Translations under genes and position numbers: made by a program
The notes under the pieces: model-generated
The model's input: the letters and a program-made list of their open reading frames with translations, nothing else
Told to the model about the DNA's origin: nothing
The model's database searches: none
Shown: positions 1 to 64,000 of the stretch, piece after piece
Position numbering within the stretch: position 1 is the stretch's first letter
How the letters are laid out: the number at the start of each line of letters is the position of its first letter
DNA from: an uncultured Prevotellaceae bacterium
GTDB taxonomy: Bacteria; Bacteroidota; Bacteroidia; Bacteroidales; Bacteroidaceae
DNA length: 64,000 nucleotides
Assembly (NCBI GenBank): GCA_949299545.1
Contig: CASGAM010000023.1
Coordinates: 124,001 to 188,000, forward strand
Direction of reading: 5' to 3'

Positions 1-2494
1 GCAGGTTGGAGGCCTTGGCAAAAACCGTCAGCCCGTATTTGAAACCTTTCTCAAGGGAAGCGTCGAGCTGGAAGAAGCCCCGTTCCCATATATCGTCATC
101 ATACCAGCTTGAGATGTCGGCCAGACGCTTGCCCGTATAGCTACCCAGTATCTGACCTTCCCAGGCATGCCGCGGACTCTTGAAGAGCAGCGAAAGGTTG
201 GCCACATGGGCTGCCTGTCCGTAAAGCGGCCGCGTCTGTTCGAGCATTTCCACTTCGTTGCCGTTCATCTGGCGTTTCGTGGTGGTGATGGCCGAATGGG
301 TATAAGTATAATTTGCCTTGACGCCGAACCAGTTGAAATATTTCATGATGTCAACCTCGGCACCGAGATTGCGCGCCGTTCCGAAGTTCATGGGCTTGTA
401 TTTCAGATCCTGCCCTTCCGTAATCAAACCGTATTCAATCGGATTTTGGATGTTCTTGTAGAAGAGTCCGACCATGAACTGTTCGCTGGAACCCGGGAAG
501 AACTCATAGCGCAGGTCGATGTTGTCGGCCACGGTATGTTTCAGGTCGGGATTTCCTTCTTCCTTGTAGTCATCGCCGATGATGCTGTAAGGCGCTATCT
601 CGAAGAAACTCGGACGGTTGACAGCCCGTGCATAGGAAAAACGGAGGTTCGCGTTACGGTGTACGTTGTATTTCAAATGCACGGAAGGCAAAATATCCCA
701 GTATTTCTGCGTCCCCTCCGGGTCTACGCTCTCTTCGGGGAAACGCAATTCATAACCCTGGTCGGTATGCTCCGCACGCACGCCGCCATTGATCTCCCAT
801 GCGCTGACCGTATATTTAACCATTGCATACGCCGCACCTATCCGCTCTGAAGCGTCATAATTCAGTGCGCCGCCGATATTGCCGTAAGAGCGGCGCGGAT
901 AAAACGCTATGTCATCAAAGTTCTCCCAATCATTGCCCGTATCGGAATTGAAGGTATAATAATTGCAGAAACTGGTACGTGCCTTGTCGCGGTAGAGTCC
1001 GCCGGTCTTGAGTTCGAGCGTTCCGGTTTCGACGTCCGGCCGGTAGCTGACATTGAGGCATCCTTCCACATCGCGGTCGTCATTATGCTCCCAGCGACGT
1101 TCCGCACAATCGGAACTCATGATGCGCCCGCCCATGAACTCCATCTTGACGCGGTCGGGCGTCTCGTTATAGGCTTTTGAATAGTTGGCGCTCCAGTCTA
1201 TCTGCATCCTGTCGTCACGAAGCATCCTGTGTTCGCCCTTCAGCGTGGAATTGTAGATGTACTGGCGGTTCCATTCCAAACGTACGGAGCGGTAGACCTC
1301 GTCGCTTTCGTCGCGGACCTCTGCCTCCCGCAGATCCATATAACCGTTATACCAGGTCAGTTTGTTCCGGCGGTTGATGTCATAATCCAGTTTCAGGTGC
1401 GTCCCGAGCCGGCTTTGCTGTACGGAATAGTCACGGTAGACGGTACCGTTGCGCACCGACTCACCGGGCTTATACTCTATTTCACTCTCACGTCCGCGAT
1501 AAGTGTTGCTGTAGCTGGCGGCCAGCATGATTCCCAGCTTGTCATTAAAGAAGCGGTCACCGTAAGAGAAGCCTGCCGTCAGATCGGGCATCGGTTTCTT
1601 TTCGGTCATGTGCAGCGAAGAGGAACTGAAATCTGCGGCACTGACCTTGCTGCCGGTCTGCGTGGTGCCCCACCGCTCATCAGGCGAACGGCGGACAATC
1701 TTATCCCAGGCAAACGACTTGAAGTCACGGTCGAAATACATGGCATTGTAGCCGGTCGAGATGCTGGCGGTCAGCTGACGTTCTGAGGGGGCGTCTTTCA
1801 TTACCAGGTTGACGGCGCCGCCGATACCGTCACCTTCCATGTCGGCCGTAAGAGACTTCGTGACCTCCAGACGGTCCAGCAGTTCGCTCGGGAAAATATC
1901 CAGCGGGACGAAACGGTTCTTATTGTCGGGGCTGGCAATCTTCACACCGTTCACCAACGTATAGTTGTAGCGCTTGTCCATGCCGCGCAAGATGGCATAT
2001 TGTCCTTCGCCGCTCGAATTACGTTCAATGGTGACGCCGCTCATCCGCTGGATGACATTGGCAACGGTGATGTCAGGGCTCAGCTCAATGGCTTTCGCGC
2101 TCAAGACATTCACCACGTTCAGGGCATTTTTCTCAATAAGGCGTGCGCCGGCTTCGCTACGCCCCGTATTGGTAGCGGTCACTGTCACATCGTTAAGTTC
2201 TATGACCTTGCTGACAAGCGGGATTTCTATCTCCGCGTTATCAGACGTTATTTCTATCTCGTACGGCTGATATCCCATATATGAGCAGACGAGTGTACAG
2301 CCGCCGGTTATGTCGATGTTGAAACTGCCGTCAAGGCCGCTGATAACAGCCTGCGAAGGATTTTCCTTCACCGATACCCTGGCGCCGATAATCTCTTCGC
2401 CTGTCTGTGCGTCCATGATTCTGCCTCTTATAATTTCGGCATTCGTATGCAATGCACTTGTCAAAGCCAATAAACAAAACCAACCTTTATTCAT
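1..2494 (-). CDS. TonB-dependent outer membrane receptor (3' end outside window)
   Basis: Partial gene: the start is at 2494 and the reading frame runs off the left edge, leaving about 831 codons. The product begins with a signal peptide (MNKGWFCLLALTSALHTNA). A carboxypeptidase-regulatory-like domain follows at about residues 20-95, with the typical GLDGSFNI and CSYMGYQPYEI segments. Next come a TonB plug domain (about 110-220, including VIQRMSGVTIER, YAILRGMDKRYNYTLVNG and MEGDGIGGAVNLV) and a long beta-barrel rich in aromatic residues. Such receptors import large ligands across the outer membrane using TonB/ExbBD energy. The plug wording (RMSGVTIER, GDGIGGAVNLVMK) resembles the FecA/oar-like type that works without an obvious SusD partner, but what lies downstream is not visible. 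Substrate unknown; the divergent sialate O-acetylesterase gene is suggestive only. The start follows a TACCTTTG promoter element by about 20 bases. Confidence 0.9.
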   Translation of the reverse strand, partial: MNKGWFCLLALTSALHTNAEIIRGRIMDAQTGEEIIGARVSVKENPSQAVISGLDGSFNIDITGGCTLVCSYMGYQPYEIEITSDNAEIEIPLVSKVIELNDVTVTATNTGRSEAGARLIEKNALNVVNVLSAKAIELSPDITVANVIQRMSGVTIERNSSGEGQYAILRGMDKRYNYTLVNGVKIASPDNKNRFVPLDIFPSELLDRLEVTKSLTADMEGDGIGGAVNLVMKDAPSERQLTASISTGYNAMYFDRDFKSFAWDKIVRRSPDERWGTTQTGSKVSAADFSSSSLHMTEKKPMPDLTAGFSYGDRFFNDKLGIMLAASYSNTYRGRESEIEYKPGESVRNGTVYRDYSVQQSRLGTHLKLDYDINRRNKLTWYNGYMDLREAEVRDESDEVYRSVRLEWNRQYIYNSTLKGEHRMLRDDRMQIDWSANYSKAYNETPDRVKMEFMGGRIMSSDCAERRWEHNDDRDVEGCLNVSYRPDVETGTLELKTGGLYRDKARTSFCNYYTFNSDTGNDWENFDDIAFYPRRSYGNIGGALNYDASERIGAAYAMVKYTVSAWEINGGVRAEHTDQGYELRFPEESVDPEGTQKYWDILPSVHLKYNVHRNANLRFSYARAVNRPSFFEIAPYSIIGDDYKEEGNPDLKHTVADNIDLRYEFFPGSSEQFMVGLFYKNIQNPIEYGLITEGQDLKYKPMNFGTARNLGAEVDIMKYFNWFGVKANYTYTHSAITTTKRQMNGNEVEMLEQTRPLYGQAAHVANLSLLFKSPRHAWEGQILGSYTGKRLADISSWYDDDIWERGFFQLDASLEKGFKYGLTVFAKASNL

Positions 2495-2514
2495 GTCTGT
2501 CTTAAAATTTACGG

Positions 2515-2522
2515 CAAAGGTA
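2515..2522 (-). promoter_or_regulatory. putative -7 promoter element of the TonB receptor gene
   Basis: Reads TACCTTTG on the minus strand, matching the Bacteroidetes TAnnTTTG element. It lies about 20 bases before the receptor start codon. No clear TTTG -33 box is seen at the usual distance, so this rests on one element and its position. Confidence 0.4.
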
Positions 2523-2755
2523 CGCCGGCCGTGTTACGGTTGTGTGACGGTGAAATGAAGATTCGGTGTTATGTGTTAAAACCACACGTTATCTTGTGAA
2601 AACACTTGGAAATAAAAAGGCACCTGTTTGGTTCGTATTGGTTGCTGACCGCATAATCAGAGATTTCTTTCCGCATTTACAAACAGCACGGTTATTTTAC
2701 GGATTATTAGCAATATTAAACCTTCATATTATTTTCCCTATTTAATTTTTTTATA
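2523..2755. other. AT-rich divergent intergenic region
   Basis: This separates the divergent TonB receptor and sialate O-acetylesterase genes. The half nearer the esterase is very AT-rich. Apart from the two -7-like elements at its borders I see no convincing operator, riboswitch or small gene. Confidence 0.5.
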
Positions 2756-2763
2756 TACTTTTG
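2756..2763 (+). promoter_or_regulatory. putative -7 promoter element of the sialate O-acetylesterase gene
   Basis: TACTTTTG matches TAnnTTTG and would give a leader of roughly 90 bases before the ATG at 2859. No convincing -33 TTTG box is present. Confidence 0.35.
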
Positions 2764-2858
2764 AAACGTAACTTTCAATAAAGTTTTTTAGGAATATTTT
2801 TAGAGATAAAAAGCACGACTAAGAAGTGGTAAATATACATATATAATAAAGTGTAGTT

Positions 2859-4742
2859 ATGAAACTATCAGCAAAGAAACTTTTTTTGGCACTGCTGCTT
2901 TGCATGGGATCAGGCAGCATGTGTACACTTTCGGCTGCAGTCCGTTTGCCCAAGTTAGTGAGCGACCGCATGGTGCTCCAACGGGAAACGGAGCTGAAAA
3001 TCTGGGGATGGGCCGACCCCGGAGAGAGAATAACGGTGCGTTTCCGTGGTTCACATTACTATACGGAAACCGGTGCGGACGGGCGGTGGCATGTCATGTT
3101 GCCTCCGCAGGAACCGGGTGGACCGTTTGTGATGGAAGTGAATGACAAGGTGATTCGCGATGTGCTGGTGGGCGATGTCTACCTCTGCGGCGGGCAGTCG
3201 AACCAGGAGAACCCTATTGAACGTCTGGTGGAGAAATTCCCGGAAATCCCCGTGTCGAACAACCACATGATCCGCCACTACAAAGTGCCTTATCAGGACG
3301 TGACGGACGGCGTGCGCGAGGAGATTGCAGGCGACGCCGTGTGGCATTCGGCCACGGCTTCCGAGGTCTTGAACTGGACCTCACTGGCCTATTTCTTCGC
3401 CACCGAGGTGTACAACCGCTACAAGGTCCCGGTGGGGATGTTGGTGTCGAGCAAGGGGGGCACGGACATTGAAGCATGGATAGACCAGGCGCATTTAAAG
3501 GATTTTCCCAGACTGGTGGTGGACCAGGAAGCTCTTCAGAACTTGAAGGAGGCACGCAGGGACAAAGGGTCCGGCGTGTGGAACAAACGCGATTTTGACG
3601 ATTCGGACTGGGACACGGTGGAGTTCCCCGGTACGTGGGACGAGCGGGGCATCAAGGTGAGAGGCAGCGTGTGGTATCGTAAGAGTTTCGACCTGCCCAC
3701 TTCCATGATAGGGCGGCATGCCAAGCTCTATATGGGACGGATGGCCGACGCCGACTCGGTGTTCGTCAACGGCACGTTTGTGGGCACGACGGCTTACTTC
3801 GGTCCGCCGCGCAAGTACGATGTGCCGGCCGGCGTGCTGGTGGAAGGCAAGAATGTGATTACGTTGAAACTGACAGCGATGAACGGACACGGGGAAATCG
3901 TTCCTGACAAGCCATACAAACTTCAGGGGGATGACGACACGGTGGAACTGAGCGGCACGTGGAAATACAAGGTTGGACTTGACCGCGCCGAAGCCGACCA
4001 ATACTCAAGGCAGGTGAATCTGAGAACAGCAGGTTCCGGACTCTACAACGGCATGATTTACCCCCTGCGCGACTGGAAAGTGAAAGGCGTCATCTGGTAC
4101 CAGGGCGAGAACAATGCCGGGCGGGCCGGGGAATATGCGGCTTTGCTGAAGAACCTGATTGCCGGCTGGCGCGAGACCTTTGATTGCGCTGATATGCCTT
4201 TCCTGTTGGTGCAGTTGCCCAATTACATGGCCAAGCAGGATAAACCGTCCGACAGCGGATGGGCACGTTTGCGCGAGGCCCAGCTTCAGGTTGCCCGGTC
4301 GGTGCCCTACACGGCCCTGGCGGTGACTTATGACGCAGGCGAATGGAATGACATCCACCCGCTGGACAAGAAAACGGTGGCACAGCGGCTCTTCCTCGGG
4401 GCACGTAAACTGATCTACGGGGAGAAACTCGTCAGCTCGGGCCCCGTTTATAAATCGATGGAGATTGACGGCGACCGCATCGTGCTTTCTTTCTCGGAGA
4501 CCGGGAAGGGGCTGGCCATCCGGGGCGGAGGCAAGACGCTGAAGCATTTCGCCATCGCCGGCGAAGACCGCAAGTTCGTGTGGGCAGATGCGAAGATCAA
4601 GGGCAACAAGGTCATCGTAAGCAGCCCGCAGGTGAAGCAGCCTGTGGCCGTTCGTTACGCCTGGAGCAACAACCCCGAGGATGCCAACCTTTGCAACAAG
4701 GACGGCCTTCTGGCTTCGCCCTTCCGGACGGACAGCTGGTAA
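2859..4742 (+). CDS. secreted sialate O-acetylesterase family protein (SGNH-like)
   Basis: A 627-residue exported esterase of the SASA family, which removes acetyl groups from 9-O-acetylated sialic acids or from other acetylated glycans. A signal peptide (about residues 1-27) ends near TLSAA. The catalytic serine sits in CGGQSN (Ser114) and the catalytic histidine in NDIHPLDKK (His500). Between the two halves of the hydrolase fold (about residues 225-385) is a jelly-roll insertion (DSDWDTVEFPG, GSVWYRKSFDLP, YMGRMADADSVFVNG) like the sugar-binding domain of GH2 enzymes. The second half resumes at GLYNGMIYPL and VIWYQGENN. Length fits the long Bacteroidetes version. The gene stands alone between its own promoter and a strong terminator. 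True substrate (sialic acid or an acetylated plant polysaccharide) cannot be decided from sequence. Confidence 0.9.
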   Translation: MKLSAKKLFLALLLCMGSGSMCTLSAAVRLPKLVSDRMVLQRETELKIWGWADPGERITVRFRGSHYYTETGADGRWHVMLPPQEPGGPFVMEVNDKVIRDVLVGDVYLCGGQSNQENPIERLVEKFPEIPVSNNHMIRHYKVPYQDVTDGVREEIAGDAVWHSATASEVLNWTSLAYFFATEVYNRYKVPVGMLVSSKGGTDIEAWIDQAHLKDFPRLVVDQEALQNLKEARRDKGSGVWNKRDFDDSDWDTVEFPGTWDERGIKVRGSVWYRKSFDLPTSMIGRHAKLYMGRMADADSVFVNGTFVGTTAYFGPPRKYDVPAGVLVEGKNVITLKLTAMNGHGEIVPDKPYKLQGDDDTVELSGTWKYKVGLDRAEADQYSRQVNLRTAGSGLYNGMIYPLRDWKVKGVIWYQGENNAGRAGEYAALLKNLIAGWRETFDCADMPFLLVQLPNYMAKQDKPSDSGWARLREAQLQVARSVPYTALAVTYDAGEWNDIHPLDKKTVAQRLFLGARKLIYGEKLVSSGPVYKSMEIDGDRIVLSFSETGKGLAIRGGGKTLKHFAIAGEDRKFVWADAKIKGNKVIVSSPQVKQPVAVRYAWSNNPEDANLCNKDGLLASPFRTDSW

Positions 4743-4772
4743 TTCCGAGATTATTTTCTTGATATTGTTCCC

Positions 4773-4807
4773 AAAAGCATGGCTCCGGCCATGCTTTTCT
4801 TTTTTAC
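4773..4807 (+). terminator. intrinsic terminator after the esterase gene
   Basis: A perfect 10-bp stem (AAAAGCATGG at 4773-4782 with CCATGCTTTT at 4789-4798) encloses a 6-base loop and is followed by a T-rich tract. It lies 30 bases after the esterase stop codon. Confidence 0.85.
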
Positions 4808-5162
4808 GCGCAGGCAGGGAAATATGCGGCGCGGACAAGCGGAGAAACCATATTCCCACCTTAACAAAACTCTTACCAAAAGGAATCGATGTGAGTAAAA
4901 AAATGCTGGATTTTCATTTCGATATATATGCCATTACGGCCAAGGATGATTCATTGATTAAAATGCCGGACACTTGCTTGCATATATTCAGAAATTTTGC
5001 GAATATTGCATATAGATTGTGCATACGATATTTGTCATTAGAAGTGTATCGATCCTTAATTTTCTATATATCAGCAATGTGCAAAAATTGCTATAAATAA
5101 ATCTTTTATTAATATAATTCCGCCAACGCGTAAAGATTATATAAGATTAAAAACTCTGTCTT
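4808..5162. other. intergenic region, no gene seen
   Basis: About 355 bases between the esterase terminator and the TPR/LuxR regulator gene. The right half is AT-rich, with TTTG at 5031 and a near-match TAATTTTC at 5058. This could be a weak promoter, but the spacing (23 bases) is longer than usual. An open frame spans 4681-5100, but it overlaps the esterase gene and its predicted product is neither recognisable nor Bacteroidetes-like. Confidence 0.4.
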
Positions 5163-6347
5163 ATGAGAATACTGCTCCACCTGAATTGTTTAGTGATGCT
5201 CTTTGCCTGCATCTTTTCGTCATGCCGTCTGTCACCGGAACAGCAATTTTCCGAGAACAGGGAAAAGACCGATACGTTGCTCCAACAGGCCCGTTTTTGC
5301 GAACTGCAGGATAAACCGGAACAGGCTCTTATCTGTTATTGGGATGCGCTTGACCTTTTACAGGAACCACAATGCCCCGATACGGCCGGGCTCGCTGCAA
5401 CCGTCTATTGCCGGCTCGGCAATCTGTTATCGGACTGCGGACTGCCCGAAAAAGCAACAGAATATCACAGGAAAGGGCTCGACATGGCCAAACAGAACGG
5501 ATGCCGCCACTTACGGGCAGAAGCAGCATCATGTCTTGCCGATGACTACAGACAAATGAACCGGCCGGACACCGCCGAATATTTCGATAATATCGCGAAA
5601 CGCATTAAAGGAATCGCCTGCCAGCCGACACGCGGACAAAAAGATTTTCCATCAAAAAAAGATGTCCGCGAACGGGAAGTGCTGTTGCAATGGATGAACC
5701 GGACACTGGAATCACGCAAGGCCATGGCAAAGGCCGAAGAACACAGGAAAAACATCCTGCACCGTGCCGGAAGCGCTTCGGCAGGCTCGCTGGCATTAAT
5801 CCTGATGTGCCTGACCTATCGCAGCAAGAAAAGGAAGGAACGGCAGTACCACGACCGCCAGCTGCATCTCGACCGGCAGTTGCAGGGTGAACGCATGGAA
5901 ACGGCCAGGTTTAAGGCCATCGCAGAAAGCGAGAAAGCAAAAGCGGTGCAGATGGAACAGGAATACAGCCGTCAGGAACAACTTCGCGAAGCGCTTGCAA
6001 ACAAGGAAAAACAGTTGGACAAACAGATGGCGGAACTGATGTCCGAGACAAACATCAAGGCTTTGGCCATTCTGGAACGGATAAAAAGCCGGCCGGGTTA
6101 CCAGTGCGTAAAAACGAAACAGGAGTGGACCGCGTTAAAGACATTGGCGGCACGCCTTTATCCGGAAGAGATGCAGGTCATTGAGAACGCACCGCAGCTG
6201 ACAGACCGGGACAAGGAAATATCCTGCCTGACCTTGTTGGGATTCACCACCGGACAGTTGGCCGTATTTTACGGAATCTCGCCGGGGTCGGTAACCAAAG
6301 CCAAATTCCGCATCAAAGAAAAAACCGGTAACCTGTGTGAGGCCTGA
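5163..6347 (+). CDS. membrane-anchored TPR protein with C-terminal LuxR-type helix-turn-helix
   Basis: A 394-residue one-component regulator candidate. The N-terminus is a lipoprotein-like signal (hydrophobic stretch ending IFSSC, Cys21). About residues 30-150 form helical TPR-like repeats (ALICYWDALDLL, GNLLSDCGLPEKATEYHRKG). A single membrane helix follows at about 203-219 (SASAGSLALILMCLTY), with a positively charged stop (RSKKRK). A long charged coiled coil (about 220-300) comes next. The C-terminus (about 345-390) reads as a GerE/LuxR-like DNA-binding domain: LTDRDKEISCLTLLGFTTGQ, then GISPGSVTKAKFRIKEK. The inferred topology is TPR sensor in the periplasm and HTH in the cytoplasm. It precedes the DUF2723 gene by 184 bases, but that gene has its own promoter-like element. 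Target genes and signal unknown. Confidence 0.75.
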   Translation: MRILLHLNCLVMLFACIFSSCRLSPEQQFSENREKTDTLLQQARFCELQDKPEQALICYWDALDLLQEPQCPDTAGLAATVYCRLGNLLSDCGLPEKATEYHRKGLDMAKQNGCRHLRAEAASCLADDYRQMNRPDTAEYFDNIAKRIKGIACQPTRGQKDFPSKKDVREREVLLQWMNRTLESRKAMAKAEEHRKNILHRAGSASAGSLALILMCLTYRSKKRKERQYHDRQLHLDRQLQGERMETARFKAIAESEKAKAVQMEQEYSRQEQLREALANKEKQLDKQMAELMSETNIKALAILERIKSRPGYQCVKTKQEWTALKTLAARLYPEEMQVIENAPQLTDRDKEISCLTLLGFTTGQLAVFYGISPGSVTKAKFRIKEKTGNLCEA

Positions 6348-6498
6348 ATGAAGTCCAACGGCCGGCAACCGGACTGTCTCGGAAGTGGAATGTCCGTATC
6401 CCACTACATCAAAAACAGCATTAATACAATAATAAACAGCAAATTAAAGCTGTTATAAATGTCCGCATCCGATTCAGACAAACAGCCATAAGTCCTGC

Positions 6499-6506
6499 TA
6501 ACTTTG
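6499..6506 (+). promoter_or_regulatory. putative -7 promoter element of the DUF2723 gene
   Basis: TAACTTTG is an exact TAnnTTTG match, 25 bases before the ATG at 6532. This gives a leader of about 20 bases. No clear -33 box. Confidence 0.5.
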
Positions 6507-6531
6507 CAGCAAACAAATCAAAACAAGGATT

Positions 6532-9500
6532 ATGCAAAGTTACCGAACAATCAACAGGCTCTGCGGTTGGAGTGTATTCATCGCCGCAGCAACGGTCTAC
6601 ACACTGACCCTCGAGTCTTCTGCAAGTTTTTGGGACTGTCCCGAGTTCATCACCTCTGCCGCACGATTGGAAGTGGGACATCCGCCCGGCGCCCCGTTTT
6701 TCATGCTTTTGGGCAATCTGTTTTCCCACATGGCACCGGACGCATCCGGTATTGCCTGGTGCATCAACTTCATGAACGGGCTCTTCAGTGCGGCCTGCGT
6801 CATGCTTTTGTTTTACACGATTACGGTTTTGCTGCGCCGGCTCATTGCCGATGGCACCGACCAGCCTTCCCGCTGGCAAACTGTCTCCATCATGACAGGC
6901 GGCTTGACGGGCGCTCTGGTTTATGCCTTCAGCGACACGTTCTGGTATTCGGCCGTGGAGGGTGAAGTCTATGCCTGTTCGTCCTTTTTCACCGCCCTTA
7001 CATTCTGGTGTATCCTGAAATGGGATGATTGCCATGGCTCGCCGTCGGCCGACCGCTGGCTTGTTTTCATCGCCTACCTTGTGGGACTGTCCATCGGAGT
7101 ACATTTGCTGAATCTGCTCTGCATCCCGGCTATCTGCCTTTTCTGCTATTACCGGCTCACGACGCAACCAACCTTGAAAGGGAGTCTGCTGACATTCCTG
7201 CTCTCACTTGCCATCGTTGCGTTCGTATTGTGGGGTATCGTGCCGGGCATTATGAAGATGGCAGGATATTTCGACCTTTTCGCCGTCAACACTATGGGGT
7301 TGCCTTACAACAGCGGGACGTTGGCATACAGCATTTTCCTGCTCGCGGGTATTGTGGGCTGCATTTACATCGCCATGCGGGGGCACAACCGTCTGTTCAT
7401 GTCCGTAGCGGTTGCCATCACACTTGTTTTATGCGGCGTGACCCTTCAATCCACCATCACGTCCACGCTGCTGTCTACCTTTATCCTCTTGCTTATTGTT
7501 CACTTCGCCTTACGCCGATATTGGCGGCTGGCGCCACAAGCCACGTGGCACACATTACGCATCGCCGCTTGCGCGCTGTTCGTGTTGGTGATCGGCTACA
7601 GCTCCTATACGGTGATACTTATCCGCGCTTCTGACAATCCGCCCATGAATCAACAGGCATGTGACAATCCGTTTGCCCTCCAAAGTTATTTGGGAAGGGA
7701 ACAATATGCCGACAAGCCGCTTGTTTACGGACGAACCTACTGCTCACCGCATGCGCTGGTACAGGAAGGCAATATCCTCAGATATGACTTTACGGAAGGC
7801 GCGCCCATTTACCGCCGGCAACAGCAAGTCACGGGTGATGCTGCCCCCCGGTATATCGAAACAGGCCGGAAGCTGGACTACAAATACGAACCGCAAGCCT
7901 GCATGTGGTTTCCACGCATGCACTCGGCCGACCACGCCGCACAATACCGGCAATGGGTTGGCGAGCCATCGGGACGTACAGTCCGATATCTTGATTTGCA
8001 GACAGACTCATGGCAGACAACAGTCATTCCTTCGTATAAGGACAACCTGAGATTTTTCCTGCGTTATCAGGTCAACTTCATGTACTGGCGTTATTTCCTT
8101 TGGAACTTCGTGGGACGGCAGAACGACCGGCAAGGACACGGCGACGACCAAAACGGGAACTGGCTGACGGGTATTACCCCGCTCGACCGCTGGATAGGTC
8201 ACGACCCGGACAGTGGTGCGGACAGTAAAGGACGCAACGTCTACTATGCGCTCCCACTCCTGCTGGGACTGTTGGGAATCGTTTGGCAAACACGGCAGGG
8301 TAAGACCGGCCAACGGCAGTTCAATGTCATCGCCCTGCTTTTCTTCATGACCGGACTGGCCATCATCATCTATCTCAACGACACGCCCCGCCAACCGCGT
8401 GAACGGGATTATGTCTTTGCGGGTTCCTTTTATGCCTTTTCCATCTGGACAGGGATGGGAGCAACTGCCGTCATACGTGGCTTACGCCGCCGGATGAAAC
8501 CGGCCGCGGCCTTGGCTGTGGGTAGTGTGGCCTCTTTAGCCATTCCCATACAGATGGCCGGCCAGAATTGGGATGACCACGACCGGAGCGGACGAACCCT
8601 TTGCCGTGACATGGGACAAAACTATCTCAACTCCACGCAAAAGGAGGGCTGTCCGATACTGTTCGTCAACGGCGACAACGACACGTTCCCCGTCTGGTAT
8701 AACATTGAGGTGGAACAGGTACGGCCTGACGTCAGAGCCTGCAACCTGATGTACCTGCATGGCGGTATCTATGCCGCACAGATGCAACAGCCGGCCCACA
8801 CGGCACCGGGCCTGCCCTATACCATCCCGAAAGCCTGCTATCGCGACGGAGTAAACGATTTCGTACGCGTCAATCCCGTCATCGGCACGGAGAACGGACA
8901 ACCCGTCACCTTAAAATCGGAAATAGAGAACATTTACCGTTCACGCCCCACGGAAAAACCATTCGGCGACGACCCGTTCGAGTGGAAAAACATCGTACGT
9001 TACTGGCTGACATCCGATGAACCCTCCATGCGCTGCATCCCTACCGACGAGATCCATATCCCTGTCGACAAGGAAGCCGTCGTGCGTTCGGGCATGCTGA
9101 TACCCGAAGGCATGGAGATTCCCGACACCATGACCATACGGATAAACGACCGCAGCCATGTAGCACGGGCGGCTCTCCTGCTCATCGACATGATAGCCGG
9201 CGCCAACTGGGAACGTCCGCTGTATGTCGCAGTCACGGTGGGATTGAACGAATACATCGACCTGTCCGACTTCCTGCTTCAGGAGGGAATGGTTTACAGG
9301 ATTGTTCCCTACAACGTGCGCAAAGCCGACATCAGAATGGATACGGACAAGACCTACGATTGCGTGATGCACCGTTTCCGTTACGGAGGATTAGACATTC
9401 CCGGGCTACACCTTGACGACACCAACCGCAACATGGCGGTCCTGCTTCAAAACCTGCATATCGTGCTGGCCGCAGAACTTTACAGCAAACAGCAGTACGG

Positions 9501-9648
9501 AAAGGCTAAAGCCGTTCTTGACAAATGTCTGCGCGAAATCAGGAATGAAACGCTTTTCAAAGACGGCCGTCACGCATACGAGCAGATGGAAGGGCTGTAC
9601 CGGTTGATAAAAGAAAGGAACAAAACAGATATTAAATTCAATGAATGA
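6532..9648 (+). CDS. DUF2723 membrane protein (TMEM260-like glycosyltransferase)
   Basis: A 1038-residue polytopic membrane protein. The N-terminal half has about ten or more membrane helices. The family signature lies at the start of the first periplasmic loop: LESSASFWDCPEFI (about residues 28-41), followed by EVGHPPGAPFFML. This is the DUF2723 family, which includes the eukaryotic TMEM260 O-mannosyltransferase and is classed as a GT-C fold glycosyltransferase. In Bacteroidetes such proteins are candidates for protein O-glycosylation or envelope glycan synthesis using a lipid-linked sugar. The conserved Asp/Glu of WDCPE is present. A long C-terminal soluble part (from about residue 690) contains ILFVNGDNDTFPVWY and ends in a TPR-like helical segment. 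The stop overlaps the start of the next gene by 4 bases (ATGA), so the two are translationally coupled. Confidence 0.85.
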   Translation: MQSYRTINRLCGWSVFIAAATVYTLTLESSASFWDCPEFITSAARLEVGHPPGAPFFMLLGNLFSHMAPDASGIAWCINFMNGLFSAACVMLLFYTITVLLRRLIADGTDQPSRWQTVSIMTGGLTGALVYAFSDTFWYSAVEGEVYACSSFFTALTFWCILKWDDCHGSPSADRWLVFIAYLVGLSIGVHLLNLLCIPAICLFCYYRLTTQPTLKGSLLTFLLSLAIVAFVLWGIVPGIMKMAGYFDLFAVNTMGLPYNSGTLAYSIFLLAGIVGCIYIAMRGHNRLFMSVAVAITLVLCGVTLQSTITSTLLSTFILLLIVHFALRRYWRLAPQATWHTLRIAACALFVLVIGYSSYTVILIRASDNPPMNQQACDNPFALQSYLGREQYADKPLVYGRTYCSPHALVQEGNILRYDFTEGAPIYRRQQQVTGDAAPRYIETGRKLDYKYEPQACMWFPRMHSADHAAQYRQWVGEPSGRTVRYLDLQTDSWQTTVIPSYKDNLRFFLRYQVNFMYWRYFLWNFVGRQNDRQGHGDDQNGNWLTGITPLDRWIGHDPDSGADSKGRNVYYALPLLLGLLGIVWQTRQGKTGQRQFNVIALLFFMTGLAIIIYLNDTPRQPRERDYVFAGSFYAFSIWTGMGATAVIRGLRRRMKPAAALAVGSVASLAIPIQMAGQNWDDHDRSGRTLCRDMGQNYLNSTQKEGCPILFVNGDNDTFPVWYNIEVEQVRPDVRACNLMYLHGGIYAAQMQQPAHTAPGLPYTIPKACYRDGVNDFVRVNPVIGTENGQPVTLKSEIENIYRSRPTEKPFGDDPFEWKNIVRYWLTSDEPSMRCIPTDEIHIPVDKEAVVRSGMLIPEGMEIPDTMTIRINDRSHVARAALLLIDMIAGANWERPLYVAVTVGLNEYIDLSDFLLQEGMVYRIVPYNVRKADIRMDTDKTYDCVMHRFRYGGLDIPGLHLDDTNRNMAVLLQNLHIVLAAELYSKQQYGKAKAVLDKCLREIRNETLFKDGRHAYEQMEGLYRLIKERNKTDIKFNE

Positions 9649-9884
9649 TGGAAAAGGAAAACAAGTCTTTTTTCCCGAAACGGGAAAATATCATTATTGT
9701 GATGGCAGGTTGTCTGCTGGTCATACTGGGGTTTCTGCTGATGACAGGCCCGGGTACAGTCGACACGTATTATGAATCCGATATTTTCAATCCACGACGT
9801 ATTGGCATTGCGCCAGTCGTTTCGTTGGCAGGTTTTGTCGTCATAGCCGTTGGCATACTCTTTTTTCACAAGACAAAAGAATAG
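9645..9884 (+). CDS. small DUF3098 family membrane protein
   Basis: A 79-residue protein with two membrane helices (about residues 16-32, IIIVMAGCLLVILGFLL, and 54-73, PVVSLAGFVVIAVGILFF). Between them is the DUF3098 signature: MTGPGTVDTYYESDIFNPRR, then IGIAP. The function of the family is unknown. From general knowledge of Bacteroidetes, DUF3098 genes usually sit between ftsX and uppP. Here the gene is instead coupled to DUF2723 through an ATGA overlap, so it may be a second paralogue serving that protein. A double start (ATGATG) is present. Short length is normal for the family. Confidence 0.8.
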   Translation: MMEKENKSFFPKRENIIIVMAGCLLVILGFLLMTGPGTVDTYYESDIFNPRRIGIAPVVSLAGFVVIAVGILFFHKTKE

Positions 9885-10151
9885 GCTCAATGGTCATTGA
9901 CTCAAGATTATTTTGTTTTCATAATCAAAAAGAGGCTGAATGCCGGAATATTCCTATATTTGTATGTTATTAGTCTAACAATAAATAGTTGACAGAACAG
10001 TTGGCTATCAGCTTATCAACAAATTTAAAAATGATGAACCAGTTCACCGCAGCTCACCTCCAATAAACAGTTGAAAGCAACACCTCTATTATGAGTTAAT
10101 ATAAAAGAATTTATCATCAGAACATAAACAATATCTAAAGTCGCATGGCGT
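9885..10151. other. intergenic region upstream of the DUF1016 gene
   Basis: About 270 AT-rich bases. TATATTTG at 9955-9962 matches the TAnnTTTG promoter element but would leave a leader of nearly 190 bases. A tiny palindrome (TCAATG/CATTGA, 9888-9901) just after the DUF3098 stop is too short-looped to be a convincing terminator. No gene seen. Confidence 0.35.
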
Positions 10152-11237
10152 ATGAGCAAATCTATAAACATTTTGGATAAAGATTACCTGCAATGGGTGA
10201 AAGACCTATGCAGGCGTTATCGCCAAAGCCAGATTCAAGCAGCAGTGAAAGTAAACACCGAACAATTAAAATATAACTGGTTGCTGGGACGTGATATTGT
10301 GGAAATGAATATAGAGCAACGTTGGGGCGAGAGCGTAATAACACAACTCAGTAAAGATTTAAGGGCAGAAATGCCGGATGTCCAGGGACTATCAAAAACA
10401 AATATCTATTACTGCCGTAAATTTTACCAACTGTACAAACCTTCAAATGAAATTTTCCACCATCTTGAGGGAAAAACATCCGATGAGGAAATATTCCGCC
10501 AACTTGAGGGAATATTTGAAATACCTTGGCGTCACCATTGTCTAATAATGGATAAAGTAAAAGGCGACGTAGCAAAAGCAATGTTCTACATTCGTCAAAC
10601 CATAGAAAATGGCTGGAGTCGTTCCATGTTAATGAACTTCATCAATACGGACTTATATGAGCGGCAAGGCAAAGCATTAACCAATTTCAAGAATACTCTT
10701 CCCAAGATTAACAGCGATTTGGCTCAAGAAATAACCAAAGATCCGTACAACTTTGCATTCACCGGAATTACCCAACCATATAACGAACGAATGCTCAAAA
10801 GTGCATTGCTGAATAACATTACCCATTTCCTTACGGAATTAGGAACAGGCTTTGCGTATGTTGGCAAGGAATATCGCTTGCAAATAGGTCAAACAGAGAA
10901 TTTCATTGACTTGCTGTTCTACAACCTCAATCTGTCGTGTTACGTGGTTATAGAAGTGAAAATTGGTCAATTTGAATTTAAAGACATTGGTCAATTAGGA
11001 GGATATGTTGTTGCCTGTAATCATCAGCTTCGCAAAGAAGGGCGCGACAATCCCACTATTGGTTTACTCATTTGCAAGGAAAAAGACAGAGTACAAGCCC
11101 AATATGCATTGGAATCAAGTACTCAACCATTGGGCATCTCCGAATATGACCTTGAGAAATTCTATCCTGAAAAGGTAGAAGGAACAATTCCAACCATTAA
11201 AGAGATTGAGGAGAAGTTGAGCGAGAAACAAGAATAG
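10152..11237 (+). CDS. DUF1016/YhcG family PD-(D/E)XK nuclease
   Basis: A 361-residue protein with the two-domain architecture of the YhcG family. The N-terminal DUF1016 domain (about residues 8-170) is helical, with LLGRDIVEMNIEQRWGE and LSKTNIYYCRKFYQLY. The C-terminal PD-(D/E)XK nuclease-like domain (about 190-345) has FIDLLFYN (Asp253) and VVIEVKIGQF (Glu268, Lys270), so the expected catalytic residues are intact. The cellular role of these proteins is not established; they are often found as single genes in variable regions or beside defence genes. Here no restriction, toxin or recombinase gene is adjacent. The gene looks AT-richer than its neighbours, suggesting recent acquisition. It ends 45 bases from the convergent kinase gene, with no clear terminator between them. 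Confidence 0.9.
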   Translation: MSKSINILDKDYLQWVKDLCRRYRQSQIQAAVKVNTEQLKYNWLLGRDIVEMNIEQRWGESVITQLSKDLRAEMPDVQGLSKTNIYYCRKFYQLYKPSNEIFHHLEGKTSDEEIFRQLEGIFEIPWRHHCLIMDKVKGDVAKAMFYIRQTIENGWSRSMLMNFINTDLYERQGKALTNFKNTLPKINSDLAQEITKDPYNFAFTGITQPYNERMLKSALLNNITHFLTELGTGFAYVGKEYRLQIGQTENFIDLLFYNLNLSCYVVIEVKIGQFEFKDIGQLGGYVVACNHQLRKEGRDNPTIGLLICKEKDRVQAQYALESSTQPLGISEYDLEKFYPEKVEGTIPTIKEIEEKLSEKQE

Positions 11238-11282
11238 GCAAAGTGGATTAATGTATCAGCATCGGTATTCTTTATCGCCCGT

Positions 11283-12593
11283 TCAGCCCTTCCATCCCTG
11301 CGGAAAGCGAATCGTGAAGCGCGTCCAGCCGTCCTCACCGGTTTCCAGCGAGAAACGGCAACCGTGACGGTCTAATATCTCGCGCACCAACATAAGCCCG
11401 ATGCCTTGTCCGTCAGGCTTGGTGGAAAAGAAAGGCGTGAAGAGTTTCTCTTCATCATCTTTTGCAATGCCGCTGCCGTTATCCGCGATCTCTACCACGG
11501 CCGGATTACCGCCCGAACGGATGATGATCTCACCGTCCGCGCCGATGCTTTCGGCTGCATTCTTCACGATGTTGACCATCACCTGTTCAAAAAGGATGGG
11601 ATCCAAACGCACTTCGGGACCATCTCCGTCAGAAAGAATCTGCAAACGAATGTTCCGCCGACGACAGGCATCCTCCATCAACAGCCGGCAGGCGTCTATG
11701 CGACTATTCAGCCGAACCGTCTGCAAATGCGGCTCGGGAATGCGCACGATGTCGGCCAGCCGGGCAATGAAACGGTTCATGCCGTAGCAACGGTCGGAAC
11801 AGACCCGTATGATATGCCCCAAGTCACCCGTTTCGTCATACGGACTGACGATCTCGCCCAGCGAGTCGAGAGTAGAGGTTACGGCCGCCACACTGTTGTT
11901 CACCTCGTGGGCAATCATGCGGATAACTTTCTCATACGTCTTCTTCTCCGCCTTCACAATCTCAGAAGTCAGACTCTCTATCAAGAGGAACGGATGAGCG
12001 TAACCCCGGTCAACAAACGAAAGATGAGAACAGCGGTAAATCATCGCATCGCTCAGACGCACCGTCTCCACGCTGCCGGGCGGCAAACCGGCCAGCCGGG
12101 CAGCCAGGGGTGAAGACAGTTCGCCCAACAGGCGGCCAGTGACCTCGCTTTCCCCCATATTACCGAGGAAACCAAGCGCAGCCGCATTGGCGCCTGTTAT
12201 CCTGCGGTCAAAGTCAAAAAGGATAACGCCCATGGGCGACACCCGTATGAGTAAATCCAGAAAATGATTCTGTTCCCTGACGCGGAGGCGCTCGTTCTTG
12301 AGTTGCTCCATCAGCTTGTTGAAAAGATCCACTATGCGGTCGGCATCCTGCTGCCCCACATGAGCCAGCCGGCTGCTGAAATCCTGTTCGTTGAGCAAGT
12401 CCATGGCATTACCGATGGTATGCAGGGGCTTGACGGCCTTGCGGTAAAAATAATATAAGAAGAGAAGGCAGACCGCCACCGCGCTTTCCGCCACATAAAA
12501 AGCCGTCCCCGAAGGCGGCAGTAGGATGAAGAACAGAGCGCCGAGGGCGCAGAGCAACAACATCCAGACGATGAACAACCATTTGATGCGCAT
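11283..12593 (-). CDS. NtrB-like sensor histidine kinase
   Basis: A 436-residue inner membrane kinase. Two membrane helices at about residues 5-25 and 32-50 enclose only a very short periplasmic loop, so it probably senses something within the membrane or cytoplasm. A HAMP-like segment (about 52-105) and a PAS-like domain (about 108-205) follow. The phosphoacceptor His229 lies in MIAHEVNNSVAAV, a HEVNN H-box typical of NtrB/AtoS kinases that pair with sigma-54 regulators. The ATPase domain has the N box (NIVKNAAESI), G1 (DNGSGI), F box (FTPFFSTK) and G2 (GQGIGL). It is the last gene of the efflux operon, 3 bases after its cognate response regulator. Confidence 0.93.
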   Translation of the reverse strand: MRIKWLFIVWMLLLCALGALFFILLPPSGTAFYVAESAVAVCLLFLYYFYRKAVKPLHTIGNAMDLLNEQDFSSRLAHVGQQDADRIVDLFNKLMEQLKNERLRVREQNHFLDLLIRVSPMGVILFDFDRRITGANAAALGFLGNMGESEVTGRLLGELSSPLAARLAGLPPGSVETVRLSDAMIYRCSHLSFVDRGYAHPFLLIESLTSEIVKAEKKTYEKVIRMIAHEVNNSVAAVTSTLDSLGEIVSPYDETGDLGHIIRVCSDRCYGMNRFIARLADIVRIPEPHLQTVRLNSRIDACRLLMEDACRRRNIRLQILSDGDGPEVRLDPILFEQVMVNIVKNAAESIGADGEIIIRSGGNPAVVEIADNGSGIAKDDEEKLFTPFFSTKPDGQGIGLMLVREILDRHGCRFSLETGEDGWTRFTIRFPQGWKG

Positions 12594-12596
12594 GTG

Positions 12597-14000
12597 TCAA
12601 TAAGTTTTTTCATCCGCCGGAGACAAGTCGTCGCCAGGATGTATGTGGTATTTCTCCATCCGGCGGTAAAGCGCGCCACGGCTGATACCCAACGCAGCCG
12701 CCACTTGTGAAAGGTTGCCGCCAAATTGCCGGATGGTTTGTGTGATGGTCTGTCGCTCCACCTCCTCCAAAGTAAGTCCCTGCAAAGCAGTTGCGGCAGC
12801 TGCCGGCAAATCGCCGGCCGGGACAGCCTTGTATTGGCTTTGAAAATCGTCCGCTCCCAGTTCCCTTTTGCCGGACACCAGGACAGTCCGTTCCACAAGA
12901 TTCTTCAGCTCGCGGATATTACCCGGATAGGGTAACGACATCAGGAAGCGCATGGCATCCGGCTTGACGGACACGGGGTCGAGCCTGTATTGCCGGCATT
13001 GCCTCTTTATGAAATGTTCTGCCAGCAACGGTATGTCTTCCCTGCGTTCGCGCAAGGCCGGCAGGCGTACCGTAATCAGATTGATGCGATAGAACAAATC
13101 CTCACGGAAAGAGTGGTCGCGTATCATCTGACGCAAGTCGGCGTTTGTGGCACTGACGACCCGCACATCGGCCTTCCGCTGGCGGCTGTCGCCCAACACC
13201 TCGTAAGTCTGGTCCTGCAGCACACGCAACAGTTTGACCTGGCAAGCCGGATCCAGATCACCTATCTCGTCCAGGAAAATGGTGCCTTTCTCAGCCAACT
13301 CGAAACGCCCGGTACGGTCGCTCACGGCATCCGTGAAAGCCCCCTTTCTGTGACCGAACATCTCACTCTCGAACAGGGTCTGCGATATGCCGCCCAGGTT
13401 TACCTTGACAAAAGACTTGCCGGCACGCAGGCTGTTGCGATGGATGGTTTCGGCTATCAACTCCTTACCCGTTCCGTTCTCACCGGTAATCAGCACGGGA
13501 GCATTCGTGGCGGCTACCCGTCGCACCACTTCCAGAACCTCTTCCAACGCTTCGCTATGCCCTACAATCAGGCTGCGGTCGAACGTACCGTCACCACCGC
13601 CCGCTGCCGGTTGCCCTGCCGCAGTTGTCCCGCCGTTCAGTTCCAGCGCTATCCCCACCCGTTGCATCAGCACCAGATTGTTCCATGGCTTGGTAATAAA
13701 GTCGAAAGCGCCCGCCTGCATCCCTCTCACGGCTAATTCGATACTGCCCCATGCCGTCATGAGAATGACGGGCACGTGGGGCAAGGCGACCTTCATCCGT
13801 CCCAACAGGCGAAGGCCGTCGGCGCCATCGGTAGAGATACCGAAATTCATGTCCATCAGTATCAGCTGCGGCGTCATCTCGCGGATGGCCGCCATCGCCT
13901 CCGAAGGTCCCGGAACGGCAACCGCTTCCAGGCCGCTCCGCTTCAACAGGAAAGTGAGCGACGAACGAATCGCGTTGTCATCATCTATCACTAATATCAT
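12597..14000 (-). CDS. NtrC-family sigma-54-dependent response regulator
   Basis: A 467-residue activator. The receiver domain (1-118) has the acidic pocket Asp6-8, phosphoacceptor Asp50 (LILMDMNFG) and Lys104 (FITKPW). The AAA+ domain (about 147-375) has Walker A GENGTGKE (173-180), the sigma-54 contact loop as GAFTDA (220-225) instead of GAFTGA, Walker [11 protein letters not shown] (241-250) and arginine-finger region [11 protein letters not shown] Fis-type helix-turn-helix closes the protein (about 412-452, with [20 protein letters not shown]). It activates sigma-54 RNA polymerase when phosphorylated by the kinase encoded next. Its likely target is the sigma-54 promoter at 22797-22812 in front of its own operon, with the palindrome at 22856-22873 as enhancer site; this is inferred from position, not shown. 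Confidence 0.95.
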
Positions 14001-14023
14001 AACAGTGACAAAGTTAATTCTTT

Positions 14024-15580
14024 TTATCGTACAATCTGCTCAAAATCGGCGTCAATGTTCGTCTGCGCCGCAAAATCCCACAACGTGATGCTACGTATCT
14101 GGTAATAATAATACCAATAGCTGAACAGTTCGTTGATACATTTGCGACGCGCATCATCCTTGCTGCTTTGCGCGTCATTCAGGTCGAGCGTACTGATGCG
14201 ACCGATGAGAAACGTTTCCATGTTCGTACGGTAACGCCGCTGCGCGATGGAGTCGGCCGCAATGGCGATGTGCAGCTGGTTAACCTGATTGTTAAACTGT
14301 TCGGTCAGCACGAACAGGCTCTGGTTGAAATCGGTAGCCTCTTTACGCAACTGCTGGCGCACCACCTCACGGTTGCTTTCAGCCACTTTGACCTGGCCGC
14401 GCCGCTTGCCCCAGTCAAGCAACGGGATTCGCATGCCGACTTCTACCACCTGATTGTCTTTCAACTCCCGATAGGCATTGTCAAACACATTGTCGGAACC
14501 TGTAAAACCGACCTGCGCATAGAGTGAAACCTGCCGGCGGTTGCCTTTGGTCTGCGCCACATAATAGTCGGCTTCCAACTGGCGCCGCCGTATGTTGTAA
14601 GAGAAAGCGTTGTTGGCCAATGCCTTTTCAAGCACCTCGTCGTAATTGAGTTGCAGCGACGGTACCTCGTCGGGCAGTACGGGTATCAGCTCATCCACAT
14701 TGTCCAGCGCCAAATATGAACACAACGAGAACATCTGCGACCTCAGGCTGCTTTCGCTGGAAGTCAGCGACGAACGGGCATTCAACACGTTGAGCCGTAA
14801 CTGCAGCAGGTCATTCTCGCTGATGCGCCCCATGCGCCGTTTGCTTTCGGCCACCTCGCACAGTTTCTCCGCATTCTGCAAGTTCTGTCGGGCGATGGTC
14901 ACATTCTCGCGTGCCAGCAACAGGTTGAAAAAATATTGTATGACGGTCATCGTCACCTGTTCGGTAGCGGTCAGGAAGTTGGCTTGTGCTTCGGCGTAAC
15001 GCAACGGCTCGATGCGCCGGTTCCACTTCACGGTGTTCACACCGAAGATGGGCTGGTTCAGGGTCAGCACTACCGGTACGGCCATAAACTGGCGCCCGGC
15101 CTTGCCGCCTCCGAGTTGCGTCATGAAATCGAGCGATGTGCTGAGCGAAAGCGTACCGCCCGTAAACCAAATGCTCTGGTCGATGGAAAGCGCCCCGTTA
15201 AGGCTCATGTAATCGTTCCGCACGTAGGTGTGCGAACCGTCGCTCTGCTGATAGACACTGTAGTTCTTGCGATAGCTGGGCATGGTCGTTGAAAAGTTTA
15301 CTTCCGGCAACAGGTTGGCACGGAATGTGCGGTAGCTCCAATAGGCCGACTTCAACTGTCCCAAGGCCGATGCAGCGTCCACGCTCTGCTTGCGTGCCAG
15401 GGCAATGGCCTCGGGCAACGTAATTGTACGGGTCGCCCCTTCTCCAGCTGCCGACGGGCCGGCCACCGACAACAGGACACACGCAAGCAGGAACACGCGG
15501 AAGCGTTCTGAAAAAAATGAAAAATGAAAATAGTTCGTCATAACATGAATGCTCATTTGTTTTATGGAATGCCCTGCCAA
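14024..15580 (-). CDS. TolC-family outer membrane efflux protein
   Basis: A protein of about 505-518 residues with OEP repeats: TLPEAIALARKQSVDAASAL near the N-terminus, then long helical segments with QNLQNAEKLCEVAESKRRMG and NDLLQLRLNVLNARSSL. The second repeat has GMRIPLLDWGKRRGQVKVAE and FLIGRISTLDLNDAQ. It should form the outer membrane and periplasmic tunnel through which the ABC pump expels its substrate. The open frame starts at 15580, but the in-frame ATG at 15541 (MTNYFHFSFF) puts a normal signal peptide (cleavage near GPSAAGEG) at the N-terminus and is the likelier start. It lies downstream of the four permeases and the ATPase in the same operon. Confidence 0.93.
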   Translation of the reverse strand: MAGHSIKQMSIHVMTNYFHFSFFSERFRVFLLACVLLSVAGPSAAGEGATRTITLPEAIALARKQSVDAASALGQLKSAYWSYRTFRANLLPEVNFSTTMPSYRKNYSVYQQSDGSHTYVRNDYMSLNGALSIDQSIWFTGGTLSLSTSLDFMTQLGGGKAGRQFMAVPVVLTLNQPIFGVNTVKWNRRIEPLRYAEAQANFLTATEQVTMTVIQYFFNLLLARENVTIARQNLQNAEKLCEVAESKRRMGRISENDLLQLRLNVLNARSSLTSSESSLRSQMFSLCSYLALDNVDELIPVLPDEVPSLQLNYDEVLEKALANNAFSYNIRRRQLEADYYVAQTKGNRRQVSLYAQVGFTGSDNVFDNAYRELKDNQVVEVGMRIPLLDWGKRRGQVKVAESNREVVRQQLRKEATDFNQSLFVLTEQFNNQVNQLHIAIAADSIAQRRYRTNMETFLIGRISTLDLNDAQSSKDDARRKCINELFSYWYYYYQIRSITLWDFAAQTNIDADFEQIVR

Positions 15581-15601
15581 AGGAAGGGTTCCGAGAAGGC
15601 G

Positions 15602-16852
15602 TCACTCATCGTGCAGTGAATCCGTCGGTGACTTACGGCTGATCCCCCAGGCCGGAATGCAAATGCCGACACTCACCACCAAAGCGGTCAACAGCCAGAC
15701 CATGGACATGATGACGGCAAAGTGCAACTTGAAGTTCTCATACCAGTAATGGACAAACTGACTGCAGTTTCCGTTATCCGGCAAGAAAAAACCTTCATGA
15801 AGCGCATATTGCAGATAAATAACACTCCCGGCCGTCACGGCAACCGTGGCCAGTACAAGCCCTTCGCTTACAAACAACCCGACGACTCCGGCCGACGTAG
15901 CGCCGAAACTCTTCATGATGCCGACTTCTTCGCGCCGGCTCCGGGTCTGCATCCAGAAGGCACCTGTAACCCCGAAGAACAGGCAGAAAAGAAAGAAAGC
16001 CATCAGAAGCATATTGATCCTATAATCGTAATCCATCTGGATAGTACTCCGTTTCACGTAGTCTTCATAAGAACTCACGCTCTGCACAAAAAAGTTGCCC
16101 GCGCAAAGCGTTTTCTGAACCCACGGACGAAACTCCGAAAGAAAATCTTCCGCATCAATACCCTCACGCAAACGGAATACAATGTTTGCATCTTCAGGAT
16201 GCCGTTGTCCGAAAACGACTTGTTGGGGCGCCCGTTCGGGACGCACTTTTATGGGTTGAACCGTAGCGATGACCCGTACTTCTTTGCCTTCTAAAATAGA
16301 CCTCCCCAATGTCGGTCCGTCCTCAAATGCGCCTTCGGTCATAATCTTTTGTTTTTGAAATCCCATCGAGTCTATTTCCGCTATCGAAGGACCTCCTGCC
16401 GACTGAAAACGGTAAGTCTTGAAATAATCGCTCTGAGGGACATATTCCAGACAAAACATCGTTAGCATGACAGAGTCTTTAAAAAAATTAAAAGCGCTTG
16501 ATGACCAGGAGGCTCCTCCCGGGGCAAAATCCCCCATCTGAAAAGAAGCTGACTCCACACCGGGATAATGGCGCACCTGTTCCAATAACCGCCATTTGAC
16601 CGAACGCCGGTTTTCCAACTCATCGGCATCCCGACTGTAAAAAGAAGACGAGGACGGATAAGTGGACAACTTGATGAGGAAAAGATTTTCCTTATCATAT
16701 CCGTCCGGCAAAAGGTTCACATACGTTTGCACCACCAACGGGTCGACAAAGTGCCACAGGATGATGCTGACCGCCACCAGTTCGGCCAACAGCCAACCGT
16801 TGCGTTTCTTCTTTGCCCACAGATTCTTAAAAACCAAACGTATCATACTCAT
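15602..16852 (-). CDS. FtsX/MacB-type ABC permease, second copy of the ~415-residue type
   Basis: A 416-residue permease. One N-terminal membrane helix (about residues 20-40) is followed by a large periplasmic MacB-like core domain (about 45-280). Three C-terminal helices (about 282-305, 325-350 and 378-402) form the FtsX domain. The cytoplasmic coupling region RSRREEVGIMKSFGATSAGV is the signature that contacts the ATPase. The C-terminus (ISRKSPTDSLHDE) and N-terminus (NGWLLAELVAVSI) closely parallel those of the gene at 18945-20192, so these are paralogues from a duplication. It begins directly after the stop of its partner permease (no spacer), supporting a permease pair. Confidence 0.9.
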   Translation of the reverse strand: MSMIRLVFKNLWAKKKRNGWLLAELVAVSIILWHFVDPLVVQTYVNLLPDGYDKENLFLIKLSTYPSSSSFYSRDADELENRRSVKWRLLEQVRHYPGVESASFQMGDFAPGGASWSSSAFNFFKDSVMLTMFCLEYVPQSDYFKTYRFQSAGGPSIAEIDSMGFQKQKIMTEGAFEDGPTLGRSILEGKEVRVIATVQPIKVRPERAPQQVVFGQRHPEDANIVFRLREGIDAEDFLSEFRPWVQKTLCAGNFFVQSVSSYEDYVKRSTIQMDYDYRINMLLMAFFLFCLFFGVTGAFWMQTRSRREEVGIMKSFGATSAGVVGLFVSEGLVLATVAVTAGSVIYLQYALHEGFFLPDNGNCSQFVHYWYENFKLHFAVIMSMVWLLTALVVSVGICIPAWGISRKSPTDSLHDE

Positions 16853-18157
16853 TTATTTTTTCTGGTTCAACGAATATACAATCTCCGCCTTCAATGCATT
16901 CCAGGCCGGAATGAGGGCCGATACCACATTCAGTACCGCACACACCAAAAAGGCCGACAGAAATATCCACGGAGAAAAAAGCATTTCGCCCCTTAACAAG
17001 ACGTCATCCGTGTTTTCCGTAAAAATATAAAAGCCGGGACTGAAGAAATCGAACACCCAATGGCGTCCCCATACCAATACGCACCACGAAATCAGCAAAC
17101 CGAAACATCCGCCTATCAATGTCAGCACCAGATTCTCGCCCATCACCTGACCGAGCAAATGCCGGCGGGTGGCTCCGAAAGCCTTGCAAACGCCCATCTC
17201 GGAGAGACGCTTTTCCATGCGTCCGGCAATCATGCCGCTCAGGTTAAGCGCCGGAACAAGAAGAAACACGATTAGCAATCCGCCAAAGATTCTGAGCGAT
17301 TTAGCCAACTTTTCATCTTCTCCCCCACTATTTCCGGCGATATTCGCCCGCCAGCTTTTGTAGGGCGTTTCTACAAAGACATGTTGCTCCTCATCGTTTA
17401 CGTTGACCTGACGCATCCGTTCCTCTATCTCCGCCTGTATCTGCCGGCCATTATCCTCGGACGCCCGTATGCAAACCTTATAACGGCCGCACACATTGAA
17501 AGGGTCAGGAATCTCTGTCTCTTTCAGACAAGTGTAAGGCGTGTAAACCTGCGCATAGGCTCTCGGCGTGAGGCTGCTGGCATCGCGCACCACACCTGTC
17601 ACCACATAGTCGGTGAGATTCATCCAGATCGTTTTGCCGACAGCCTCCTCAGCGCTGCCGAACAACTGTCCGGCCAACGACGCCGCAATCACGGTACAAT
17701 ACCGGCCGCTGTGAAAATCTGCTTCGGTGAAAGGCTTGCCCGCCAGAAATTCAAAATTGAATACCCGGAAGAAGTCCGTGTCGGTTGCCATAACCTTGAC
17801 AACTCTCATGTTTTTGCCATCGGGCAACTGTACGAAGACATCATTAAAACATTGTAAAGCCGTCACATGACCATACTTCCGGAGCGGATAAAACCACTCC
17901 TTGACGGTACGCAGAGAGATAGCTCCCGCAGAGGACATATAGGAGCCGTTGGCCGTATTGACGAACTCTGCCCGTTCAGACACCCACAGTTCGTCCCTGT
18001 CATACTCGGGATAGATGGATCCGACACGGATATACTGGAACGTGATGACAATCATCGTCAGCGCCACCGGTATGGCCGTCCCGATGATGTAGAGCGTGCC
18101 GAACAGCCGGTCCTGCCGCAACAACTGCCAGGTCTGTTTTATATATCGCTTTATCAT
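16853..18157 (-). CDS. FtsX/MacB-type ABC permease, second copy of the 434-residue type
   Basis: A 434-residue permease with an N-terminal membrane helix (GTAIPVALTMIVITFQYI, about 27-44), a MacB-like periplasmic domain and three C-terminal helices. The coupling segment is EKRLSEMGVCKAFGATRRHL and the C-terminus reads LIPAWNALKAEIVYSLNQKK. The N-terminus KRYIKQTWQLLRQDRLFGTL is nearly the same as in the gene at 20198-21502 (same length), so this is a paralogue. It lies 55 bases after the ATPase gene and is immediately followed by its partner permease. Confidence 0.9.
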   Translation of the reverse strand: MIKRYIKQTWQLLRQDRLFGTLYIIGTAIPVALTMIVITFQYIRVGSIYPEYDRDELWVSERAEFVNTANGSYMSSAGAISLRTVKEWFYPLRKYGHVTALQCFNDVFVQLPDGKNMRVVKVMATDTDFFRVFNFEFLAGKPFTEADFHSGRYCTVIAASLAGQLFGSAEEAVGKTIWMNLTDYVVTGVVRDASSLTPRAYAQVYTPYTCLKETEIPDPFNVCGRYKVCIRASEDNGRQIQAEIEERMRQVNVNDEEQHVFVETPYKSWRANIAGNSGGEDEKLAKSLRIFGGLLIVFLLVPALNLSGMIAGRMEKRLSEMGVCKAFGATRRHLLGQVMGENLVLTLIGGCFGLLISWCVLVWGRHWVFDFFSPGFYIFTENTDDVLLRGEMLFSPWIFLSAFLVCAVLNVVSALIPAWNALKAEIVYSLNQKK

Positions 18158-18212
18158 TTTGCTTTCAGTTCAAGTGTTTTTATAATCTGAATCTTTCTGC
18201 GGACAAACGGCA

Positions 18213-18890
18213 TCAGTCCACCTGTCGTCCGTCGAAGAAATGGATGGTTCGAGAAGAGAGGCGTGCCTGCTCTTCGTTGTGCGTCACCATGACGATGGTG
18301 CGGCCGTCTTCCTTGTTCAGGCGACAAAGAATGTCCATCACCTCCGCGCCCATCTTGGAATCGAGGTTACCCGTAGGCTCGTCGGCCAGGATGATTTCCG
18401 GGTTGCCGATGATGGCACGGGCGATGGCCACGCGCTGGCATTGTCCGCCCGACAGTTGCGAAGGCATGTGCTTCATGCGGTGGGTCAGCCCCACACGTTC
18501 AAGAACCTCTTTGGCGCGCCGCGTGCGTTCGCTGCCGGACATCTTGCGGAAGATGAGCGGCAGTTCCACATTGTCGAGTACGTTCAGCGTGTTTATCAGA
18601 TGGAACGACTGGAAGACGAAACCTAACATGCGGTTACGGAAGGCGGCCTGCTGGCGGTCGCTCATCTTCGAGGAAACCGGCGTACCGCCTAATTCCAAAG
18701 TACCGCTGGTGGGGTTGTCTAAAAGTCCGATGATGTTCAGCAGTGTGGACTTGCCGCAGCCTGATGGACCCATCACACTCAGGAACTCGCCTTTTTCCAC
18801 CGTCAGGTTGACGTTCTCCAAAGCCTGTGTCTCGATTTCGTTTGTGCGGTATATCTTGTTGATACCGGTCAGTTGAATCATGTTGTTCAT
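18213..18890 (-). CDS. ABC transporter ATPase (MacB/LolD type)
   Basis: A 225-residue ATPase. Walker A is GPSGCGKST (41-49), the Q-loop lies in FVFQSFHLINTLNVLDNVEL, and the signature motif is LSGGQCQRVAIARAI. Walker B with D-loop is IILADEPTGNLDS, and the H-loop is VTHNEEQA. It belongs to the class that drives MacB/LolCDE/FtsX-type permeases by mechanotransmission, not by carrying the substrate through a channel. It is the only ATPase in an operon with four permeases, so it presumably powers both permease pairs, or one pair depends on an ATPase elsewhere. Confidence 0.95.
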   Translation of the reverse strand: MNNMIQLTGINKIYRTNEIETQALENVNLTVEKGEFLSVMGPSGCGKSTLLNIIGLLDNPTSGTLELGGTPVSSKMSDRQQAAFRNRMLGFVFQSFHLINTLNVLDNVELPLIFRKMSGSERTRRAKEVLERVGLTHRMKHMPSQLSGGQCQRVAIARAIIGNPEIILADEPTGNLDSKMGAEVMDILCRLNKEDGRTIVMVTHNEEQARLSSRTIHFFDGRQVD

Positions 18891-18944
18891 AATTGTATGG
18901 ATTTTGTTTTTATGATGTGATATTATATTGAAATCAAGGTATTT

Positions 18945-20192
18945 TTATTCGTCATGCAGCGCGTCGGTCGGCATGATGCGGCTGATGTTGCGTGCCGGGA
19001 TGCAGATGCCCGTACAGGCCACAACGGCCATCACAAACCATGTGGCCAATGAAACGACGAGGAAATGGGTTGTGAAATGTTCGAACCAGTAGCGCCCGGC
19101 TAACAATCCCGGCAAATTACCTCCAAAAGCGTCCGCCGGTGTGTAAAGTCCTGCTTTCATGGCATATTGCAAATAAATGAAACAACCTAACAAGACTGCA
19201 ACGGTCGTCAGTATGAGACCTTCCGTAATGAGCATGCGCATAATGTAGCCCGACGTGGCACCGAAACTCTTCATAACACCAATCTCCTCCCGCCGGCTGT
19301 CGGTTTGCATCCAGAAGGAACCGGAAATTCCGAGAAAGAGGCAAAACAGGAAAAACGCCCCCAACACCGTGCGCGATTGCAGAAATGTGGCCACTTCGGT
19401 ATTCCCGTCGTCAATATACTCGCTGTATGTCTGTACGGCACCGGCATAATAATTGCCGGCCTTGAGCTGCTTCCCGGCCCAGTCCGCAAAAGCCTCCCGG
19501 AAGGCCTTCCCGTCCATATTGTCGTCGGCACGGAACACAATGGCCTCTGCCTGCATGTTCGGCTGCGGGCATATTCTGACAGGAACGGCCGGTATGCCGG
19601 GGCGTATCCTGACCATGCCTGTGGTAGCCACGACCTTTGTGCCGGACAACGTATCGACCAACCCCATGGTGGTCCGCCCGGGAAACGTCCCCTCGCTCAT
19701 GACCACACCGCCATCCTCGAATGCCATCCGGTCGAGGTCTGCGCGACCCAACCGTCCGCTCTCGGAGAAACGGAATGTCGTGAAGAAATCGCTCAGCGGC
19801 ACAAACGCGATATCATAGACTGTAGAACCCAAAGTGTCGCAGTTGACATAAGCCGAAGCACTACTCTGAGAAAAAGGAGCAATGGAACTTTCAAAAGTGG
19901 CTGAAGCCACGCCCGCATAGTCGCGTACCATCCGCAACAGGCGCCAGCGGTCATCACGCCATTGTTCTTCACTCCGCTTTACAAAGCGGGGCGAGTTCCA
20001 AGGTTGCTGTCTCAACTCTATCCGATAAAGATGCCGCACTTCAAAACCTTTGTCCTGCCTCTCTACGGCATTTTGCACAATTATCGGATCGAGCAACGCC
20101 CATACCGCCATGGTAACAATCACCAACTCGGCCACCAACCACCCGAAACGGGCTTTGCGTGCCGATAACATTTTGAACATCATTCGCCACAT
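18945..20192 (-). CDS. FtsX/MacB-type ABC permease, first copy of the ~415-residue type
   Basis: A 415-residue permease: N-terminal helix (GWLVAELVIVTMAVWALLD), periplasmic core, then three C-terminal helices. The coupling segment is DSRREEIGVMKSFGATSGYI and the C-terminus ISRIMPTDALHDE. It is paralogous to the gene at 15602-16852. Five bases separate it from the upstream 434-residue permease, repeating the pair order seen on the other side of the ATPase. Confidence 0.9.
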   Translation of the reverse strand: MWRMMFKMLSARKARFGWLVAELVIVTMAVWALLDPIIVQNAVERQDKGFEVRHLYRIELRQQPWNSPRFVKRSEEQWRDDRWRLLRMVRDYAGVASATFESSIAPFSQSSASAYVNCDTLGSTVYDIAFVPLSDFFTTFRFSESGRLGRADLDRMAFEDGGVVMSEGTFPGRTTMGLVDTLSGTKVVATTGMVRIRPGIPAVPVRICPQPNMQAEAIVFRADDNMDGKAFREAFADWAGKQLKAGNYYAGAVQTYSEYIDDGNTEVATFLQSRTVLGAFFLFCLFLGISGSFWMQTDSRREEIGVMKSFGATSGYIMRMLITEGLILTTVAVLLGCFIYLQYAMKAGLYTPADAFGGNLPGLLAGRYWFEHFTTHFLVVSLATWFVMAVVACTGICIPARNISRIMPTDALHDE

Positions 20193-20197
20193 AAGTC

Positions 20198-21502
20198 TTA
20201 TCTTTTTTGATTAAGGGATTCCACAATAGGTTTACGCAACGTTCTCCAGGCCGGCAGCAATGCAGAAACAATGTTCAGCACGACACAGAACAGGAAAGCA
20301 CAGATGAAGATGCGCGGCGAGAAGAGCATCGACGGAGTAAAAACAATGTCTACGCCATCGACCTGCAACGTCCGGTAAGGATCGAACATGTTAAGAACCC
20401 ATTTGCTTCCTAACGTCAGCACACTCCACGAAAGCAACAGGCCGAGTGTGCCGCCGGCCAATGTCAACAGCAGATTTTCGCGTATGACCTGCCGCAACAG
20501 ATACCCTTGCCCGGCACCGAATGCCTTGCAGATGCCCATCTCCGCCCGGCGGCTCTCCATGCGGTTGGCAATCATGCCGCTCAGGTTCAGAGCCGGTACC
20601 AGGAGGAACAACAGCACCAATCCGCCCCAGAGCAGAGCAATCTCCTGCACATCCACCTCGCCGTTGCCCATTTTCAGGTTGCGTTTCCAGGCCGGCATGG
20701 GGCCGCCCAGTTCTATGCTGTCACCTTCTGCGGCGTGCGCCAGATTGTATTTCCGTACCAGTTCATTGATGTCGGCCAGCATGCGGCGCGCCTGTTGTTT
20801 ATCGGTCGTACGGAAACAGGTCGTGAAAGGACCGGTGAGACTGCCCGTCTGCTGATCCAACTGGTCATAATCGGGCAGACAGGTGTACGGCTGATAGACC
20901 TGTCCGAACGACAATGGCGTCAACGTACTGGCGTCGCGCACCACACCGGCCACGACATAGTCGCGATAATTCATCGTAAAATGACGGCCTGCAGCCTGCT
21001 CCGTACCGAACAGGCGGCGTGCGGTGGAAGCTGCCAGTACGGCACTGCACCTGCGACTCTGGAAATCGGTTTCCGTAAACGGTCCTCCGTCGACAAATCG
21101 GAAATCGAACACTTTAAAGAAAGCCGGATCCGTGGCCTGGCATTTCACCATCAGCTCCGACTCTCCGTCGGGCAACTGGATGGCATAGGGGGGAAGACGA
21201 TAGTAATAGATAGCTGTCACGGCTTCGGCAGACTGGAGGGGGTAGAACCATTCCCGTATCATCTGCAAGGAACAGGCGCCACCCCTCATTCCGCCGTTCG
21301 GAAAAAAGTTGCCCACGCTCTTCAGTTCGTAGAGGTTGTCACGATGCAGTTCCGGATACACCGGGGAGATGCGGATGTGGTAATACATCACCACCACCAT
21401 CGTCAACGCAACGGGTATGGCCGTGCCCGCAAGATATAACGTACTGAAAGTCTTGTTCTGCCGCAACAACTGCCAAGTCTGTTTGAAATAACGTTTCATC
21501 AT
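20198..21502 (-). CDS. FtsX/MacB-type ABC permease, first copy of the 434-residue type
   Basis: A 434-residue permease with N-terminal helix (GTAIPVALTMVVVMYYHI), MacB-like periplasmic domain (about 50-285) and three C-terminal helices. The coupling segment is ESRRAEMGICKAFGAGQGYL; the C-terminus is LLPAWRTLRKPIVESLNQKR. It is paralogous to the gene at 16853-18157 and lies 12 bases after the membrane fusion protein gene. Confidence 0.9.
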   Translation of the reverse strand: MMKRYFKQTWQLLRQNKTFSTLYLAGTAIPVALTMVVVMYYHIRISPVYPELHRDNLYELKSVGNFFPNGGMRGGACSLQMIREWFYPLQSAEAVTAIYYYRLPPYAIQLPDGESELMVKCQATDPAFFKVFDFRFVDGGPFTETDFQSRRCSAVLAASTARRLFGTEQAAGRHFTMNYRDYVVAGVVRDASTLTPLSFGQVYQPYTCLPDYDQLDQQTGSLTGPFTTCFRTTDKQQARRMLADINELVRKYNLAHAAEGDSIELGGPMPAWKRNLKMGNGEVDVQEIALLWGGLVLLFLLVPALNLSGMIANRMESRRAEMGICKAFGAGQGYLLRQVIRENLLLTLAGGTLGLLLSWSVLTLGSKWVLNMFDPYRTLQVDGVDIVFTPSMLFSPRIFICAFLFCVVLNIVSALLPAWRTLRKPIVESLNQKR

Positions 21503-21514
21503 ATTGTTCCTTTT

Positions 21515-22762
21515 TTATCTGATTTTTAATTCCGGCTGCTTCTTATAAAGGCTCATGTCGCTGACAACCACCCGGTCGCCCGGCCGAAGCCCTTCAAGCA
21601 CTTCCACATGGTCGAAATCGCATTCGCCAAGGTTGACTTTCCGCTTCACCAGGCGGTCTTTCTCTTCTTCAACAAACAAGTCGTATTCTCCCGGCCCGGC
21701 ATAAAATGACGCGTTTTTAATGCGGACGGCATTCTCATTCATGGTCTGTACCACATAAATGTCAGCCTTCTGTCCGGAACGCATCTGCCCTTTCCGCACC
21801 TCGTCGGGCTGCACGACAAAACGGTTCACGCCGTCCGCGCTCAGCGGGTCTGCCTGCACCACCGTCCCGGTGAAGACCTTGTCGTTGATGCGGACCAACA
21901 CCTTGCCACCAAGGCGGACATTGGCGGCATACCTGTCGGCAATCTCGCTCTCGATCTTGAAATGATCCAGGTCGGACACGGTTGCCACCTGTTCACCTTG
22001 CGCCACGCGGGCGCCCACTTGCGTGTTGATGTATGTCAGCACCGCCTTGTGGGGCGAAAGGATACGGGCATCTTCGAGCGTCCGTCTGGTCTCCTCCATC
22101 TTCTTCAGGAAAATTTCCATTTCCAGCATCTTCACTTTCATATCGGCCTCACGCACCATCTGTTCGGTCTCATACCGTTGCTTGAGTTGTTCCAGTTCCA
22201 ACCGGGCGGTGGTGTAAGCAAACTCGGCCTGCCTCACCTGGTCGGCCGTGCCTGAACCGAGACTGTCGAGATGCTGTTCATTGTGATAGTCCACCAGCAA
22301 GCGGTTGAGTTTCATCTCCGATATTTTGATTTGCATGGCCATGTCGCTCAGAGACGTTTTCGTGTTGATGACCTGTTGCTCCATCTGGTAGCGCTTCATC
22401 TTCTCCTCGTTCTGCAAGTTGCGGTACTCGTTCTCGATGCTCTGCAAATCGAGTTTCAAAAGCGGCGTGCCCACGTCCACACTGTCTCCGTTGCGGCAGT
22501 ACACCTCCACGATGCGGGTGTTGATGGGCGAGTTGATGACTTCCTCGAAGGCCGGCACCACTTTGCCGTAAGCACTGATACTGGCTTCAATCACGCCGCT
22601 GTCGACAGTGCAGATGGTTATTGACGAGCGTTTTATACTGCTCTGGAGGGTATTGAGAACCATGATAATGCCGCCGATGACCACAACCGCCGCCATGCCC
22701 ACCTTGATGGTCGTAATCAACCGCCTGCGACGGATTTCACTTTTAGGTATGTTTCTGTCCAT
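21515..22762 (-). CDS. HlyD/MacA-type periplasmic membrane fusion protein
   Basis: A 415-residue adaptor. A single N-terminal membrane helix (about residues 20-40, VGMAAVVVIGGIIMVL) anchors it. A split biotinyl-lipoyl-like domain follows (SAYGKVVPAFEEVINSP, about 68-84), a long alpha-helical hairpin (about 105-220), the second lipoyl half (ILSPHKAVLTYINTQVGARV), a beta-barrel domain (DLDHFKIESEIADR) and a membrane-proximal domain (EVLEGLRPGDRVVVSD). It bridges the inner membrane permease to the TolC-like protein encoded in the same operon. As first gene of the operon it lies about 24 bases after the predicted sigma-54 transcription start. Confidence 0.92.
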   Translation of the reverse strand: MDRNIPKSEIRRRRLITTIKVGMAAVVVIGGIIMVLNTLQSSIKRSSITICTVDSGVIEASISAYGKVVPAFEEVINSPINTRIVEVYCRNGDSVDVGTPLLKLDLQSIENEYRNLQNEEKMKRYQMEQQVINTKTSLSDMAMQIKISEMKLNRLLVDYHNEQHLDSLGSGTADQVRQAEFAYTTARLELEQLKQRYETEQMVREADMKVKMLEMEIFLKKMEETRRTLEDARILSPHKAVLTYINTQVGARVAQGEQVATVSDLDHFKIESEIADRYAANVRLGGKVLVRINDKVFTGTVVQADPLSADGVNRFVVQPDEVRKGQMRSGQKADIYVVQTMNENAVRIKNASFYAGPGEYDLFVEEEKDRLVKRKVNLGECDFDHVEVLEGLRPGDRVVVSDMSLYKKQPELKIR

Positions 22763-22796
22763 TCTTGTCTTTATATACGTTTACGTTTCTTAACGG

Positions 22797-22812
22797 TGCA
22801 AAACCCGTGCCA
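22797..22812 (-). promoter_or_regulatory. sigma-54 promoter of the efflux operon
   Basis: On the minus strand the site reads TGGCAC-GGGTT-TTGCA. This is an exact match to the sigma-54 (RpoN) consensus TGGCAC-N5-TTGCW, with GG at -24 and GC at -12. The predicted start of transcription is near 22786, leaving a leader of about 24 bases before the ATG at 22762. The same operon encodes an NtrC-type activator, which independently supports the call. Confidence 0.88.
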
Positions 22813-22855
22813 AAATCTGAAACAACTGTTTATCAGCAATTTGAATTTCCAAAGG

Positions 22856-22873
22856 GTGTCCGAAAACGGACAC
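22856..22873. promoter_or_regulatory. palindromic enhancer site, probably for the NtrC-type regulator
   Basis: A perfect inverted repeat: GTGTCCG (22856-22862), AAAA spacer, CGGACAC (22867-22873). Its centre lies about 78 bases upstream of the predicted sigma-54 start site, a normal place for an NtrC-family dimer. A third GTGTCCG half-site follows at 22875-22881 with a poorly matching partner, possibly a weaker second dimer site. Binding by the regulator encoded at 12597-14000 is inferred. Confidence 0.7.
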
Positions 22874-23065
22874 TGTGTCCGTTTGGAGAACAGAAACAAC
22901 ACGATTCTCCCACCCCCATGCAGCCGTAACCGTAAAACGAACCGGTTTCCTGTTTTTTGAAACCGCACTGCTTCCCGTCAGAAAGTGTGATTTACCTTTT
23001 TCGCGATACAGCCGACAACGCATAAAGTCCTCAAAAAGAGGAGAAAAGTCGCTCTAAAAAAAGCG

Positions 23066-23145
23066 AGCGGTCGCAGCATTTTTTGCAAGCGGTCGCAGCA
23101 AAAATTACAAGCGGTCGCAAAAAATGCTGCGACCGCTTGTAATTT
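23066..23145. repeat. cluster of three direct and one inverted GCGGTCGCA repeats forming hairpins
   Basis: AGCGGTCGCAGCA occurs at 23066-23078 and 23088-23100, AGCGGTCGCA at 23110-23119, and the reverse complement TGCTGCGACCGCT at 23125-23137. The last two sit in a perfect 18-bp inverted repeat (23102-23119 with 23128-23145, loop of 8). The first copy can instead pair with the inverted copy over 18 bases, including the T6/A6 tracts, so alternative hairpins compete. Read on the minus strand, the stem is followed by a run of T, so it could end transcription from the TonB receptor gene about 130 bases upstream. It could also be a REP-like dispersed element. Confidence 0.75.
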
Positions 23146-23276
23146 CCACTGCCCAATCACCTGTTCTCCGGGATCGGCAGAAATAAGAATTTTTATAAAA
23201 GATTTTCAATTTCGAAGATATTGCCGGTAAGAAGCCGACAAACACACCGGAAAACGGGAGACAAGCCGTTGCGTCA

Positions 23277-25676
23277 TCAGAATTCAGCCGTCAGACCGAT
23301 GGTGGGCAACAACACACCGTTGACCTGCCGGACTCGTTTCATCACATAGCGCTGTTCGGCAAGCGGCGCATCAGGGTTCTCGATGACCCCTGTACTCATG
23401 ATGATGTCCTGCGAACGGATTTTACTGACAGTGACATTCTGCAAGTCGACGTAGATGCCCAGACGCCAGCGACGGAAAAAGAAATCCTTGTCAACACGCA
23501 AATCGAGTTGTGCAAAGGCCGGCAACCGCTCCGTGTTGTAACGGCTGTAATCATAAGCAGCCTGGCCGCGGGCATCCCAATATGTAACGTAGGATGACTG
23601 GACTTCGTCATAAGGCGTGTACGGCGCACCACCGATGCAACTCAACCGTGCCCCGACACTCCACTGGCGGGGCAAGTCGTATGTACCGCTCATGTTCAGG
23701 ATAAACCGGTTGTCCCACGATGAAGGGATATAGGCGGAGTGGGAATCGGCACGGTACTCGCTGCGGTAAAGCGTAAGAGAACCTGTCAGGTTCAAACGAT
23801 CGGGGATGTTCCATTTCAGGAGCGCCTCCACGCCATAAGCACGCCCGCGGGCCGAAGAAACCAACGGCTCATTGCCCACGACGCCGTAATCGGCCCCCTT
23901 GCAGGCAAGGGGAATGTTATCGGCCAACGACAAGGGTACATGAAAATAGGCTTTAAAAAAGCCCTCGGCCGAAAGCGCCCACCGTTCGTTGATGCGCCAC
24001 TCAGCCCCGGCCGATGACTGGCTGACGCTCATATAACGCAAATCTTTGTTGACCAGTTGCCCGCTGTCATCCTTATAGCCAAGCGCGGTATAAGGCGGCA
24101 ACTGATGGTACCACCCCGAGGAGGCCGCCACTGACCAATGGGGCGTAAAAGCGTAACGGAACGAGGCCCGGGGCGAAAGCTGTTCCCAAAGGGATGCCAT
24201 GCGGGATGAGTAAGTGTTACCGTCGACCCGGATGCCGGCCGATGTGCTGAATTTCTCATCGGACGAAGCATAAGCCGCCGTAAACGAACCGCCGTAACCA
24301 AAAAGATCGAGCTGCGTGTCATAAGCCGCCCAGGCGGCCGAAGGGAGCAAACGACGCTCACGGTCTCTGTAGCCCATGTAGTTGGCTTCGAAACTCTCGC
24401 GCAAGGTCCAGCCGCCTTCAAGCGCTGTCCTGTTCTCGACGCGGAAGGTACTTTTCTGTTCCGTCGAGCGCAGACGCAGCGTCAGATTATCTTCCGAAGA
24501 CTCGTCGTTGCCGCGGTATTTCAGATTGCGATTGTTCAGGAAATTGTGGCTTAAAACGTATGTCTGTGTATGATTGCCGGCATAATGGCGCCAGGTTGCA
24601 CCGACCGTGAAAGTTTCCTGCTCAATCTTCGGCAAGTAACTCAAGATATAGTCTGCCGACTCTTTTCCGCTGAGCGAGGTGTTGAGTGCCATGCGGTCCA
24701 CACCGGTCAGCGCCATGAAAGAAAATTCATCGTTATCGGAAATCTTTGTGGTGATTTTCATCTGCCCGTCTATGTAATTGGGCAGGAATGGCAGTTCGAG
24801 CAACTTGAACAACAGTTGCAGATAAGACTGACGGATAGAAAAAAGATAGGTCGTACGGTCGCCGAAATGCCCGCTGCCGCTCAAGGCCGCCTCGGAAGCG
24901 CCCAGCGTGGCCTTGAAGGTATGGCCTCCCGTATTACCCTCACGAAGTCTGAAGCTGAGTACCGAACTCATGGCACCGGCATTCTCGGCGGGGAAGGCAC
25001 CGGTATAAAACTTTATCTCGCGTACGAGGTCGGCATTGACGATACTTACCGGCCCTCCTGTAGCGCCCTGGGTAGCGAAATGGTTGATATTGGGAATCTC
25101 GATACCGTCCATGTAAAAACGGTTCTCCGACGGACCGCCGCCACGTACAATCAGGTCGTTGCGGTAACCTACAGGCGAGAACGCCACACCGGGATACCCC
25201 CTGACGATTCTGGAAATATCTCTGTTGGCACCGGGACTCTTTTCTATCTCCCGCGCGTTGATGACTTGCACACTGACAGGACTTTCAGCCGTTTTCCCAT
25301 ACGACTGGGGGCGCACCATAATGCCTTTCAAGACAAAGCCCGCCAGTTCGACATTAATCTCGGGCGTCGTGGCAGAAACCATGTAATAGGGCGTCTGTTT
25401 CGACATAAAGCCGTCGGCCTCCACCCTGAAAGCCGTCATGCCGGGCGATACGGCAGGAAAGACGAACACACCCGCCGTGTCTGTCACAGCTTTCAAGGTG
25501 TCTGCCTTCATCACATAGACATAAGCACCGATAACGGGCTGACGCGACCACTCATCAATGACACGGCCGCGCACGGTATAGACGTTGTCTGCCATGGCTT
25601 CGGAAGTAACCGACAAAGCGGACAGTAACAGCAACCACGACAAACAGCGTTCCTTCAATATTCTTATTTTTTCCAT
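23277..25676 (-). CDS. TonB-dependent outer membrane receptor with N-terminal regulatory domain
   Basis: About 799 residues from the ATG at 25676 (an in-frame GTG at 25694 is less likely). A signal peptide ends near SEAMADN. A carboxypeptidase-regulatory-like domain (YTVRGRVIDEWSRQPVIGAY, about residues 30-115) follows. The plug domain is at about 120-230 (INAREIEKSPGANRDISRIV, DLIVRGGGPSENRFYMDGIE, GAFPAENAGAMSSVLSFRLR). A beta-barrel ends in Phe (GLTAEF), as expected for outer membrane insertion. The plug has GGPSENRFYMDGIEIPNINH, common to SusD-independent TonB receptors. Substrate unknown. Its start overlaps the upstream VanZ-like gene by 13 bases, so the two are co-transcribed. Confidence 0.92.
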   Translation of the reverse strand: MEKIRILKERCLSWLLLLSALSVTSEAMADNVYTVRGRVIDEWSRQPVIGAYVYVMKADTLKAVTDTAGVFVFPAVSPGMTAFRVEADGFMSKQTPYYMVSATTPEINVELAGFVLKGIMVRPQSYGKTAESPVSVQVINAREIEKSPGANRDISRIVRGYPGVAFSPVGYRNDLIVRGGGPSENRFYMDGIEIPNINHFATQGATGGPVSIVNADLVREIKFYTGAFPAENAGAMSSVLSFRLREGNTGGHTFKATLGASEAALSGSGHFGDRTTYLFSIRQSYLQLLFKLLELPFLPNYIDGQMKITTKISDNDEFSFMALTGVDRMALNTSLSGKESADYILSYLPKIEQETFTVGATWRHYAGNHTQTYVLSHNFLNNRNLKYRGNDESSEDNLTLRLRSTEQKSTFRVENRTALEGGWTLRESFEANYMGYRDRERRLLPSAAWAAYDTQLDLFGYGGSFTAAYASSDEKFSTSAGIRVDGNTYSSRMASLWEQLSPRASFRYAFTPHWSVAASSGWYHQLPPYTALGYKDDSGQLVNKDLRYMSVSQSSAGAEWRINERWALSAEGFFKAYFHVPLSLADNIPLACKGADYGVVGNEPLVSSARGRAYGVEALLKWNIPDRLNLTGSLTLYRSEYRADSHSAYIPSSWDNRFILNMSGTYDLPRQWSVGARLSCIGGAPYTPYDEVQSSYVTYWDARGQAAYDYSRYNTERLPAFAQLDLRVDKDFFFRRWRLGIYVDLQNVTVSKIRSQDIIMSTGVIENPDAPLAEQRYVMKRVRQVNGVLLPTIGLTAEF

Positions 25677-26056
25677 AAAAACAGTCTTCTCCACACAAAG
25701 AGTATCACAACACCTATAATCACTCCCACACCATTAGCCAGGAAATCGAACCAGTCACCGGTCCGGTTGTCCGTACAATAAGCCTGTGCCAGTTCCACCA
25801 GACCGCCCATCAGTGCAGGCAACAGGCACACCGCAGCTTTCAATCTGCGCGACACCGGCCGTCCGGAACGGTAAGCCTCAACACCAAACACGAGTGTCAA
25901 CAAGGCATACATGCCGAAATGCGCCCATTTGTCGATAAAGCGTATGTCATCAAGGCGCGTCTGCGGCGGTGTGAAAAGCGACAAATACCAGATGGCTGCC
26001 ACCAAAATCAAAGTTAAAGGGTAATTTTTCAGATAATTTGTTATAGCAATCCGCAT
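25664..26056 (-). CDS. VanZ-like membrane protein
   Basis: A 130-residue protein with four membrane helices (about residues 13-29, 45-62, 78-95 and 106-124). The VanZ-family pattern is seen in DKWAHFGMYALLTLVFG and GGLVELAQAY, with the later DWFDFLANGVGVIIGV. The family is linked to low-level teicoplanin resistance in enterococci, but the molecular role is unknown and most bacterial members are not resistance genes. It is the promoter-proximal gene of a two-gene unit with the TonB receptor and diverges from the sodium-dependent transporter gene. Confidence 0.85.
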   Translation of the reverse strand: MRIAITNYLKNYPLTLILVAAIWYLSLFTPPQTRLDDIRFIDKWAHFGMYALLTLVFGVEAYRSGRPVSRRLKAAVCLLPALMGGLVELAQAYCTDNRTGDWFDFLANGVGVIIGVVILFVWRRLFLWKK

Positions 26057-26074
26057 ATATTCTACAATTTAGTG

Positions 26075-26082
26075 CAAAATTA
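26075..26082 (-). promoter_or_regulatory. putative -7 promoter element of the VanZ/TonB receptor unit
   Basis: Reads TAATTTTG on the minus strand (TAnnTTTG), about 19 bases before the VanZ-like start. It lies 12 bases from the oppositely oriented element for the transporter gene, so the two promoters nearly touch. Confidence 0.4.
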
Positions 26083-26094
26083 ATTCTTTTTTTG

Positions 26095-26102
26095 TACTTT
26101 TG
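26095..26102 (+). promoter_or_regulatory. putative -7 promoter element of the NSS transporter gene
   Basis: TACTTTTG matches TAnnTTTG, 33 bases before the ATG at 26136. No -33 TTTG box at standard spacing. Confidence 0.4.
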
Positions 26103-26135
26103 TCACCAGGAAAGATATAAAATATCAGTTTTTTC

Positions 26136-27494
26136 ATGTCGGACAGTCGCAGAGCAAATTTCGGAAGTAAAATAGGTATCATATTGGCATCGGCCGGTTC
26201 AGCCGTCGGCTTGGGCAACATCTGGCGGTTTCCATGCCAGGTGGGTGAGAACGGCGGAGCCGCCTTTATCCTTGTCTACCTGTGTTGCATCGTTCTGTTA
26301 GGCATACCGGTCATGGTCTCGGAATTTCTCATCGGCCGACGTTCACATGCCAACACGGGAAGCGCTTACGAAGTCCTTTCCCCCGGTACCCAATGGAAGT
26401 GGATCGGCATCTTCGGGGTCATATCGTCGTTTCTCATTCTCAGCTACTATGCCGTAGTAGCGGGATGGACATTAGAATACATGATTGCATCGGCTGCCGG
26501 CATGTTCAGCAAGAACCAGGACTTCACCCTGTTTTTCAACAATTTTGTGAGCGACCCCGTCAAACCTGTCATGTATATGGTCATCTTCATGCTGCTGACC
26601 CATTTCATCATCGTAAAGGGCGTTAAAGACGGGATAGAGAAGTTCTCGAAAGTGATGATGCCGCTTCTGTTGCTCATTATCTGCGTATTGGTGGTTTGCT
26701 CGTTCTCCATGCCCGGCTCCATCGAAGGACTGCGCTTCCTACTGAAACCCGACTTCAGCAAAGTGACCTCGAAAGTCATCCTTGATGCGATGGGGCAGGC
26801 CTTCTTCTCGATGAGCATCGGCATGGGATGCCTGTGTACCTATGCCTCGTACTTCACCAAAGATGCCAACCTTTTTAAAACGGCCGGCAGCGTGGCTCTG
26901 ATAGACACCTTAGTGGCGGTGATGGCAGGTTTTATCATTTTCCCCGCAGTCTTCTCGGTTCCCGGCCTGTCTGCCAACGCAGGTCCCGGTCTGGTGTTTG
27001 TCACCCTGCCCAACGTATTCCAGCTGGCTTTCCACAGTGTTCCGTGGTTAGGCTATCTGTTCTCGCTGATGTTCTACATTCTCTTGGTGCTGGCGGCTCT
27101 GACCTCCACCATCTCGCTGCATGAGGTGACAACAGCCTTCCTGCACGAGAAATTCAACATGAGCCGCCGCAAAGCCGCCTGTTGCATGACCGCCATCTGC
27201 ATTTTCCTCGGAACCTTCTGCGCCTTGTCTTTCGGTATGCTGGGCTCATGGAAACTGTTCGGCATGACCATCTTCGACCTCTTCGACTTTGTAACGGCCA
27301 AACTGTTCCTACCTCTTTGCGGCATGTTCATCGCCATCTTTACCGGCTGGTATCTTGACAAGAAAATAGTGCGTGACGAGGTGACCAACGGCGGACGGCT
27401 GCACATAGGCTTTTACGGACTATTCATCTTCCTGCTGAAGTTTGTGGCTCCCATCTGTATCGGCTCCATCTTCATCAACGAATTACTGAAATAA
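26136..27494 (+). CDS. sodium-dependent neurotransmitter:sodium symporter (NSS/SNF family) transporter
   Basis: A 452-residue LeuT-fold transporter with about 11-12 membrane helices. The first helix contains the family signature ASAGSAVGLGNIWRFPCQ (about residues 18-35), whose backbone forms the substrate and Na+ sites in LeuT. The next segment GGAAFILVYL and the FSMSIGMG stretch (TM6 region) also fit. Members import amino acids or related compounds with Na+; the exact substrate cannot be predicted. It starts a plus-strand run with the helix-hairpin-helix gene 7 bases downstream. Confidence 0.92.
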   Translation: MSDSRRANFGSKIGIILASAGSAVGLGNIWRFPCQVGENGGAAFILVYLCCIVLLGIPVMVSEFLIGRRSHANTGSAYEVLSPGTQWKWIGIFGVISSFLILSYYAVVAGWTLEYMIASAAGMFSKNQDFTLFFNNFVSDPVKPVMYMVIFMLLTHFIIVKGVKDGIEKFSKVMMPLLLLIICVLVVCSFSMPGSIEGLRFLLKPDFSKVTSKVILDAMGQAFFSMSIGMGCLCTYASYFTKDANLFKTAGSVALIDTLVAVMAGFIIFPAVFSVPGLSANAGPGLVFVTLPNVFQLAFHSVPWLGYLFSLMFYILLVLAALTSTISLHEVTTAFLHEKFNMSRRKAACCMTAICIFLGTFCALSFGMLGSWKLFGMTIFDLFDFVTAKLFLPLCGMFIAIFTGWYLDKKIVRDEVTNGGRLHIGFYGLFIFLLKFVAPICIGSIFINELLK

Positions 27495-27501
27495 CCCTCA
27501 C

Positions 27502-28272
27502 ATGACTCCCCAGGAACGCTGGCGAAACCTGATAGCCCATTCTCCGGCCGTACGTGCCGTACTGATAGCCGCCTGCAGTTTTCTCGCAGGAATCTGTACG
27601 CACAAACTTTATCTCGCACAACAAGAAGCAACTTGGCAGGACTTCCGAGAATCAGCACAGACATTACCGGAGGAAGAACAGCCCAAAGAAGCCATAGACG
27701 GCAACATGCCCGCATCGCCCACAAAAACGGGAATGGCCGACGGGATAAAAAAGGATGGTCCGAAAAAAATCCAACGCCATGAACGGCCAGGAATATATGA
27801 AAAACGCAACAAATATGCACCGGGCACCAAAATCAGCCTGAACAACTGTGATACATCAGAACTGAAAATGATTCCGGGCATCTGGAGCTACTATGCCCGC
27901 AAAATCGTAGAATACCGGGAACGTTTGGGCGGGTTCGCCTCACCCCGGCAATTGAAAGAGATAGAAGGCCTGCCTGAGAACATTACCGACTGGTTCCTTC
28001 CGGATTCGGGTGTTTATCGCCATATAAACATCAACCGCGCCGATTACAGGGAACTGATAAGGCATCCTTATCTGAACAACCTGCAATGCCGCACCATCAT
28101 GGAACACCGTCGCAAATACGGCTCCATAAAAGATATGAACGCTTTGTCGCTCTACGACACTTTCACAGCAGATGATCTGAAGAGATTAGCGCCATACATG
28201 AATTTCGCAGAAACGGAACCCCGACCGGCAGCAAACCCGACAAACAAAAACAATGACGCAGAGGCAAATTAA
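27502..28272 (+). CDS. ComEA-like helix-hairpin-helix protein
   Basis: A 256-residue protein. One N-terminal membrane helix (about 18-35, RAVLIAACSFLAGICTHKLY) and a charged linker precede two helix-hairpin-helix units. The first is about residues 112-165 (ISLNNCDTSELKMIPGIWSY and GFASPRQLKEIEGLPE); the second about 172-235 (HININRADYRELIRHPYL and YGSIKDMNALSLYDTF). The pattern INxNxA...L...P matches ComEA-type domains, which bind double-stranded DNA non-specifically. In transformable bacteria ComEA takes up DNA in the periplasm; whether this protein does so is not known. It probably shares a transcript with the transporter. Confidence 0.85.
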   Translation: MTPQERWRNLIAHSPAVRAVLIAACSFLAGICTHKLYLAQQEATWQDFRESAQTLPEEEQPKEAIDGNMPASPTKTGMADGIKKDGPKKIQRHERPGIYEKRNKYAPGTKISLNNCDTSELKMIPGIWSYYARKIVEYRERLGGFASPRQLKEIEGLPENITDWFLPDSGVYRHININRADYRELIRHPYLNNLQCRTIMEHRRKYGSIKDMNALSLYDTFTADDLKRLAPYMNFAETEPRPAANPTNKNNDAEAN

Positions 28273-28308
28273 TTGCGTGGTACAGGTACAACGGACTGAT
28301 TTTAGTTG

Positions 28309-28316
28309 TAATTTTG
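28309..28316 (+). promoter_or_regulatory. putative -7 promoter element of lrgAB
   Basis: TAATTTTG matches TAnnTTTG, 28 bases before the ATG at 28344. It argues against the longer open frame starting at the TTG at 28314, which would lie inside the promoter. Confidence 0.45.
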
Positions 28317-28343
28317 CAGGCGGTTTCAGAAAACTGCATCATT

Positions 28344-28694
28344 ATGGTGAAACAATGTACAATTTTATTCGGCTGTCTGGCATTGGGCGACTTCATCGTG
28401 TGGCTCACAGGCATTAAATTGCCGGGCAGCATCATCGGCATGCTGTTGCTGACAGCCTTCCTTCAGTTAGGCTGGGTCAAGTTGAAATGGATAAAAGGCA
28501 TCTCGGACTTTTTAGTCAGCAACATGGGATTCTTTTTCGTTCCACCCGGTGTGGCGCTGATGTTGTACTTTGATGTCATCGCAGCCGAGTTTTGGCCGAT
28601 TGTCATCGCCACCGTCGTCAGCACGGTTTTAGTATTGGTTGTTACAGGACACGTTCATCAATGGGTAAGAAGACATGGCATATCTCGAAAGTAA
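28344..28694 (+). CDS. lrgA: LrgA/CidA family membrane protein
   Basis: 116 residues from the ATG at 28344, with four membrane helices (ILFGCLALGDFIVWLTGI, IGMLLLTAFLQLGWV, GFFFVPPGVALMLYF, IVIATVVSTVLVLVVTG). The motifs KLPGSIIGM and NMGFFFVPPGVALM are typical of LrgA/CidA. The family is holin-like and is tied to control of murein hydrolase export and autolysis in staphylococci; pyruvate or small-molecule transport has also been proposed for the Lrg pair. A frame open further upstream would start with TTG inside the promoter-like element. Its end overlaps lrgB by 20 bases. Confidence 0.88.
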   Translation: MVKQCTILFGCLALGDFIVWLTGIKLPGSIIGMLLLTAFLQLGWVKLKWIKGISDFLVSNMGFFFVPPGVALMLYFDVIAAEFWPIVIATVVSTVLVLVVTGHVHQWVRRHGISRK

Positions 28695-29370
28695 CTTTTT
28701 TATGATTGCGCTGACTTTCGGCGTTTATTTTTTAGCCAAACTGCTTCAGGCACGCACAGGCTGGGTATTCCTCAACCCGATTCTGTTGTCTATCCTGTTC
28801 CTGATAGGTTTCCTGAAGCTGACAGGCATAACGTATGAAACCTACGCAAAAAGCGCGTCCATCATCGACTTTTGGCTCAAACCGGCCATCGTTGCCTTGG
28901 GCGTTCCGCTCTATCTGCAACTGAAAAGCATACGCCGGCAACTGCTGCCCGTGATAATATCACAACTTGTGGGTTGCTTCGTGGGCATCGTTTCGGTCGT
29001 CCTTACGGCCAAATGGCTGGGCGCATCCGATGCCGTTATCATTTCCCTGGCACCGAAATCCGTCACGACACCCATCGCCATGGAAGTTTCGGAATCACTG
29101 CAAGGCATTCCTTCACTGACAGCGGCCATAGTCGTTACGGTCGGGCTGTTTGGGGCGGTATTCGGTTTTAAGATTCTCCAGGTTGGGCACGTCAAAAGTC
29201 CCATAGCGCAAAGCATCAGCATGGGAACAGCCTCACATGCCGTAGGCACCTCACGAGCCATGGAATACGGACACACTTACGGAGCATATGCCAGCTTGGG
29301 GCTCATCCTCAACGGGCTTTTGACTGCGCTTTTCACACCACTGCTGCTTAATCTGTTAGGCATCTTATAA
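28675..29370 (+). CDS. lrgB: LrgB/CidB family membrane protein
   Basis: A 231-residue protein with about seven membrane helices. Family landmarks are LNPILLSILFLI, KPAIVALGVPLYLQ, SLAPKSVTTPIAMEVSE and SMGTASHAVGTSRAME. It is the partner of LrgA in the antiholin-like pair that affects cell lysis and small-metabolite flux. Length and motifs are normal. It is the last gene of the plus-strand group and is followed by 144 bases before the next transcription unit. Confidence 0.92.
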   Translation: MAYLESNFFMIALTFGVYFLAKLLQARTGWVFLNPILLSILFLIGFLKLTGITYETYAKSASIIDFWLKPAIVALGVPLYLQLKSIRRQLLPVIISQLVGCFVGIVSVVLTAKWLGASDAVIISLAPKSVTTPIAMEVSESLQGIPSLTAAIVVTVGLFGAVFGFKILQVGHVKSPIAQSISMGTASHAVGTSRAMEYGHTYGAYASLGLILNGLLTALFTPLLLNLLGIL

Positions 29371-29474
29371 ACGGTCGTCAAGCTATACTGAGTGTCATAC
29401 GTCATAAATCACACATAACATCTGATTACAGAAACTTTTCCTACCGGAACATATCTTTTTCATAATGAAAATAT

Positions 29475-29482
29475 TATATTTG
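29475..29482 (+). promoter_or_regulatory. putative -7 promoter element of the GH-A-like hydrolase gene
   Basis: TATATTTG matches TAnnTTTG, 33 bases before the ATG at 29515. No clear -33 box. Confidence 0.45.
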
Positions 29483-29514
29483 TAACTTGAATACACTCAT
29501 AAAACCTAATTTCC

Positions 29515-32280
29515 ATGAAAAAAAGATTATTGTTCATTGCATTGGCAGCTATTAGTGCCAGTCAAATAAAAGCACAAAATTATGCCAGCGCATCACTCAC
29601 TACTCAACCTGCTACAGACCGACAAGTTCCGTTTGCCCTTCAGGACGAAGGAGAATATCTGCCTATAGAATGGGGACTGGACACGGCGTGGCCGGACGAA
29701 GCCAACATCAAAAGGGGCGTCGCTTTCCTTGGAAAAGACCTGATCGATGTGGTAAGAGTTTCTTTTCAACCAACATGGCCGCTGACTGACGGAGAGCTTC
29801 ACCAATATCAAAAAGATTCCATTGACTTACGATTACAGTTGGTTGACCTGACCGGTGACGATACAAAATTAACATTGAACTGCGACCATCCGCGCGTAGA
29901 CAGTTGGTTTGTCGGCAACGCCGAACGTTGGGCACAGCTTATCGACCTGACAGCTCAGCGTTATCAAGCCGCCGGACGTGAAATCGTATCGGTAGCTCCT
30001 TTCAACGAACCAGACTACACTTACACCGGTCAAGGTACAATGCAAGACTTTTACAACATCGCAGCAGAATTGCGCAAGAACCCTCGTTTTGACAACATTC
30101 GCATTTGCGGCGGCAATACACTGAACTGTGACCAGGCACTTATATGGTATAATTTCCTAAAAGAATATTTGGATGAGGGCAATACCCATCAACTTGCCGG
30201 TACTTTTGATAACTATGCTAACTTCTTTGAAACTGTAAGAAGCAACGGACATCATGCCACCGCAGACGAGTTACACAACGTAATGGAAGCGATAGTGGGC
30301 GTAGAATATGGCATGCAAACGGGAATATGGTGGGGTACAACAGATTATGCGCGTGCAGAGTTCGTCAAGGCCAGCGACGGCCAACGGTTAGCATACTCGG
30401 AACATCGTCCTAACTGGACTGCCGCAGCCGTCTATAAAAGTCCTGATGGCAAAGTGCAGGCGTTTGCAGGATCATCTGAACGTCAAGCCGTTACAACAAG
30501 TTACCGTTTTATATCTAAAACGGGAGATGTTTTCTTTAACGGCTACGGACCACAACGAGAATTTGTCGTGGAACTTCCGGGCGGAGCACCGGGCAGTTAT
30601 CAAGAAGGACAAACAAGCGCAGAATGTGTGGTAAACATCACAACTGGTGAAGATGTGGAACGGCCTATCAACGGGGAATATCTGTTATTCAACAAAGGCA
30701 CGGGAAAAGTCATGATGATTGAAGACGATATAATGAGTACAGGCAAAAATATCATCACGGATTCACGACTTCTTTCAAAAAAGACTCAAGTGTGGAACGT
30801 AACTCCAGTAGCAAGTACCATTGGTGGAGACTTCAGTTACTTCTCCATCACTCCTGCCAGTAACAGTGGCCTTTCTTTAGACATTCTAAACTGGTCTTTA
30901 GAGGATGGCGGCAGCATCATTTTATATAACAACGCCAAAGGCCACAACCAACAATGGTTTCTCGAGTATGCTGGAGACGGATGGTACTACATTAGGAGCC
31001 GTTATAGTGCGCTTTGCCTCGAATCTTATGGCGGGAAAGTACAACAAAAGACCAAGGACGGTACAGACAAGCAGCTTTGGCGCCTATTAGACAGCAGTAT
31101 CAGGCGTATCAGTAGAACTGACTCCATCGCGCCCAATGCCCCTGCCGATCTAAAAGCGGAAGAACATGCAGCCACTATCGTTTTGAACTGGACTGCACCA
31201 GACGAAGACTTAACTTACATTGTTCTGAGAGGCGAGCAAACCGGCGGTCCATACACCCTAATAGGACGAGGATTTTCAGAAACGAGTTTCACCGATAATA
31301 AGGCCGAAGCAGGCAAAACGTATTACTACGTAGTTAAGGCTCAGAATGAATGCCAATATACATCCGTAGTTTCCAATGAAGTCAGTGCATCCACTTCCGA
31401 CGAGGATACGGCAGTACTGTACTACGCTTTTGATGAGGACCTGAATGACTCTACCGGTAACATGCGGCATGCTATTGCTCCCTACACTCTGACATGGGAT
31501 GAAGGAAAATTCGGAGAGTCATTGGTTTTAGACGGTAAAAACCATGTGCAACTGCCCAGCGTACTTGGTATCGGAAACGAGTTGACCATTTCGACATGGA
31601 TGTATTGCACCAACATTAGCAATACATGGCAACGTTTGTTTGACTTTGGATACGACGAAGAACATTACATGTTCCTTACGCCGCGTTCTGACAACCGGAC
31701 GCTACGTTTTGCCATCAGAAACGGGGGGGAAGAGCAATTTATAGAATCAGAACTCCCTGCAACTACACTTTTAAGAAAATGGCTACATGTAGCTGTTACA
31801 ATGGAAGGTAGCGCCGTAAAACTTTATTTAAACGGCGAAGAAGTGGCATCAACCTCTGATATTGGAGTCGAGTTCTCCGATTTACAGCCGTTTGTCAACT
31901 ACATAGGTCGCAGTCAATTCGCAAGTGTTCCTCTATTTGAAGGTATGATAGACGACTTCATTATCTATAATCACGCACTAAGCAGCGAAGAAATCAAAAC
32001 GATTGCCAACGGCAATTCCGTAAACATCGAAGAAGTTACTAACGAAGCGGCCAGTCTTTATATCTTCCCGCTACCGGCCAATGACATATTGACAGTAAAA
32101 TGGGGCGAACAAAACAGTTTTATTTCCATATTCAACATGCAGGGCAACCGCGTACTCAGTTCAATAATGCAGAACGGCAGCACTGACATCAACGTATCTT
32201 CTTGGCCGGAAGGAGTTTATGTACTTAAAGCAACTTCGGAGGGACGCAATGCCCAACGAAAGTTTACTGTCAAACATTAA
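29515..32280 (+). CDS. T9SS-secreted multidomain glycoside hydrolase (clan GH-A-like)
   Basis: A 921-residue secreted enzyme. A signal peptide (MKKRLLFIALAAISASQIKA) precedes a TIM-barrel-like domain with VAPFNEPDYTY, where the NEP motif places the likely acid/base at Glu165, as in clan GH-A (GH30-like). The nucleophile is probably one of the glutamates near ADELHNVMEAIVGVEYG, but I cannot assign it. Next come a ricin-type lectin domain (about residues 385-535, NKGTGKVMMIED, GHNQQWFLEY), a fibronectin III domain (about 545-630), a LamG/concanavalin-like domain (about 635-840, YYAFDEDLNDSTGN, GMIDDFIIYNHALSSEEI) and a type IX sorting tail (about 845-921, LYIFPLPANDIL, WPEGVYVLKA). The exact GH family and substrate are uncertain. 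It faces the GH78 rhamnosidase gene across a shared terminator. Confidence 0.8.
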   Translation: MKKRLLFIALAAISASQIKAQNYASASLTTQPATDRQVPFALQDEGEYLPIEWGLDTAWPDEANIKRGVAFLGKDLIDVVRVSFQPTWPLTDGELHQYQKDSIDLRLQLVDLTGDDTKLTLNCDHPRVDSWFVGNAERWAQLIDLTAQRYQAAGREIVSVAPFNEPDYTYTGQGTMQDFYNIAAELRKNPRFDNIRICGGNTLNCDQALIWYNFLKEYLDEGNTHQLAGTFDNYANFFETVRSNGHHATADELHNVMEAIVGVEYGMQTGIWWGTTDYARAEFVKASDGQRLAYSEHRPNWTAAAVYKSPDGKVQAFAGSSERQAVTTSYRFISKTGDVFFNGYGPQREFVVELPGGAPGSYQEGQTSAECVVNITTGEDVERPINGEYLLFNKGTGKVMMIEDDIMSTGKNIITDSRLLSKKTQVWNVTPVASTIGGDFSYFSITPASNSGLSLDILNWSLEDGGSIILYNNAKGHNQQWFLEYAGDGWYYIRSRYSALCLESYGGKVQQKTKDGTDKQLWRLLDSSIRRISRTDSIAPNAPADLKAEEHAATIVLNWTAPDEDLTYIVLRGEQTGGPYTLIGRGFSETSFTDNKAEAGKTYYYVVKAQNECQYTSVVSNEVSASTSDEDTAVLYYAFDEDLNDSTGNMRHAIAPYTLTWDEGKFGESLVLDGKNHVQLPSVLGIGNELTISTWMYCTNISNTWQRLFDFGYDEEHYMFLTPRSDNRTLRFAIRNGGEEQFIESELPATTLLRKWLHVAVTMEGSAVKLYLNGEEVASTSDIGVEFSDLQPFVNYIGRSQFASVPLFEGMIDDFIIYNHALSSEEIKTIANGNSVNIEEVTNEAASLYIFPLPANDILTVKWGEQNSFISIFNMQGNRVLSSIMQNGSTDINVSSWPEGVYVLKATSEGRNAQRKFTVKH

Positions 32281-32326
32281 TCAAATTCTCTATATCCATG
32301 CCACTTACATAACGGCATGGACAAAA

Positions 32327-32366
32327 ATAACAGTCCGCCATGATCATATTCATGGCGGACTGTTAT
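32327..32366. terminator. bidirectional intrinsic terminator between convergent glycoside hydrolase genes
   Basis: A perfect 17-bp inverted repeat (32327-32343 with 32350-32366) with a 6-base loop (TCATAT), core CAGTCCGCCATGA / TCATGGCGGACTG. A-rich sequence precedes it and AT-rich sequence follows. It lies 47 bases after the plus-strand stop and 5 bases before the minus-strand stop. Confidence 0.88.
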
Positions 32367-32370
32367 ATAA

Positions 32371-35300
32371 TCACTCACATTTCAGCACTTTGCATACAGC
32401 ATTATGCTGTTCCGTAGCCACATTAACGATGTAAATACCTGGAGCCCATGAAGCTGTATTGACCTGTCCACCGTTATCTTGTTTACACATCACCGTTCCG
32501 TTGACATCGAAAATTGATACTGCACGAACTGAATCGGAAGTCTGCACCAATAAATAATCAACAAAAGGATTAGGTAGAACCTGCATGTTTACAGAAACAG
32601 TATTATCTACACGATCAGGCTCACCTTTCTGGACATTGAACTCATAACAGCCTGACTGTAACTCAATAACGGCCTTGCCACCCTCTATACCACGGAAAGT
32701 TACACCTTCACATTCATCAAGCGACTTTCCACTTTCGAGCACTTTATCAGAGGCGTCAAGTATAGGCAAGTAAAGTGTGGCCGAAGTATTGGCCGGTACA
32801 ACCGCGCGATAATCAAGTCGACCATCATCTTTTATCTGCCACCCACTTTCAATTACCCCATTAACGCTCCGAAAAGTAACACTTGCCTTGTTTATCTGTT
32901 TTTGACCTTGCGGAATAAAAGTCCTCACATCAGGCGTCGGCTGTAAAATAAAATGTTTAAAGCCGGGATTTGCCTCATCAACCTCAATACCGCCAACATA
33001 ACGATATAACCATTCGGCAATTACCCCATAAGCATAATGATTGAATGAATTCATAATCCATGGATGCTTGTTGAATCCACCTTCAATGGTATAGGAATCC
33101 CATCTTTCCCAAATAGTAGTAGCACCTTGGTCAACGCTATACAACCATGAGGGATTATCACGCTGCAACAATAAATTGTATGCCAAATCGTCCATAGAAT
33201 ATTGGCTCAACGTCTGATTCAACAAACCTGTTCCGACAAACCCTGTGCTTAATTTATAACCATTTTTAGTTATTTTATCACGTAAAGCAGCAACAACTTT
33301 CTTTTCGCTGTCTTCCGACAATAATTTAAAACTCAAGGGTAGCAAATAAGCTGTCTGTGTGGAAAAAACAGGTAATCCGTCAGGACCTATGTACCTCTTG
33401 CGGTATTCTTCTATTATGTTCTCATGAAGTTTGGCATATTCCAAAGAATCAGCCTGATAACCATCTCCCAATGCACCTGCTATCTTTGCCATCAAATCTG
33501 CGACATAAGCATAATAGCATACGCTGACATACCGTGTATCCATATTCTCGTAAGCAAGCCAATCACCGAAAGAAACACCGGCTCCGTTATACAAAAATCC
33601 TCCCCCGGATTGTTTCTCAAGAAAATCCATATAAGACTGCATGGAAAGATAATTCTCTGAAAGAATCTGTGTATTCCCTGTCATCGTATAAACCGTCCAT
33701 GGAACAATGATACCTGCATCTCCCCATGCGGCATTGCCATATCCCCAGAAGTTGCAATAAGGCGCCATGTCGGGATAAGCACCGTCAGAACGTTGCCCAT
33801 TGCGCAAATCTCTCATCCATTTTCGATAGAAAGCACGAGCGTCGGAATTATAATTAGCCGTACGGGCAAATATCTGGGTATCACCAGCCCATCCTAAACG
33901 TTCGTCTCTTTGTGGGCAATCGGTTGGAATACTCAGGAAATTACCTCGCTGCCCCCAAATAATGTTTTGATACAACTGATTCACATCTTCATGATCAGTC
34001 TCAAAGTGAGCCGTTTCCTCAAGAGCTGAACCCACGACTTCTCCAGTCACAGCAATTTCAACATCGCTGGTTGCCGTCAGTTGACAATATCTGAATCCAA
34101 AGAAAGTAGATGTAGGAGCATAAGTCTCACCTTCGGATAATCCTTTCAATGTATACAAAAGTGTAGCTTTTGCTGTACGCAAGTTATAGGTATAAACACT
34201 TCCGCCCGGACCATCATCGGCCCGTCCGGCATCTCCTGTATCGTTTAACATCTCTCCAAACCTAAATTTCAGTTGCGTACCTGCCGCACCCTTAACATTA
34301 AAACGTATCCAGCCCACCATGTTCTGTCCCATATCAAAAATAGCCGTCTCACCCACCTTCAGCAATAAGGTCGTCTCTCCGTCCTGCTCTCTTTTGACAT
34401 GTATCTGTCCATAGGTTGTTCCTGTATCATCAATGCCTTCGTAAACCGTCACTTTGTTTGGACGACGCTCCATATCTTTCCTGGTTTGAACGGTTGCACC
34501 CAGCCAAGCTACTAGTTTCCCCTTGAAATCTGTATTTTCAGCAACTTTATACCAACCGCTTGCATCGTAATCGGGTTCAAACCAATCTCCTTCACGCCGA
34601 GCATCATATATTTCACCATCATAAATGTCCCCATAAATCAAAGGACCACAGTAAGAAGATTGCCAATCAGTATCGGTCACAATATTTTGAACCGTACCAT
34701 CTTCATATTCCACTCTCAATTTCGCAATAAAACCCGGTGAAACATTTCCATAAACGCCCCTAGAAATAGCACCGTTCCACCATCCCCTGCTCACACAAGC
34801 ACCTATCACATTTGCACCCTTCTGAAGCAGTTCTGTTACATCATAAGCCAAGTAAAAGGCTTCAAAACGATAATCTGTCCAGCCGGGCTTCAATTCATCA
34901 TAAACCATATTGCCGTCTTCCATTCGACCTGCCCGTTGGCCATTGACATAAACATCGTAAACGCCTAATGCACTACTATATAAAAAGGCGCGTCGTATCT
35001 GCCCATCTCCAATCGAGAACTCCTTTCTGAACATAGGCATACCTTTCTCCTGCTGCTGGAGTACACATGATTCTTCATAGGAAGAAGTTATCTTCAACAC
35101 TTTATTATCGTCTACCATCACAATCTCCCCACCAGAAAAAACGTTTCCGGCATTCTCAAAGTTTTCAGAAAAAACCAATGTTCCGGCAGGATCCATATCG
35201 TAACGTGTCAAAACAATATTGTCATAATAGGCTTCTTCATTCATCGTATTGTCATAATAAGCGCGAAATCCGATTTGTCCGAATTGCAAGCGACCTGACG

Positions 35301-36633
35301 TGTCATTATAAGTATCAACAAGTACATCATTAATATAGGTTTCTACTGTCTGCCCTCTCACAGAAATCTTCACTTTACAAAAAGTACCCTTCAACTGTTC
35401 CTTAGTAATATATTGATCCAAGCTAACATCAGAAGAAGAAAAAACGCCATTAACCCGCAAATGACGTCGGAGAATCGGACTCCCACCATCTCGCACATTT
35501 AAAGACCACATATGAAAGTTCTGCACGTCATAGGCAGAAAAGATTATACCTGCATTATCGCGCCCAATCTTCACATCCAACGTCAAATCATAAGCCGCAT
35601 ATTGACGACTCATCTCATACCAAGCGTACTGCGCCTCCACAAACAACCTACCGTCTTCTATTTTTCCGGCAGAAAAAGGATTTTCTGTGCCCTCGTCAAA
35701 GGTTTCTTTGACAAGTATTTCTTCACTATCTCCTGACAAGTTCTTTACAACAAGGTTATCAAAATAGGCTTTTTCCAGATCATAATAATTATACAATGCA
35801 CGATCTTGTCTGATTCCAACCTGTCCATAACCGTATTCACCTCCCCAAGGACAAACACGTTCATCTATTAAAACATCATCAATGAATGTCCTTGCCATAT
35901 TCCTATCGACCTCAATTCGTAATTTATAAGTTTGATGTAACTTTACATCAATCAACTGGCGTAAATCTTTCTCTTCATGGCAGGTTGCCTGACCATTTCG
36001 CCAGGAGTGGGGTCGAAAACGTGGATAACCGGCCTCAAAATTTATCTGCCACATAAAATAATTCTGTTCATCTTTCGCTCCAAAAATAATACCGGCAGCC
36101 AAGTTCTCTACCTCAAAATCTGTCTCAACCGTATAATGATCTATTTCCTGTTGCCCTGAAGGAATATCTGTCGCCTTAATCCACTTAGCACCAGACCATC
36201 CTTCATTCATCAATCCTGTTTCAAAATATGCTATTTCTTCAGATTCTTTCTCACGACCTTTATTATCCCAAACATTAACTTTCCAATAATAACGAGTAGA
36301 TGGCATCAATGCTACTCCGTCATAAAGACGATCGACGCTCAAACCTGAAACAATTTTTCCAGAGTTCCATACAGCATTCTGACAATCTTTATCAGAAAAG
36401 AGCATTATTTCATAAGCAATCTGAAATACCCCTCTATCAGTACCAGATGAAATTATCCATGAAAAAGCCGGTGACAAATCATCTATTCCTACCGGATTCT
36501 GTAAACCATTCACTCGCAAATGAGTGATTGACAAATCTACCGCCTGCACAACAGAAAAAGCACTTAAAAAAAAACTGATAAGAACGGCTTTCCATCTGTG
36601 ACAAGCCTGTCTCCCTAAACAAAATATTCGCAT
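32371..36633 (-). CDS. T9SS-secreted GH78 alpha-L-rhamnosidase
   Basis: A 1420-residue exported enzyme that should release terminal alpha-L-rhamnose from plant pectins, arabinogalactans or glycosides. After an unusually long signal region (hydrophobic core AVLISFFLSAFSVVQA, about residues 17-32) come a Bac_rhamnosid_N-like domain (FSWIISSGTDRGVFQIAYEI, about 58-77), two similar concanavalin-like modules (about 165-300 and 340-480, each with an AxIDDVL/YINDVL strand and a YFDNLV/YYDNIV ending), the rhamnosidase N-terminal domains (AFLYSSALGVYDVYVNG, SRGWWNGAISRG) and the (alpha/alpha)6 catalytic barrel. The GH78 hallmark PTDCPQRDERLGWAGDTQIF lies near residue 905 and carries conserved acidic residues. 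The C-terminus is a type IX sorting tail (VLPNPFVDYLLV, SWAPGIYIVNV). It is longer than typical GH78 because of the duplicated inserts. Confidence 0.92.
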   Translation of the reverse strand: MRIFCLGRQACHRWKAVLISFFLSAFSVVQAVDLSITHLRVNGLQNPVGIDDLSPAFSWIISSGTDRGVFQIAYEIMLFSDKDCQNAVWNSGKIVSGLSVDRLYDGVALMPSTRYYWKVNVWDNKGREKESEEIAYFETGLMNEGWSGAKWIKATDIPSGQQEIDHYTVETDFEVENLAAGIIFGAKDEQNYFMWQINFEAGYPRFRPHSWRNGQATCHEEKDLRQLIDVKLHQTYKLRIEVDRNMARTFIDDVLIDERVCPWGGEYGYGQVGIRQDRALYNYYDLEKAYFDNLVVKNLSGDSEEILVKETFDEGTENPFSAGKIEDGRLFVEAQYAWYEMSRQYAAYDLTLDVKIGRDNAGIIFSAYDVQNFHMWSLNVRDGGSPILRRHLRVNGVFSSSDVSLDQYITKEQLKGTFCKVKISVRGQTVETYINDVLVDTYNDTSGRLQFGQIGFRAYYDNTMNEEAYYDNIVLTRYDMDPAGTLVFSENFENAGNVFSGGEIVMVDDNKVLKITSSYEESCVLQQQEKGMPMFRKEFSIGDGQIRRAFLYSSALGVYDVYVNGQRAGRMEDGNMVYDELKPGWTDYRFEAFYLAYDVTELLQKGANVIGACVSRGWWNGAISRGVYGNVSPGFIAKLRVEYEDGTVQNIVTDTDWQSSYCGPLIYGDIYDGEIYDARREGDWFEPDYDASGWYKVAENTDFKGKLVAWLGATVQTRKDMERRPNKVTVYEGIDDTGTTYGQIHVKREQDGETTLLLKVGETAIFDMGQNMVGWIRFNVKGAAGTQLKFRFGEMLNDTGDAGRADDGPGGSVYTYNLRTAKATLLYTLKGLSEGETYAPTSTFFGFRYCQLTATSDVEIAVTGEVVGSALEETAHFETDHEDVNQLYQNIIWGQRGNFLSIPTDCPQRDERLGWAGDTQIFARTANYNSDARAFYRKWMRDLRNGQRSDGAYPDMAPYCNFWGYGNAAWGDAGIIVPWTVYTMTGNTQILSENYLSMQSYMDFLEKQSGGGFLYNGAGVSFGDWLAYENMDTRYVSVCYYAYVADLMAKIAGALGDGYQADSLEYAKLHENIIEEYRKRYIGPDGLPVFSTQTAYLLPLSFKLLSEDSEKKVVAALRDKITKNGYKLSTGFVGTGLLNQTLSQYSMDDLAYNLLLQRDNPSWLYSVDQGATTIWERWDSYTIEGGFNKHPWIMNSFNHYAYGVIAEWLYRYVGGIEVDEANPGFKHFILQPTPDVRTFIPQGQKQINKASVTFRSVNGVIESGWQIKDDGRLDYRAVVPANTSATLYLPILDASDKVLESGKSLDECEGVTFRGIEGGKAVIELQSGCYEFNVQKGEPDRVDNTVSVNMQVLPNPFVDYLLVQTSDSVRAVSIFDVNGTVMCKQDNGGQVNTASWAPGIYIVNVATEQHNAVCKVLKCE

Positions 36634-36663
36634 AATCTTAATTAATTTTATTTATCTCTTCCG

Positions 36664-36671
36664 CAAAGATA
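36664..36671 (-). promoter_or_regulatory. putative -7 promoter element of the rhamnosidase gene
   Basis: Reads TATCTTTG on the minus strand (TAnnTTTG), 31 bases before the start codon at 36633. Confidence 0.5.
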
Positions 36672-36749
36672 AAAGACAAGTAAATACTGATACCCTGAAA
36701 ATATTTTCAAATTAGGTGCAATTTATTTGCATGAAAATATTTTTCCTTA

Positions 36750-36788
36750 AAAAAAAGATGTACAAAGCAATTATCTGCTTTGTACATC
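36750..36788 (-). terminator. intrinsic terminator of the glsA-glsB unit
   Basis: A perfect 13-bp stem (GATGTACAAAGCA at 36757-36769 with TGCTTTGTACATC at 36776-36788) encloses a 6-base loop. On the minus strand it is followed directly by a run of T (the A tract at 36750-36756). It lies 28 bases after the glsB stop codon. Confidence 0.9.
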
Positions 36789-36815
36789 CTCTAATACACA
36801 GGAAAACCTGCAAAA

Positions 36816-37748
36816 TCATTTTTGAACTTCAAAAGTATCAATATGCCGTTTGCGTTTTTCCTCCCTGATCTCATCAACGGCAATCAAAATACCTGTTTCT
36901 TCAACGTCTCCAAATTCATAATTAATAGCAGTTCCAAACATCTTCATTGTTGGAGAAAGCCCCATATAAGCATTAACCAGTGGCGGTATGTTATAACCAA
37001 GTTTGCGTACCTCGGTGTTCAGAATCTTATAATCTTCCTTAAAATCATTCTCCACAAAAAGACGTTCTAATTCTTCTTCTGGAACTTCCAGTTTTAATGG
37101 ATGAATCGGCACGATAAGTTTATCCTTGTCCTCAAAATGTTTTTTCAAAAAATAAAGTATCATATCACGTCCATAACGATGATAAGAGGGATACATGGTC
37201 ATTTTTCCGAAATAATAGCGTACATCCGGCTCAAGTACCGTTAATGCCCCAAGACCATCCCACAAGTTGTCAAGAGCAAATAACCCGCGTGACCCCATTC
37301 TTGTACTCTGGTACTCCAACGTAACAAATGAACGGCCAAGTTCAATGGTATACGGCATATAATTCTTCATAAACTCTTCGGAGAAACGAAACATGTGTGA
37401 GGTTGCCAACAAAGGCTGCCCGTCCTCACCAATCTTAACCTCTGAACCAAGAAGATAACGATAGCCCCCTAAAATCTCTTCAACCTCTGGATCCCATACA
37501 ATTAGCTGTTTATAAGGATTTTCCATCGTATCAAACTCATCGAGATCCATCGACATACCTGTACCCCCACCCGAAGCTCTAAAGGCAATCTCCCTCAAAC
37601 GTCCTATCTCTTTCACCACATTGGGTGAATCCTGATAAGTCAAGACATAAATTTCATTATGACTTTTGTTTGTATAACGCAATCTTTTGTCCGGCGTCAA
37701 TTCTGCTTTCAACAAATCCCGATTCACGGGCGCAATAATGTCCTCCAT
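36816..37748 (-). CDS. glsB: N-acyltransferase of glycine lipid synthesis (GlsB type)
   Basis: A 310-residue GNAT-fold enzyme of the OlsB/hemolysin-like family. In Bacteroides thetaiotaomicron the GlsB homologue joins a 3-hydroxy fatty acid to glycine, the first step of glycine (and flavo/serine-type) lipids. Recognisable parts are VVKEIGRLREIAFRASGGGT (about residues 44-63), WDPEVEEILGGYRYLLG, YTIELGRSFV and YHRYGRDMILYFLKKHF. The C-terminal part ends in INYEFGDVEETGILI. The upstream gene 28 bases away encodes the O-acyltransferase for the second step, the same pairing as glsA/glsB, which supports the assignment. A strong terminator follows. Confidence 0.82.
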   Translation of the reverse strand: MEDIIAPVNRDLLKAELTPDKRLRYTNKSHNEIYVLTYQDSPNVVKEIGRLREIAFRASGGGTGMSMDLDEFDTMENPYKQLIVWDPEVEEILGGYRYLLGSEVKIGEDGQPLLATSHMFRFSEEFMKNYMPYTIELGRSFVTLEYQSTRMGSRGLFALDNLWDGLGALTVLEPDVRYYFGKMTMYPSYHRYGRDMILYFLKKHFEDKDKLIVPIHPLKLEVPEEELERLFVENDFKEDYKILNTEVRKLGYNIPPLVNAYMGLSPTMKMFGTAINYEFGDVEETGILIAVDEIREEKRKRHIDTFEVQK

Positions 37749-37776
37749 ATTTGGAAATGGTTTCTATTATTTATAA

Positions 37777-38592
37777 CTATAACTTATATACTTGTTCTCT
37801 GACGTACTGCGCCCACTGATGTGGAGTGCGTGTCTTATCAAAGGTTGTCCACGGTATCGGTTTGCCTATTATCACCTTATACTTGCCATGCTGACTTTTA
37901 TACATCTCATCAGGTAAAAAAAGCATAGCAAGGTTAAACTTAAGCCTCAGACGTTTACACCATGAAGCAATCGTATAAAAACGGTCTGAATTTTGTCCTA
38001 TAAAATGAATAGGAACAACATCTCGGTGAGCCGCCACACTCTTTGTGATGAAACTTTTATTCCATTCGATATCACAAATCTGACCGTTAATCCGACGAGA
38101 ACACAAGCCTGCGGGAAACATAATAATATGCTGTTTCGCTTTAAAGGCATCATCAATTAACTGTGGCAAATTACGAGCCTGCTTACCAATTTTATTGATG
38201 GGTACACACAAAGGAGCTAATCCCTGAAGATTCATTAACAAGTCGTTAACCAGATACTTAATATTACCATTATAATGTCGTCCCAGGATCATACCCAATG
38301 TTACGCCATCGATCGCTCCTAAAGGATGGTTTGAAACAAAGGTATAGAATTTTGTGGTATCACTTAAATTCTCTAAACCGTCTACTTCAACTTTCACATC
38401 CAAATAACGCAGACAATTCTCACAGAAATCAACGCCTTCATATCCCTCCTTTAAGTAACCGTTGATGAAATCCTGATGTATAAGACGCTTCAGCCACGTT
38501 AACACGAACTGAGGAATGTATCTAGACTTCTTCCCTGCCCTATTTCTAACGATCCTGTCTATGTCAATTAACGTTATCTTTTTTTGTTGCAT
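37777..38592 (-). CDS. glsA: O-acyltransferase of glycine lipid synthesis (GlsA type, PlsC family)
   Basis: A 271-residue PlsC/OlsA-like acyltransferase. It should add a second acyl chain to the hydroxyl of N-acyl-3-hydroxy-glycine made by GlsB. Block I reads FVSNHPLGAIDG: five residues separate His from Asp, not the four of the classic HxxxxD box, as is usual in this hemolysin-related subgroup. Block III resembles FPEG as MFPAGLCSRR. A later block has VVPIHFIGQN. It begins the two-gene unit and probably acts at the inner membrane surface using acyl-ACP. Confidence 0.82.
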   Translation of the reverse strand: MQQKKITLIDIDRIVRNRAGKKSRYIPQFVLTWLKRLIHQDFINGYLKEGYEGVDFCENCLRYLDVKVEVDGLENLSDTTKFYTFVSNHPLGAIDGVTLGMILGRHYNGNIKYLVNDLLMNLQGLAPLCVPINKIGKQARNLPQLIDDAFKAKQHIIMFPAGLCSRRINGQICDIEWNKSFITKSVAAHRDVVPIHFIGQNSDRFYTIASWCKRLRLKFNLAMLFLPDEMYKSQHGKYKVIIGKPIPWTTFDKTRTPHQWAQYVREQVYKL

Positions 38593-38639
38593 GAACTATC
38601 TTAATATAAATTCTATTTGCCGAGACAGATCTCAAAAGG

Positions 38640-38993
38640 TTATATTACTTCCACACGCCGATTATTAATTATATAAGCACCTTTAGGCAAACCACTTATC
38701 CAATTTGTTCCCTTATTCAATCTAAAAAGACCATAAAAAACGCCTGTTTCCTTATAAACGGGCAAAACTTGATTGTGCTGACTAACAACATACAAGTTAT
38801 GACCTTTCACCTTAATCTCAACTGGGAAAAGGGAAGAAACCTGTCTTACTCTGTATATCTGGCCATACTCACTACCAGACGTTTTATGTCGGACAGTATC
38901 AGTGTGTGTTTTATTCTGCACAACTGCATTTCCACTTGCAGCCATTTGAACACAACATAAAAGTAAGCCCAAAACTAAACCTATCTCTTTCAT
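38640..38993 (-). CDS. small secreted protein of unknown function
   Basis: A 117-residue protein with a signal peptide (MKEIGLVLGLLLCCVQMAAS). The mature part is about 97 residues. Its second half (FYGLFRLNKGTNWISGLPKG, then AYIINNRRVEV) resembles the last strands of a Bacteroidetes C-terminal sorting or beta-sandwich domain (pattern LPKGxYIINxRxVxV). No other domain is recognisable. It is the first gene before glsA-glsB on the same strand, 47 bases upstream, with a promoter-like element before it. Whether it shares their transcript is unclear. Confidence 0.65.
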   Translation of the reverse strand: MKEIGLVLGLLLCCVQMAASGNAVVQNKTHTDTVRHKTSGSEYGQIYRVRQVSSLFPVEIKVKGHNLYVVSQHNQVLPVYKETGVFYGLFRLNKGTNWISGLPKGAYIINNRRVEVI

Positions 38994-39022
38994 ATTTCCA
39001 TTTTGCCTTAACTTTTATTATG

Positions 39023-39030
39023 CAAAAATA
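39023..39030 (-). promoter_or_regulatory. putative -7 promoter element of the small secreted protein gene
   Basis: Reads TATTTTTG on the minus strand (TAnnTTTG), about 30 bases before the start at 38993. It may also serve glsA-glsB. Confidence 0.4.
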
Positions 39031-39219
39031 TAGCGTAAGCAAGTAAACTCAAGACAAATCATCTTTATTTTAAGATATTTTAATGCAAAAACATTTAGCG
39101 TATTTTACGCCCATATCATAACCATAACAAAGAAAACTAGAATGGATTCAAAAAGATACCCCAACACACTTCATAAAACTTGTATAAGGCGCGCTATATT
39201 TACCGTAATAAGGTATAAA

Positions 39220-39669
39220 TTATCCTAACAATTGCTTCACGACCTCACTAATAATCTTACCATCTGCTTTTCCTGCAAGCCTTTTCGTAGCGATTCCCAT
39301 CACTTTTCCCATATCTTTTGCAGAAATCGCACCACATTCGATTATGATATTCTTCAGGATCGTCTCAAGTTCATCTGTAGACATGGGCTTCGGAAGATAA
39401 CGTTCGATAACCTCGACTTGAGACATTTCTTCATCGGCCAAATCCTGTCGTCCCTGGTTTATGTACAAAGCGGCAGCATCTTTTCCCTGCTTAGCCATCT
39501 TAGAAAGAATCTTCAACGCTACTTCATCTGTAAGTTCGTCATTTGCACCGGGCGCTGTCTTTGCTTCGATAAAATACTTCTTAATATTACGCAATGCCTC
39601 CAATGTGACTTTATCTTTAGCCTTCATGGCTGCAGGAATGCCTTTGCTTATTTGTTCAAAAAGTGTCAT
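39220..39669 (-). CDS. yqeY: GatB/YqeY domain protein
   Basis: 149 residues from the ATG at 39669 (MTLFEQISKGIPAAMKAKDK). The frame is open further upstream but would overlap ftsZ. The YqeY pattern is clear: ALRNIKKYFIEA, ISAKDMGKVMGIATKRLAGK and the closing GKIISEVVKQLLG. The domain resembles the tRNA-binding tail of GatB amidotransferase; its own function is not established. It lies 19 bases after ftsZ and is probably the last gene of the dcw transcript. A position next to ftsZ is common in Bacteroidales. Confidence 0.92.
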   Translation of the reverse strand: MTLFEQISKGIPAAMKAKDKVTLEALRNIKKYFIEAKTAPGANDELTDEVALKILSKMAKQGKDAAALYINQGRQDLADEEMSQVEVIERYLPKPMSTDELETILKNIIIECGAISAKDMGKVMGIATKRLAGKADGKIISEVVKQLLG

Positions 39670-39688
39670 AATAATATATTTTCTTTTA

Positions 39689-41008
39689 TTAAAAAATGAT
39701 TGTTGCACCTGATTGTGATTCAATTACATCTGCTCCTGCTTCTTCGCTTACTTCGTTTTGACTTTTTATGCTGGCCAACATTTCCCGCGTACGCTTGAAA
39801 GTAGGACTCGCCTCCACAGAAGCGATAACATTCTCATTATCCATATCTTCCTGAGTAAAAATATAAACATGATGACGGCGTTTCGTATAATGACGATTGT
39901 CATCCTCTTTGTAATATTTAAGACGGCGGTCATGCTTACGGATTTCCATTTCTTCTTGTTGGGCCCTACGCTCAACTTCCTCCTGAGTATGTTGCATGGC
40001 ATTATCCATACCCGGCACATTCTCTAATCCAAATCCCGTCGCCAACACAGTAATTTTCACTTTTTTTTCCAACGCTGAATCTGTAGCAAGACCAAATTTT
40101 GTTTCAACATCCGGCGAAAAACGTTTCATAAAGTCATGAACCTCGTTCATCTCCTCCATCGTCAACTCCTCGCTCTCATCCTTGCTACTAAATGATATAC
40201 TCAAAAGTACTTTCTTAGAATTGAAAATATCATTATTGTTTAGAAGAGGAGAGTGCAATGCATTCTCTATAGCACGTTTGACACGCCCTTCTCCTTCACC
40301 ATAACCCGTACTCATCAGAGCAACACCGCCGTCTTTCAGAACAGTTGTTACATCCTGAAAATCGAGATTTACGATACCATGGACAGTAATAATCTCAGCA
40401 ATACTTTTTGCTGCTATGGAAAGAGTATCGTCAGCTTTAGCAAAAGCATTTAATAAAGTCAGTTCTGGATAAATCTCTCTCAACCGCTCATTATTAATTA
40501 CCAAAAGCGCATCCACATGCTTAGAAATCTCTTCCACACCGTCTAGCGCCTGATCTATTTTCTTACGTCCTTCAAATACAAAAGGTATGGTAACAATTCC
40601 AACAGTCAGGATTCCCAACTCTTTCGCACATTGCGCTATAATGGGAGCTGCACCCGTTCCGGTTCCTCCTCCCATACCTGCTGTGATGAAAACCATCTTA
40701 GTACCATCATTCAACATTTTGCGAATATCTTCAATACTCTCAAGAGCAGCTTTTCGACCACGTTCCGGACGATTTCCCGCACCAAGCCCTTCAGTCCCCA
40801 ACTGTAAGCGCATTGGCAACGCAGAATAGCTCAATGCCTGTTTATCGGTATTGCATAAGACAAAGCTTACATCATGTATGCCTTCCTTGTACATATGATT
40901 AACAGCATTGCCACCACCACCACCGACACCAATTACCTTGATGATACTTTGTGTATTTGAATCAAGATTGAACGGTATGCCATTTATTTCGTCCATATTA
41001 CTATCCAT
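39689..41008 (-). CDS. ftsZ: cell division GTPase FtsZ
   Basis: A 439-residue tubulin-like GTPase that builds the division ring. The nucleotide-binding GGGGGNAVNHM (about residues 28-38), the tubulin signature GGGTGTGAAP (about 114-123) and the T7 loop NLDFQDVTTVL are all present. The GTPase and C-terminal domains end around residue 330. An extended tail of about 110 charged residues follows (EEVERRAQQEEMEIRKHDRR, SPTFKRTREML) and ends in GATIIF. The tail does not carry the proteobacterial-type DYLDIPAFLR peptide. It is 16 bases downstream of ftsA. Confidence 0.98.
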   Translation of the reverse strand: MDSNMDEINGIPFNLDSNTQSIIKVIGVGGGGGNAVNHMYKEGIHDVSFVLCNTDKQALSYSALPMRLQLGTEGLGAGNRPERGRKAALESIEDIRKMLNDGTKMVFITAGMGGGTGTGAAPIIAQCAKELGILTVGIVTIPFVFEGRKKIDQALDGVEEISKHVDALLVINNERLREIYPELTLLNAFAKADDTLSIAAKSIAEIITVHGIVNLDFQDVTTVLKDGGVALMSTGYGEGEGRVKRAIENALHSPLLNNNDIFNSKKVLLSISFSSKDESEELTMEEMNEVHDFMKRFSPDVETKFGLATDSALEKKVKITVLATGFGLENVPGMDNAMQHTQEEVERRAQQEEMEIRKHDRRLKYYKEDDNRHYTKRRHHVYIFTQEDMDNENVIASVEASPTFKRTREMLASIKSQNEVSEEAGADVIESQSGATIIF

Positions 41009-41024
41009 ATTCTTGATCTTTAAT

Positions 41025-42395
41025 TTATTCTTCGTCCACCATTTCTTTAGTTAACTCTCCCAGTTTCTTGACTATCTTTGAGAAGAAACCTGGTTTCTTT
41101 TCAGATTTGACCGGCTCAATCGGCTCTTCCGGAACTTCTTCCTCTATCTTTACCTGTTCTTTCGGCTCTTCTTTCAACTCTTTCACCTCTTCATCAACAG
41201 GCTCTTCTACAACAACGTCCTTAGGCTCTTCCGTTTCAAAAGGTATGGTGCAGGGCTGACTGCCTGCATTCAAAAGTGCAATCAACGTATTGAGAGTTCC
41301 ATCTTTCTCCAGCTGTTCCACATGTGTAAACTGCAACTGGACAGGGACAATTCGTGCAACTCTCAATTTGTCCACTCCCATCCGATTTTGGATTGCCTGA
41401 TCAAGATTCTTAATATTGGAAGCTCCTCCTGTAATCACCATTCCTGCATTTAATTTGTCTCTAAAACCACTCAAACAGATTTGTTGCCATACATTATCCA
41501 ATATTTCCTCCACTCGAGCTTCTACAATCTCCACCATTTCGCGCTCTTCTATTGTCCGAACATTATTAACTAAAATGTTCTTTTCTAAAGAATCACTGTT
41601 GAAGTCTGTATAAGCCATTCCATATTTTAATTTCAATTCCTCTGCTTCATCCTCCTCAATTTGCAATGAAGCTATATCAGTCGTAATATTGTTACCTCCA
41701 AGCGGTATAGAAACCAAATGTCGAAGAATATTATTTTTATACACTGAAACAGTCGTCAGGTCTGCACCAAAATCGACCAAGACACAACCTGAACGGCGCT
41801 CTGATTCCGTAAGGATGCAATCGGCCAACACCATCGGTGCCACAAAGTAACCAGCTATTCTTACACCTGACTTCTCTACACAAGAAGTCAGATATTCCTT
41901 AATATCTTTCCGAGCAATTACGTTCACATAACGCGCTTCAATCTGATTACTCAATACTCCAACCGGTTCAACGGTCAAATCTGTTCCGATTCTATATTCC
42001 TGCGCCACTGTCTGCAATATCTCATAGCCGGAATAAGTCGTTTCTTCATTGGATTGTGCCAGGCTGTCTACCAAATCAGATGAGATAACTACTTTTGTTT
42101 CTAACTGACGTGATGAAGTATTCCTTTTTGTCTGTAACGATCTGCCACCCACACCCACATAAACCTGAGATATATGTTCTCCCAGTTCTTTCTCTAATTC
42201 TTCTACAATGGCTTTTACACTCAAAACAGTTTTATCGACATTGTATATCACCCCTTTGCGAATACAATGACGGGCATTTTTCTGAGCGATGTCCAAAACT
42301 TGCACCGACCCGTCAAGATTCTTGCAACCTGCAATTCCTCTTATCTTGGAGGAACCAAACTCAATCGCAACTATTATTTCTCTTTCTGAAGTCAT
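41025..42395 (-). CDS. ftsA: cell division protein FtsA
   Basis: A 456-residue actin-like ATPase that anchors FtsZ to the membrane. Phosphate 1 motif is VAIEFGSSKIRGIAG (about residues 10-24), phosphate 2 is VLVDFGADLTTVSVY, and the adenosine motif is VITGGASNIKNLD. An acidic Glu/Pro-rich linker (about residues 388-430) precedes a basic amphipathic C-terminal helix (GFFSKIVKKLGELTKEM) that should bind the membrane. It is 4 bases after ftsQ. Confidence 0.97.
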   Translation of the reverse strand: MTSEREIIVAIEFGSSKIRGIAGCKNLDGSVQVLDIAQKNARHCIRKGVIYNVDKTVLSVKAIVEELEKELGEHISQVYVGVGGRSLQTKRNTSSRQLETKVVISSDLVDSLAQSNEETTYSGYEILQTVAQEYRIGTDLTVEPVGVLSNQIEARYVNVIARKDIKEYLTSCVEKSGVRIAGYFVAPMVLADCILTESERRSGCVLVDFGADLTTVSVYKNNILRHLVSIPLGGNNITTDIASLQIEEDEAEELKLKYGMAYTDFNSDSLEKNILVNNVRTIEEREMVEIVEARVEEILDNVWQQICLSGFRDKLNAGMVITGGASNIKNLDQAIQNRMGVDKLRVARIVPVQLQFTHVEQLEKDGTLNTLIALLNAGSQPCTIPFETEEPKDVVVEEPVDEEVKELKEEPKEQVKIEEEVPEEPIEPVKSEKKPGFFSKIVKKLGELTKEMVDEE

Positions 42396-42399
42396 ATAT

Positions 42400-43134
42400 C
42401 TACTTTTTCTTTTTGCAAATTACCTGATTATCATATTCCAGATTTATAGCCGAATACTTATTCCAGCCCACTTTGTTCAATCCTTCCGTATAAAAAATCT
42501 TCATCCTATCCAACTTTTCCTTCACATTAACAGGCTTTCCCAGCATTATTATATGTTCACCAACCCGAGGCACCAGTTCCACCTTTCCGTCAGTTTTCAC
42601 CATGACTTGTTGAATCTGATTGTTCCAAAACGGATCTGTAACAATCTGCCGACCCAAACCAGCTAAATACTGCGTAGCATATTTTTTCGTTATAGTACCA
42701 GTTGCCACAGGTAAACTGACACAATAAGCCGAATGCGACATTATTTCACCCGAACGGTCTATATAATAATCTTCGCCATTGTCTGCTAAAACATGTATAA
42801 CCGCATATTTTTGTTCAACCCTTATACACACTTTTCCACCGGGCGTTTTATAACACAAAGCTTTATTTATATACGGATGTTCTGCCAGTGCATTTTCTAT
42901 CATCTGCAAATCAACATCCTCCATTTTCTTACCAGTCGGATTACATTTCTTCTTTGTCAAAATTTGCACGATATCATTTTTCTTAAGAAAACCTGTATGC
43001 AGACTATCTTCGACAGACACGACAAGTCCCTCACATATAACAGGGGTTTTCGGTTTATCAAACATTGTTATAGCAACTATAAAATAAACTGTTGCCAATA
43101 ACAACAAAAGAAGTACAGCAATCCTTTTCAGCAT
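42400..43134 (-). CDS. ftsQ: cell division protein FtsQ
   Basis: A 244-residue bitopic protein: one N-terminal membrane helix (IAVLLLLLLATVYFIVAI, about residues 4-21), a POTRA-like domain (VVSVEDSLHTGFLKKNDIVQ, IENALAEHPYINKALCYKTP) and a beta domain (YYIDRSGEIMS). It belongs to the FtsQLB complex that activates septal peptidoglycan synthesis. Sequence conservation in the family is low, so position between murC and ftsA carries part of the call. It overlaps murC by 7 bases. Confidence 0.93.
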   Translation of the reverse strand: MLKRIAVLLLLLLATVYFIVAITMFDKPKTPVICEGLVVSVEDSLHTGFLKKNDIVQILTKKKCNPTGKKMEDVDLQMIENALAEHPYINKALCYKTPGGKVCIRVEQKYAVIHVLADNGEDYYIDRSGEIMSHSAYCVSLPVATGTITKKYATQYLAGLGRQIVTDPFWNNQIQQVMVKTDGKVELVPRVGEHIIMLGKPVNVKEKLDRMKIFYTEGLNKVGWNKYSAINLEYDNQVICKKKK

Positions 43135-44507
43135 CTTTTCTTTAATATATCAGCAATAACCGAAGCGTAAACATCAATATCACCCGCACCTAAAATTATA
43201 AATACATCTGCATCCGATGCTTTTACAACGTCCGGTATTTCTTCTTTATGACATAAAACTTTTTTCACACCCGGAGCAAGCCTATCGTATATCAGCCTGG
43301 AAGAAACTCCAGGAATAGGTTTCTCGCGAGCCGGATAAATATCCACAAGAGCCACCTCATCAAGCAAAGACAGACTTTCCGCAAAATCTTTATAGAAATC
43401 CCTAGTACGCGTGTAAAGATGAGGCTGAAAAATAGCCATTATCCTTTTACTGGAATAAAGTTCTTTAATGGATTTGACACTTTGAAAAATCTCGGCAGGA
43501 TGATGAGCATAATCAACCAATAAAGCCACTTCAGAAGTTTTAAGCTTAAAATCAAACCGCCTATCGACTCCCATAAACGTAGCCATCGCTTTTCTCATTT
43601 CTTCAGAAGTTACACCACTAATTTGAGCCAAAGCCATTGCTGCAAGCCCGTTCTCAATATTAATACTGACAGGGACGCCTAACTGAATATCCTTAACAGA
43701 ACCTAACGGAGACACAAAATCAAAGAATATCTCACCGTTACCGATGCGAATATTTTCTGCATGAAAATCTCCCGTCACTTGTCCGTACGTATAAATTGTC
43801 ACTCCACCGCGAACAGCCGGTTGCAATTCCAAGCCTTCATGAATTATCAAATATCCGTCATTTCTTATCAATGAAGTATATTTCCGAAAACTTTCAAGGT
43901 AAGCTTCCTTTGTTCCATAGATGTCAAGATGATCCGCGTCTGTAGCCGTTATAACAGAAGCGTAAGGAGTAAGCCAATGAAAGGAACGATCAAACTCATC
44001 AGCTTCCACTACTATATAGTCACTTTTATCTGATAGGATGTAGTTAGTCCCATAATTCTTAGTTATTCCACCAAGGAAAGCATTACAACCGACATGGCTC
44101 TCATGAAGAATATGTGCCACCATTGACGACGTCGTCGTCTTTCCATGAGTTCCCGCAACACATAATCCTTTACCGGCACGTGTCAGTGTCCCTAACACCT
44201 GCGCACGCTTCTCGACCTCAAATCCTTGTTCTTTGAAAAAACACAATTCCGCATGGTCTTCAGGGATCGCAGGAGTATAAACCACCAAAGTTTCTGTTTT
44301 TCTCTTAAAATTATCAGGGATAGTCTCTACACAATCTTCATAATGAATCCAAGCTCCTTCGTAACGCAGTTTTTCCGTCAGTTCACTTTCAATTCGGTCA
44401 TACCCACCAACAGATATGCCCTTACATAGGAAATAACGTGCAATAGCACTCATCCCAATACCTCCGATACCTATGAAATAAACAGACCTTATACTACTGA
44501 AATCCAT
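43128..44507 (-). CDS. murC: UDP-N-acetylmuramate-L-alanine ligase MurC
   Basis: A 459-residue Mur ligase that adds L-Ala to UDP-MurNAc. The N-terminal Rossmann motif is FIGIGGIGMSAIA (about residues 11-23), the ATP loop is GTHGKTTTSSM (about 118-128), and the Mur ligase signatures VVEADEFDRSF and LLVDYAHHPAEI are present. The C-terminal domain has AIFQPHLYTRT. The MurC-type AHHP wording separates it from MurD/E/F. It overlaps murG by one base and ftsQ by 7. Confidence 0.97.
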   Translation of the reverse strand: MDFSSIRSVYFIGIGGIGMSAIARYFLCKGISVGGYDRIESELTEKLRYEGAWIHYEDCVETIPDNFKRKTETLVVYTPAIPEDHAELCFFKEQGFEVEKRAQVLGTLTRAGKGLCVAGTHGKTTTSSMVAHILHESHVGCNAFLGGITKNYGTNYILSDKSDYIVVEADEFDRSFHWLTPYASVITATDADHLDIYGTKEAYLESFRKYTSLIRNDGYLIIHEGLELQPAVRGGVTIYTYGQVTGDFHAENIRIGNGEIFFDFVSPLGSVKDIQLGVPVSINIENGLAAMALAQISGVTSEEMRKAMATFMGVDRRFDFKLKTSEVALLVDYAHHPAEIFQSVKSIKELYSSKRIMAIFQPHLYTRTRDFYKDFAESLSLLDEVALVDIYPAREKPIPGVSSRLIYDRLAPGVKKVLCHKEEIPDVVKASDADVFIILGAGDIDVYASVIADILKKRC

Positions 44508-45637
44508 TATGATTTCCTCCTTTCCTTATAAATAACAGCCAATTTATACACTTCATTTGCGATGCGGTCAGCGGAATCTTCAATCGCAAGCGCAGATATA
44601 TGCTGGCTCAAAGCAGATAAAGCCTCAACATCCTTGACTGTATCAATAGCCAAAGGGATCATTTGTCGTATGGCGTCATCATCTTTTACATATAAAGCGG
44701 CATTTTTATCAACCAACGCTAAAGCATTTTTTGTCTGATGATCTTCGGCGACATTGGGAGATGGCACCAAAACAGAAGGTTTTGCCAGCAGACACAATTC
44801 AGAGATACTGCTCGCTCCGGCCCTCGAAATTACAAGATCAGCGGCAGCATATGCCTCAGCCATTTTTCCAATAAAATCCGTCACATACAAATTTTCAGGT
44901 TTTCCTTTTTTATTCAAACGCGCTTGTATCTCCTTGTAATAATAACCTCCGGTCTGCCATATAAACTGAACATTGGAATCATTTATCAACGAAAGGTTTT
45001 CCAACACACTTTCATTAATAGTACGTGCCCCAAGACTCCCACCGATAATGAGAATCGTTTTTTTATCAGGCAAAAGGCCGAACGCAGTCAAGATCTCAGC
45101 ACGCGATTTCTTACAACTGCGCAGATTCTGCCTTACGGGGTTACCCGTTAATATAATCTTCTCTTTTGGGAAAAAACGTTCCATGCCATCGTATGCCACA
45201 CATATTTTATCCGCACCTTTTGCCAGTAATTTGTTTGTCACACCTGCATAAGAGTTCTGTTCCTGAATTAAAGTAGGAATACCCATTTCAGCAGCAACAT
45301 TCAATGTAGGGCCACTTGCATAGCCTCCTACACCAACAGCCACCATAGGCTTGAACTCCCGGATAATCTTCTTCGCCAGACGTCGGCTCTTCCATATTTT
45401 ATAAAGCACCGCAACATTCCTTAACAAATGCTTTCTGTCAAAACCTGAAATTGGCAAGGCCTTGATACGATAACCTGCCGCAGGAACACGCTGCATTTCC
45501 ATACGTCCTTCCGCTCCAACAAACAGAATTTCCGCCTCCGGATGTTGCAGTCTGATAGCATTTGCAATAGAAATTGCCGGAAAAATATGCCCTCCGGTAC
45601 CGCCTCCACTTACAATGACCCTTAACGCCTCTTCCAT
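44507..45637 (-). CDS. murG: lipid II glycosyltransferase MurG
   Basis: About 376 residues from the ATG at 45637. An upstream in-frame TTG at 45658 would lie within a promoter-like element. MurG transfers GlcNAc to lipid I on the cytoplasmic face of the inner membrane. Key motifs: the glycine-rich loop SGGGTGGHIFPA, the second loop VGVGGYASGP, LIQEQNSYAGVTNK, and the donor-binding GGSLGARTINE and ISRAGASSISEL. An 87-base gap separates it from ftsW, unlike the tight spacing elsewhere in the cluster. Confidence 0.97.
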   Translation of the reverse strand: MEEALRVIVSGGGTGGHIFPAISIANAIRLQHPEAEILFVGAEGRMEMQRVPAAGYRIKALPISGFDRKHLLRNVAVLYKIWKSRRLAKKIIREFKPMVAVGVGGYASGPTLNVAAEMGIPTLIQEQNSYAGVTNKLLAKGADKICVAYDGMERFFPKEKIILTGNPVRQNLRSCKKSRAEILTAFGLLPDKKTILIIGGSLGARTINESVLENLSLINDSNVQFIWQTGGYYYKEIQARLNKKGKPENLYVTDFIGKMAEAYAAADLVISRAGASSISELCLLAKPSVLVPSPNVAEDHQTKNALALVDKNAALYVKDDDAIRQMIPLAIDTVKDVEALSALSQHISALAIEDSADRIANEVYKLAVIYKERRKS

Positions 45638-45655
45638 AAAAATGTATTTTGTCAG

Positions 45656-45663
45656 CAAAAGTA
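45656..45663 (-). promoter_or_regulatory. possible internal promoter before murG
   Basis: Reads TACTTTTG on the minus strand (TAnnTTTG) in the only sizeable gap within the dcw cluster (ftsW-murG). It would give a leader of about 13 bases before the ATG at 45637 and lets murG to yqeY be transcribed separately. Confidence 0.35.
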
Positions 45664-45724
45664 GTAATAAATCTTTTATTATTGGCTATTTCCCTTGATT
45701 TTATTTTATTTAACCTCATCTGGA

Positions 45725-46954
45725 TTAATTCATTTCCGCAGATTCTTGTACTACAACATTTTCATTGTCCACACGTTTCTTTGCCGAACGACTCACACTT
45801 AAAATAATACCAATATACGCACAATTAATCATCGTTGAGGTTCCTCCCTTGCTAATCAAAGGCAATGGCTGTCCTGTCACAGGAAATACGTCAACGGCAA
45901 CAGCCATATTTATCATTGCCTGAACAACCAGCATAAGTGCCAATCCCATCACTAAAAACGCCGGAAAGTTCCGCTCACACCGTCCTGCAATACGAGCAGC
46001 TCGAAACAACAAGACAATATACAAAAACATTACGAAAGTCCCCCCTAACAACCCTAACTCTTCTATAACTATGGCGTATATAAAATCAGAAAAAGACTGT
46101 GGAAGAAAATCCCTCGCCACAGAATTTCCAGGGCCTTTACCTATAATATTACAAGTTGCAATGGCAATTCTGGCATGCGTAACCTGAGGATTTTCTGATA
46201 TATCATAATCAACAGGATTCTCAGGCAAGCCATGACTTTCATTAACACGTCCCGCCCATGTTTCAACACGATGCAGCAACGGAAGTTTTCCGATGGTCTG
46301 CAACGTGTCATCCGAAGCAAATTTTAAGAAAGAAAAAAATATTCCTCCAACAATGACAATAATTGCAATCAAACCGCTCAACTGTTTCCATGGTATACCT
46401 CCTACAAACATCATCAGTATGATGACAAAAAAAGTCATAGCAGCTGTAGAGAAATTTTCAGGAGCTATGAGTAAACATATACCGCCAGCTATGATTAATA
46501 TAAAATTAAAAGCCCGCTTACTTGCTCCATGCTCATTGCGCATACTTGAAAGAATCATAGCCGTCGTCGTAACAAGAACCCCTTTAGCCAACTCCGATGG
46601 TTGAAAGGTGATGCCTGCAACTTCAAACCATCGACTGGCATTATTTACTTTTTCAGTAAACATTGTTGCAACCAACAACAGAACGGAAATCGGCAATCCT
46701 ATTACGGGAATCAATTTAAAAAAGCGACAATGTATCTTATGTATGAGAACAGTTGCTATTACGCCTACCAACAAATAGGAAGCATGTTGTACAATCGGAC
46801 GCCAATACTGTCCCGTTTTATAACTCATATTACTGGACGCACTGTAAACCTCAATAATTGAAATGACACACAAAAAGAACAATATCATCCAAACGACCTT
46901 GTCCCCCTCAAAAAGTCGCCACTTCTTGATCCGATTAACAGATAAACTCACCAT
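45725..46954 (-). CDS. ftsW: septal peptidoglycan polymerase FtsW (SEDS family)
   Basis: A 409-residue polytopic protein with about ten membrane helices. SEDS-family landmarks include ASRWFEVAGITFQPSELAKG (about residues 101-120), FSDFIYAIVIEELGLLGG and VTGQPLPLISKGGTSTMINC. With FtsI it forms the septal glycan polymerase-crosslinking pair. A charged C-terminal tail (RSAKKRVDNENVVVQESAEM) is cytoplasmic. It lies 3 bases after murD. Confidence 0.96.
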   Translation of the reverse strand: MVSLSVNRIKKWRLFEGDKVVWMILFFLCVISIIEVYSASSNMSYKTGQYWRPIVQHASYLLVGVIATVLIHKIHCRFFKLIPVIGLPISVLLLVATMFTEKVNNASRWFEVAGITFQPSELAKGVLVTTTAMILSSMRNEHGASKRAFNFILIIAGGICLLIAPENFSTAAMTFFVIILMMFVGGIPWKQLSGLIAIIVIVGGIFFSFLKFASDDTLQTIGKLPLLHRVETWAGRVNESHGLPENPVDYDISENPQVTHARIAIATCNIIGKGPGNSVARDFLPQSFSDFIYAIVIEELGLLGGTFVMFLYIVLLFRAARIAGRCERNFPAFLVMGLALMLVVQAMINMAVAVDVFPVTGQPLPLISKGGTSTMINCAYIGIILSVSRSAKKRVDNENVVVQESAEMN

Positions 46955-46957
46955 ATT

Positions 46958-48292
46958 TTATAAAGAACTAACAAATGACTTAAACTGCTCACCCCTATCT
47001 TCCATACTTTTAAACAAGTCAAAACTGGCGCAACAGGGACTTAATAAGACAGTATCACCTGGCTTGGCAAAACGATAGCATGCCTCCACACAATCTTTCA
47101 TACTGTGTGTATCCGCTATCGGAATACCAAAGCCATCAAAAAATTGATGCAGCTTCGCATTATCCGCTCCCAAGAACACCAATGCACGACATTTCTTCTT
47201 TACAAGTTCTTCTATTTCACGATAATCATTCCCTTTATCTTTTCCGCCAATAATCAACACTGTGGGGCTCGTCATGCTTTCTAAAGCATACCAACAGGCA
47301 TCTACATTCGTCGCCTTTGAATCGTTAATATAATCAACTCCTTTCACCCGAGCAACTTTCTCCAACCGATGTTCTACCCCTTGAAAATCGCTCAGGCTTT
47401 GACGAATGACTTCATTCTTTATTCCAGCCAAATCTGCGGTAATGCCGGCAGCTAAAGAATTATACATGTTATGCTTACCGTTCAACGCCAACGACTCTTG
47501 TTCCATATTAAAAGGAGTAGGATATTCCAAAACATACTGTCCGTCTGCAATATAACCAATCATTCCTTCTTTCTTTATTATAGAGAAAGGGCACATCTTA
47601 GCCTTTATCCCATACTTCTTGAGTTCTTTCTGAATTACTGGATCATCATTCCAATAAACAAAAGCATCCTCTTCTTTTTGGTTTTGCAAAATCCTCATCT
47701 TAGCGTCTATATAATTTTGCATATTATAATCATAACGGTCCAAATGATCCGGCGTAATATTCAAGAGAACAGCGATATTTGCCCTGAACTCATACATATT
47801 GTCCAACTGGAAACTGCTCAATTCTATCACATAATAATCATAATTTTCTTCCGCAACTTGCAAAGCGAGGCTGCGGCCTATGTTGCCGGCCAAACCTACA
47901 TTGTAACCGGCTGCTTTAAATATATGATATATCAACGATGTAGTAGTTGTCTTCCCATTGCTACCCGTTATACAAATCATTTTGGCATTCGTATAACGAC
48001 CCGCAAACTCTATCTCTGAAATAATAGGAATACCCCTTTCCTTTATTTTCTGCACCATCGGAGCATTATCAGGTATGCCAGGACTTTTAACAATTTCATC
48101 TGCATTCAGTATTAGATCTTCTGTATGTCGCCCTTCTTCCCACGCAATACCATACCTATCCAACATCTCTGTATAATGCGGCTTGATTTTGCCCATATCG
48201 GAAACAAATACATCAAATCCTTTCTTACTTGCTAATACGGCCGCCCCGACCCCGCTTTCAGCCGCTCCAAGTGCAACAATTCTTTTTTTCAT
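46958..48292 (-). CDS. murD: UDP-N-acetylmuramoyl-L-alanine-D-glutamate ligase MurD
   Basis: A 444-residue Mur ligase adding D-Glu. The N-terminal Rossmann segment is ALGAAESGVGAAVLA, the early KSPGIPDNAPMV is typical of MurD, the ATP loop is GSNGKTTTTSLI (about 110-121), and YVIELSSFQLD and YINDSKATNVDA are the MurD signatures. The C-terminal ILIGGKDKGNDY also fits. Placed between mraY and ftsW, as in the classical cluster. Confidence 0.97.
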   Translation of the reverse strand: MKKRIVALGAAESGVGAAVLASKKGFDVFVSDMGKIKPHYTEMLDRYGIAWEEGRHTEDLILNADEIVKSPGIPDNAPMVQKIKERGIPIISEIEFAGRYTNAKMICITGSNGKTTTTSLIYHIFKAAGYNVGLAGNIGRSLALQVAEENYDYYVIELSSFQLDNMYEFRANIAVLLNITPDHLDRYDYNMQNYIDAKMRILQNQKEEDAFVYWNDDPVIQKELKKYGIKAKMCPFSIIKKEGMIGYIADGQYVLEYPTPFNMEQESLALNGKHNMYNSLAAGITADLAGIKNEVIRQSLSDFQGVEHRLEKVARVKGVDYINDSKATNVDACWYALESMTSPTVLIIGGKDKGNDYREIEELVKKKCRALVFLGADNAKLHQFFDGFGIPIADTHSMKDCVEACYRFAKPGDTVLLSPCCASFDLFKSMEDRGEQFKSFVSSL

Positions 48293-48325
48293 ATATCTGT
48301 ATTTATTTAGAATATAAAAAAATAT

Positions 48326-49591
48326 CTACCTAACCTTTAATGTTATGATGGACATCGCCACCAATATAATGGTAACAATCCAGAAACGGACTGTAACTTT
48401 AGACTCCAACCAACATCCTTTTGGCCAGTTAAACAACACCTTTATGTCAGGTGCCAACTGACCAGGACGGACACGGAACGCATCATGAATAGGCGCACGT
48501 TTGAACACACGTAATTTCAAACCACGTTTATTTCCCCACTTTGCATAATTAACCTGAAAAATCACGCTCAGACTCTCTGCCAGAAATACGAAACACATCA
48601 GCGGAATAAGTAACTCCTTATGAATAATTATAGCTGTAACAGCTATAATCCCACCTATCGCCAAACTGCCCGTGTCCCCCATGAAAACCTGTGCAGGATA
48701 AGCGTTATACCACAAAAAACCAATCAAAGCCCCAACAAATGCACAAATAAAGATAACCAACTCTTCTGAACCCGGAATATACATGATATTCAAATAGCTG
48801 GCAAATTCTATATGACTTGAGACATAAGCAAAAACCCCCAATCCCAAGCCAATAACCGCAGAATTTCCCGCTGCCATACCGTCCATACCATCGTTAAGGT
48901 TTGAACCGTTTGACACGGCAACAACCACAAATGTCGTCATCATAACAAACAACAACCAACCGGCCGCCCTCTTATATTTACCACAGAAACTCATGATTTC
49001 TGCATAATCTAAATTATTATTCTTAACAAACGGAATAGTCGTAATGGTTGATTTTACCTTCTCGCTTTTATGTACCACTTCTTCAGCCTGCCCGTTTCTT
49101 TCCATCATGACATTTTCGCGGATAACGGCATCCGGACTCAGCCACAAAGTCAACCCAACGAACAATCCCAAGAATGTCTGCCCTATTAATTTATAAATAG
49201 GTCGAAGACCATCCTTATTGACTTTCATCTTTATATAATCATCCAAAAAGCCTAAAGCGCCAAGCCATACAGTTGTCACCAGCATCAATATCATGTAAAT
49301 ATTGCGCAGCCTGCCGAAAAGCAAACACGGCACAATGATGGAAACTAATATAATGATACCTCCCATAGTCGGTACACCTTTTTTTTCAACGCCATAAGGA
49401 TCTATCGTCTTATCACGCTGTGTCTCACTGATTTGATGCCTTTTCATCCAACGAATAAAGTAACCACCAAACCATGCGGAGATAATTAGCGACAAAATCA
49501 ACGTCAACAAAGAACGGAAAGAGATATAAGTCCACATATGTGAACCCGGAATACCAAACTCTCCCAAATACCTGAACAAATAGTACAACAT
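48326..49591 (-). CDS. mraY: phospho-MurNAc-pentapeptide translocase MraY
   Basis: A 421-residue membrane enzyme with about ten helices that makes lipid I on undecaprenyl phosphate. Motifs: KKGVPTMGGIIIL (about residues 70-82), the catalytic LGFLDDYIK, NGSNLNDGMDGMAAG (Mg2+ site) and FMGDTGSLAIGG. The protein is about 60 residues longer than E. coli MraY because of a hydrophilic insertion (about residues 150-200, VMMERNGQAEEVVHKSEKVK), which is usual in Bacteroidetes. Confidence 0.98.
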   Translation of the reverse strand: MLYYLFRYLGEFGIPGSHMWTYISFRSLLTLILSLIISAWFGGYFIRWMKRHQISETQRDKTIDPYGVEKKGVPTMGGIIILVSIIVPCLLFGRLRNIYMILMLVTTVWLGALGFLDDYIKMKVNKDGLRPIYKLIGQTFLGLFVGLTLWLSPDAVIRENVMMERNGQAEEVVHKSEKVKSTITTIPFVKNNNLDYAEIMSFCGKYKRAAGWLLFVMMTTFVVVAVSNGSNLNDGMDGMAAGNSAVIGLGLGVFAYVSSHIEFASYLNIMYIPGSEELVIFICAFVGALIGFLWYNAYPAQVFMGDTGSLAIGGIIAVTAIIIHKELLIPLMCFVFLAESLSVIFQVNYAKWGNKRGLKLRVFKRAPIHDAFRVRPGQLAPDIKVLFNWPKGCWLESKVTVRFWIVTIILVAMSIITLKVR

Positions 49592-49600
49592 AATCTGAAA

Positions 49601-51052
49601 TTAAATGCAGAATATTTCTTTTATCACCTCGTGGTCATCAAAATGGTACTTCACACCTTTTATTTCCTGATAATTCTCATGTCCTTTTCCGGCTACCACG
49701 ACAACGTCACAGGGATGTGCCATGACGCAAGCCGTACGGATAGCCTCTTTACGGTCAACAATGGAAAGCACCTTGCGCATCTGTTCAGCATCCAAGCCGG
49801 CCATCATATCATTGATAATATCCTGTGGCTCTTCAAAACGTGGGTTATCACTCGTTATCACTACACGGTCACTCCATTTTACCGCCTCTTGTGCCATCAA
49901 CGGGCGCTTCCCTTTGTCCCGGTTTCCACCAGCACCGCAAACTGTAATAAGTTCTCCTTTATTTCCCAATATTTCACGCACGGTAGAAAGAACATTCTCC
50001 AATGCATCCGGAGTGTGGGCATAATCCACTATCGCTGTTATACCATCATTTGAACGAATTGTTTCGAAACGCCCGTTTACTGGGCGCAACAAACTCATCT
50101 TCACAAGAACATCTTCCGGAATCTTGCCCAACATTAAGGCTGCGCCATAAACAGCCAGCAGATTATATACATTGAAACGGCCTATAAAAGGCACACCTAC
50201 CACCCAACCATTTATATCCATGGACATACCTTCAAAAGATTCTTCAACTACCTTTGCCTTAAAATCAGCCATGGCACGTAATGAATAAGTCTTTACAGTG
50301 GCTTTTGTGTTTTGAACCATAACCATGCCATTCCGGTCATCGATATTAGTTATGACAAAGGCGTCCTTTGGCAGTTGATCAAAAAAAGCTTTTTTGGCAT
50401 CCCGATAACTCTCAAATGTTTTATGATAATCCAAATGGTCGCGCGTCAGGTTTGTAAATATACCTCCTGCAAACTTCAAACCTGCTATACGTTTCTGAGC
50501 TACTGCATGCGAACTGACTTCCATAAATGCATATTTACATCCTTCATCCGCCATCCTGCCCAAAAGTTTGTTTAATGTGATAGGATCGGGCGTGGTATGT
50601 TCTGCAGGAATCGCCTCATCATCAATATAATTACAAACAGTAGAGCAAAGGCCACATTTATAACCAAATGCCCGAAACAGATAATACAACAAAGTTGCAA
50701 CAGTTGTTTTCCCATTGGTACCAGTCACCCCTACCAATTGCAATTTTGAGGTCGGATTACCATAAAACACCGTCGCGATTTCACCCACAACTCCTTCAGA
50801 ATCCTTAACTTCAATATAAGTCACACTTTCAGCCCTTCGCTCCGGTATCTGCTGGCAAACGATGGCAACAGCGCCTTTTTCAACTGCATTTTGGATATAT
50901 AGATGTCCGTCAGACTGTGTTCCTTTCACTGCAACAAACAAATCTCCTGCGCCCACCTTTCGCGAGTCTATATTCACACCCTCGATCTCCTTATCCGTTA
51001 TCCCGATAACTTTCACGGGACGGAAAGCCTTTAACAACTCATTTAGATTCAT
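49601..51052 (-). CDS. murE: UDP-MurNAc-tripeptide synthetase MurE (meso-diaminopimelate type)
   Basis: A 483-residue Mur ligase adding the third amino acid. ATP loop [15 protein letters not shown] (about residues 108-122), [11 protein letters not shown] and [14 protein letters not shown] are present. The motif SDNPRFEEP contains DNPR, which in MurE recognises meso-diaminopimelate, so the stem peptide should be of the mDAP type. It lies 9 bases after ftsI and 9 before mraY. Confidence 0.97.
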
Positions 51053-51061
51053 ATCTATCTC

Positions 51062-53221
51062 CTATCTTTTCAATTTAATATGTATCACTGTCCCCTTATT
51101 AATCCTACTGTCAGGATAAACACTTTGCCAGAATACTGTTCCTTCCCCCTCAACCTTGATCTTCAGGCCACGGCTTTCAAGAAGAAACAGTGCATCCCGC
51201 AATCCCATTCCTCTCACATCCGGGACAATGCTTTCGGGAATTTTCTCTGATACCATGTTTACATTACTGCCACCATTAGTCGCTCGCCCCCAAAGCGTAG
51301 CCGTTTCAGAAGTATTCCAATCTTTACGATAAGGTATATGTAATTCATCCAGAATTTCCACTGCAGCCCCCATATTGCCATCCAACACATCCGGCACATA
51401 AACTGAATTGGAGTCAGACGCTTCTGCCACATCACGGTAAACACCCTTTGCCATCACGCTTTGCGCGATCTCACTGAAAACCGGACCGCACTGTCCACCG
51501 CCCGACGCAGGCAGACCATACTTCTGAATCGCGACAATACAACTATATTGAGGTTTTTCTGACGGAAAATAACCACAAAAACTAATTAAATATTTCATCC
51601 TACCCGAATGGTAGCCTCCGGCTCCCTGTGCCACCTGAGCCGTACCGGTTTTACCTGAAACCTTAAAATTCTTGTTGCCAGCGGCTTTCCCGAGCCCCTT
51701 ACTAACAACCAGTTCCAAAATTTCACGAATATCGTTCAAAGTAGTGGGCGAACAAATCTGCTCCCTCAAGACTTCCACAGGATACTCACGCACCATTTCT
51801 CCATTCTTACTTATGGCTTTCACAAATCGTGGTTTTACCATCTTGCCTTCGTTGGCTATCGCATTATAAAACGTCAAAGTCGCAATCGGAGGAATCTGTG
51901 TCTCATAACCGATACTCATCCACGGCAAGGCTGTTTTCGACCAGTTGCTCCTGTCCTCTTTTGGACGCCGCACACGAGGTTCACCACTCCCTACCAACGG
52001 TAGGTTTAAAGGAATACCTACTCCTTCTCGATATAATCCATCCACAAACTTCTCCGGCGCATCCGCATAATTTTCATCTATCAACCGGCTCACACCTATA
52101 TTAGAGGAATACATCAATACCTCCGGGACACTGATACGTGCATATCCCCCCCGACGCCAATTATGATCCTTCATGACGCGTCCATGCATCTCCCATTGCC
52201 CATTGCCAGTATCCACATAATCTTCCTTTTTAATCTTACCGTCCTCAAGAGCCACCATGATGGAAGCCGTCTTAAACGTCGAGCCCGGTTCCATCAAATC
52301 AGCAATCGCATTGTTCTTTATTTCCCGATAAACACCATCATTACATTTTGTCATGTTTACAATGGCCTTAACATCGCCGGTAGCCACTTCCATCAATACC
52401 GCTACACCTACTTCACCATTGATATTCTTCAACTGTTTCAACAACGCTTTTTCAGCTATGTCCTGCATAGAAACATCAATAGTCGTCACAATATCATATC
52501 CATCCTCTGGTGGCACATCTACAATGCTCAACCATTTATTACGCACCTTCGTACGGTGAGACAAACCTTCTTTTCCTCGTAAAATCGAGTCAAATGACAA
52601 TTCAAGACCATAGCGTGCCGAGTCCTTTCCGGCATATAAAGCCCCTAATGTCCTCGTCGCCAAAGATCCATATGGTTTTTTACGCTGGTTAAACTCTTCT
52701 GCATAAAAACCGCCCTTAAACGGACTTTCCTTAAACAACGGCAATTCTTTACAATCCTTATATTGGATATAAGAAATACGATTCCCATAAATCGCCCAAT
52801 GGCGACTTTTTTTCCGACGCCCTTTCTTCAAGCGGTCTTTAAAATAGCCGGCCGACTTATCTGGGAATATCCGATGAAGCCCTTCCGAAATACTGTCAAG
52901 TTTGTCTCTCAACATACTATCACGCCAAGCCTGCAATTCCGCTTTCACCTTAGGATCCTTGTCATAAGCCATAAAATCCATATAAATCTTATATTCCGGC
53001 AACGAACTAGCCATAATCTGCCCATCGGCAGAAAGAATGTTTCCACGCTTGGCTGGAATTGGCACATCCTCTTTAACCAGTTTTTTACTGACTTCAGTCC
53101 AATAATCGCTTTGAAACACCATCTGATATGCCGCATTACCGAGTATGTAAACTCCTCCCAACGTCATCAATATAATAATGACGAAATATCTCGGCATGAT
53201 ATTCTTATGATCGAAATTCAT
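51062..53221 (-). CDS. ftsI: septal transpeptidase FtsI (PBP3/SpoVD-like) with C-terminal PASTA domain
   Basis: A 719-residue class B penicillin-binding protein. An N-terminal membrane helix (YFVIIILMTLGGVYILGN, about residues 12-29) precedes the pedestal domain (PIPAKRGNILSADGQIMASS) and the transpeptidase domain. The active site motifs are STFK (Ser in EPGSTFKTA, about residue 317), SSN (MYSSNIGVS) and KTG (VSGKTGTAQVA). A PASTA domain occupies the end (about 655-719, VPDVRGMGLRDALFLLESRG). A terminal PASTA domain is known from SpoVD-type and Bacteroidetes FtsI proteins. Only 2 bases separate it from ftsL. Confidence 0.97.
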   Translation of the reverse strand: MNFDHKNIMPRYFVIIILMTLGGVYILGNAAYQMVFQSDYWTEVSKKLVKEDVPIPAKRGNILSADGQIMASSLPEYKIYMDFMAYDKDPKVKAELQAWRDSMLRDKLDSISEGLHRIFPDKSAGYFKDRLKKGRRKKSRHWAIYGNRISYIQYKDCKELPLFKESPFKGGFYAEEFNQRKKPYGSLATRTLGALYAGKDSARYGLELSFDSILRGKEGLSHRTKVRNKWLSIVDVPPEDGYDIVTTIDVSMQDIAEKALLKQLKNINGEVGVAVLMEVATGDVKAIVNMTKCNDGVYREIKNNAIADLMEPGSTFKTASIMVALEDGKIKKEDYVDTGNGQWEMHGRVMKDHNWRRGGYARISVPEVLMYSSNIGVSRLIDENYADAPEKFVDGLYREGVGIPLNLPLVGSGEPRVRRPKEDRSNWSKTALPWMSIGYETQIPPIATLTFYNAIANEGKMVKPRFVKAISKNGEMVREYPVEVLREQICSPTTLNDIREILELVVSKGLGKAAGNKNFKVSGKTGTAQVAQGAGGYHSGRMKYLISFCGYFPSEKPQYSCIVAIQKYGLPASGGGQCGPVFSEIAQSVMAKGVYRDVAEASDSNSVYVPDVLDGNMGAAVEILDELHIPYRKDWNTSETATLWGRATNGGSNVNMVSEKIPESIVPDVRGMGLRDALFLLESRGLKIKVEGEGTVFWQSVYPDSRINKGTVIHIKLKR

Positions 53222-53223
53222 TG

Positions 53224-53745
53224 CTACTTTTCCTTATATTTAATAATGAAAGGAGGCTCCTTCGGCAAGACCAATACACTGTCAGGCGTCTGTTTCAAAA
53301 ACGCCTCCACCTGGCTTTGACGCGTCTTAACAGTCAATTCCCCTGAACGTGTCAATGCACGATAGCGCACTTCCGTCAAATCAGTCTTTAGCTTCTCTAT
53401 TTCGATTATTTCCTGTTCTGCGGAATAACGATTAGTTATATACACGATGGATAGCACGACACATAAAACAATTACGCCCATTTGCCGTCTCAGCCAACCA
53501 TTCATAAAAATGTCACCGCCCAAGATTTCACGCAACGAAACATTACCGCGGGTCACTTCAACACCCTCCGATCGGGTAAACTCCTTTATTGAAGCCAGCC
53601 CCGACTCCACCGTATCTCCTTCACGATCTTCTGCCGCAAAAAATTCCGCGGCATCTCCCAATACAGTTTCGCTTTCAACCGCCCCACCCGGTTCCACATC
53701 TTCTAAACCATGCTTTTTATGTTTGAAAAGCCCTTTCAAGTTCAT
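53224..53745 (-). CDS. ftsL: FtsL-like division protein
   Basis: A 173-residue bitopic protein. An acidic cytoplasmic region of about 85 residues precedes one membrane helix (MGVIVLCVVLSIVYITN, about 88-104) and a coiled-coil periplasmic part (QEIIEIEKLKTDLTEVRYRA). Sequence similarity to proteobacterial FtsL is minimal; the call rests on topology and position between rsmH and ftsI. The long cytoplasmic extension is typical of Bacteroidetes versions. It overlaps rsmH by 4 bases (ATGA). Confidence 0.85.
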   Translation of the reverse strand: MNLKGLFKHKKHGLEDVEPGGAVESETVLGDAAEFFAAEDREGDTVESGLASIKEFTRSEGVEVTRGNVSLREILGGDIFMNGWLRRQMGVIVLCVVLSIVYITNRYSAEQEIIEIEKLKTDLTEVRYRALTRSGELTVKTRQSQVEAFLKQTPDSVLVLPKEPPFIIKYKEK

Positions 53746-54671
53746 ACGCTTCCACTCTTAAAATCAATTCTTTCTGCAATTCTCAACTTTGCACTCCGGC
53801 TACGGGGATTCATCCTTATTTCCTCTTCGCCAGCAACAATCACCTTATTGTTTACCGCTCTAAAAGGCGTATTTGTCCGTCCAAACAAATCCTGTTCAAT
53901 CTGCCCTTCAACATTACCGCATTTTATAATATTTTTCACCATTCTGTCTTCCAATGAATGGTAAGTCAATACAACCAACCGCCCTCCCGGCCGAATCAGT
54001 TGCGTAGCAGACTGCAACATCCTGCGAAGTGCATCCATTTCCTCATTGACCTCTATCCTTAACGCTTGAAATAGTTTTGCCAGTTCTTTCTTCTCACGGT
54101 CTCTTGCAAAAACAGGCCTGACAACCTCCATCAAAGCTGCAGACGTCTCTATCCGTCTGATTTTACGGGATTTAACCAAAAGCGCAGCCAATTTGCGCGA
54201 TTGTTTTAACTCACCATACAGATAAAACAGATTCGCCAGCCGTTCTTCATCATACAGGTTAATGACATCTGCCGCAGTCATTCTCGCCTGACGGTTCATC
54301 CGCATATCCAATAATCCATCAAAACGAAACGAAAAACCGCGTTCCTCCACATCAAAATGATGGCTTGACACACCAAGATCTGCCAACAACCCATCAATCT
54401 GATTTACATTATAATAACGCATCCAGTTCTTTAAATATCTGAAATTGCTGCGAATAAACGTAAAGCGGCTGTCCTCCCAAACGTTTGCTGCGGCATCCGC
54501 ATCTTGGTCAAAGCTGTACAAATGCCCGTTAGAAGACAAACGCTCCAATATTTCACGACTATGGCCACCACCTCCAAACGTCACATCTACATAAACACCT
54601 TCGGGATTGATATTCAATCCATCAACGGCCTCTTTCAACAAAACCGGCACATGATAAACACTACCCTCCAT
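53742..54671 (-). CDS. rsmH: 16S rRNA (cytosine-1402-N4)-methyltransferase RsmH
   Basis: About 309 residues from the ATG at 54671 (MEGSVYHVPVLLKEAVDGL). The frame is open further upstream, but that part crosses a promoter-like element. The SAM-binding motif is YVDVTFGGGGHS, followed by LLADLGVSSHHFD, GLLDMRMNRQ, ALRIEVNEEMDAL and LVVLTYHSLEDRMVK, all family hallmarks. It methylates C1402 of 16S rRNA. It is the first gene of the dcw cluster here; no mraZ precedes it. Confidence 0.97.
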   Translation of the reverse strand: MEGSVYHVPVLLKEAVDGLNINPEGVYVDVTFGGGGHSREILERLSSNGHLYSFDQDADAAANVWEDSRFTFIRSNFRYLKNWMRYYNVNQIDGLLADLGVSSHHFDVEERGFSFRFDGLLDMRMNRQARMTAADVINLYDEERLANLFYLYGELKQSRKLAALLVKSRKIRRIETSAALMEVVRPVFARDREKKELAKLFQALRIEVNEEMDALRRMLQSATQLIRPGGRLVVLTYHSLEDRMVKNIIKCGNVEGQIEQDLFGRTNTPFRAVNNKVIVAGEEEIRMNPRSRSAKLRIAERIDFKSGSV

Positions 54672-54700
54672 GAATGCGTGCCTCCTTATATTTTTGGAGT

Positions 54701-54708
54701 CAAAGATA
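54701..54708 (-). promoter_or_regulatory. putative -7 promoter element of the dcw cluster
   Basis: Reads TATCTTTG on the minus strand, an exact TAnnTTTG match, about 30 bases before the rsmH start. No obvious -33 box. It probably drives the whole rsmH-yqeY run. Confidence 0.5.
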
Positions 54709-54840
54709 CAAAATTCCGCCCAGTGACACCTTATAAAATGACATTTATTTTTCAACACCCTGTTGATATATCGTTTTTATATTTAAAATATAAGAATTCT
54801 AAAATTTATTTTGTAAATTTATCGCCATAAAAGCACAACT

Positions 54841-55548
54841 ATGAAACGACTTTTGATGTTGGCTATCCTGACAGTATACCTCGTAGGTTCATTATGCAGC
54901 CGCGAGAGACGTTCCGTGGTGCGACTTGAAACGACTTACGGTGTTATTCGCATTGCCCTCAGCGACGACACGCCCGGACATAGAGACAACTTTATAAAAT
55001 TAATCCGACAAGGTTTCTATAACGGTACAACATTCCACCGTGTCATTAAAGACTTCATTATCCAGGGAGGCGACCCTCTATCAAAACAAAAGCCCGCTTC
55101 CGAAAATTTGGGGAGTGGAAGCCCCGGTTACCTGTTAGCTCCCGAGATTGACTTACCATACCAATACCACTGTCGGGGAGCTGTAGCAATGGCACGCGAA
55201 GACGACAGCGTCAATCCCGACCACCTGAGCAACGGTTCGCAATTTTATATCGTATGGGGTAGAACCTACACTTCGAACGAACTTGACAAGCTTCCCGTCA
55301 ATTTTTCTTTAGACATGTCATTGGACTACCGCACAATAGGTGGTACACCTGAATTAGACGGCGCTTATACTGTTTTTGGGGAAGTTATCGAAGGAATGGA
55401 AGTTGTAAAAAACATTCAGGCCGTTTCCACCGATTCTACCGACAAGCCTTTAACTGACATTTTCATCAATGAAGCGTCAATAGAACAATTATCCAAAAAA
55501 GCAGAGAAAACACTTCAAAAACATCTTTTAAGGACAGAAAAACTATAA
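54841..55548 (+). CDS. exported cyclophilin-type peptidyl-prolyl isomerase
   Basis: A 235-residue protein with an N-terminal signal (MKRLLMLAILTVYLVGSLCS); the Cys19 could be a lipid anchor but the lipobox (GSLC) is weak. The cyclophilin domain (about residues 27-215) has FYNGTTFHRVIKDFIIQGGD with the catalytic Arg, GAVAMAR, NGSQFYIVWG and AYTVFGEVIEGMEVVKNIQ. It should assist folding of envelope proteins in the periplasm. An insertion (RTYTSNELDKLPVNFSLDMS) before the last strands is normal for Bacteroidetes homologues. It diverges from the dcw cluster and precedes the DUF4493 operon by 190 bases. Confidence 0.94.
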   Translation: MKRLLMLAILTVYLVGSLCSRERRSVVRLETTYGVIRIALSDDTPGHRDNFIKLIRQGFYNGTTFHRVIKDFIIQGGDPLSKQKPASENLGSGSPGYLLAPEIDLPYQYHCRGAVAMAREDDSVNPDHLSNGSQFYIVWGRTYTSNELDKLPVNFSLDMSLDYRTIGGTPELDGAYTVFGEVIEGMEVVKNIQAVSTDSTDKPLTDIFINEASIEQLSKKAEKTLQKHLLRTEKL

Positions 55549-55738
55549 ACAAAAACATCAAGGCCAAAAATTTTCATCGCGCCCGACTACAAGCGAAACC
55601 CCTTGTTTTCATAACCTTCGTAGGAAAAATACTGAAATTTACCCATATAGACCACATTTTTCACCTAAAAAACTACCAAAATTTCCCCTATATACCAAAA
55701 AATACACCCATTTTTGCAACGTAAAAAATATAACTAAA

Positions 55739-56557
55739 ATGAAAATTGTATTCTATTCAGTGGCCCTGTTGGGCTTATTGTACGGAGTAAGTTCCTGTAC
55801 CCAAGAAAGTGACGCGCTTGCTTCTGCCGGCACTGGCAAATTGGCTGTAAATATAGATACAGACCTTACATTCAGAAATTCATCAGCAAAAACAACGAAC
55901 CTGCGCAGTATTGACGAAACAGAATTTTCGAATATCCGCAACTATACTGTGACATTAGAAAAAACAGCAGGGAACGAACAAATATACAGCGCATTATACA
56001 GTGAATGGGCATTGGCATATGAAGTGGAATCAAATGTGGAATACCGTTTAACGGCCAGTTATGGTCAAGCCGTTCCTGCAAGCTATGACAATCTTTTAGT
56101 CAAAGGAAGTGAAGTATTCACAGTTCAGGCAGGATCTACCAAAGTCATCAGTTTCCAATGCAAGCCACAAGCTGCAAAAGTAAACGTCATCTATTCTGAT
56201 GATTTTGAAACATATTTCTCAGACTGTATAGTCAGCATCAAAACAAAACACATGGATCAAGCATGGACAATGTCAAAAGTCGACGTAGGTAAAGATTTGT
56301 TTCTTCAAACAGATGAAGAAGAAAATGTAGAACTTGCTTTTGACATTAAAGACAAAAACGGTGAGTCAGTATCTCCAGACGGATTCAGCAGCACAAAGAA
56401 TGTTACAGTAAATCCTCAAACATTGCTCAAACTTACCATCAAACCGGATGTGACAGAAATAGAAGGAGGTAAATTCGGTATCAACGTATCTGTCAACACA
56501 GATGTTACAGATGAGGATGTAAATATTGTAGTTCCTAATGATATTTTTAACAACTAA
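55739..56557 (+). CDS. DUF4493-like surface lipoprotein
   Basis: A 272-residue lipoprotein (signal VALLGLLYGVSSC, Cys20). The mature protein has the two-lobed beta architecture of DUF4493 proteins: a first lobe with GKLAVNIDTDLTF and a second starting AAKVNVIYSDDFETYFSDCI, the latter matching the YSDxFxxxFSDYE pattern shared by the next two gene products. Fold resemblance to fimbrillin-like beta-sandwiches is my inference. Function unknown. It is the first gene of the operon, 18 bases before the next gene. Confidence 0.75.
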   Translation: MKIVFYSVALLGLLYGVSSCTQESDALASAGTGKLAVNIDTDLTFRNSSAKTTNLRSIDETEFSNIRNYTVTLEKTAGNEQIYSALYSEWALAYEVESNVEYRLTASYGQAVPASYDNLLVKGSEVFTVQAGSTKVISFQCKPQAAKVNVIYSDDFETYFSDCIVSIKTKHMDQAWTMSKVDVGKDLFLQTDEEENVELAFDIKDKNGESVSPDGFSSTKNVTVNPQTLLKLTIKPDVTEIEGGKFGINVSVNTDVTDEDVNIVVPNDIFNN

Positions 56558-56575
56558 CTCCTAAAACGAATTGAT

Positions 56576-57910
56576 ATGAACAAGATTCTATATACAGCCT
56601 GCAGTTCCTTGTTTCTTTTAGCAGCATTTTCATCCTGTGAAATGAAAGATGAATTATTAGGCTCAAAAAACAATAGCGAAAACCAGGGAGAACTTCAGTT
56701 AAACATCTCCAATGATGCACAAATAAGTACAGTGGTACGTTCTACAGCTGAAGATAACGGCATAAAACCGGGGGTATTTCCTGCTGAAGAAGTCAACGTC
56801 AATAATTATACAGTCGTTATCTCTGATAACAATACAGACCTAGAAGTTAAAAAAGGCTTAGCTTCCGAATTGGGCAGCAACGGCAATATCTCTCTGTCAC
56901 TTGAAGAAGGCGGATACACTGTTAAAGCATACAATTATGACGGAAGTAACGTCAATGTTTCAACCAGACCTTATTTCTTAGGTACAAGCAATTTGACCAT
57001 CCTTCCCGGGACAAAGACAACTGCAAATATCAGCTGCAAACTTCAAAACATCGAAGTAGCCATTTCATTAGACCAAAGTTTCAAAACCAGCTTTAACAGC
57101 GATTATGAAATAACCGTTGACAATGGCGCAGGTGCCATCCAGATATTTACATCAGAAAACATCAACACAAAATATTATTTTGCCGTACCTGAAGACAAGA
57201 GCAGCATAACTGTTTCCATTAAAGCTAATACGGCAGAAGATAATCAACTCATCCAACGCACCTATACAGTAACAAAACCAGCTGACTCGGAAGGTAACAA
57301 TATATTAGGTGAAGGAGATGCGTTTATCATCAACCTTACAGAAGACGGTTCAACCTCATCTTACGTTGACTTCGGCATGAGTGTTGACTTTAGTTTTGCT
57401 GAAAAGGAAGAGGTAATTACAATACCAGCTGAAAACATAACCTTTACAGAACAAGAAGGTGAAAGCGGTGAAGGCGATAATGAAGAACCGGAAGAGGCAA
57501 TAACATTTATAGGCCTACCGGAAACTTACACGAATCCGGGAGCTAGCGGAACACCTGTTGTAGTAACTATCAACGCAAAAAATGGAATAGCAAACTTATT
57601 TGTCACCATCAGCAGTACAAATCAGGGCTTTATGGGAACTCTACAGGGATTCGGATTAGCAGAAACATTTGACATTGCAAATCCCGGCGAATTGGAAGCC
57701 ATACTGACGGGTTCACTAGAAGATGGAGAAGGTATTGGACTTCTGAAACCAGGCCAAAAAATTAAAGGTGAAACATCTTTTGTATTTGATGTCACAGAGT
57801 TTATGACGTTGTTACCATTATACGGTTCCGGTGAGAACGTATTCTCCATAGAAGTTGTCGACACACAATCCATATCAAAAGGAGGAGACCTGAAGGTTAA
57901 TATTGAATAA
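56576..57910 (+). CDS. DUF4493-like surface lipoprotein with extra C-terminal domain
   Basis: A 444-residue lipoprotein (SLFLLAAFSSC, Cys21). The N-terminal DUF4493-like part (about 30-280) contains GELQLNISNDAQ and VAISLDQSFKTSFNSDYEIT, paralogous to its neighbours. An acidic hinge (GESGEGDNEEPEEA) follows. The C-terminal part (about 310-444, with GLPETYTNPGASGTPVVVTI) is a separate beta-rich domain that resembles the DUF4840/DUF4493-associated type but that I cannot name. Function unknown. It sits 18 bases before the next gene in the same operon. Confidence 0.7.
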   Translation: MNKILYTACSSLFLLAAFSSCEMKDELLGSKNNSENQGELQLNISNDAQISTVVRSTAEDNGIKPGVFPAEEVNVNNYTVVISDNNTDLEVKKGLASELGSNGNISLSLEEGGYTVKAYNYDGSNVNVSTRPYFLGTSNLTILPGTKTTANISCKLQNIEVAISLDQSFKTSFNSDYEITVDNGAGAIQIFTSENINTKYYFAVPEDKSSITVSIKANTAEDNQLIQRTYTVTKPADSEGNNILGEGDAFIINLTEDGSTSSYVDFGMSVDFSFAEKEEVITIPAENITFTEQEGESGEGDNEEPEEAITFIGLPETYTNPGASGTPVVVTINAKNGIANLFVTISSTNQGFMGTLQGFGLAETFDIANPGELEAILTGSLEDGEGIGLLKPGQKIKGETSFVFDVTEFMTLLPLYGSGENVFSIEVVDTQSISKGGDLKVNIE

Positions 57911-57927
57911 CTTAAATACTTGAGAAC

Positions 57928-59625
57928 GTGAAAAAGTATATATATATAAACATCTGTGCAACTGCACTGCTGCTTGCATCATGCCAGTCTGAGGAACTCA
58001 TACATCAGACTGAAGGCGAAGGTTATATACAATTATCATCAATTGAAATAGATAAAAATGTACAGACCAGAGCAACCGATGAAATCATGGGCGTTAAAAT
58101 AATTGCAGCCGATGGCACCGTATACAAACAAACTGATGACTGGACAGAACTTCAAGGAGTAAATTTCCTAGTTCCGGCCGGCACGACATACACCATCGAA
58201 GCCTATTCTGCATCTAAAAATGAAAGTCAAGGTTTCGATGCAGAGCCTTATTACAGCGGTAAGGAAGAACTCACGGTCAAAGCTAACACAGCTCATAATG
58301 TAGAAATAGTTTGTAAATTAAGCCAAAGTATGGTGACAGTTTCCTACTCAGACAATTTCAAAAAACATTTCTCTGACTATGAAACGACCATCACCGGCAA
58401 TGACGACCTGAGTATTGTTTTCAATTCTACCGAAACGCGGTCAGCATACGTAAAAGCCGGTCAACCTCTGAAAGCATCATTGAACTTAACACCTAACGGA
58501 GGTTCACCGACCAATATTGAACGAACAATTGTAGAAAATGCATTACCGGCCTATCGTTACAATGTTAAATACGATGTAAACACGGAAGGTATAGGCGATA
58601 TCAATATATCAGTAAATCAAGATCGTCATGAATATGAAATTACTTTAGGTGTACCTTTGAAACCAGACGGCGTTTCTACCACAGCTATCGCAGGCGACAA
58701 TTCTAAGGTATGGGGTAAATTTGCCATATTAGAAGGCCAATGTACTTTCATTGAACCGGAATCACCTGTCGAATTCAAATATAAAAAGACAACTGACGAT
58801 ACTTGGGAAACAGCAACGGCCATAAAAGACAATGAAACAAATCTTTATACAGCCAAAGTTACAAATCTGGAATTCGGAACAGAATATCAGTATAAAATCG
58901 TATGCGGCGAAGCGGAAGGCTCCGTTCTAAGTTTTACAACTGAACCTTATGAGGAAATTCCGAATTTAAACCTCGACACGTGGACACAAGACGGAAAGAA
59001 CTGGTTCGCTAATGCTGTAGCCAACGCTTACGAAGGTGAAGGTGCCTATTGGGCCACCGGCAATGAAGGTGTTACATCATTTCTCGCCGGAAGTAACGAC
59101 CCCATCACAGTCAGAACGGATGATGCTGTTTCAGGATATGCCGCAGAGATGCATACTATCACAGGTATAACTTTAGTCGGCGCCGCTTCAGGAAACTTGT
59201 TTATCGGGAAATATAAAACAAATATGGGGGAGCCATCAGCCAGCGTCACTTTCGGACGTCCCTACACAGGTGCCCGTCCTACAAAACTGTCTGGATATTA
59301 CAAATACACACCTAAACCCATTAGCAATGATGGCAGTGTTCCTGGCAACCTTGTAAATGATGAATGTAATATTTACGTGCGGCTTTGGGACTCTGAAGGT
59401 AATGAAATTGGATTTGGCGAATTTGTCGGCAAAGAACAAGTTGATACTTATACTCCATTCGAGTTTAATATCAATTATTCCGACCCGAAGAAACGCCCTG
59501 CCACAATCACGATCGTAGCGACCTCAAGCCATTATGGCGGAGAGTTCAGTGGTGCCAAAGTAGTCGGACAAGTAGGAGCCGGCAGTACCCTGTGGGTAGA
59601 CGAATTCAGTTTATCATACGAATAA
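57928..59625 (+). CDS. lipoprotein with DUF4493-like, FN3-like and PCMD domains
   Basis: A 565-residue lipoprotein starting at a GTG (MKKYIYINICATALLLASC, Cys19). The DUF4493-like part (about 30-235) has VTVSYSDNFKKHFSDYETTI. A fibronectin III-like domain (about 245-345) precedes the PCMD domain (about 350-565), recognisable by NLDTWTQDGKNW, AEMHTITGITLVGAASGNLF, SFGRPYTGARPTK-type wording and the closing GSTLWVDEFSLSYE. PCMD (putative carbohydrate metabolism domain) is a jelly-roll domain without an established reaction. Its PCMD part is very similar to that of the gene at 60376-61998. It ends 7 bases before the barrel gene. Confidence 0.82.
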   Translation: MKKYIYINICATALLLASCQSEELIHQTEGEGYIQLSSIEIDKNVQTRATDEIMGVKIIAADGTVYKQTDDWTELQGVNFLVPAGTTYTIEAYSASKNESQGFDAEPYYSGKEELTVKANTAHNVEIVCKLSQSMVTVSYSDNFKKHFSDYETTITGNDDLSIVFNSTETRSAYVKAGQPLKASLNLTPNGGSPTNIERTIVENALPAYRYNVKYDVNTEGIGDINISVNQDRHEYEITLGVPLKPDGVSTTAIAGDNSKVWGKFAILEGQCTFIEPESPVEFKYKKTTDDTWETATAIKDNETNLYTAKVTNLEFGTEYQYKIVCGEAEGSVLSFTTEPYEEIPNLNLDTWTQDGKNWFANAVANAYEGEGAYWATGNEGVTSFLAGSNDPITVRTDDAVSGYAAEMHTITGITLVGAASGNLFIGKYKTNMGEPSASVTFGRPYTGARPTKLSGYYKYTPKPISNDGSVPGNLVNDECNIYVRLWDSEGNEIGFGEFVGKEQVDTYTPFEFNINYSDPKKRPATITIVATSSHYGGEFSGAKVVGQVGAGSTLWVDEFSLSYE

Positions 59626-59632
59626 ACACTTA

Positions 59633-60364
59633 ATGAAAAGAAAACTTATCATCATATTGTCAATCTTTATGTGCGTAGTCAACAGCTACGCACTTAAAGG
59701 TTTTGACCGCGAAATCCCAAAATCACTTTTTGTCCCTAAAGGGACTTGGTCGAGCGGTTTGTCTTTTTCCTATCTTGAAATGGAAAGCGACAACTATAAA
59801 TTTCTTGTTCTCAATGACATATTAGGCGAAGGCTATACTTTCAAGATCAGTCCGCACGCATCCTACTTTTTTAAAGACAATATCAGCGCCGGCTTAAGAG
59901 TTGTATATCAACGTACTTTTGCCGATGTAGGAAACATAGGTATTGATTTGGGCGATGACCTAAGTATGGAAGTAAAAGATTATGGTTATATTGACCATGA
60001 GTTCTCCACTACCGCATTCCTCAGAACCTACATGGGACTTGGCAACAGTAAAGTTTTCGGTTTTTTCAATGAACTGAGTATAACGTGCGGCTATAGTCAA
60101 GGAAAAACAGTTTCCGGTTCGGGTAATAACGTAACAGGTACATATCAAACGGCCAGCCGGCTCCAGATTGGTGCCACGCCCGGCCTCACAGCTTTTGTCA
60201 CCAACAACCTGGCCGTTGAAGTCTCTGTCGATGTATTAGGTCTTAACTTCCAATGGATTGACCAGAAAACGAACCAGGTGGAAAGCGGAAGTTTCAGAAA
60301 AAGCTCCGCCAACTTTAAAATCGACATATTCTCTATCAACATCGGTTTGTGTACCTACTTTTAA
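59633..60364 (+). CDS. outer membrane beta-barrel protein
   Basis: A 243-residue protein with a signal peptide (MKRKLIIILSIFMCVVNSYA). The mature chain alternates polar and hydrophobic residues with many aromatic-ended strands (WSSGLSFSYLEMES, ISAGLRVVYQRTF, LAVEVSVDVLGLNFQW) and ends in Phe (GLCTYF), as expected for a barrel inserted by BamA. About 8-10 strands are likely. It lies inside the DUF4493/PCMD operon and may assist export or anchoring of the neighbouring lipoproteins, but there is no direct evidence. Family not recognised. Confidence 0.8.
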   Translation: MKRKLIIILSIFMCVVNSYALKGFDREIPKSLFVPKGTWSSGLSFSYLEMESDNYKFLVLNDILGEGYTFKISPHASYFFKDNISAGLRVVYQRTFADVGNIGIDLGDDLSMEVKDYGYIDHEFSTTAFLRTYMGLGNSKVFGFFNELSITCGYSQGKTVSGSGNNVTGTYQTASRLQIGATPGLTAFVTNNLAVEVSVDVLGLNFQWIDQKTNQVESGSFRKSSANFKIDIFSINIGLCTYF

Positions 60365-60375
60365 AAGAAACGAAG

Positions 60376-61998
60376 ATGTTCAAAAAAACAATCATAGACT
60401 TTGCTATTGTTCTTGCAGGCCTGAACCTCATGTCTTGCATCCACAATGATATCCCATATCCATATATTGAAGGTGTCATACAAGACATCGCCGTATATGA
60501 TATGCAAGGAGATGCACAAATCGACACAAAAAGAAGAATTGTAGAGTTGACAGTCGGTGAGGACGCATGGCTCAACAGTCTGCAAATAACCAAACTGGTG
60601 GCAAATGCGGAAGCTTCTATATTTCCGGACACATCTGCATGTATACGTCCCGACCAGTTTCCAAACTACAGTTTTACATCATTAAGCGAACTTCCTGCCA
60701 ATGCAAACACATCGGCAGACTTCACAACACCTTTAAAAATAACGCTCAGCACCTATCAAGATTATGTGTGGACAATAAAAGTAACACAAAATATCGAAAG
60801 AACTGTTGAGATCGAGCATCAAATCGGAAATGCACAAATTGATGAGCAAAACAAACGTGCCATTATTTATATAGAAGATGGCCGGTCACTGACAGACGTG
60901 CATATAATCAAACTTAATTTGGAAGGCAGCAAGGCGACAGCCGTACCGGATCCTACAACTGTAACCGACTTTTCACGTGCAAGAACATTCGAGTATTTTA
61001 AGGGAGACATTTATCTTGGCGCATGGACAGTTGATGTCCAACCTTCCACAACCCTCTCAGCGACGGGAGAGGTCAATGCCTGGGCTACCAAAGCCACGCT
61101 TCAGGGTGAAATGAAAAGCGGTGCAACACCGGTCGTAGAGTATAAACAAGCTACGGAAACAGACTGGACAGAATTGCCGTCAGACAACGTGACAATAAAA
61201 TCATCCACATCATTCATCGCTGAAGCCAGCGGTCTGCAAAGCGGAACGACCTACGAATGGCGCGTATCTGTCGACGGGACAGCCTGCGAACCGGCCACTT
61301 TTGAGACGGAAACCATCGTGGAACTCCCCAACATGAATTTCGACACATGGACCCAAAACGGAAAAAACTGGTACGCCAACGATGTTGCAGACAATTACGA
61401 CAACCCTAAAGCATGGTGGGCCAGCGGTAATGAAGGAGTTACTTCATCATTGGCAGGCGGGCATGATGCCTTAACCGAACCTGTAAGCGGCTCGGACGCC
61501 TACAAAGGTAAAGCCGCCAAGCTACACTCCATCACAGGCGTCACCCTTGTAGGTGCAGCAGCAGGCAACCTGTTCATCGGAACATACAAGACGAACATGG
61601 GTAACCCTTCGGCAAGTGTCTCGTTCGGACGCGCATATTCCGGAGCCCGTCCGACTAAAATGAAAGGTTACTACAAATACACCCCCATGCCGATTACCAA
61701 CAACGGCACCGTACCCGGCAACCTGCAAACGGATGAGTGCCACATTTACTTACGGCTCTGGGACGCCAATGACAAAGAAATCGCCTACGGCGAGTTCGTC
61801 GGAACGGAGAAAGTAACAACCTATCAACCGTTTGAATTTGACATTAACTACTCTGACACAAAGTCAAAACCTGCAAAAATCACGATTGTAGCCACCTCGA
61901 GCCACTATGGCGGCGAATTTTCCGGCGCAAAAGTTGTCGGTCAGGTTGGTGACGGCAGCACCCTGTGGGTTGACGAATTTGAGTTATCTTATGACTAA
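60376..61998 (+). CDS. lipoprotein with PCMD domain
   Basis: About 540 residues from the ATG at 60376 (MFKKTIIDFAIVLAGLNLMS, then Cys21); the longer open frame from 60349 would overlap the barrel gene. N-terminal Ig-like domains (about 25-205, with EDAWLNSLQITKLVANAEAS and YQDYVWTIKVTQNIERTVEI) are followed by an FN3-like domain (about 220-315) and the PCMD domain (about 320-540, NMNFDTWTQNGKNW to GSTLWVDEFELSYD). The N-terminal Ig-like part matches the leader domain often found in PCMD proteins and differs from the DUF4493 type of the gene at 57928. Function unknown. The next gene starts 9 bases after its stop. Confidence 0.85.
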   Translation: MFKKTIIDFAIVLAGLNLMSCIHNDIPYPYIEGVIQDIAVYDMQGDAQIDTKRRIVELTVGEDAWLNSLQITKLVANAEASIFPDTSACIRPDQFPNYSFTSLSELPANANTSADFTTPLKITLSTYQDYVWTIKVTQNIERTVEIEHQIGNAQIDEQNKRAIIYIEDGRSLTDVHIIKLNLEGSKATAVPDPTTVTDFSRARTFEYFKGDIYLGAWTVDVQPSTTLSATGEVNAWATKATLQGEMKSGATPVVEYKQATETDWTELPSDNVTIKSSTSFIAEASGLQSGTTYEWRVSVDGTACEPATFETETIVELPNMNFDTWTQNGKNWYANDVADNYDNPKAWWASGNEGVTSSLAGGHDALTEPVSGSDAYKGKAAKLHSITGVTLVGAAAGNLFIGTYKTNMGNPSASVSFGRAYSGARPTKMKGYYKYTPMPITNNGTVPGNLQTDECHIYLRLWDANDKEIAYGEFVGTEKVTTYQPFEFDINYSDTKSKPAKITIVATSSHYGGEFSGAKVVGQVGDGSTLWVDEFELSYD

Positions 61999-62007
61999 CA
62001 GCGTACA

Positions 62008-64000
62008 ATGGATATGAAAAAATACATTCACTACCTCATACTTGCATTGACCATTTTTTCCTCACAGGCCTGTCAGGAAGAAAACATCACGACAACCGGG
62101 GGGCAGTTCAACATCACCCTGCAAGATGCACCGGCTGACACCTATAAGCGCAGCCTGCCGACCGAACTGTCGGATGAATTGAAGAGACAGTTTGTCATCA
62201 ACATCGAAGACGAAAGCGGTAAAAGCAACTTTAAAGGCACGCTCGAAGCATATAATGCCGGCAGTCCGGCACTGAAACCCGCAACTTATTATCTTCAGGC
62301 TACTTACGGTGAGAACAAGGAGTTGGCCATTGATGAGCCTTATTACACTTCCGAAAAACAGCCCGGCACCATCAGCGCCAACAAGACAACCGACATCAAC
62401 CTGCTCTGTTCTGTCGGCAACGCCTTGGCATCGTTCGCTTTTGCCGATGCTGAAAAAGCCTCGGAACTACTGCCGACATATTCTTTTGTAACAAAAGTAG
62501 GCGAAACCACCGTAAGTTGTACAGCAGACGACGGACATAACCCTTATTTCAGGGAAGGCGTCACTGTAGACTTCTATCTGCAAGGTACGACCACTGACAA
62601 CAAACAAGTTGATTATAAATTTGCCAGCATCTCATCCGCCAAACGACAGATGAACTACAAATACACGCTGACCATAGGTGAAGCCACGGAAGGCAATGCC
62701 CTACTCGGCATTACCGTCAACACCAGCGTCGAAAGCATCACCATCACCGAAACCTTACCGCAAGAATGGCTGCCGAAAGCCAAACTGACGGCCGACGGAT
62801 TTGATGGAAACAACACCTTGAACTATCGGGAAACGACCGACGCACCTGCCACAAAAATAAACTATCAGGCTCTCAAACCGGTAGAAGAAATAGAATTCAC
62901 ATTTAACCTTGAAGACCAGAATCTCCAATCATTGAACAAAACTTATCTCCTGTCGGAACTGACGGAAGAGGAACGCCAAGCGTTAGTGGCAGCCGGCGTC
63001 ACCTTGCCGGCATTGAACGCCACGACCGGTAGCATCGACCTGACCGGAATGACCAACAAACTATTATGTGCCAACGACGGCAGCACCGCTGTCAACCGGA
63101 TAGACGTGCGCATAAAAGCCAACAACCGCTGGAGCGACACCGGCACATATACCATCAACACCTTGCGGCCTGAATTCAACATCGCCGTCAATGAGAACGA
63201 CTTCTGGTCGAAAGAGTTTGCCATCCGCGATTTCAACGTCACGGAAGGTAATGCAGACAAGGTCAAGGCACAAACCGTTTACCAATACAGCACAGACGGC
63301 GGAGGCTCATGGACCACTTTCAGTGAGGGCATGAAACAAAAGTTCAGTACACATCCGGAAATCAAGAACTATACTGTCCGCGCACTTTATCGTAACGCTC
63401 TTGCATCAAATATAGCGGATGTAACGCTTGAGACGCCGACACAACTGCCAAATTCCAATATGGATGAGTGGACTGATGAAATTTATAACAGTGACTATTA
63501 TTGTTTTTATCCGTGGATAACTAAAAACAGTTGTCACTGGGATACCAATAATTCATGGACAACACGCCACAGGTGGAACACTGTAGGACGTGACCATTAT
63601 AATGGTTTCCATGCAGTATCATACGTACCAGGACGTTCCGGACTTGCAGCAGAACTAAGAAGTACGGGTAATGGACGAGGCAACACAAAAATCTTCAATA
63701 TCCAAGTAAAAGACTATAACAAAGTTGCAGGCCAACTTTTCACCGGCACAGCAGAATGTATAAAAGGTGGAACAGATGCATTTCCAGAAGATGAACTCAA
63801 CATATATAAAGATGCACAGTTCTTTGTTCGGCCAACAGCAATAAAATTCTGGTATAAATATGCTCCCTCCGGTTCCGACACTTGGACTGCCCACATGGAA
63901 CTTTTAGACGAAAACAACGAAATAATCAGCCAAGCAGATTATTCTAACAGTAATCAAACTAATGACTGGACAGAAGCTACTCTAACCCTACCTTATCAAG
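62008..64000 (+). CDS. DUF4493/PCMD-like lipoprotein (3' end outside window)
   Basis: The reading frame is open from the ATG at 62008 (MDMKKYIHYLILALTIFSSQ, then Ala-Cys22; the ATG at 62014 is an alternative) to the right edge, giving 664 codons. The N-terminal DUF4493-like lobe (GGQFNITLQDAPADTYKRSL, then a lobe with ALASFAFADAEKASELLPTY) is followed by FN3-like repeats (NTLRPEFNIAVNENDFWSKE, YQYSTDGGGSWTTF). A PCMD-like domain then opens with LPNSNMDEWTDEIYNSDYYC and continues past the edge. The PCMD part is more divergent than in the two upstream genes. Function unknown; last visible member of the operon. Confidence 0.8.
   Translation, partial: MDMKKYIHYLILALTIFSSQACQEENITTTGGQFNITLQDAPADTYKRSLPTELSDELKRQFVINIEDESGKSNFKGTLEAYNAGSPALKPATYYLQATYGENKELAIDEPYYTSEKQPGTISANKTTDINLLCSVGNALASFAFADAEKASELLPTYSFVTKVGETTVSCTADDGHNPYFREGVTVDFYLQGTTTDNKQVDYKFASISSAKRQMNYKYTLTIGEATEGNALLGITVNTSVESITITETLPQEWLPKAKLTADGFDGNNTLNYRETTDAPATKINYQALKPVEEIEFTFNLEDQNLQSLNKTYLLSELTEEERQALVAAGVTLPALNATTGSIDLTGMTNKLLCANDGSTAVNRIDVRIKANNRWSDTGTYTINTLRPEFNIAVNENDFWSKEFAIRDFNVTEGNADKVKAQTVYQYSTDGGGSWTTFSEGMKQKFSTHPEIKNYTVRALYRNALASNIADVTLETPTQLPNSNMDEWTDEIYNSDYYCFYPWITKNSCHWDTNNSWTTRHRWNTVGRDHYNGFHAVSYVPGRSGLAAELRSTGNGRGNTKIFNIQVKDYNKVAGQLFTGTAECIKGGTDAFPEDELNIYKDAQFFVRPTAIKFWYKYAPSGSDTWTAHMELLDENNEIISQADYSNSNQTNDWTEATLTLPYQ

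Follow-up and report, generated by a model that had tools for sequence, protein, structure and literature searches.

A probable sigma-54 promoter with a closely spaced proposed enhancer ahead of a tripartite ABC exporter operon that carries its own NtrC-family regulator and kinase

The window, by which we mean the whole analysed stretch of 64,000 nucleotides, carries nine minus-strand genes behind a sequence that matches the -24/-12 promoter of sigma-54 RNA polymerase. The genes are separated by gaps of 12, 5, 54, 55, 0, 21, 23 and 3 bases and encode the parts of an ABC exporter with an outer-membrane channel, followed by a response regulator and a sensor kinase (Table 1). A preliminary description of this DNA had recognized an ABC efflux operon whose last two genes include one for an NtrC-type activator, and the Pfam domains bear this out.

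Table 1. Features of the exporter operon and its upstream region, in window coordinates
Feature	Position	Strand	Basis
Overlapping second palindrome CGGACAC-T-GTGTCCG (third half-site)	22867..22881	.	Inverted repeat I5, 22864-22884
Proposed enhancer (UAS) palindrome TGTCCGTTTTCGGACA, starting at -86	22857..22872	-	Conserved palindrome in orthologues
IHF-type box AAACAGTTGTTTC, degenerate, 7/9 positions, -45 to -33	22819..22831	-	Family column frequencies
-24/-12 promoter TGGCAC-GGGTT-TTGCA	22797..22812	-	Sequence read and motif scan; conserved in orthologues
Predicted transcription start (+1)	22786	-	Arithmetic: 12 bases past the C of the GC box (22798)
HlyD-type membrane-fusion (adaptor) protein, first gene	21515..22762	-	Pfam HlyD_D23, HlyD_3
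FtsX/MacB_PCD permease	20198..21502	-	Pfam
FtsX permease	18945..20192	-	Pfam
ABC ATPase	18213..18890	-	Pfam; among named models DarD and LolD score best, both below cut-off
Second FtsX/MacB_PCD permease	16853..18157	-	Pfam
Second FtsX permease	15602..16852	-	Pfam
TolC-type outer-membrane channel (OEP)	14024..15580	-	Pfam
NtrC-family response regulator: receiver, sigma-54 AAA+ with GAFTDA loop, Fis-type HTH	12597..14000	-	Pfam
Sensor kinase: two membrane helices, 6-residue loop, weak PAS, HisKA (HEVNN), HATPase_c	11283..12593	-	

In each permease pair, a MacB-type periplasmic domain is present in the first member. Between 15602 and 21502 there is one ATPase gene for two permease pairs, and the number of pairs varies among orthologous operons. 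The TolC-type gene is listed with a TTG start, and its true start may lie further in. A division of the operon by intrinsic terminators or sigma-70 promoters was considered and set aside, the counts being at shuffle level and uninformative; terminator-like sites on both strands between 10500 and 23400, for example, number 15 as against 15.5 in shuffled sequence.

The promoter, TGGCACGGGTTTTGCA, is read on the minus strand from 22812 to 22797 and agrees at 11 of 11 scored positions with the sigma-54 -24/-12 consensus. The GG at -24 and the GC at -12 stand at the correct spacing, and TGGCAC is followed by G, which is also the consensus base. From the predicted start at 22786, a leader of 24 bases reaches the ATG of the adaptor gene at 22762. 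The preliminary description had reported the exact match TGGCAC-N5-TTGCA and a leader of about 24 bases, and was right in sequence, strand, coordinates and distance; the UAS palindrome at 22857-22872 and the IHF-type box at -45 to -33 had escaped it.

The number of -24/-12 matches is less telling than their location. No other exact match lies in the window, and with at most one mismatch there are 2 matches where 2.69 are expected. A genome scan for further sites, as the preliminary description had proposed, gave two exact copies among the matches listed, which is close to our own chance estimate of about 2 per genome (equal base frequencies assumed); with at most one mismatch, the matches listed comprise 107 for the forward motif and 76 for the reversed pattern. 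The bare motif is not rare, and its count on its own is little proof. As to location, the scan was more rewarding, in that both exact copies lie just upstream of an ABC-exporter operon, with leaders of 24 and 25 bases to its first gene, and an NtrC-type regulator adjoins the operon in each case. A chance match was rejected because conservation and position carry the promoter, which the count alone does not do, and it is this context that makes a sigma-54 promoter at 22797..22812 convincing from sequence.

The genome encodes RpoN (TIGR02395, 381.7 bits against a cut-off of 277.35), together with sigma-54 activator genes that give five strong and two weak matches. Three of the five strong activator genes adjoin exporter operons whose intergenic sites score 11, 11 and 10 of 11. 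The assembly is 79% complete, so further sites or regulators may be missing from it. An activator of 416 residues on contig C6 (L042:8786-10036) has a GAFTGA loop and a start that runs straight into the AAA+ domain, apparently with no receiver. By eye it lies in a same-strand gene run just before putative lptE and secG, and no intergenic -24/-12 site scoring at least 9 is listed in its 20-kb stretch.

Upstream of the promoter, the proposed enhancer has the form TGTCCG-N4-CGGACA and is the sole perfect copy of this UAS in the genome among the matches listed. On sequence evidence it is an activator site at a usable distance from the promoter. The IHF-type box of the window is weaker than that of the family, with two of nine positions deviating. 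Six HU/IHF-family stretches are encoded in the genome, five of them over the cut-off. At 23048-23152, between the enhancer and a TonB-dependent receptor gene, a 28-base unit recurs in four related copies spaced by 22 bases, and strong inverted repeats are present there around AAGCGGTCGCA.

The same elements were sought in relatives. A search of 301 family genomes found the adaptor in 83, spanning 15 of 30 genera, and DNA was fetched around the 82 others. Two of the 83 loci (L142 and L150) were dropped for upstream sequence that was too short; 59 of the remaining 81 passed a filter on the -24/-12 score, and one of these (L157, with TolC upstream and no linked regulator) was dropped, which left 58 rows. 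Although chosen by -24/-12 score alone, all 58 carry an upstream palindrome TGTYCR-N4-YGRACA, a degenerate pattern written after inspection of the rows' columns; it starts at -87 in 41 rows, at -86 in 15 and at -85 in 2, compared to 0.06 rows in shuffles. The rows are related sequences, so these and the following row counts are not counts of independent events. The IHF-type pattern W[AT]TCARN4TTR is matched in 43 of the 58 rows, exactly at -45 and at no other offset among 94 aligned bases. This pattern, likewise relaxed after the columns had been inspected, is matched at 8 or more of its 9 positions by 53 rows, versus 0.1 in shuffles. The strict E. coli IHF consensus, WATCAAN4TTR, is found in 17 rows, also at -45 alone.

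Choosing loci by gene order leads to a similar picture. Among adaptor-first loci, 58 of 59 have the composite of UAS and -24 box no more than 250 bp from the adaptor, and the one exception (L108) is a single base off the palindrome pattern. The 22 loci in which TolC immediately precedes the adaptor all lack the composite ahead of the adaptor. In 20,000 random 250-bp windows from the same loci it was met 57 times, a figure that can include real internal copies.

For 20 of these 22 TolC-upstream loci (L156 and L159 omitted), the region before TolC was fetched. Seventeen were non-controls, of which L136 shows no regulator as its contig ends, and three were controls that lack a linked regulator. 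Of the 17, 7 have the composite before TolC under the strict pattern and 11 under the relaxed one; none of the three controls has it. The other 6 of the 17 have no composite; several show, by eye, permease-like sequence before TolC, so the operon may begin further upstream there.

Likewise, a collection of named organisms that overlaps the first set yielded 80 loci, reduced to 76 distinct upstream regions by the removal of one that was too short and three duplicates; the composite is present in 74 of them, L194 and L244 being without it. The closest relatives in this collection, with 59-61% identity, are assemblies of Paraprevotella; the composite is also found in Phocaeicola vulgatus ATCC 8482 and Bacteroides fragilis. 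Among the matches listed, 126 of 399 family genomes contain the composite, with 4 reversed-pattern matches in those rows. The order-wide figure is 19 of 393 genomes, which include 4 members of this family, and the reversed pattern is once more matched 4 times. Beyond the family, f105 stands out with two to four composites per genome in three of four genomes listed, and f26 with one composite each in three of five listed; order-wide composites beyond these two may be background. These comparisons give good support to a sigma-54 promoter as the driver of this ABC exporter operon, the last two genes of which encode its own NtrC-family activator and kinase, and the arrangement of promoter, enhancer and exporter appears to recur in many related gut bacteria.

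The receiver, sigma-54 AAA+ and Fis-type domains place the regulator in the NtrC family. Its AAA+ loop reads GAFTDA where the family has GAFTGA as its signature; among 47 regulators (the window's own included), GAFTDA was read in 31 and GAFTGA in 5. GAFTDA is listed among variants expected to stay active in the part of PMC4641369 considered here. The partner had been described as an NtrB-like kinase, of which the kinase stands and the NtrB-like sensor does not, given a score of 55 bits against NtrB model NF008293 (cut-off 240) and an N-terminal membrane hairpin. NtrB itself is a soluble kinase. The best named models, AtoS and ZraS, likewise score far below their cut-offs. A nitrogen-type NtrB/NtrC pair was ruled out by the model scores and the hairpin layout of the kinase, and no sign of a link to nitrogen was seen.

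In intramembrane-sensing kinases a loop of fewer than 25 residues connects two membrane helices, and neither a periplasmic nor a cytoplasmic sensory domain is present. As judged by hydropathy only, the window kinase has such a hairpin, with a 6-residue loop and no periplasmic domain. By the same measure, the loop is 4-10 residues long in 37 of 45 kinases, the window's own among them, and fewer than two helices are called in the other 8; a third hydrophobic stretch near residue 111 is called in 4 of the 37 hairpin kinases. A stretch FY..E is conserved within the hairpin. The subsequent order of domains, at E values up to 0.01, is HAMP (33/40), PAS_8 (37/40), HisKA and HATPase. The PAS_8 domain of the window kinase reaches 20.2 bits against a cut-off of 21.8, and no HAMP match is listed for it. 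With cytoplasmic PAS and HAMP domains in most relatives, these kinases depart in this respect from the intramembrane-sensing class. In one orthologue (L154, genome G138) a single membrane helix is called; its locus has both promoter and UAS. By eye, the kinases of the two paralogous exporter modules likewise start with a short hairpin, and a kinase on contig C25 that has no adjoining exporter begins with a long putative periplasmic part. The lack of a periplasmic domain and the neighbouring exporter suggest sensing via the membrane or the transporter, a mode reported for the kinase BceS and its transporter BceAB (PMC6978683). Most likely, the kinase reads the state of the membrane or the transporter itself, and cytoplasmic sensing through the PAS domain is also possible.

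We consider it highly probable that these parts form a self-contained and self-amplifying sigma-54 exporter module, with an RpoN promoter, a linked regulator bound at the UAS and an IHF-type bend. In such a module, RpoN-RNA polymerase would sit in a closed state at 22797-22812 until a signal stimulates the kinase, which would then phosphorylate the NtrC-family regulator. The regulator would bind the TGTCCG palindromes, which span roughly -71 to -98, and a bend at the IHF-type box would bring it to the polymerase and allow the promoter to open. The entire operon, from the adaptor through the two permease pairs with their one ATPase and the TolC channel to the regulator and kinase, would be transcribed as a unit. 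Because regulator and kinase lie inside the transcribed operon, the system would amplify itself. The exported substrate is possibly a peptide or an envelope-active compound.

Among 40 orthologous adaptor-first operons with TolC and the regulator downstream on the same strand, 8 carry a second composite before the TolC-regulator-kinase genes, as is expected if the regulator genes are under the control of their own regulator. In one of them (L085) the second composite overlaps an open frame yet precedes the likely start codon. Several orthologous operons have another composite shortly ahead of the ATPase gene. The second composites are supporting evidence for autoregulation and lend comparative weight to the feedback loop, which we infer. 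An arrangement in which regulator and kinase have a separate promoter, located ahead of TolC or within it, so that the operon is autoregulated only in part, seems unlikely: TolC-regulator gaps are large in some orthologues (596 and 418 bases, for example, with start codons guessed), but the gap in the window operon is 23 bases, and the internal composite before TolC, where found, is again of the sigma-54 type.

The closed loop had already been put forward in the preliminary description, and it gains from the second composites; as a general rule it does not hold. The regulator is divergent in 5 of the 83 loci. Extension of 20 long loci to about 31 kb, or to less in two that reach a contig end, left 9 with neither regulator nor kinase within the stretch, among them G219, G289, G269 and G245. 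Also among the nine are G074, where the pair lies just past the extended stretch, and G252, where another contig carries it, preceded by a composite of its own. Another regulator may therefore use the UAS in loci with a divergent or missing regulator, and to judge from these gene orders the feedback loop is not universal.

The genome has two more exporter modules, on contigs C17 and C30, each with its own regulator, a sigma-54 site and a different enhancer type: the C17 palindrome is TGTCTA/TAGACA with a 5-base spacer, and that of C30 is of the CGCACG/CGTGCG type. Thirty TolC homologues per module were fetched from among the matches listed. A site scoring at least 9 is present in 16 C17-type and 20 C30-type loci, a few of these sites apparently inside genes, and mostly absent from loci of more distant homologues. 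Where TGGCAY-N5-TTG is found, the module's own type of palindrome occurs in the preceding 110 bases in 14 of 15 C17-type and 21 of 24 C30-type loci, and the UAS of the window operon in none of these. The C17-type palindrome varies among relatives and resembles the window UAS except in spacer length; the IHF-type box is less regular in both groups. With an own palindrome type for each and the window UAS in neither, every exporter module seems to have a private enhancer.

In some genomes of the Bacteroidaceae, composites of sigma-54 site and UAS also precede genes for DUF3836 and DUF2807 proteins (L343-L360). Eighteen such off-operon regions were fetched, and ten first genes scanned against Pfam gave DUF3836 in four, DUF2807 in four, an FtsX permease in one and a thioredoxin-like protein in one. 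No DUF3836 match was found in the source genome (79% complete assembly), and no paper connecting DUF3836 with Bacteroides among the open-licence literature. Such composites suggest that one regulator may serve many sites. They bear, as do the nine extended loci that have promoter and UAS with no regulator or kinase, on the possibility that the sigma-54 promoter is real and a different NtrC-family protein activates it, with the linked pair acting elsewhere or modulating and no closed loop. We hold this to be improbable, since every one of the genome's three exporter modules is accompanied by a regulator and has a UAS type that differs from the other two, 8 of 40 operons carry a further composite ahead of TolC-regulator-kinase, and for two of the nine exceptional loci the pair was located nearby or behind its own composite. 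Very improbable is a housekeeping promoter that mainly transcribes the operon beside an incidental -24/-12 match: counts of the motif are at chance level in the window and near chance for exact genome copies among the matches listed, but promoter, UAS and IHF-type box are conserved at fixed spacing.

The predicted sigma-54 exporter module has traits in common with several known systems. In the classical nif, psp and glnA promoters of the sigma-54 class, an enhancer and an IHF-type bend site precede the -24/-12 element. The order is the same here; unlike in those promoters, the enhancer is close (-87 to -85), at near-invariant spacing in 58 of 58 rows, and the IHF-type box is fixed at -45. The operon resembles MacAB-TolC in its MacB-like permease domains, adaptor and TolC, but has a separate ATPase and two permease pairs, and the NCBIfam MacB model scores far below its cut-off. 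In Bce modules the permease is of the FtsX type, the regulator is of the OmpR type, and the kinase has a pair of membrane helices separated by a very short loop. In BceRS-BceAB of Bacillus, according to the part of PMC6978683 considered here, the ABC transporter acts upstream of the kinase and regulator that induce it. The window operon is similar in its FtsX-type permeases and short-loop hairpin kinase. It differs in that its regulator is of the NtrC rather than the OmpR type, that sigma-54 is used, that the exporter is tripartite with TolC, and that the kinases carry PAS and HAMP domains in most relatives; a contact between transporter and kinase is hypothetical here.

A computational survey (PMC12316311, PLoS One 2025) predicted sigma-54 promoters before genes for FtsX-type ABC permeases (COG0577) in Bacteroidia, claimed the first link of sigma-54 to ABC-type antimicrobial-peptide permeases, and placed such promoters generally before activator genes and their kinases as well. 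In the parts of that paper considered here, no UAS, IHF site, operon-borne regulator pair or kinase architecture is described for these transporters. The link between sigma-54 and FtsX-type ABC transporters is thus already published; what is added here is an apparently autoregulated NtrC-type module on a tripartite ABC exporter. In the open-licence literature, little was found on the role of sigma-54 in gut Bacteroidota beyond this one survey, and nothing else on the arrangement of promoter, enhancer, IHF-type box and kinase.

A broader and tentative reading, which we think has a lesser chance of being correct, is that sigma-54 in Bacteroidaceae is mostly devoted to transporter-sensing exporter modules, with coupling between hairpin kinase and FtsX permease, private near-rigid enhancers, and, in some genomes, exported DUF3836 and DUF2807 proteins driven from the same enhancer. 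If true, this would be a sigma-54 counterpart of the flux sensing of Gram-positive Bce systems. The module described above is in itself a precise and testable proposal: promoter, enhancer and bend have fixed coordinates, a regulator and a kinase are linked to the exporters that are their predicted targets, and DUF3836 and DUF2807 are further candidate targets of unknown function. It also offers a Gram-negative system for asking whether a transporter can be the sensor for its own kinase.
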